Shown piece by piece: positions 1 to 24,356 of a stretch of 24,356 nucleotides of DNA. Position 1 is the stretch's first letter; each line of letters begins with the position of its first letter. The translations under genes and the position numbers were made by a program. This stretch comes from a virus. The notes beneath the pieces are model-generated. The model was not told the DNA's origin and searched no databases. It worked only from the letters and a program-made list of their open reading frames with translations. Location of the stretch: positions 1 through 24,356 of IMG/VR virus record IMGVR_UViG_3300042473_000613. One strand, 5' to 3'.

Positions 1-21
1 TCACCTATGAGCGATAAAAAA

Positions 22-46
22 CCCCCTATTATTCTAAAATAGGGGG
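22..46 (-). terminator. Rho-independent terminator of the leftward recombination unit
   Basis: Perfect 9-bp inverted repeat: CCCCCTATT at 22-30 and AATAGGGGG at 38-46, with a 7-nt loop. Read on the minus strand the G/C-rich stem is followed by a run of T (complement of the A run at 15-21), as in an intrinsic terminator. It lies just beyond the stop codon of the NinG-like gene, which fits it ending the leftward unit. Confidence 0.85.
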
Positions 47-94
47 CGAAACTATAAACCGTACAAACTATGATAACCACCGTAAAAATACAAA

Positions 95-640
95 TTATTT
101 TTCAATAAATTTCTTTTTTACCAAGTTCAGCTTTGCCCTGTATTCTAGGATCAAACCTTTTAGCTCATCTCTTGTAGGTCTTACTGGTTGTCTTGCTGTT
201 TCTCTTAAGTATTCAACTAAAGCTCCATTTTCTTCATGTAGCTTGTGTTCAAACTCTTCAATATTACCTGTTTTAAAGTAATTACATTCCATACATTGTG
301 GTCTGCAATTTTCTTCCATCCACCTAGTTGCCAAATTACCCCTGCTCATAAAATGCCCGCATTGTATTTCTGCAACCTTGTGTTTACTACCACAAGTATA
401 ACATTCTACGATACCTGTTTTATCAGCATATCTGTTTCTTAAATACTGACTAAACACATGGTCTAAATCTGAAGTTAAATTCTTAAAACTTTCAGAATCA
501 TCTTCAAATTCTTCCATTCTTTTTTGAGTAGATTGTGCTGTAGCGCATTGCTTACACATCTTTTTAGAAAACCAATAATCAATGTTGCCACAATTAACAC
601 AACGCTTTTTCTTTGTTATTATTGTACTATTATATGCCAT
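95..640 (-). CDS. ninG: NinG/Rap-type recombination endonuclease
   Basis: 181-aa protein resembling phage lambda NinG (Rap), a structure-specific nuclease that acts on branched recombination intermediates such as Holliday junctions and D-loops. Visible features are two N-terminal zinc-type Cys pairs (C14xxC17 and C29xxC32), a second pair C80xxC83, the motif CGHFMSRG at about 94-101, then C112xxxC116xxC119-N120. This Cys/His pattern and the length are typical of the NinG family. The basic C-terminus may help DNA binding. The start codon overlaps the stop of the upstream 76-aa gene by 11 nt, so the two are probably translationally coupled. It is the last gene of the leftward unit and is followed by a strong terminator. 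The family call is confident; the exact substrate is taken from lambda Rap and is inferred here. Confidence 0.85.
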   Translation of the reverse strand: MAYNSTIITKKKRCVNCGNIDYWFSKKMCKQCATAQSTQKRMEEFEDDSESFKNLTSDLDHVFSQYLRNRYADKTGIVECYTCGSKHKVAEIQCGHFMSRGNLATRWMEENCRPQCMECNYFKTGNIEEFEHKLHEENGALVEYLRETARQPVRPTRDELKGLILEYRAKLNLVKKKFIEK

Positions 641-860
641 TATTATAAGTTTGGTTATAGTAATCTTCTGCCCAATTTAATCCAATTTCCTCTTGTTCTA
701 GTTTATCAAATCCTGTCATATTGTGATTATAAGCATCTATTATCTGCTCTTTTTCTTTTTCAAGTAATAGTTCTAAATTACCCAATAAAACATTATAAGG
801 TATTATTCTATTGTTATACTCTTTTACAAGTTCTATTGCTTCTTGCATTGCTGTTTTCAT
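630..860 (-). CDS. Small phage protein of unknown function (76 aa)
   Basis: 76 residues, mostly predicted helical, with acidic and basic residues mixed (for example LLLEKEKEQIIDAYNHN) and a C-terminus rich in Tyr, Asn and Trp (WAEDYYNQTYNNGI). The core EKEQIIDAYN followed by a YYNQTY-type end recalls small uncharacterised proteins often seen in early regions of Bacteroidota phages and prophages; this is from memory and unverified. There is no signal peptide or membrane segment. It overlaps the start of the NinG-like gene and sits in the same leftward unit, so a role accessory to recombination or replication is possible but unproven. No function is assigned. Confidence 0.7.
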   Translation of the reverse strand: MKTAMQEAIELVKEYNNRIIPYNVLLGNLELLLEKEKEQIIDAYNHNMTGFDKLEQEEIGLNWAEDYYNQTYNNGI

Positions 861-914
861 AGTTTAGTTTTAAGATACCATTTTTAAGGACACTACCGAT
901 TTTATCCAATAGCT

Positions 915-1100
915 TTAAATGGTCAAACCTTTTTTTCTTTGTTGGTTAGTTAATACTTTTTTAAATGTCTGTTCTTTTCTTTTATCAGTCATATATAGAC
1001 CTTTAAGTTGCTCTTTAAACTTTTCTTTTTCTTTAGGCGTAATGTCAGGATGGTATTTGATTCTTGCTAATACATCCTCTGCCGGGATAAATGTTTCCAT
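915..1100 (-). CDS. Hypothetical 61-aa protein, first gene of the leftward unit
   Basis: The reading frame is open back to 1205, but the upstream 35 residues are rich in Phe, Leu and Ile and come from the AT-rich control region. The better start is the ATG at 1100, giving METFIPAEDVLARI. A TAnnTTTG -7 box lies just upstream at 1117-1124, so translation from 1205 would begin before the transcript starts. The product is small, hydrophilic and strongly basic at the C-terminus (KRKEQTFKKVLTNQQRKKG), with a helix-favouring central part (PKEKEKFKEQLKGLY). It may contact nucleic acid or a protein partner, but I do not recognise it. It is the promoter-proximal gene of the three-gene leftward unit. 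Confidence 0.6.
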   Translation of the reverse strand: METFIPAEDVLARIKYHPDITPKEKEKFKEQLKGLYMTDKRKEQTFKKVLTNQQRKKGLTI

Positions 1101-1116
1101 AGTTATAGATTGTTCG

Positions 1117-1124
1117 CAAAGGTA
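1117..1124 (-). promoter_or_regulatory. Bacteroidota-type -7 box for the leftward unit
   Basis: On the minus strand 1124-1117 reads TACCTTTG, an exact match to the TAnnTTTG -7 box of Bacteroidota housekeeping promoters. The -33 position is T-rich and lacks a clear TTTG. Transcription would start near 1110, leaving a leader of only about 10 nt before the ATG at 1100. Confidence 0.55.
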
Positions 1125-1214
1125 ATTAATCAAAATTAAATAAAAAAATAAAATATTTAAAAAATATATTTTGAAATGCGAAATATTAAGTTTTATTTTG
1201 TGCATTAATCAAAA
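1125..1214. repeat. 11-bp direct repeats in the divergent control region
   Basis: ATTAATCAAAA occurs at 1125-1135 and again at 1204-1214. The first copy lies between the -33 and -7 positions of the leftward promoter; the second overlaps the expected start of rightward transcription. A separate inverted pair, TTCGCA at 1113-1118 and TGCGAA at 1177-1182, sits in the same gap. These could be operators for the adjacent HTH protein, but AT richness makes chance repeats possible. Confidence 0.35.
1169..1200 (+). promoter_or_regulatory. Putative rightward early promoter
   Basis: TTTTG at 1169-1173 is followed after exactly 19 nt by TTATTTTG at 1193-1200. The spacing and composition match the Bacteroidota promoter (TTTG-N19-TAnnTTTG), with one mismatch in the -7 box. 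Transcription would begin near 1206, shortly before the HTH gene at 1224. Confidence 0.45.
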
Positions 1215-1223
1215 ATCAAATAA

Positions 1224-1427
1224 ATGGCAAAAGTTAAAACTAGCGTAAAAGATGAAATTCTTTTATACCTAGAAACTGAAGAAAGAAACCTAGCTTGGCT
1301 GTCTAGAAAAACCGAAATACCGTATGGTAGTCTTTATTCTATTTTTATACATAGAATTATGGTTTTATCAGATTCAAATCTAGCAAAAATAAACAGGTCT
1401 TTAAATACCGATTTTATAAACGATTAA
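1224..1427 (+). CDS. Small Cro/repressor-like HTH DNA-binding protein
   Basis: 67-aa protein that reads as one helix-turn-helix domain. ILLYLETEERNLAWLSRKTEI fits helices 1 and 2, PYGSLYSIFIHR fits the turn and recognition helix, and LSDSNLAKINRSLNTDF fits the closing helices. This pattern is seen in Cro- and phage-repressor-like XRE proteins. It is the first gene of the rightward replication unit and faces the leftward unit across a control region with direct repeats, the usual place for a switch regulator. Its size, with no C-terminal domain, favours a Cro-like role over a cleavable repressor. DNA binding is a family-level inference; the operator is not proven. Confidence 0.65.
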   Translation: MAKVKTSVKDEILLYLETEERNLAWLSRKTEIPYGSLYSIFIHRIMVLSDSNLAKINRSLNTDFIND

Positions 1428-1435
1428 ATATCTTT

Positions 1436-1840
1436 ATGACTTATAAGGAAAAACTTCTTGACCCAAGATGGCAAAAGAAACGGCTACAAATTTTAGATAG
1501 AGATAATTTTACCTGTCAATGTTGTGGAGATAACACAAGAACTTTAAATGTGCATCACAAGTCATATTTTAATAATCCTTGGGATGTAGATAATACTGAA
1601 TTAATTACATATTGCTCTGATTGTCATTTACTTATTGAGTTAATAAAAAAGGTTCGTGATTTTGACAAAATAAAAAAAATTATAAAAAAGAATTTATTTG
1701 CTGCTACTTTATATGCAGTTTATATTGACAAGGATACAATTGATTTATATATACTTGAAAACGGAATAGTTAGCTATAAATTAACATTATGGGAAAATCT
1801 TTTAGACACAATTAAAAATTTAATAGATGGCAATCTTTAG
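1436..1840 (+). CDS. HNH endonuclease
   Basis: 134-aa protein with a complete HNH nuclease motif: C27xxC30 in FTCQCCG, the catalytic HH at 40-41 in LNVHHKSY, N53 in the DNTEL segment, and C60xxC63-H64. The N-terminal LLDPRWQKKRLQILDRDNF is the usual lead-in of small stand-alone phage HNH proteins. The C-terminal half is Lys/Ile-rich and less conserved. The gene sits between the HTH gene and the replication initiator and overlaps the latter by 14 nt. It could be a homing (free-standing) nuclease or a DNA-processing enzyme of the replication unit. It is not next to the terminase, so a packaging role is less likely. The catalytic family is clear, the biological role is not. Confidence 0.85.
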   Translation: MTYKEKLLDPRWQKKRLQILDRDNFTCQCCGDNTRTLNVHHKSYFNNPWDVDNTELITYCSDCHLLIELIKKVRDFDKIKKIIKKNLFAATLYAVYIDKDTIDLYILENGIVSYKLTLWENLLDTIKNLIDGNL

Positions 1841-2567
1841 AAAGATTCATACTTCATTTTGGGGAGATTCTTTTATTCAGGATTTAACGCCAGAGCAAAA
1901 GTATTTTTTCTTGTATTTACTTACAAACGATAAGACAAAGCAGTGTGGAATATACGAAATAACACTTCGTCAAATGTGTTATGATACCGGATATAACGAT
2001 GAAACGGTTAAAAAGTTACTTGAGTTTTTTATTTCAAAGGGTAAAATAAAGTATTCTGAAAAATCAAAAGAGGTTGCATTATCAAATTGGCTAAAATATA
2101 ATGATTCAACTAGTCCAAAAGTAAAAAGCTGTGTAAACAAAGAGCTTGAGAAGGTTAAAGATAGACTATTGATACAGTATCTATACAGTACCGATACACA
2201 TACACAAGAAGAACAAGAAGAAGAACAAGAAGAAGAACAAGAAGTTATTTTGAATATTCCTTTTAATGATTTTTGGGTATTATATGATAAAAAGGTGGGG
2301 GAAAGAAAAAAGCTTGAGAAAAAATGGATTTCTTTGACTAATCAAGATAGGATTGATATAATTAATCATATTCCACTATATAAAAATGCTCAACCTGAAA
2401 AAAAGTTTAGAAAAGACCCTCAAACCTTCTTAAACAACAAATCATGGCTAGATGAGATAATACCATCAAAAACTATAGAAGGTGGCTTAAATCGCTCAAA
2501 AACAGCCTACGAATTGAATATAGAAGAGCAAAGAAGAAAAGCTGCAAACATTAAACCAACATACTAA
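1827..2567 (+). CDS. Replication initiator, DnaD/phage O-like
   Basis: 246-aa protein built like phage replication-initiation or replisome-organiser proteins. An N-terminal winged-helix-like region (about 1-95) contains IHTSFWGDSFIQDLTPEQKY and CGIYEITLRQMCYDTGY. A charged low-complexity linker (about 125-140, repeated EEQ units) follows. The C-terminal domain (about 145-215) has FWVLYDKKVGERKKLEKKW and KKFRKDPQTFLNNKSWLDE, typical of primosome-loading domains in phage initiators. It would bind the origin and recruit the helicase encoded by the next gene, only 2 nt downstream. Its start lies inside the HNH gene, which suggests translational coupling. The DNA for the linker contains tandem 11-bp repeats that may be the origin itself, as in lambda gene O. 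The exact family name is uncertain. Confidence 0.7.
   Translation: MAIFRKIHTSFWGDSFIQDLTPEQKYFFLYLLTNDKTKQCGIYEITLRQMCYDTGYNDETVKKLLEFFISKGKIKYSEKSKEVALSNWLKYNDSTSPKVKSCVNKELEKVKDRLLIQYLYSTDTHTQEEQEEEQEEEQEVILNIPFNDFWVLYDKKVGERKKLEKKWISLTNQDRIDIINHIPLYKNAQPEKKFRKDPQTFLNNKSWLDEIIPSKTIEGGLNRSKTAYELNIEEQRRKAANIKPTY
2171..2203 (+). repeat. Three tandem 11-bp iterons, candidate replication origin
   Basis: Three successive 11-bp units, GATACAGTATC (2171-2181), TATACAGTACC (2182-2192) and GATACACATAC (2193-2203), share the core ATACA in exact register. They lie inside the initiator gene, in the segment between its DNA-binding and C-terminal domains, and run directly into a strand-asymmetric purine tract. 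Lambda-type origins have this arrangement, with iterons inside the initiator gene. Origin function is inferred. Confidence 0.45.
2205..2243 (+). repeat. CAAGAAGAAGAA purine-rich tandem repeat
   Basis: Units of 9 or 12 nt, CAAGAAGAA then CAAGAAGAAGAA twice then CAAGAAG, encode the EEQEEEQEEEQE linker of the initiator. The strand is almost purely purine plus C, and the tract directly follows the candidate iterons. It could be a flexible acidic linker only, or also the strand-opening element of an origin. Its copy number may vary between relatives. Confidence 0.7.
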
Positions 2568-2569
2568 CG

Positions 2570-4429
2570 ATGATTACCATTTTTAAGAACATTTTTTCCA
2601 AAGAGCCAAATTACATTTCTGTTGAAGCTGCGTTAAAAAGAATACAGCAGGGTAAAAGTAAAACAACCGTAGAGGAAATTAGAAAAACGATTGATAAGGA
2701 GAAGGCAAATAAGATAAAATTAAACCTTCCGTCTATTTGCTTTAGTGGAAAATTTGGAGCAGATAGAACTGATGTTCAATTAATTCAGCATAGCGGATTT
2801 ATTGTGCTTGATTTTGATAATATTTTTGAATTACGAGATAAGCAAACTGAAATCATATCAAATCCATTTGTCTATGCTTGTTGGATTAGCCCTTCTGGAA
2901 ATGGATTGAAGGCATTGGTAAAAATAGCTAATGGAGCAAAGCATAGAGAACACTTTCAAGCTTTACAAGAGGTTTTCCCCGAAATTGACCGAAGTGGGAT
3001 TAATGTAAGCCGAGTTTGTTATGAGAGTTATGACACCGAAATTTACATAAACGAAAATGCTGAAGTATTTAAGAAAATTAAGAAAACAGAGAAGGTTGTC
3101 GTTTATGAAAAGAATGATGATGACGAAAAGATTTTTAAAAATATCGTTACTTGGCTTTCAAATAAAAATGAGGCTTTTGTAACAGGAGAAAGAAATAATT
3201 TTATTTTTAAATTAGCATCCGCTTGTTGCCGTTTTGGGATTAATGAAATGACCGCTAATTCAATGATTCATAGCGAGTTTTTAACTAATTCAGAGTTTAC
3301 AAAAAACGAAGCTAATAGGGCAATCCGTTCAGCATACAAAGCTAATTCTGGTAATTTTGGTAGCGCATCTTTTGATAAAGAAACCTTGGTAGATAAGGTT
3401 TCAAGAAGGGAAGTTGAAGTTGAAAAAGCAGTATTTGATGAAGGGTTAAAGTTGAAGGATGTTATTTATGGAATTGATGTAAAAGAACAAGCGTTAAAAA
3501 TTTATGATGAAGGATATGCTAGGGTTGATGGTATCGGAGTTCCAGAATTAGATGAAAGATTTAAACCAAAGAGAGGGGAAATTACTGTACTTACAGGAAT
3601 AGGTAACTATGGTAAATCTTCATTTAAAAAGTGGTATCAAGCTATGAGGATAATGTTGTACGGGGAGAAGTTTGCTACATTCTCGCCAGAAGATAATCCG
3701 CCTGAAGAATACTATCATGACTTTGTTGAGATTATATTAGGATGTGATTGTAGCCCTGCAAATCCACACAGACCAAGCAAGCAAGTTTATGAATATGTTT
3801 ATGATTTAGTTTGCCATCATGTGTTTTATGTTTATCCAAAAGATGTATCACCTACGCCTCAATACATAATGGAAGTATTTTTAGAATTGATTGTTAAGGA
3901 GAATGTTGATGGAGTTGATATTGATCCGTTTAACCAATTGACAAATGAATATCAAAAGTTTCAAAGAAGTGATAAGTATTTGGAGTGGGTATTGTCAGTG
4001 TTTTCGAGATTCTCTCAAATCAATAATATTTTCTTTTGGATTATTGCGCATCCAACAAAAATGCAAAAAGCAGCAGATGGGAACTATCCTTGTCCTGATG
4101 TATTTGATTTAACGGATGGCGCGATGTGGAATAATAAGATGGATAATATCCTTGTGTATCATAGACCTTTTGCTCAAACCGATCCTCAAAATCCATCTTG
4201 TGAATTTCATAGTAAAAAAATAAGAAGGCAAAAGATTGTTGGTAAAAAAGGCTTTATTTTGTTCCAAATGTATTTTCAAACTAGAAGATTTTTATTTAAT
4301 GGGTTAGATTCTTTGCAGAAGTTAATCAATGATAAAAATATAATTTTAAGACCAGATGCCGCAGTGCAAAAATCATTTGATAATTGGGTTCCCTATAAAG
4401 ATGACAATGGAGAAGAAATAAATTTTTAA
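2570..4429 (+). CDS. Primase-helicase with VirE_N/BT4734-like region and RecA-fold ATPase
   Basis: 619-aa multidomain replication protein. Residues about 20-165 resemble the BT4734-like/VirE N-terminal domain, with HSGFIVLDFDNI (about 75-86, the DxD acidic pair) and WISPSGNGLKALVKI (about 102-116), patterns found in primase-like enzymes. Residues about 190-260 (TGERNNFIFKLASACCRFGI, then a region ending in RAIRSAYK) look like a primase C-terminal helical domain. The C-terminal half is a DnaB/Twinkle-like RecA fold with Walker A TGIGNYGKSS at about 342-351, Walker B VDGVDIDPFNQL near 447-458, and a sensor-like FFWIIAHPTKM. It probably primes and unwinds DNA at the fork. It follows the initiator by 2 nt and precedes ssb. 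The helicase call is strong; primase activity is inferred from the N-terminal family. Confidence 0.8.
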   Translation: MITIFKNIFSKEPNYISVEAALKRIQQGKSKTTVEEIRKTIDKEKANKIKLNLPSICFSGKFGADRTDVQLIQHSGFIVLDFDNIFELRDKQTEIISNPFVYACWISPSGNGLKALVKIANGAKHREHFQALQEVFPEIDRSGINVSRVCYESYDTEIYINENAEVFKKIKKTEKVVVYEKNDDDEKIFKNIVTWLSNKNEAFVTGERNNFIFKLASACCRFGINEMTANSMIHSEFLTNSEFTKNEANRAIRSAYKANSGNFGSASFDKETLVDKVSRREVEVEKAVFDEGLKLKDVIYGIDVKEQALKIYDEGYARVDGIGVPELDERFKPKRGEITVLTGIGNYGKSSFKKWYQAMRIMLYGEKFATFSPEDNPPEEYYHDFVEIILGCDCSPANPHRPSKQVYEYVYDLVCHHVFYVYPKDVSPTPQYIMEVFLELIVKENVDGVDIDPFNQLTNEYQKFQRSDKYLEWVLSVFSRFSQINNIFFWIIAHPTKMQKAADGNYPCPDVFDLTDGAMWNNKMDNILVYHRPFAQTDPQNPSCEFHSKKIRRQKIVGKKGFILFQMYFQTRRFLFNGLDSLQKLINDKNIILRPDAAVQKSFDNWVPYKDDNGEEINF

Positions 4430-4446
4430 TATAAAAAACAAAAACA

Positions 4447-4788
4447 ATGATTAGAATTTCTGTAATCGGAAGATTAGGACAAGACGCAGTCGTAAACAAT
4501 GTCAATGGTAAAAGTGTAATTAATTTTTCAGTAGCTTACAGCGAAAAGTTTAAAAACCAACAAGGAGAAGATACCGAAAGAACAACTTGGGTTTCTTGCG
4601 CTTATTGGACTGAAAAGCTTAATGTGTCAAACTATTTAAAGAAAGGTACATTGGTTTATACGGAGGGAAAGCCAGAAGCAAAGTCTTATCAAAACACCAA
4701 GACAAATGAAACCGTACCACAATTACATTGTAGGGTATCAACAATACAATTATTGTCTAGTAGTAATAAAGAAGAAACTAATTTTTAA
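4447..4788 (+). CDS. ssb: Single-stranded DNA-binding protein
   Basis: 113-aa OB-fold SSB. The N-terminus MIRISVIGRLGQDAVV, the WVSCAYW strand, the LKKGTLVYTEGKPEAKSYQ stretch and the final RVSTIQLLSSS strand are the standard landmarks of bacterial and phage SSBs. The C-terminal tip EETNF is acidic and ends in an aromatic residue, similar to the DDIPF tip that binds replication partners, although it is shorter than in cellular SSBs. It coats single-stranded DNA at the fork made by the upstream primase-helicase and may also serve recombination with the NinG-like nuclease. The leader AAAACAAAAACA is A-rich without Shine-Dalgarno sequence. Its TAA stop shares a base with the next ATG (TAATG), so the two genes are coupled. 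Confidence 0.92.
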   Translation: MIRISVIGRLGQDAVVNNVNGKSVINFSVAYSEKFKNQQGEDTERTTWVSCAYWTEKLNVSNYLKKGTLVYTEGKPEAKSYQNTKTNETVPQLHCRVSTIQLLSSSNKEETNF

Positions 4789-5012
4789 TGTATATTCACG
4801 AACTTAAAAATATTATAGATGTCGAAACCCCACTTGGTAAAGGAAAAGCAATCGCTTGGATTGACTACGGGACAGAAGTCAACACTGTTTGGAAAGTCGT
4901 ATTATACCACAACGGTATGGTTAGGAACTTTTACGACACAGACATACTTGTTCGCCCCAATAAAATGGACGGCGGGGAATTAGATAAAAATTATTTCAAA
5001 AACAAAAAATAA
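4788..5012 (+). CDS. Conserved-looking small protein of unknown function (74 aa)
   Basis: 74-aa protein without membrane or signal segment. The central part (DVETPLGKGKAIAWIDYGTE, then VWKVVLYHNGMVRNFYDTDI) suggests a small beta-rich fold such as a five-stranded barrel, followed by a basic tail. The phrase TPLGKGKA-x-WIDYG resembles short proteins that follow ssb or replication genes in phages of this type; that comparison is from memory. It starts within the ssb stop codon and its own stop overlaps the next start in the same way, so it is translated as part of the ssb block. A replication accessory role is plausible by context only. Confidence 0.75.
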   Translation: MYIHELKNIIDVETPLGKGKAIAWIDYGTEVNTVWKVVLYHNGMVRNFYDTDILVRPNKMDGGELDKNYFKNKK

Positions 5013-5131
5013 TGGCAAAATTAACCAATTCATCCAAAATTACATTTGGAACAAAAAAATCAGGAAGAGCTAAAAAATCTTACAATAAAAGCACTCCAAG
5101 ACCAAAAGCATATAGAGGTCAAGGGCGTTAA
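5012..5131 (+). CDS. Tiny highly basic protein (39 aa)
   Basis: ATG at 5012 overlaps the preceding TAA by one base and the frame runs to TAA at 5129-5131. The 39 residues include 8 Lys and 4 Arg and no Asp or Glu, so the net charge is about +12. It starts MAKLTNSSKITFGTKKSGR and ends in PRPKAYRGQGR. Such a composition fits nucleic-acid binding, for example DNA condensation or an RNA-contacting peptide, but no fold is recognisable. The tight stop/start overlap and the lack of any competing frame support it as a real gene. Function is unknown. Confidence 0.7.
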   Translation: MAKLTNSSKITFGTKKSGRAKKSYNKSTPRPKAYRGQGR

Positions 5132-5141
5132 AATTTAAACT

Positions 5142-5282
5142 ATGAATAATAAAGCCGCAAAGAAATTAAGAAGATTGTCTGTGTTTTTAGCTACCACAAA
5201 AGGTGGGACTATAGAAGATGCAGAAAGGATTTATAAAAACCTAAAGGTGGTTCATAAAGAAAATAAAAAAGCCCCTAAATAA
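5142..5282 (+). CDS. Small basic protein (46 aa), last gene of the replication unit
   Basis: ATG at 5142, ten bases after the previous stop, TAA at 5280-5282. The 46-aa product (MNNKAAKKLRRLSVFLATTK, then GGTIEDAERIYKNLKVVHKE and a Lys-rich end) is basic and helix-rich. The last codons and stop lie inside the hairpin of the terminator at 5270-5291, which fixes it as the end of the rightward unit. A Lys/Arg-rich N-terminal helix could bind nucleic acid. I do not recognise a family. Confidence 0.65.
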   Translation: MNNKAAKKLRRLSVFLATTKGGTIEDAERIYKNLKVVHKENKKAPK

Positions 5283-5291
5283 ATAGGGGCT
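5270..5291. terminator. Shared convergent terminator
   Basis: AGCCCCTA at 5270-5277 pairs with TAGGGGCT at 5284-5291 around a 6-nt loop. On the minus strand the stem is followed by TTTTTT, a strong signal ending the leftward paralog cassette. On the plus strand the trailing sequence is AATTAATTAA, a poor U tract, so termination of the replication unit there may be weaker. The left arm overlaps the end of the 46-aa gene. Confidence 0.8.
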
Positions 5292-5297
5292 AATTAA

Positions 5298-5561
5298 TTA
5301 AGCGTTTGCTGCTGCATTAATCTGTGTTACAGTAGAAGTCGTATAAAACAATACGGCTACTTGGTTTAAGCCAGTAGGAGCTACTTCAACTATTGAGTTC
5401 ATAGTTACTCCGTTTGCTACTGTACCTGTAGGAGCAGGGTAAGCCGCAATTGTGTTTACTGGGAATCCGTATGCAATACCAGAAGTTGCTGGAGTTCCGT
5501 TAGGGTTTAATAAAGCATATTGATTTCTTTGATATGCTGTAATTGATACTATACTTGCCAT
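5298..5561 (-). CDS. Small virion-type protein, paralog of its neighbour (87 aa)
   Basis: 87-aa protein rich in Ala, Thr, Val, Asn and Pro and almost without charge, a composition typical of beta-structured capsid or tail decoration proteins. It aligns end to end with the adjacent 114-aa protein: shared RNQY, NP-x-GTPATSG, VANGV-x-MNS, P-x-GLNQ and YT...TV-x-Q. It lacks the Thr-rich tail of that neighbour and ends at INAAANA. The two form a leftward cassette between replication and structural units, with a promoter upstream of the neighbour and a strong terminator just past this stop. The cassette could supply head or fibre decoration, or a lysogeny-expressed surface function. I do not recognise the fold; the paralogy is certain from the sequence. 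Confidence 0.75.
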   Translation of the reverse strand: MASIVSITAYQRNQYALLNPNGTPATSGIAYGFPVNTIAAYPAPTGTVANGVTMNSIVEVAPTGLNQVAVLFYTTSTVTQINAAANA

Positions 5562-5594
5562 TTTTTAATATTTTTAATTGTTTTTAAATTTTTT

Positions 5595-5939
5595 TTAAGG
5601 TGCTGCGGTTGTAGTAGTAGTGGTAGTAGGTGCTGCAGTTGTAGTTGTAGTAGTTGTAGTTGTAGTAGTTGTTGCAATACCACCGCCATTGATAGCTGTA
5701 ATTAATTGGGCAACAGTTTGATTGGTGTACAACTTTTCAGCTGGTTGGTTAAGACCGCTTGGGTACATAAGAATCAATGAGTTCATTTGTACTCCATTTG
5801 CTACCACAGTTGTTGGTTGTACTTGTAAGGTAACAGTAGGTAATGAAAATAAGACACCGCTAGTTGCAGGGGTGCCGTCAGGGTTTGTTAAATCGTATTG
5901 GTTTCTACGATAAACATAAACGGATAAGTGATTTGCCAT
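5595..5939 (-). CDS. Small virion-type protein with bare Thr-rich C-terminal tail (114 aa)
   Basis: Residues 1-88 are the paralog of the 87-aa protein downstream (RNQY, NP-x-GTPATSG, VVANGV, MNS, GLNQ). A Gly hinge (INGGG) then leads into a Thr tract, an AAP, a second Thr tract and a final AAP directly before the stop. The same (T)n-AAP tail ends the 128-aa protein encoded at 11611 and acts as linker or insert in three other structural proteins here, which is the main reason to call this a virion protein. The tail points to surface exposure or display. It is the first gene of a leftward cassette with a TAnnTTTG promoter. A role as capsid or fibre decoration is inferred. Confidence 0.75.
   Translation of the reverse strand: MANHLSVYVYRRNQYDLTNPDGTPATSGVLFSLPTVTLQVQPTTVVANGVQMNSLILMYPSGLNQPAEKLYTNQTVAQLITAINGGGIATTTTTTTTTTTTAAPTTTTTTTAAP
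5598..5673 (-). repeat. Thr-codon tract (ACN)n with two GCNGCNCCN punctuations
   Basis: Mixed ACA/ACT/ACC codons interrupted by GCA GCA CCT, and ending GCA GCA CCT TAA. The same words recur at 11968, 16236, 21819 and 22398. Codon mixing makes it an imperfect, not a pure, microsatellite. Confidence 0.85.
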
Positions 5940-5982
5940 TTTTTAATTGTTTTTTTTGTTATAAATTTTTTTTTGGGCAATA

Positions 5983-5990
5983 CAAATATA
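5983..5990 (-). promoter_or_regulatory. -7 box of the leftward paralog cassette
   Basis: On the minus strand 5990-5983 reads TATATTTG, an exact TAnnTTTG match. Transcription would begin near 5976, giving an A-rich leader of roughly 35 nt before the ATG at 5939. The -33 position is only T-rich. Confidence 0.6.
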
Positions 5991-5995
5991 ATAAA

Positions 5996-6027
5996 TTTTG
6001 GTAGAAATAAAAAATCGTGTAATTTTA
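5996..6027 (+). promoter_or_regulatory. Putative promoter of the packaging/structural unit
   Basis: TTTTG at 5996-6000, 19 nt, then TAATTTTA at 6020-6027 (one mismatch to TAnnTTTG). The expected start near 6034 lies 11 nt before the ATG at 6045. The spacing is exact for Bacteroidota promoters. Confidence 0.5.
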
Positions 6028-6044
6028 ATTAAATTAATTAAAAT
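6022..6044. promoter_or_regulatory. Perfect 23-bp palindrome, candidate operator
   Basis: ATTTTAATTAA (6022-6032), one base, TTAATTAAAAT (6034-6044): 11-bp perfect arms running from inside the -7 box to the base before the start codon. All A/T, so chance is more likely than for a mixed sequence, but the length and placement suit a repressor site or an RNA hairpin covering the start region. Confidence 0.4.
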
Positions 6045-6737
6045 ATGAAATTGATTGCGCCTAGTAATAAGGTTATTATAAAAGTGGATTTGGAAAGTAA
6101 GAATAGTCACACTTTTAAAGATGGTACAAAAATTAGACTAGAAAGGATATATGATAATTTTAACATGAGATATGTTAAGCCTGTTAATGGTATTGTGGTT
6201 AATGGAAAAGATATACCGGAAGGAGCTGAAATTCTTATTCATCACAATTCAACTCACGACACCTACAAGATATTTAATTATCAAAAGCCAACCACAGAGG
6301 CTTCATCGGATGTTCAATATTTTTCTATCCCAATAGAGGAATGTTTTTTATGGAGAGAAGGAAAAGGTTCTTCATGGAACGCTCTAAACGGGTTTATCAC
6401 AGCCTTGCGTATATTTAAACCATATACAGGAATTATGGAAGGAGTAGAGCCTCAATTAATGAAAAATAAGCTGTATATAACAAGCGGCGAATTAACTGGT
6501 AATGTGGTAACAACCGTAATCTCAAGTGATTATGAGATAATCTATCAAAATGATGACGGAACAGAAGGTAAGATTATTAGATTAAGATATTTTAACGATG
6601 GTAGCGATAGGAACGAAGTAATAGCCGTAGAGCATCATTTAACAGAAATGGTTATAAGCGGCGAGTTGTTAGTAGGCTATAGCAAATCAGATGCTACCAA
6701 ATTGGTAACAATTTCAACCCCAGAAATATGTCAATAG
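6045..6737 (+). CDS. Possible GroES-fold protein at the head of the structural unit
   Basis: 230-aa protein of unknown function. The N-terminal 80 residues (LIAPSNKVIIKVDLESKN, KIRLERIYDN, VNGIVVNGKDIPEGAEILIHH) recall GroES: a P-x-x-x-K-VI-V-K start, an exposed segment, then a G-I-V-V turn and a 'GAEILI' strand. It is longer than GroES, and residues 90-230 (FSIPIEECFLWRE and a beta-rich C-terminal part) match nothing I know. It opens the rightward packaging unit behind a promoter-like element and overlaps the next gene by 10 nt. It could be a co-chaperonin-like assembly factor or a structural beta-barrel. The GroES resemblance is weak; a clearer GroES is encoded at 17176. Confidence 0.55.
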   Translation: MKLIAPSNKVIIKVDLESKNSHTFKDGTKIRLERIYDNFNMRYVKPVNGIVVNGKDIPEGAEILIHHNSTHDTYKIFNYQKPTTEASSDVQYFSIPIEECFLWREGKGSSWNALNGFITALRIFKPYTGIMEGVEPQLMKNKLYITSGELTGNVVTTVISSDYEIIYQNDDGTEGKIIRLRYFNDGSDRNEVIAVEHHLTEMVISGELLVGYSKSDATKLVTISTPEICQ

Positions 6738-7117
6738 GATTAGAAAATATAATTAAAGATTTAGAAAAGCAAGTTGCTTATTTGCAAGGAAAAAATGCTT
6801 ATTACGAGCAAGATGGTATTGGGAAACTATATCATGCTTTAAATAGGAAAGCCAACGAAATGGCTGAATTGTTAAACAAGACTAGTCTTACAGCAATTGA
6901 TATTGATGATCCAAAGATTAAGACATTTGAAAGGTTGCAAAAGATATGGGTAGATGCAGGTACTATTTCTGCTTCAATAAAAGCATTAGAAGTATTAGCT
7001 GGGATAAATCAAGAAGTAGCTGCTGATAAAAAAGAAATAGTTCAAGTTGTTAAAAAGCCGTTTTCTCCCGAAAACATGGCTGATGCGGTTGGTGAATTAG
7101 CTGGTAAAAAATTATAA
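6728..7117 (+). CDS. Possible terminase small subunit (by position)
   Basis: 129-aa, mainly helical protein. The N-terminus LENIIKDLEKQVAYLQGKNA is coiled-coil-like, a helical middle follows (MAELLNKTSL, KIKTFERLQKIW), then SIKALEVLAGINQEV and a basic, flexible C-terminus. It lies directly upstream of the terminase large subunit with a 2-nt gap and overlaps the previous gene, the classic terS position. Oligomerising helices also fit a small terminase ring. I see no clear helix-turn-helix, which many TerS proteins have, so the call rests on place and character only. An alternative is a structural or assembly protein. Confidence 0.5.
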   Translation: MSIGLENIIKDLEKQVAYLQGKNAYYEQDGIGKLYHALNRKANEMAELLNKTSLTAIDIDDPKIKTFERLQKIWVDAGTISASIKALEVLAGINQEVAADKKEIVQVVKKPFSPENMADAVGELAGKKL

Positions 7118-7119
7118 TT

Positions 7120-9165
7120 ATGTACGAAAAAATTGAAGGAGGAACTATAATTGATGTTCAAGGTTTAATGTGCAATTTACCTCCGGAAGGTTATGTTTAT
7201 AATATAATAACAAAGCAGTTAGAGCATAGAGGGGTGTACGAAAGGTCTAAAAATAAAGAGGAGCAATATTGGAAAAGAATCGCAATGCCTAGTTGGTATT
7301 CAGATACGATGAAGAAGTGGGATGAGTTTGACAAAAAGAAAAAGGACGACGAGTCTGAATTTTATGACGAAAAGCTTGAAGAATTTAAAAGACAAGAGTG
7401 GGATAGAAGATTGAATGGATTTTGGTATATGAATAATGGCGTTCCGTTATATTTAACGGGGATGCATTACTTATATTTACAATGGTGGTCAATAGATATT
7501 GGTTATCCTAAATTCAGGATTCCAGACTTGGAAAAGTTCTATTTTATGGATTATTGTATTCAAGACCCATTGTGTATGGGGATGCTTGAAGTAACTAAAA
7601 GGCGTTTTGGTAAATCATTTGTGGCGGGATTGTTTGTTACCGAATATACGACTAGGACTAAAATGACCAATGGAGGTATTCAGTCTAAAACGGGTTCTGA
7701 TGCTAAAAAATTCTTTGCCAAAACAGTGGTAAATCCATTTAGAAGATTGCCTAAATTCTTTAGACCAGAATACGATATGTCTTTGGGGGTTAATCCAAAG
7801 TCAGAAATGAGATTTCAAAAAACGAATGTAAGAGGTAAGAAAGCGGAGGAAAATGTAGATAAAGATGAATTGGGTTCAGTTATTGACCACCAATCAGCCG
7901 ATACGGTTGCCTATGATGGACAGAAGCTACACAGATATGTGGCGGATGAGTGTGGTAAAACTACTGAAGTGAATGTCTATGATAGACACGAGGTTGTGCG
8001 TTATTGCTTATTAGATGACGAAGGTCAAATCATTGGTAAGGCGCTTTATACAACTACGGTAGAGAAACTTACAACTGAAAAGGATGGAGTTCAAGCAGCT
8101 TTTAAGTTATTATGGGAAGAAAGTAATCAAGATAAAAGACAAGAAAATGGAACCACCTCTAGCGGTCTTTATAGATTTTTTATGTCTGCAAAGCGTACAA
8201 GAAACTTTGACGACTTTGGATTCCCAGACCAAGATAAAACATTGGATCAGATTTTAGCAGATAGGGAAACGGTTAAAAATAACCCAAGAGCGTTATCTGC
8301 TCGTATTAGAAAAGAGCCGCTAACTATTGACGAAGCTTTTAGTACAGATTCCGATAAGTGTATTTTTAATGTAATGAACATAGGCGCAAGGGAGCTTTCT
8401 TTAAAAGAAAACCCAGTATTAAAGCGTCATGTTTATTTCTATAGAGATATAGATCAAGTAGTTAGGTGGAGAACTATAACAGACAAAGAGCAAGATTTCC
8501 ATTGGGTAATTACTCAATTTCCACCAAAGGGAGAAGAGAATAAGCACAAACATGACTTGTCATCTAGGAAGCCAACTAGAACAGATGACGGAGCAATAGC
8601 GATTGATGGTTATAGCAATAGTCAAGGTGGTAAATATGGTTCAAAAGCATCTGCATGGATTGGAAGAAGATATAATTTATTAGACCCATCAAATACAGGG
8701 AAAGCAATTGGGCATTTGTACGGCAGACCTCAAATCAAAGAAACCTTACACGAGCAAGTAATGTTAGCCGCTGAATTTTATGGTTATCAAGCTTGGTATG
8801 AGCATAATAGTGATGATTATCTTTCTTATTTTAGAGATAGAGGAAGGGTTGGTTATTTAGGTTCTTATCCTTTTGGAGCAATGGACCCAAATAAAAGAGA
8901 TGCAGATAGACACAAGGGATTCCCAACAACGCCATTTAGTTTAACCAAACAGACAGATGTCGGGATTATGTATTTTGAATATCACATAGATTCTATAGAT
9001 TTTGAAAACTTATTAGAAGATGCGAAGCAATTTGATCCAAATAATAGAACAGAATTTGACCAAACGGTATCATTTTTAATGTTATTAGTTTGCTTAATGG
9101 AGCCTGTTCAGAAACAACAAATGAAAGAACCTTTGGTAAAAAGTTACAGTCCCAGCTTTAATTAA
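7120..9165 (+). CDS. terL: Terminase large subunit
   Basis: 681-aa DNA-packaging motor. The ATPase domain has a Walker A-type loop in EVTKRRFGKSFVAG (about 157-170), the KRRxGKS form common in phage terminases. Walker B with the catalytic Glu is YVADECGK (about 273-280), and a coupling-type YTTT segment follows near 308-311. The C-terminal nuclease (about 485-660) shows acidic clusters: AIAIDGYSNSQGG near 492-504, WYEHNSDDYL near 559-568 and the late YFEYHIDSIDFENLLED region. The length is normal for TerL. It translocates DNA into the procapsid through the portal encoded next and cuts the concatemer. The N-terminal 90 residues are charged and Lys/Glu-rich. There is good confidence in the family, less in each nuclease residue. 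Confidence 0.93.
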   Translation: MYEKIEGGTIIDVQGLMCNLPPEGYVYNIITKQLEHRGVYERSKNKEEQYWKRIAMPSWYSDTMKKWDEFDKKKKDDESEFYDEKLEEFKRQEWDRRLNGFWYMNNGVPLYLTGMHYLYLQWWSIDIGYPKFRIPDLEKFYFMDYCIQDPLCMGMLEVTKRRFGKSFVAGLFVTEYTTRTKMTNGGIQSKTGSDAKKFFAKTVVNPFRRLPKFFRPEYDMSLGVNPKSEMRFQKTNVRGKKAEENVDKDELGSVIDHQSADTVAYDGQKLHRYVADECGKTTEVNVYDRHEVVRYCLLDDEGQIIGKALYTTTVEKLTTEKDGVQAAFKLLWEESNQDKRQENGTTSSGLYRFFMSAKRTRNFDDFGFPDQDKTLDQILADRETVKNNPRALSARIRKEPLTIDEAFSTDSDKCIFNVMNIGARELSLKENPVLKRHVYFYRDIDQVVRWRTITDKEQDFHWVITQFPPKGEENKHKHDLSSRKPTRTDDGAIAIDGYSNSQGGKYGSKASAWIGRRYNLLDPSNTGKAIGHLYGRPQIKETLHEQVMLAAEFYGYQAWYEHNSDDYLSYFRDRGRVGYLGSYPFGAMDPNKRDADRHKGFPTTPFSLTKQTDVGIMYFEYHIDSIDFENLLEDAKQFDPNNRTEFDQTVSFLMLLVCLMEPVQKQQMKEPLVKSYSPSFN

Positions 9166-9198
9166 TTAAATTTTTTAATAAATTTTCTTAATATTTAG

Positions 9199-9206
9199 TA
9201 TATTTG
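9199..9206 (+). promoter_or_regulatory. -7 box upstream of the portal gene
   Basis: TATATTTG, an exact TAnnTTTG match in the 61-nt gap after terL. Transcription would begin near 9213, about 14 nt before the TTG start at 9227. There is no clear -33 TTTG 19 nt upstream, only T-rich sequence. Confidence 0.45.
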
Positions 9207-9226
9207 ACACATAAAATTGATATAAA

Positions 9227-11599
9227 TTGTCAGATAGCCCATTATACATAAGCGCAGGAAATACTAGTGGTCAGTCTTTGAAGGACTTTCAGTTGACTAC
9301 TGATGTCCCGTCTAAATCAGATTTTGAATATGGAAAAAGAGTGGCGCAAAATATTTACTCAACCATTTATGGCAATCAAACTTATTTTTGGCTTCGCAAT
9401 AATCGTTTTAGAAAAAACAGACAAATTGCTAATGGAAAAATAGACATGAGTGTTTTTCTTGACAGATTGGAGATGAATAGCAAGGCTAATTATGTAAATA
9501 TAAATTGGAAATCAATTATTATTGGTAATACAATTGTTGCTAGATTAGTTGGTGCATGGATGAGTAGAAAAGAAAAGATAACTGTTACAGCAGTTGATGC
9601 AACATCTGCAAAAAAGAAAAAAGAAATTGTAGATGAGGCTGAATTTATTTATCAAAATAAAGAAGTGCTTGCGCAATTACAACAAGAATCAGGGATACCA
9701 ATTATTCCTGAAGATCAATTCATAGCAGAAGATAAAGATGATTTAGATATTTGGACAACTGAATTTAATCACTTACCAGAAGAAATACTTTACAGCCTTG
9801 GTTGTAATAATGTTTTTGCTGCTAATGGATGGGATGATGTTTTAAAACAAAGAATATTACACGATTCAGCGGAAGTTGGATTAGTGTGTACTTATACTTG
9901 GATGGATGAATTAGGTGAAGTTCATGTTCAATGGATTAGACCAGAGAACGCAATTTATTCTTATTCTGATTTCCCTGATTTTAGAGATACTACTTATAGA
10001 GGTCATATTGTATCAATGAAGATTAGTGAATTGAGAGCAAGATATAGTAAAGCTAATGGCGGAACTTTAACAGAAGAAGAAATATTTAGAATAGCTCAAT
10101 CTTCAAAAGAATACCAATTAACAGATAAGTTAAAATGGATGCAAGATTGGAATGTGGCTTGGTTAAGACCTTATGATGAATGGAATATTGATTTAATGAA
10201 CTTTGAAATTAGAACTTTAGATTCTGATGGATATACTGTTACCAAAACTAAAAAGAATGGTAGCACTATTATCAGAAAAGGTAAAACAGAAAAGTTAGAT
10301 GACAATCAAGAATATGTAGAAGAGAAGAAGTGGAATATATACAATGGCGTTTATTGCCCTGTATTGCAGATGATGATAGAGTGGGGTGTCAAGAAGAATA
10401 TGATTCGCCCACAAGACCCTAAAGAATTAGGAAATGCAGAATTTTCATATAGCTTCTATATGTACGACCCTTACGATATGCGTAATGTGGCTGTGCCTGA
10501 AAAAATAGAAGAACCTATTGAGCAAATGATTTTGGCTAGACTGAAGATACAACAAATGGTTGCCAAGATGGTGCCAGCAGGTGCTTCAATTGATGTTGAT
10601 GCATTGCAAGAATTAGATTTAGGATTAGGAGATTCAGTTAAGCCATTAGATGTTCAAAAGATTTGGGAACAAACTGGTAAACTTTATTATCGTGGTAGAG
10701 ATGCCGAAGGTAATAGAATACCTGTTCCAATTACAGAATTAGCTAACACAGGATTTGCTCCTCAATTACAAGCTTTAATTCAATTATACCAATTCCATTA
10801 TCAAGTATTAAAAGATGAATTAGGAGAAGATCCAAATTTGATGAATCAAGCTGCTCAACCAAGAGTCGCCGCATCTAATATTGAAGCTTCAAGACAATTA
10901 GCTAATAATGCAACAGAATATATGTACGATGCATATATTTATGTAATGGAAGAAACAGCTAAAAAAGTAGCTTGTTTATTGAATAAGAGTGTAACGCATG
11001 GTGCTAAAAAATATAGAGATATTTTAAAAGAAGAAGATGTTAAGGATAGAAACTTTGTAGCTAAAGTTAAAATGTTGCCTACCGATATGGAAATTGCCAA
11101 ATTGGAAGCAATGATGAACAATGCTATAGCAATTAATCCTCAATTTATAATGTATATTGATCCATTTAAGGTAATGAGAATAGCCAAAGAAAATGCATCA
11201 TTAGCTGAACTTTATTTTAGACAAGCGCAGAAGAAATTTATAAAAACAGAACAAGAAAAAGCTCAAGCAAATAGTGAACAAAATGCTCAAGTTCAACAAG
11301 CAAGTATGCAAGCTAAAATGCAAGCTGATACGATTTTAGATGGTAAAAGAGCATTGGCGAAAGAAAAGGAAATTATTTTGCAAGGGGTGTTTGATTTAGC
11401 TAAAGCCAATATACCAGTTCCAGCCGAATTGCAACAAGTGGTGGCTAGTATGTTGCAAAATGTAAGTGTGCCAATAGCTGTTCAAAACCAACAGCAGGAG
11501 CAAGCCTTGATGCAACAACAGCAACAAGCTGAACAACAACAGCAAATGGAACAGGGACAATCACAAGAACAACCACAAGAACAATTACAAACAGTTTAA
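9227..11599 (+). CDS. Portal protein
   Basis: 790-aa protein with the size, order (immediately after terL) and character of a portal, the dodecameric channel for DNA in the capsid vertex. Residues about 40-130 (YGNQTYFWLRNNRFRKNRQI, NINWKSIIIGNTIVARLVGAW) match the beginning of large portals of short-tailed Bacteroidota phages. The middle has alternating beta and helix (WIRPENAIYSYSDFPDFRDT, MYDPYDMRNVAVPEKIEEPI). Helical C-terminal sequence ends in a Gln-rich coiled coil (about 735-790), perhaps a barrel extension. The start is TTG at 9227: an in-frame TGA precedes it at 9218-9220 and the first ATG is about 74 residues in. The -7 box just upstream suggests separate transcription. Portal identity is inferred from position and similarity of character. 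Confidence 0.8.
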   Translation: MSDSPLYISAGNTSGQSLKDFQLTTDVPSKSDFEYGKRVAQNIYSTIYGNQTYFWLRNNRFRKNRQIANGKIDMSVFLDRLEMNSKANYVNINWKSIIIGNTIVARLVGAWMSRKEKITVTAVDATSAKKKKEIVDEAEFIYQNKEVLAQLQQESGIPIIPEDQFIAEDKDDLDIWTTEFNHLPEEILYSLGCNNVFAANGWDDVLKQRILHDSAEVGLVCTYTWMDELGEVHVQWIRPENAIYSYSDFPDFRDTTYRGHIVSMKISELRARYSKANGGTLTEEEIFRIAQSSKEYQLTDKLKWMQDWNVAWLRPYDEWNIDLMNFEIRTLDSDGYTVTKTKKNGSTIIRKGKTEKLDDNQEYVEEKKWNIYNGVYCPVLQMMIEWGVKKNMIRPQDPKELGNAEFSYSFYMYDPYDMRNVAVPEKIEEPIEQMILARLKIQQMVAKMVPAGASIDVDALQELDLGLGDSVKPLDVQKIWEQTGKLYYRGRDAEGNRIPVPITELANTGFAPQLQALIQLYQFHYQVLKDELGEDPNLMNQAAQPRVAASNIEASRQLANNATEYMYDAYIYVMEETAKKVACLLNKSVTHGAKKYRDILKEEDVKDRNFVAKVKMLPTDMEIAKLEAMMNNAIAINPQFIMYIDPFKVMRIAKENASLAELYFRQAQKKFIKTEQEKAQANSEQNAQVQQASMQAKMQADTILDGKRALAKEKEIILQGVFDLAKANIPVPAELQQVVASMLQNVSVPIAVQNQQQEQALMQQQQQAEQQQQMEQGQSQEQPQEQLQTV

Positions 11600-11610
11600 A
11601 ATAAAATAAA

Positions 11611-11997
11611 ATGGCAAATGCAACTAAAATATTAATCAGACTGACTAAATTTAGTTCAAAAATTAGTAATGTTATTGATTGCACAGCGCAATTCAATGCA
11701 GCAGATAGTTTTTATCAAGATTTATCAGGATGGGATGTAGCCGTAGTTCAATTAGTAAACCCCGGAACTACTATACTTTTTAAAACAACCAATGACGATG
11801 GTTCTGTAACAAGTCAAGTATTGCCTGCACCAGAAGTGCCTGAATATTGGACTACAGTTTTAGGAGTTAATTTAACAACAAAAACAGATGTATCATCGTT
11901 AGCAACTACGGGTATTGTTAGTTTTGGTATTATAGGAAAGTACTTGCAATTAATTGCTGCTGGTGCAACCACTACTACTACCACTGCGGCACCTTAA
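11611..11997 (+). CDS. Small virion-type protein ending in a Thr-Ala-Pro tail (128 aa)
   Basis: 128-aa protein between portal and scaffold genes. Residues 1-118 are beta-rich with few charges after the basic start (ATKILIRLTKFSSKISNV; GWDVAVVQLVNPGTTILFKT), which fits a compact head decoration or head-tip protein. The last nine residues are TTTTTTAAP, and the gene ends GCG GCA CCT TAA, nearly the same nucleotides as the end of the 114-aa protein at 5595. Its body shows no evident similarity to the 5298/5595 pair. The position inside the head gene cluster supports a virion role. The identity of the fold is unknown to me, and receptor binding, glycan carriage or decoration are all possible. Confidence 0.75.
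   Translation: MANATKILIRLTKFSSKISNVIDCTAQFNAADSFYQDLSGWDVAVVQLVNPGTTILFKTTNDDGSVTSQVLPAPEVPEYWTTVLGVNLTTKTDVSSLATTGIVSFGIIGKYLQLIAAGATTTTTTAAP
11968..11994 (+). repeat. Short Thr-codon tract with Ala-Ala-Pro end
   Basis: Six mixed ACN codons followed by GCG GCA CCT and the stop codon. It is the shortest member of the five-tract family in this window. Confidence 0.8.
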
Positions 11998-12019
11998 AAT
12001 AGAAACCAAATAAGCATTT

Positions 12020-13168
12020 ATGCCAGAGAATAACCCAGCAGCTCCAATGGAGCTTGCAGCAGGCTTCAATCCGTTTTCGGATGACAATGCACCACAAGTG
12101 CAAAATAAGGTAGAAGAAGCCCCTATCTTAAATGAGCAACAAGCTCCTACTCAACAAGAGGGAACAAAAGTAGAGGAACCATCTTCAGCTCCTCAAACTT
12201 CTTTTGATCCAAATCAATTTGTAAAAGAAAGATTTGGATTTGAAAGTGTAGAGCAAGCTGAAGAAGAATTTAAGAGATTTAAAGAACCTAAAGAGGAATT
12301 TAAATTTCAAGATGACATGAGTAAAACATTGTTTGATGCTATTAAAGAAGGCAAAACAGATGATGTTTATCAAATCCTGAATCAACAAAAAAGATTAGAC
12401 AAGTTAATTTCAAATGAATTAACTCCTGATTTAGCTGTTGATATTATAAAGACGAATATTCAGAATAAATACAAAGATTTAACTTCAGATGAGGTTGACC
12501 TTTTGTTTTATGACCAATATTTCGTACCTTCAAAGCCTGAACAAGGTTACGATGAATCCGATGAGGATTATGCTACCAAGGTTAAAACATGGCAATCACA
12601 AGTAGATTATCTAGACAAGAAAATGATGATTGAGGCGAAAGTGATTAGACCTGAATTAACTAAATTAAAAAGTGAATTAAAGCTACCTGATATTTATGGA
12701 GAGGCAGAGCAAGAGGCTAATTCAAGAGAAGAACTTGAGAATATGCAACAAGCTAGGTCAGTCTATGAAAAAACACTTGATTCTGATTTCCAATCCTTCA
12801 GCGGATTCACAGTATCGGTAAAAGACGAGGATGTCGAAATACCGATTTCTTTCAATGTAGCTGAAGATGAAAGGTTGGCAATGAAGAACAGCTTGGCAGA
12901 TTTTGATAGTGATTCTTATTTTGGAGAAAGATGGTTCGCCGAGGATGGTAAGCCAAAAGTTCAACAAATGATGGCAGATAAATATTTGCTTGAGAATTAC
13001 AACAAAATACTACAAAAAGTGGCAAATGAAGCAGCTTCCCAAAGGATGCTTGCTCATCTTAAAAAAACAGGTAATATTAATATCAACCAACCCACCCCAC
13101 AAGGTACGCCAACACCAAACGCTAATGCCGAAAGGGATAGATTAGCAGCTTGGGCGTTTAGTTCGTAA
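12020..13168 (+). CDS. Putative head scaffold protein
   Basis: 382-aa protein directly upstream of the major capsid gene, the usual scaffold position. Its composition fits: an acidic, Pro/Gln/Glu-rich disordered N-terminus (about 1-65; FNPFSDDNAPQVQNKVEEA), then helical, highly charged sequence (VEQAEEEFKRFKEPKEEFKF; DEVDLLFYDQYFVP; LDKKMMIEAKVIRPELTKLK). There is a middle beta-like stretch (GFTVSVKDEDVEIPISF) and a C-terminus with Asn/Pro/Gln repeats ending in RDRLAAWAFSS. Scaffolds form a temporary internal core around which capsid protein assembles; the short basic or aromatic C-terminus often contacts the shell. No protease motif is seen. The call rests on location and composition, since scaffolds diverge fast. 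Confidence 0.65.
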   Translation: MPENNPAAPMELAAGFNPFSDDNAPQVQNKVEEAPILNEQQAPTQQEGTKVEEPSSAPQTSFDPNQFVKERFGFESVEQAEEEFKRFKEPKEEFKFQDDMSKTLFDAIKEGKTDDVYQILNQQKRLDKLISNELTPDLAVDIIKTNIQNKYKDLTSDEVDLLFYDQYFVPSKPEQGYDESDEDYATKVKTWQSQVDYLDKKMMIEAKVIRPELTKLKSELKLPDIYGEAEQEANSREELENMQQARSVYEKTLDSDFQSFSGFTVSVKDEDVEIPISFNVAEDERLAMKNSLADFDSDSYFGERWFAEDGKPKVQQMMADKYLLENYNKILQKVANEAASQRMLAHLKKTGNININQPTPQGTPTPNANAERDRLAAWAFSS

Positions 13169-13216
13169 CTTAAACATTGCCCTTGGGGAAGGTATTAAAA
13201 ACAAAAATCAAATATC

Positions 13217-14626
13217 ATGGCAGGAATACCTACCTCGAATATTTTGCAGCCGGGTGCTATCTCGTTGCAAACACAGAATAGGCAACTTATGGTTGACCTA
13301 CAATTATTAACTCCTCAATATTACAAACAATATACTGAAAAGTATGGTAATGAGGATTTTACATGGTGGTTAGCCGCTCATAGCGGTATGGAAGAAGTTA
13401 AAAACCAAAACTTTTTCTGGTTTGAAAACAGAGGTAAATTAATGCCTGCTGTTACAAATAACGGAACAGTAGCTGCTGCCGTTGGCGCAACTATTACTTT
13501 AACTTTAGGAGCAGAGGCTTACTACAACAGTGGTACTCAAACTCCTTTAAGAGTTGATGAAACCTTGCGTGTTGCATCTTCAAATATTGAAGGTGTTATT
13601 TTATCAATTAATAGTACTACTCCGTATGCATTTACTTTCACAGTTGCTCCTAAATTAACAACTCAAAGATTCGCTTCTGCAGGTTCAACTGACTTGTTAG
13701 CTGGTGAGGTTTTATTATTTGGTGGTGACGCAGACGCTGGTGAAGCTTCTACTCAAATCAATCCTTTAATCCAATTGGATGAAAGATATGATAACAACAT
13801 TACGCAAATTCGTGATGGTTGGAGCAATACCGATTTAGCTCAAATGGCTGATACTTTTTATGAGTATCCTGTTTCTGCTGATATGGCTGCTAATGGCGTT
13901 AGTGCTTTCACTTACAAAGGAATGTACAAGACTCTTGTTCGTTTCAAGAATAATGTTGAAGCAAAATTAATGCGTGGTAATGCTCAAAACAATACTGCAA
14001 TTAATAATTCTGTAGGTACAGAAGGTATTATCCCTAAAGTAGTAGCTGATGGTGAAACTGTAGGATATACTCCGGGTACTTTGGATATTGCTAAATTGCA
14101 TGAAATCACTCGTATTATGGATGTTAACGGTTGTGCAAAGCAATCTGCTTGGTTAACTGATATCTTCCAAAGACAAGACTTCAGTGATGGTATCTTCGCT
14201 GCTTACCCAGCTGGTGCTTTCGTTTATGGTCAAGGTGAAAAATCAAAAGAAGCTTCTGTTGCTTACGGATTCCAAGAAATCTTCATTGATGGATATTTAT
14301 TATCTGTTAAGAAGTATTCTCAATTCAACACAGAGGTTACAACTGGTTTAACTCCAAATGTAGATTACTTCCGTAATTTCGGTTTAATCTATCCAATGGG
14401 CGAAACAAAGGATAGCAGAACTGCTCAAGCATACAAGAACATCACAGTTATGTACCAAGAGCCGCCTAAAGGTGGAACTGTTGGTAACGGTATTCGTGTA
14501 TGGCAGTTTGGTGGTGGTTCTCCTAACCCAACTGATGGTACAATGACAAACCAAATCGCAATGATTACATATCGTGCGACTCGTGTTTGTGCTGCGAACC
14601 AATTCATCATTGTTCAAGGTAACTAA
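13217..14626 (+). CDS. Major capsid protein
   Basis: 469-aa protein with the size, position and composition of a HK97-fold major capsid protein. It is rich in Ala, Gly, Thr, Asn and aromatic residues and low in charge clusters. Blocks reading like capsid segments are MVDLQLLTPQYYKQYTEKYG near 30, WWLAAHSGMEEVKNQNFFWF near 52-71, a beta-rich A-domain region (AAVGATITLTLGAEAYYNSG), and YPMGETKDSRTAQAYKNITV near 394-413. It follows the putative scaffold and precedes a strong hairpin, so it can be expressed at high level. Its codons look more often C- or G-ended (for example GGT and ATC) than in neighbouring genes, as expected for a very abundant product. There is no decoration domain or Thr tract. 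Confidence 0.8.
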   Translation: MAGIPTSNILQPGAISLQTQNRQLMVDLQLLTPQYYKQYTEKYGNEDFTWWLAAHSGMEEVKNQNFFWFENRGKLMPAVTNNGTVAAAVGATITLTLGAEAYYNSGTQTPLRVDETLRVASSNIEGVILSINSTTPYAFTFTVAPKLTTQRFASAGSTDLLAGEVLLFGGDADAGEASTQINPLIQLDERYDNNITQIRDGWSNTDLAQMADTFYEYPVSADMAANGVSAFTYKGMYKTLVRFKNNVEAKLMRGNAQNNTAINNSVGTEGIIPKVVADGETVGYTPGTLDIAKLHEITRIMDVNGCAKQSAWLTDIFQRQDFSDGIFAAYPAGAFVYGQGEKSKEASVAYGFQEIFIDGYLLSVKKYSQFNTEVTTGLTPNVDYFRNFGLIYPMGETKDSRTAQAYKNITVMYQEPPKGGTVGNGIRVWQFGGGSPNPTDGTMTNQIAMITYRATRVCAANQFIIVQGN

Positions 14627-14660
14627 TTAACGCGCATTTGCGCTGTTGATACATTAATCG

Positions 14661-14691
14661 GGTAGGGGCAACTTTATTGATTGTCCCTACC
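14661..14691 (+). terminator. Hairpin after the major capsid gene
   Basis: GGTAGGGGCAA (14661-14671) pairs with TTGTCCCTACC (14681-14691), 11 bp with one G-U, 9-nt loop. The following TATTTTAAA is only a weak U tract, so it may act as a partial terminator or as a 3' stabiliser of the capsid mRNA. The 91-nt gap holds no gene. Confidence 0.65.
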
Positions 14692-14717
14692 TATTTTAAA
14701 CATTAAAATAACCATTT

Positions 14718-15611
14718 ATGGCTCGTTTAAAGGCAATAGGACTCTCCGATGCGAATTTCGCAAACCAAGGAGAAGAGATAAGAAGAACAAGACAAGAAGA
14801 GGAATCTTCGACAGCAATGTCAGAAGCGCCTCAATCAAGTAATATCTTCAAGATTTTTAAGTTAACAGATACAAAAAAGAACGGTAAATACCACATGGAA
14901 GGTATTGACGATGTATTCCATCCTGAAAGAAAAAGGATAGAGCGCGTTAGACTTTTAACAGGTTATCCTAGTATTTGGGTAGAAGATCAAAAAGGTTTAG
15001 AAAAGACCTTTGTTGAAAAAAATAGAAGGAGTTTGATATTTGACAGAAGGGTTTTAAGAATCCCTGATTACGATACCGCAGCTCTTGAGTTTTTATCAGT
15101 ATGTAATGCTAATGTGGATAATCCAAACAAAAAAGGCACACGAAAAATAACCTTTTTCCAATGGAATCCAGAAAGACAAGCAGAAGTTGAACGCGCTAAA
15201 CGAGTTGCTAAAATTGAGGCTATTAAATTTGCTTCAATGGCTAGTGACGATAATATGCGTAAACACTGCAATTACTTGGGAATTTTATTTAACGATGAAT
15301 TAGGAATGCCTAAATCAATGGATGCATTAAGGAACGACTATGAGCTTTATGCCGAAGCGCAACCTAATAAGTTTATGTTAAGTGCTGGTAGCAAAGAAGT
15401 TGAAGTAGCGTTCACCATTAAAAAGGCTCTTTTAGATAATAAGATTGATGTTTCTGTAAGAAAAGGTTCTGCTTATTGGGCTGGCGATGGAGGATTTATT
15501 TGTAAAATACCTTCAGACAAAGACCCTGCAAGTTATTTAGTTGAATATGCTATGTTCCCTCAAGATGAATGTAAAGCATTTTTAGAGCAATTAAAGAAGC
15601 TTAATTACTAA
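14718..15611 (+). CDS. Protein of unknown function downstream of capsid gene (297 aa)
   Basis: 297-aa hydrophilic, charged protein. A disordered N-terminus (about 1-40, Glu/Arg/Gln-rich) leads to a domain with NGKYHMEGIDDVFHPERKRI and LLTGYPSIWVEDQKGLEKTF. A Lys/Arg-rich helix (ERQAEVERAKRVAKIEAIKF) and a C-terminal region follow (MLSAGSKEVEVAFTIKKALL, YWAGDGGFICKIPSDKDP). It contains no membrane segment, no Thr tract and no enzyme motif I recognise. It lies between two hairpins, so it may be transcribed at a lower level than the capsid gene. Its place in the head cluster suggests a head-completion or internal structural role, but that is inference only. Confidence 0.7.
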   Translation: MARLKAIGLSDANFANQGEEIRRTRQEEESSTAMSEAPQSSNIFKIFKLTDTKKNGKYHMEGIDDVFHPERKRIERVRLLTGYPSIWVEDQKGLEKTFVEKNRRSLIFDRRVLRIPDYDTAALEFLSVCNANVDNPNKKGTRKITFFQWNPERQAEVERAKRVAKIEAIKFASMASDDNMRKHCNYLGILFNDELGMPKSMDALRNDYELYAEAQPNKFMLSAGSKEVEVAFTIKKALLDNKIDVSVRKGSAYWAGDGGFICKIPSDKDPASYLVEYAMFPQDECKAFLEQLKKLNY

Positions 15612-15634
15612 TTCTTTCCCCCTCTAAATAAAAG

Positions 15635-15668
15635 AAGCCCTGTAGCCTAAAAATTACGGGGCTTTTTT
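15635..15668 (+). terminator. Rho-independent terminator
   Basis: AAGCCCTGTA (15635-15644) pairs with TACGGGGCTT (15655-15664), ten pairs with one G-U and a 10-nt loop, followed by a T run and further T-rich sequence. It separates the head genes from the connector/tail genes and is directly followed by a -7 box. Confidence 0.85.
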
Positions 15669-15681
15669 GTTTGTTTTTTTG

Positions 15682-15689
15682 TATATTTG
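15682..15689 (+). promoter_or_regulatory. -7 box starting the connector/tail unit
   Basis: TATATTTG, an exact TAnnTTTG match right after the terminator at 15635-15668. Transcription would start near 15696, 12 nt before the ATG at 15708. The -33 region falls within the terminator arm and lacks TTTG, so strength is uncertain. Confidence 0.5.
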
Positions 15690-15707
15690 GGATATAAAAA
15701 AAGCATC

Positions 15708-16538
15708 ATGAACATAGATGATATGTACAAAATTTGTCAGTATGCTATAAACAAGAGCCAGAACGGGTATCTTACTAGTTCTGAATTTAATTTATTAGTA
15801 AATCAAGCACAAACATCGTATTTAGATTATTTGTTAGGCGAGTTTCAGCAATATCAATATGGCAGAGCGCAAGCTAGAGTTTCATATAGCCAAAATGAAG
15901 ATATAAGACAAAGATTATCTCCATTAATTACAGAAACAACACTTTCAATAAACGGAACAGGAATTGCATCATATCCATCTGATTATGTTCAAGCAGATGC
16001 AATGAGAACATCAGCATTTACAAGAGTTAGATTTGTTCAACAAGATAGTTTATATTCTTACTACAACAGCACTATAGACCCTATTGCTACAAATCCTATT
16101 TATCTTATAGAGCCAAATGGTTTTAAGTTTTACCCAGTAACATTAGGTTCGGCAGTTTTGACTTATATAAAAAATGCACCAGAAATGATTTGGGGATATT
16201 GTTTAGATGCTAATGGAAGGCAAGTGTATAATCCAACAGCTCCACCAACAACAACGACTACAACAACCGCTTCGCCAACAACAACGACTACTTCAACTAC
16301 ATCTACTACATCAACAACAACGACTACTACTACATCAACAACTACAACAACTACAGCGGGACCAACAACTACAACAACTACATCTAGTTTAAATTGTATT
16401 ACTTATAGTATTCAGCCAATATGGTATGATGTGGATTTATTAGAGATAATAGCTCGTACTTTAAAGTTAGTAGGCGTAAGTTTACAAATAGGACAAGTAG
16501 AACAATATGCTAATCAAATTACCCAACAAGGACAATAA
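15708..16538 (+). CDS. Connector-type structural protein with Thr-rich insert (276 aa)
   Basis: A TTG at 15687 would extend the frame by seven residues, but it lies within the -7 box, so the ATG at 15708 is the start. Residues 1-176 (MNIDDMYKICQYAINKSQNG; GIASYPSDYVQADAMR; SAVLTYIKNAPEMIWGY) and 228-276 (IQPIWYDVDLLEIIARTLKL; QIGQVEQYANQI) read as one compact protein of the connector type. Its normal continuity, YLDANGRQVYNP to IQPIWYD, appears broken by the 51-residue Thr/Ser/Ala/Pro segment at 177-227. The helical C-terminus with a WxDVDLLEIIAR motif resembles short-tailed phage head-tail connectors of Bacteroidota from memory. It shares the TAATG overlap with the next gene. The insert would be a surface loop. 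Precise role unproven. Confidence 0.7.
   Translation: MNIDDMYKICQYAINKSQNGYLTSSEFNLLVNQAQTSYLDYLLGEFQQYQYGRAQARVSYSQNEDIRQRLSPLITETTLSINGTGIASYPSDYVQADAMRTSAFTRVRFVQQDSLYSYYNSTIDPIATNPIYLIEPNGFKFYPVTLGSAVLTYIKNAPEMIWGYCLDANGRQVYNPTAPPTTTTTTTASPTTTTTSTTSTTSTTTTTTTSTTTTTTAGPTTTTTTSSLNCITYSIQPIWYDVDLLEIIARTLKLVGVSLQIGQVEQYANQITQQGQ
16236..16388 (+). repeat. Internal Thr-codon tract inserted in the connector-type gene
   Basis: About 51 codons, mainly ACA/ACT/ACG with interspersed Ser (TCA/TCT), punctuated by CCA-containing TAPP, ASP and AGP. It is flanked on both sides by ordinary coding sequence in the same frame. The repeat words ACAACAACGACT and ACAACTACAACAACT recur in the tracts at 21819 and 22398. 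Confidence 0.9.
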
Positions 16539-17170
16539 TGACTAGAAATATATTTATAGAAAGAATATTAAGACAGATTTACAATGGTCAGCCATCTGAC
16601 GATAGTAGCATTACTTATAGTTTAGTTAATCAATGGCTTAACGATGCTATTGGATTAGCTGCTAAAAAGAATTATACTGATGGTATTCAAATGGATGGTA
16701 TTGCTTATGTAAACAATTCTTTTTATACAACATTTACAAATTTAGATATCGCAGCGGAGCCGGTTGATACTGTAACATATAGCGTAGATTTACCTCAAAT
16801 ACCGGTAGCGTTAGGTAAGAATGAGGGTATCGCTACTTTGCAGTTTGTTGGCGACAAGAGAACATCTCAAACGGCAATACCATTGAGTATGAATCAAGTT
16901 GCATATATTGAGCAATTAAGACCAATACAGAATAAAATACTTTATTGGATTGAAGGTAAAAATATATACATTAAAAGTGCAATACAATTAACCTCGTATA
17001 AGGCTACGATAAGAATGGTTAGTGGCGGTGATTCAACAGATTTGGGATCAACATTAATAGTTCCTGATGATTATGTTCCAATGATAGTAGAATATATCAA
17101 AGGGCAATTAGCTTTTGAAAGGTCAAGACCAATAGACACAGCAAACGATGGCGTAGATAATAATAATTAA
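16538..17170 (+). CDS. Putative connector/neck protein (210 aa)
   Basis: 210-aa protein beginning at the TAATG junction with the preceding gene. The N-terminal helices (NIFIERILRQIYNGQPSDDS; LVNQWLNDAIGLAAKKNY) are followed by a beta-rich middle (IPVALGKNEGIATLQFVGD; YWIEGKNIYIKSAIQL) and a short helical end (VPMIVEYIKGQLAFERSR). It resembles the adjacent connector-type proteins in plan, with an N-terminal helical bundle plus a small beta domain, suggesting a stacked ring in the portal-neck assembly. There is no Thr tract. Homology is not evident to any named protein, so the role is inferred from order and architecture. Confidence 0.6.
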   Translation: MTRNIFIERILRQIYNGQPSDDSSITYSLVNQWLNDAIGLAAKKNYTDGIQMDGIAYVNNSFYTTFTNLDIAAEPVDTVTYSVDLPQIPVALGKNEGIATLQFVGDKRTSQTAIPLSMNQVAYIEQLRPIQNKILYWIEGKNIYIKSAIQLTSYKATIRMVSGGDSTDLGSTLIVPDDYVPMIVEYIKGQLAFERSRPIDTANDGVDNNN

Positions 17171-17175
17171 ACTAT

Positions 17176-17448
17176 ATGACACCAATTAGAGATTTAGTAT
17201 TAGTAAAACCATTTATGGCGGATGAAATTACCGAAGGCGGACTTTATATCCCTGAAAATTATAGGGAAAGAAGCAGTAAGGCGCAAGTAGTAAAAGTAGG
17301 TAATGGAACGGCTAAAGTGAAAATGGAAGCCAAAGTGGGAGATGTTGTTTTCCATATTAAAGGCGCAGGAGAACCATTTGTAATTGATGGGGAATATTAT
17401 TATTTAATTCGTCAAAACGATATATTATCTTACGTTTCAAATAATTAA
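17176..17448 (+). CDS. groES: Phage GroES-like co-chaperonin
   Basis: 90-aa protein, almost the standard GroES length. The opening TPIRDLVLVKPFMADEITEGGL carries the PxxDxVxVKP strand and then the mobile loop EITEGGLYIP, matching the GGI/L tripeptide that binds GroEL. Later it has AQVVKVGNG, VGDVVFHIKGAGEPFVIDGE and a terminal DILSYV in place of the usual DILAIV. It would cap the host GroEL to help fold a phage structural protein, as T4 gp31 and related phage proteins do. It sits between two connector-type genes in the structural unit, so capsid or neck assembly is the likely beneficiary. The call is strong; which protein is folded is unknown. Confidence 0.9.
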   Translation: MTPIRDLVLVKPFMADEITEGGLYIPENYRERSSKAQVVKVGNGTAKVKMEAKVGDVVFHIKGAGEPFVIDGEYYYLIRQNDILSYVSNN

Positions 17449-17450
17449 AA

Positions 17451-18224
17451 ATGGCATCACAAACAAGAAATTATATAACATTAGATTCAGTTATCAATGA
17501 TTATATAGATCAATCGGAACAAGGAGTACATAAGTATGCTAAATTATATAACATAGCTTTTAGAGGTATGCAAGAAATGGGACTTGACTTTTTTTATAAA
17601 ATAAGAACAGTTAAGATTCCTATTGATACCACAAATTATACAGCTCAATTACCAAACGATTATGTAAGCTATACAAAAATTGGTGTATTAAATTCTAGAG
17701 GAGAAATTATCCCATTGAAGTTTAATAACAAAATGACATTTTATGCTGACCAACAACCAGATAGACTTGCTTTAACTCAAGACAATACTTTGGTTACATG
17801 GTATCAGCAAAATGCTCCATTATTTTACAATTATTGGGATGGATATGGATTTACTAATATTTATGGAGCGCCTAGTGGTTCACCATTTGTTGGTCAATTT
17901 AATATAGATGATTCAAACGGAGTAGTTCTATTAAACCAGAACTTTTATTATGATTACATCATGATTGAATACTTATCAAGTGGCAATCCTGATGAAACAT
18001 ACATGATTCCATTGCAATTTAGAGAGGCAATGATTGCTCTTTTAGCATGGAAAGATATTGCAAATTTACCAAGTACAAGAAAAGGTAATTTGGGAGATAA
18101 AAGAGATAGAAAAGATACTTATTATAATGAAAGAAGATTAGCTAATGCTAGATTCAAGCCATTATATTTAATGCAAGCTTACGAACAAAATTTAGACGCA
18201 CAGCGCATGACTGTAAAAGCCTAG
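17451..18224 (+). CDS. Putative neck/collar structural protein (257 aa)
   Basis: 257-aa protein with helical N-terminus (ITLDSVINDYIDQSEQGVHK; AFRGMQEMGLDFFYKIRTVK), a beta-rich centre high in Tyr, Asn and Gly (YWDGYGFTNIYGAPSGSPFV; NGVVLLNQNFYYDYIMIEYL), and a helical C-terminus with a basic patch (GDKRDRKDTYYNERRLANAR) ending YLMQAYEQNLDAQRMTVKA. The plan is repeated in the two connector-type genes before it, and it precedes the large tail-type gene, so a collar or tail-adaptor ring is likely. It is a clear coding gene with A-rich leader. I do not recognise an exact family. Confidence 0.65.
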   Translation: MASQTRNYITLDSVINDYIDQSEQGVHKYAKLYNIAFRGMQEMGLDFFYKIRTVKIPIDTTNYTAQLPNDYVSYTKIGVLNSRGEIIPLKFNNKMTFYADQQPDRLALTQDNTLVTWYQQNAPLFYNYWDGYGFTNIYGAPSGSPFVGQFNIDDSNGVVLLNQNFYYDYIMIEYLSSGNPDETYMIPLQFREAMIALLAWKDIANLPSTRKGNLGDKRDRKDTYYNERRLANARFKPLYLMQAYEQNLDAQRMTVKA

Positions 18225-18230
18225 TAAAAA

Positions 18231-21200
18231 ATGCCAATAATAAATAATCCATTTAACGGTAAACTAAATTTAGATGTTGCTGAATACAGAATTAGCAATG
18301 GTGACTATTTAGATGCCTTAAATATAACGAAAGACGCAGAAGGCAAAGGTCAAGATAGAGTTATTTCTAATATTTTAGGTAACTCTCAAATAAATTATAC
18401 TTTACCAGCAGGTACTAATAAAGTTATTGGTTTTTATGCCGACAAGGTAAGGAATAGAGCCTATTATTTCGTTTGGAATAGTGGTGGTTACAATAGCATT
18501 TTGTATTATGATTTAAATACAGAAATAGTATTTAAGGTTTTAGAAAGTAAAACAGATAGCGATGGTGTTGATATTTTAAGTTTTAACCCGTCTTACAAGG
18601 TTTTGTCAGTTAATCTATATTATAGAGATGACGAAGGTGATATTTTATTTTTTAATGATGGATTAAATCCACCTAGAAATATAAATGTATTAGCTAATTA
18701 TGGAACATCTTGGAAAGCTGAATATTTAACTGTTATCAAAGCGCCTCCTGTAATGCCACCAAAAGTGGTTTACGAAAGTGAGGATAACTCAAACTTTACA
18801 ATTAATAATTTAAGAAATAAGTTATTTCAATTTTCATATAGGTATGTTTATGATAACAATGAAAAATCGGTATGGAGTTCAAAAAGCATAGTCCCATTGC
18901 CGCAACAGCCAACAATAGAACTTACAGATGTAAATTTTAGAGATAATGCAAGAATATCAATATCGGTATCAACTGGTGGCGTAAATGTAAAAAAAATAGA
19001 ATTTTGTTTTAGAGAAACATATACTTTAGGAACTAGCGATTGGTATTTATTAGCTCAAATAGACAAGGCTGTTGATGTTGTTGCAGATAATGACATTTAC
19101 ACATACAAGTTTTTAAACGATCAGATTTATTCTGTATTAGATGTAATTGATACAGCGCAGTTGCAAGATTGGGTTCCTCAAAAAGCAAATGCAGCTGAAT
19201 TAGCTAATGGTAATGTTTTATTATACTCTGGAATTACAGAGGGCTTTAATAAAATTCAAATGGATTTAGAGCCAGCAAGCACTCAATATATTGTTGACGG
19301 ATATTTCATTGACATCTGCGGTATTTTGTTTTTTGCTACTTGTAATGGATTAGATAGCGGTAGCAACAGTACGATTATGAAGGTTTTTGTATATGGCACA
19401 GGTACTAATACAAGTGGTATTGTTACTACTTTAAATAACCCATCAGGTATATATAAAATAAACGCAATTAATGCTAATGGTAGCGATATTAGCGCTTCAT
19501 TTCAATATAATTCCGTAACGCCATTGCTAGTGTCTAGTTTGCTAAATGGCATATCAACGGCACTTCAAGCGGCTGGATGGAATCAGGTTAGCATAGTAAA
19601 TAATGTTTTAACCGTTTCATATACAGCAGTTGCGGGTGGCGCTACCTTGTTATCTAGTGGCGTGGCTTATATATATGTAGCGGGTCAGCCAGATAATACA
19701 ACCCTTGCAAATGCATGGAGTTCAGGTTATCAATATGGACTACAATATTTTGATGCCGAAGGTAGAACAATAGGAGCGCAAGTTGATGTGAATGGGGATA
19801 TAACAAATGCCTCTCTACCTCTTAATTTTGGTTCTAGTTTTACTACAGTGTCAGAGCCATATATTATATACCCCGGTTTTGAAGCTAGATTTCCTAAAGT
19901 TTATTTATTTATTAATAATATACCGCCTTTAGATGCTATTTATTATCAAGTTTTAAGGTCTAATAATACCACTTATAACAAAAGATTATATTGGATAAGC
20001 GATTCGGCTTATTCTAGTATTGTTTCAGTAGGAAGTACCGAGCCAAGATATATTTTTGTTAATGTAAAAAATATAGAAACATATAATAAGCAAATAAGCT
20101 CTACTTCTAATGTGGTTTCTTATAATTATACAGAAGGAGATAGGGTTAGATTTTTAAGAAGGTATGATGTTGGAAACACTGCCGTTGCATTATCATCACA
20201 GCCTAGTCAATATGATTATGAAATAGTTGGTACGGAGGCTACGGTTCAATACAATATTGAAAATTTACCACCAATAGCTTTTGATAATAATACTTATACA
20301 GCAACAGGTAATTTTTTAAAAATAAGATATCCATCTAACGACATAGGCATAAATTTTAATTTTAATGGTAAAGCGGATTTTCAGCATTATGAAATATTTA
20401 TTTATAACTATACATCAAATTCAGCAGCTACTCAAAGGACATTTTTTGAATTTGGTAAGTGTTTTGGGATATTAAATCCGGGTACAGCAAATAGGCTGCA
20501 CATGGGTCTTATTAGATCGCAAACAAGCGTTCTTCCTGCACAAATAGATATAACAAATGGTGATTTATTTTATAGAAAAAGAAATGTTCCGTATGGTGAT
20601 AATTATAATTTCTTATCAAATTCTTTAAACATAATACCGCCCATTATTCCATTAGTTTTACCATATAATGTTAGTTTAAATATATCTGTGGATAGGGTAA
20701 TAAATAATGCATCTTATGAAATTAAATCTCAACCAAGTTCGCAAGTAAGCGTTTCTGTTGCAAGTTATCCAACCTTTGCAGACACTACTTACTTTTTTTA
20801 TAATAAATCAGTAAATCCTAGTATAATAAGAATTGTAGGAAGCTTCTCTGCAAATTCTGCTTATGAAGGGTGTTCTTTATCTATGTTTGCGCTTGTTTGT
20901 AACAATTCAGCCACCCCGAAATATACGGTATCGCTATTGCCAACCACTGTTAATTCATTATTGCAAGATACTAGTCATATTTTTGAAATAGACAAAAGAA
21001 TATCTATACCAGCAACCTCAAGAGTTTGGATTGTAGTACAAATATATAATCCAACTAGCGGGATGATTGATGTGACATTAAGTTCTTTTAATTTTGATTT
21101 TAATATTGTAAAGGATAATACCATTGATATTATAGAAAGTAGTTTTAACGATACATATAATTTGGTTACAAATAGTAATGGCAGACCATCTGTGGTAGAT

Positions 21201-22178
21201 GAAAATGCAGCTAAAAGATATTTCCCAACACTAATAAGGTTTGGTCAAGCATATCAATTTAATACCAATATAAATGGTACAAATAGATTTTATTATGAAA
21301 ACTTTGATGAGTACGACAGAAGCTTTGGAGATGTAATGCGATTGCATGTTAGAGATAGATATTTGAAAGTGTATCAGAAATTTAAGGTTGGTAATGTGCC
21401 TATTTTGACACAGATAGTAAAAGATAGCGTTAATAATCCATTACAGGCAAATACAGATACTTTAATTAATAAAATTCAATATTACGCGGGTGACTATGGT
21501 ATTGGAGATGCAGCTACTAGTCTTGCTTGGAATAACTTTGCAGATTATTTTGTAGATAATTATAGAGGCGTTGTTTGTAGGTTAGCTCAAGATGGCATTA
21601 CTCCATTAAGTATTATTTATGGAACTAATGCATTTTTTGTAAAAGAACTTGCAGCCTATAGGCAAGATTTGAACAATGGATATAACCCAACCTTATACAC
21701 AGGCAATCCATGTATTTATGGGGTATTTGATGCTTATACAAATAAGTATATCATAGCAATGGAAGAAATTAATAGATACTCTGATTGTAATTATAATGGA
21801 GGAAGCGCCTTGTCTTATACAACTAGTACAACAACTACAACAACTACAACAACTACAACGACTACAGCAGCGCCAACCACAACGACTACAAGTACAACAA
21901 GTACAACAACGGCAGCACCAGTGGCATATACAATTGATTCATTTGCAACAGGTACATCGATTCTTGCTTGTAGTACCGGAAGCCCATCAGTTCCTATTTA
22001 TGCATTACCGGGATATACGGTTCCAATTGTTACAATGATTTTCTATGATAGTCCAAGTTTGACTACTCCTTATGTTGGTGGGGTGGGATGGCGTAAATTT
22101 ACATATAATGGTGTTATCTTTTATGCGGGAGAAATTGATATTAATGGAGAACTTACTAATTATGTAACTTGTCCTTAA
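18231..22178 (+). CDS. Very large tail-type protein with Thr-rich linker and C-terminal module (1315 aa)
   Basis: 1315-aa, beta-rich protein, high in Asn, Tyr, Ser, Ile and Val. The N-terminal part (about 1-320: NGKLNLDVAEYRISNGDYLD; ADKVRNRAYYFVWNSGGYNS; RDDEGDILFFNDGLNPPRNI) repeats short beta elements ending in Tyr, Asn and Gly, consistent with a propeller-like tail tube or hub, similar in idea to T7 gp12-type proteins. Residues 320-1190 are more varied beta sequence. A linker at about 1197-1230 is Thr-rich with two AAP marks, followed by a C-terminal 85-residue module (about 1231-1315) with a Cys pair (ILACSTG...YVTCP) and motifs FYDSPSLTTPYVGGVGWRKF. It is the largest gene of the structural unit. 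A tail-tube/adhesin role is inferred, not proven. Confidence 0.65.
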   Translation: MPIINNPFNGKLNLDVAEYRISNGDYLDALNITKDAEGKGQDRVISNILGNSQINYTLPAGTNKVIGFYADKVRNRAYYFVWNSGGYNSILYYDLNTEIVFKVLESKTDSDGVDILSFNPSYKVLSVNLYYRDDEGDILFFNDGLNPPRNINVLANYGTSWKAEYLTVIKAPPVMPPKVVYESEDNSNFTINNLRNKLFQFSYRYVYDNNEKSVWSSKSIVPLPQQPTIELTDVNFRDNARISISVSTGGVNVKKIEFCFRETYTLGTSDWYLLAQIDKAVDVVADNDIYTYKFLNDQIYSVLDVIDTAQLQDWVPQKANAAELANGNVLLYSGITEGFNKIQMDLEPASTQYIVDGYFIDICGILFFATCNGLDSGSNSTIMKVFVYGTGTNTSGIVTTLNNPSGIYKINAINANGSDISASFQYNSVTPLLVSSLLNGISTALQAAGWNQVSIVNNVLTVSYTAVAGGATLLSSGVAYIYVAGQPDNTTLANAWSSGYQYGLQYFDAEGRTIGAQVDVNGDITNASLPLNFGSSFTTVSEPYIIYPGFEARFPKVYLFINNIPPLDAIYYQVLRSNNTTYNKRLYWISDSAYSSIVSVGSTEPRYIFVNVKNIETYNKQISSTSNVVSYNYTEGDRVRFLRRYDVGNTAVALSSQPSQYDYEIVGTEATVQYNIENLPPIAFDNNTYTATGNFLKIRYPSNDIGINFNFNGKADFQHYEIFIYNYTSNSAATQRTFFEFGKCFGILNPGTANRLHMGLIRSQTSVLPAQIDITNGDLFYRKRNVPYGDNYNFLSNSLNIIPPIIPLVLPYNVSLNISVDRVINNASYEIKSQPSSQVSVSVASYPTFADTTYFFYNKSVNPSIIRIVGSFSANSAYEGCSLSMFALVCNNSATPKYTVSLLPTTVNSLLQDTSHIFEIDKRISIPATSRVWIVVQIYNPTSGMIDVTLSSFNFDFNIVKDNTIDIIESSFNDTYNLVTNSNGRPSVVDENAAKRYFPTLIRFGQAYQFNTNINGTNRFYYENFDEYDRSFGDVMRLHVRDRYLKVYQKFKVGNVPILTQIVKDSVNNPLQANTDTLINKIQYYAGDYGIGDAATSLAWNNFADYFVDNYRGVVCRLAQDGITPLSIIYGTNAFFVKELAAYRQDLNNGYNPTLYTGNPCIYGVFDAYTNKYIIAMEEINRYSDCNYNGGSALSYTTSTTTTTTTTTTTTTAAPTTTTTSTTSTTTAAPVAYTIDSFATGTSILACSTGSPSVPIYALPGYTVPIVTMIFYDSPSLTTPYVGGVGWRKFTYNGVIFYAGEIDINGELTNYVTCP
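21819..21920 (+). repeat. Thr-codon linker tract before the C-terminal module
   Basis: Includes ACAACAACT three times in tandem at 21828-21854, then ACG/ACC/ACT codons with Ser (AGT), with GCA GCG CCA and GCA GCA CCA punctuation. It separates the long body from the Cys-containing C-terminal module. Confidence 0.9.
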
Positions 22179-22190
22179 ACCTTAATAAAT

Positions 22191-22745
22191 ATGAATGTAT
22201 TAATTATTTTAAATTCGGGACAAGGCGTTAGTTTAGGGGTAAATTTTACTTTAGCAGCAAATGTTGGAGTAGTAGTACCTTCAACAGCAACTTTAAGCGA
22301 GTTGCTTGCAGGTAAGCCTGTCGTTGTAGATAATGGGGCTACAAGTGTTACCGTAACTTCTTTGGGTGTTTGTACTAATGCATTGATATTACCAATTTCT
22401 ACAACTACTAGTACAACAACTATTCCTCCTACAACCACCACAAGTACAACAACTACTAGCACAACATCTACAACAACTACATCTACAACATCTACAACAA
22501 CAACTACAACATTAGCGCCAGCTTACAATTATTACACATTTACTCCTTGTTTAGGAGGTTCGCCAAGTAATTATAGAAGTTTATTATCGTTAGCGTTATA
22601 TGATGTATATGCATTACAAGCGTCACCGCCTGATAGGATATGTTATACAATTACGAGTATAACAGCACCATCTAATGTGAACAACTTACCAACAATATAT
22701 GGACCTAAAATAGATTGCAATGATACAGATTGCACGCAACCTTAA
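22191..22745 (+). CDS. Two-domain Thr-linker virion protein (184 aa)
   Basis: 184-aa protein right after the large tail gene. Residues 1-69 form a compact beta domain (MNVLIILNSGQGVSLGVNFT; ELLAGKPVVVDNGATSVTVT) with one Cys. Residues 70-110 are a Thr/Ser/Pro tract (IPP near its start, LAP at the end). Residues 111-184 are a second domain with Cys in TPCLGGS, RICYTI and the acidic IDCNDTDCTQP end. The layout, a head-group domain, a flexible Thr linker and a Cys-rich module, matches a small fibre or adhesin attached to the virion. Its tract shares sequence words with the preceding gene, and the module resembles that gene's end in kind (aromatic, Cys-bounded) rather than in alignment. Receptor binding is inferred. 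Confidence 0.65.
   Translation: MNVLIILNSGQGVSLGVNFTLAANVGVVVPSTATLSELLAGKPVVVDNGATSVTVTSLGVCTNALILPISTTTSTTTIPPTTTTSTTTTSTTSTTTTSTTSTTTTTTLAPAYNYYTFTPCLGGSPSNYRSLLSLALYDVYALQASPPDRICYTITSITAPSNVNNLPTIYGPKIDCNDTDCTQP
22398..22520 (+). repeat. Thr/Ser-codon linker tract
   Basis: About 41 codons dominated by ACA/ACT with TCT, AGT and AGC Ser, ATTCCTCCT near the start and TTAGCGCCA at the end. Short imperfect units such as TCTACAACAACTACA recur within it. Confidence 0.9.
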
Positions 22746-22751
22746 TAAATT

Positions 22752-23294
22752 ATGGCATTAATATATCATCAAGACCCATTTACCATATCCTTTGACGAGG
22801 TGGGTAACGCTTTTGAGTCATTTTACTCATACTATCCTGAAATGATGGGGGAAGTAAATACTACCCTATTTTCATTTAAAAATGGTGCAATTTGGCAGCA
22901 TACAAATACTACTTATTGCAATTTTTATGGGGTGCAAGGAAATGCGTCTATAACCACAGTATTTAATAGCGGGGCATTAGATAAAAAAACATGGATTTCC
23001 ATTATGGAAACAGGTACAAATATATGGGCTTGCCCAGTGATATATACTCAAATGAATAGCTATGGCACCACAAAGCAAGAAAGCGAGCTTTTAGAAAGCG
23101 ATTTCCAAACCCTTGAAACAGAGTATCATGCTTCATTTTTAAGGGATACCAATAGTCAAGGAGGGCTGCTTGAAGGAGATAGCTTAAAGGGTGGTTATAT
23201 TGTAATAAAATTTGAGAAAACTAATGCTGATTCTTTCGTATATTTGAACAGCGCAACGACTAAATACATTAACTCACCATTGAATAATAGATAA
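22752..23294 (+). CDS. Virion-type protein of unknown function (180 aa)
   Basis: 180-aa protein. Motif-like blocks are SFDEVGNAFESFYSYYPEMM, GAIWQHTNTTYCNFYGVQGN, WISIMETGTNIWACPVIYTQ, ESDFQTLETEYHASFLRDTN, LLEGDSLKGGYIVIKF and a final SATTKYINSPLNNR. I recall very similar blocks at the end of large structural proteins of Bacteroidota phages, where FYSYYPEMM and ASFLRDTNS recur. If that is right, this is a split-off C-terminal domain of a tail protein. That comparison is from memory and was not checked. It lies between the Thr-linker protein and the next virion-type gene, so a tail or fibre function is likely. Confidence 0.65.
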   Translation: MALIYHQDPFTISFDEVGNAFESFYSYYPEMMGEVNTTLFSFKNGAIWQHTNTTYCNFYGVQGNASITTVFNSGALDKKTWISIMETGTNIWACPVIYTQMNSYGTTKQESELLESDFQTLETEYHASFLRDTNSQGGLLEGDSLKGGYIVIKFEKTNADSFVYLNSATTKYINSPLNNR

Positions 23295-23303
23295 AATTAA
23301 TTT

Positions 23304-24077
23304 ATGTTACCATTATTAGCATTAACATTAGGACAGGCAGCATTAGGCGCAGTACAAGCAGCAACAAGCGGCAGAAGTGCTAGAGAAAGAGAGTTAGAAT
23401 CTTATGCAAAAAGGAGTCCTCTTTATAAAGGTAGTAAATCAGTTGATGATTATTACCAAGAGGCAATGAATAGATACAAGGAAAATCCATATCAATCTTT
23501 ACAATACCAAGTAGGTCAAAAAAACATACAAAGAGCAATGGCGACAGGATTGTCAGGATTGCAAAGTAGAGGTTCAGCAATAGGCAGCATTGGTAAATTA
23601 TTTGGCGCACAAACTGACGCATTAGGTAATTTGGGAGCGCAAGCTGAAAGTCAAAGGAATCAAAGATTTGGTCAATTAGGCGGAGCTACTCAAATGAAAA
23701 CTGGGGAAGAATATAAGAAATTTGATATTAATCAAATGACTCCGTACAATCGGATGCTTCAATTAAAACAATACAAAGCAGATGCAGCTAATCAAAGATT
23801 TAATGCTGGTATGCAAATGATTGGCAGTGCGGCAAGTAATGCAGCTATGGGGTCTATGTATGGAGGTTTTGATAAAGTAGCAAAAGTTGCACCAAGTGTA
23901 AAAGGGGTTAATTTAAACCCATATAATAGTTTAGCGACATCTCCATTTGAATTTGGAACAAATTATATAGACTATAATACACAAAGTGCAAACCCATCTG
24001 CGTATGGCACTAATTATATGGATTTTAATAAGTATAAAAATACATTAGCAGCCCCAAAAACTTACAAAGGATATTAA
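23304..24077 (+). CDS. Putative internal virion protein with hydrophobic N-terminus (257 aa)
   Basis: 257-aa protein with a short hydrophobic, Ala/Leu/Gly N-terminus (MLPLLALTLGQAALGAVQAA), then Gln/Gly/Ala/Arg-rich, low-complexity sequence (GLQSRGSAIGSIGKLFGAQT; AESQRNQRFGQLGGATQM; AASNAAMGSMYGGF). The end repeats the phrase EFGTNYIDYNTQ and SAYGTNYMDFN. The Ala-rich, amphipathic pattern and its place after tail genes resemble ejected internal proteins of short-tailed phages, which form a channel across the cell envelope. The hydrophobic start could be a membrane-inserting or signal-like helix. There is no catalytic motif. The function is inferred. Confidence 0.6.
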   Translation: MLPLLALTLGQAALGAVQAATSGRSARERELESYAKRSPLYKGSKSVDDYYQEAMNRYKENPYQSLQYQVGQKNIQRAMATGLSGLQSRGSAIGSIGKLFGAQTDALGNLGAQAESQRNQRFGQLGGATQMKTGEEYKKFDINQMTPYNRMLQLKQYKADAANQRFNAGMQMIGSAASNAAMGSMYGGFDKVAKVAPSVKGVNLNPYNSLATSPFEFGTNYIDYNTQSANPSAYGTNYMDFNKYKNTLAAPKTYKGY

Positions 24078-24087
24078 AACATAAAAA

Positions 24088-24356
24088 ATGGCAGCAACAG
24101 GATTATTAGGTTTTAACCCATACGGAAAAGGAGTGGCAATAGATTTTTCATCTAAACCAACTCAATTAGCTATTCAATTAGGACAAAGAGAACAAGCTAA
24201 AAAAGAAGCGTTAGATAAATACCTTATGGATTATGAGAAATCAATTAATTCAGCAGGTATGCGTAAAGCTGAATCTAATATATTTTTAAATAAATTATCT
24301 GAAAATAAAGCTTTTTATATTCAAAATAGAGATAAAATTTTAAATCCAGCAAAATA
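24088..24356 (+). CDS. Partial gene cut by window end, possible internal virion protein
   Basis: ATG at 24088, ten bases after the previous stop, remains open to the last base (89 codons and two bases), so only the N-terminus is seen. It reads MAATGLLGFNPYGKGVAIDF followed by a Gln/Lys/Glu-rich helical stretch (PTQLAIQLGQREQAKKEALD; MDYEKSINSAGMRKAESNIF). The Gly-containing start and charged long helices fit the start of a large internal or ejection protein, which commonly follows the preceding type of gene. The frame has no internal stop. No function can be assigned from this fragment. Confidence 0.6.
   Translation, partial: MAATGLLGFNPYGKGVAIDFSSKPTQLAIQLGQREQAKKEALDKYLMDYEKSINSAGMRKAESNIFLNKLSENKAFYIQNRDKILNPAK

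Follow-up and report, generated by a model that had tools for sequence, protein, structure and literature searches.

What is encoded by two short leftward genes that lie, in an uncultured virus, between rightward replication genes and rightward structural genes? The locus belongs to an IMG/VR record that is 24,356 bases long, the whole of which was analysed and is called the window here; the two genes (A and B, table 1) have SSB-type replication genes on one side and the terminase and portal genes on the other, all of them rightward. A reading made from the sequence alone had described the pair as a minus-strand tandem duplication in which only one copy carries a tail, placed between replication and structural units and bounded by a TAnnTTTG box upstream and a hairpin with six T's downstream, and each of these points was borne out by our analysis. 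It had also called the cassette a moron and had suggested a decoration protein in versions with or without display, and these two ideas fared differently (below).

A cassette of two paralogues with its own signals

When A is used as the query, B is found with 51% identity (E 8e-23), so the motifs common to the two are not chance resemblances. The tail of B, TTTTTTTTTTTTAAPTTTTTTTAAP, is a threonine run interrupted by AAP, and A is naked. Median pairwise dN/dS is 0.20 for A and 0.10 for the B body, which indicates that both are real genes under purifying selection. The box and the hairpin are likewise kept among relatives. The TAnnTTTG box is present in 46 of 46 distinct upstream regions of the clade, compared with 11% of random 130-mers, and it lies 41–54 nt from the ATG in 45 of these and 24 nt from it in L175, while a GCCCC...GGGGC-T6 hairpin recurs downstream of the cassette. 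As judged by these consensus signals, which are conserved across the clade, the cassette has its own putative promoter and terminator.

Table 1. Features of the cassette and its surroundings in the window
Feature	Position	Strand	Evidence or remark
Convergent ORF, 46 aa	5142..5282	+	Sequence; stop codon inside the cassette's terminator loop
Intrinsic terminator, GCCCCTA/TAGGGGC stem + T6	5265..5291	-	Stem 5271-5291, T6 5270-5265
Gene A, 87-aa naked family domain, promoter-distal	5298..5561	-	ORF, relatives, AlphaFold2 model
Gene B, whole ORF, 114 aa	5595..5939	-	ORF
Gene B, C-terminal Thr/Ala-Pro tail	5595..5663	-	Variable length among relatives with near-identical bodies
Gene B, family domain (first ~88-92 residues), promoter-proximal	5664..5939	-	51% identity to A, E 8e-23; alignment
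TAnnTTTG promoter-type box, TATATTTG	5983..5990	-	51 nt upstream of the ATG of B
First gene of the divergent late unit	6045..6737	+	Weakly GroES-like (phrog_13932, E 1e-4); in relatives, the constant neighbour on the right of the cassette
Terminase large subunit	7120..9165	+	phrog_6681, E 4e-73

A clear GroES co-chaperonin gene is also present in the late module of the window (17176–17448; NCBIfam E 6e-20), and the gene at 13217–14626 is presumed to encode the major capsid protein.

Gene A has no significant profile or sequence match in Pfam, PHROGs, NCBIfam or the PDB sequences, and the profile matches of B are low-complexity ones that fall on its Thr tail. The AlphaFold2 model of A (pLDDT 86.7) has five strands and a C-terminal helix; Foldseek gives no match to it at E 0.001 or better, and the PDB folds nearest to it are PH-like and LytTR-like, weak, with Z 3.7 or less. 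No known decoration protein has a significant sequence or fold match to the domain. A link to gp36 of phage crAss001 was tempting through the PH domain of that protein (PMC10172136), and it was rejected because hhalign, run against single sequences, gave probabilities of 0.1–0.3% for crAss001 gp21, gp29 and gp36. The window has no DNA match in 50,697 phage records, and its terminase is less than 60% identical to those of all isolates, the best listed being 27–29% identical and belonging to Flavobacterium phage elemo, Cellulophaga phages and a few other marine phages. The kinship of the terminase points to Flavobacteriia, of freshwater or of the Baltic, as likely hosts. Searches of cultured phages by tblastn with A, a single-type member and a deep-branch member found no member of the family, nor was one present among the ORFs of phi38:1, elemo and crAss001 within the genome stretches examined, and none was confirmed in bacterial genome contigs.

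A constant place and an exchangeable content

A search with A finds 65 loci. Since the use of A would be circular in judging how constant the cassette is, relatives were then collected with the terminase, independently of the cassette, which gave 78 loci of which 77 cover the site (the contig of L191 ends before it). A family member is present at the site in all 77, on the strand opposite to the terminase and always flanked by the SSB side and by the p6045-p6728-terminase-portal block, and no empty site was seen among them. The deeper relatives L133, L134 and L135, whose terminases are 58, 30 and 43% identical to that of the window, each have a single member opposite to the terminase, and L242 has a single member too; in L134 the family member sits among glycosyltransferase-like genes. 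Occupancy of the same place in every relative is what the sequence-only reading itself had held to be incompatible with a moron, and a moron in the sense of a differentially present insert is thus not supported. The cassette does resemble morons, as characterised in PMC2920897, in having its own promoter and terminator signals and in being set apart from the neighbouring units; it differs from them in never being absent, and so is a conserved component that is swapped and not an extra. What varies is the form present, a single gene or a pair: relatives exchange the unit and do not gain or lose it.

One gene is present in 23 relatives and two in 54 relatives and the window. In 55 of 55 pairs the promoter-proximal copy is the extended one and the distal copy is naked, and 23 of 23 singles are naked; many of these contigs are near-duplicates, and the distinct bodies number 27 for B, 36 for A and 19 for the single type. 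A, B and the single type form largely distinct groups in the family tree, in which many forks are unresolved; an old duplication thus seems to be the origin of the pair. Three copies in tandem are found in at least one contig, L054 (positions 1–860), of which the middle one joins an A-like start (MATIVAITAYRRNQYD) to a B-like body and tail and looks recombinant. L026 and L032 both come from contig IMGVR_UViG_3300032323_002596, where the same region occurs twice in opposite orientation, probably as an inverted assembly duplicate.

On the terminase tree (58 distinct sequences) the state changes between single and pair at least nine times (bootstrap range 9–10). The clearest example is L184, with a single gene, against L185, with a pair: their flanking DNA is 97.8% identical along 4.2 kb to one side of the cassette and 98.0% identical along 3.2 kb or more to the other, and in between, starting a little ahead of the promoter box and ending at the terminator loop, the two differ throughout. 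An assembly chimera is unlikely to be behind this swap, since each state is seen again in another metagenome; L200 has a single gene that is 98% identical, and L186 has the same pair as L185. Another case is seen between the window and L137 (terminase 93% identical), where homology ends at the end of A and restarts at the start of B. Whole cassettes, promoter to terminator, are thus exchanged as a unit among close relatives. As a separate observation, L188 (4980–6001) is longer than its relatives by about 600 bp in the interval from the p6728 gene to the terminase gene.

The C-terminal extensions

When relatives are grouped by the same B body sequence, the tail is seen to shift in length by whole Thr/Ala-Pro units, with 21, 24 and 30 residues in L212, L181 and L211 and, in another set, 28 and 37 residues in L189 and L158; these differences rest on assemblies, and short-read assembly may distort repeat length. 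A quite different extension is found in L175, in one case so far, where the proximal copy is a 401-aa protein with the family domain followed by a module of about 310 aa in place of the Thr tail. The model of this module is a β-helix (pLDDT mostly 60–83 over residues 95–310) that matches the tail fibres of phage 7-7-1 (Foldseek E 2e-5; VIA Z 21.0, rmsd 2.7, 242 residues aligned); only the β-helix part of the 401-aa model was used, because residues 1–92 have pLDDT under 50 and are unreliable. The same module recurs in other aquatic phages behind unrelated, tail-fibre-like N-termini, including those of collagen-like fibre proteins (an alignment that mixed family and fibre sequences was misaligned and was discarded). 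Since this mobile fibre module stands behind other anchors elsewhere, the family domain appears, in at least this one genome, to occupy the position of a fibre anchor. The B tails and the β-helix fusion together indicate a small domain that is able to bear a C-terminal part, which would presumably be displayed.

Outside the cassette, the Thr-Ala-Ala-Pro tag is almost confined to the late structural module. Among 69 matches in the contigs of ten relatives, 64 fall either inside the cassette or, on the terminase strand, in the 17 kb that follow the terminase start; four more lie within 17.3 kb and one is far off, and a control with the reversed pattern gave no matches. The tagged proteins of the window include two, encoded at 15687–16538 and 18231–22178, that match virion structural families. 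In these two and in 22191–22745, all in the late module, the Thr-rich tracts are internal linkers that precede short C-terminal domains. The tag is widespread in virus contigs, mostly as an inter-domain linker and sometimes at the C-terminus; for the TTTTTTAAPTTTTTT tract we count 47 linker and 19 C-terminal cases. This tract occurs in many virus contigs (L245–L323), up to about 270 kb in size, and mostly joins one domain to the next in large adhesin-like proteins. The literature, when searched for Thr-rich tails in phages, yielded nothing specific. The gene right after the portal gene (window 11611–11997; L136–L213) also has alternative versions, which are either about 117–144 aa long, with or without a Thr/AAP tail, or 211–218 aa long with a different C-terminus; standard A/B pairs accompany the short version, and single-type genomes have either.

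A possible virion decoration cassette

The cassette probably encodes a virion surface protein, and on balance we favour the view that this is a decoration protein, most likely of the capsid, that has a naked and a displaying form and whose genes are exchanged together. The order rule in the pairs of 54 relatives and the window and the fibre module of L175 lend support to the earlier idea of decoration with and without display. Homology, the order rule, the constant place, the swaps, the fibre-module fusion and purifying selection are all read from the sequences, and decoration is the most economical account of them; we infer a virion location, the capsid over the tail, the level of expression and the mixing of forms, and for this reason we say, with the same leaning, that the cassette works like a decoration or head-fibre protein. 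A small β-rich anchor domain would be bound, most likely, to the capsid surface, and the leftward promoter and terminator would give it a large output independent of the rightward late operon. Where a genome has two genes, both paralogues would have the same kind of anchor, A being plain and covering sites, and B displaying its C-terminal extension, a flexible Thr/Ala-Pro stalk in most genomes and a β-helix fibre in one. Plain and displaying subunits may then be mixed on one surface, or each paralogue may fill a type of site of its own, as the two head fibres of crAss001 do (PMC10172136). As the cassette is exchanged as a unit, one recombination could switch this surface from plain to another plain form or to plain-plus-display. 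Several points weigh against decoration: the anchor domain matches no known decoration protein significantly in sequence or fold, the β-helix fusion is a single case, the gene stands apart from the late operon and runs in the opposite direction, which is unusual for a structural gene, and Thr tags also serve as linkers, are of uncertain function and are found in many phages.

The best structural matches of the L175 extension are tail fibres and tailspikes, and at its C-terminus it matches the corresponding end of an annotated tail fibre, so the domain might instead be a tail adaptor at the base of a tail fibre or appendage, with B and the L175 fusion as tail appendages; we think this unlikely, as the capsids of other phages also bear fibres, the naked copy alone suffices in 23 relatives, and an own promoter would better fit a high-copy protein than a low-copy adaptor. 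Less likely still is a moron in function only, that is, an independently transcribed non-virion fitness gene (acting, for example, in host-surface change or superinfection exclusion): the promoter and terminator signals, the leftward position between rightward blocks and the swapping as a unit would all suit it, but the gene is never absent in 77 relatives, by eye it has no evident signal peptide or transmembrane segment, it is fused to a fibre module in L175, and it shares the Thr tag with structural proteins. A small nucleic-acid-binding or regulatory protein with a FlbD/LytTR-like β fold and helix, at which weak fold matches of A hint (small phage FlbD-like proteins, BFVD E 0.06; a LytTR domain, Z 3.4), is very improbable, since every fold match is below significance, basic residues are few, and a regulator would hardly be expected to bear C-terminal Thr stalks or a 310-aa fibre.

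The decoration reading can be carried a step further, to a version that we hold more tentatively, at slightly less than even weight: an obligatory but interchangeable display cassette of an uncultured clade, in which one promoter serves a displaying and a plain paralogue of one virion anchor, the display part is modular (a length-variable Thr stalk or a β-helix fibre), and the whole is traded between near-identical phages so that the surface type is switched. If this is true, decoration or head-fibre proteins have been identified for a widespread uncultured group of aquatic phages, and duplication, fixed order and exchange as a unit provide a simple genetic route to a mixed plain and displaying surface. 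The family domain would also be a natural N-terminal anchor to which large C-terminal parts can be fused, and surface switching could be measured here at 98% genome identity.

Other phages display Ig-like domains on a fraction of their virion subunits through frameshifting. The cassette would be like these in mixing plain and extended subunits of one anchor, but it uses gene duplication, and its extension is a Thr stalk or a β-helix. The phi29 head fibre gp8.5, T4 Hoc, T5 pb10 and N4 gp17 have different folds and are known as single genes, whereas the cassette has its plain and displaying forms as separate paralogous genes. The resemblance to these four proteins would lie in a part that is displayed and is thought to help the phage adhere to its host; decoration proteins as a whole have several folds unrelated to one another, and for some of them a role in host adhesion is proposed (PMC7602432). 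A close parallel is in crAss001, a podovirus of Bacteroidetes, whose head fibres are made of gp21 (a trimer) and gp29 (a dimer) and are received by two kinds of hexon pocket (PMC10172136). There, as is proposed here, two small proteins each bind the capsid through a short N-terminal part and display the C-terminal part. The crAss001 proteins have no sequence relation to the cassette family, are not described as paralogues of each other, as A and B are, and are encoded on the same strand as the portal and major capsid proteins, whereas the cassette is opposite to the terminase. The authors of that work expect that analogues, as yet uncharacterised, exist in other groups (PMC10172136).
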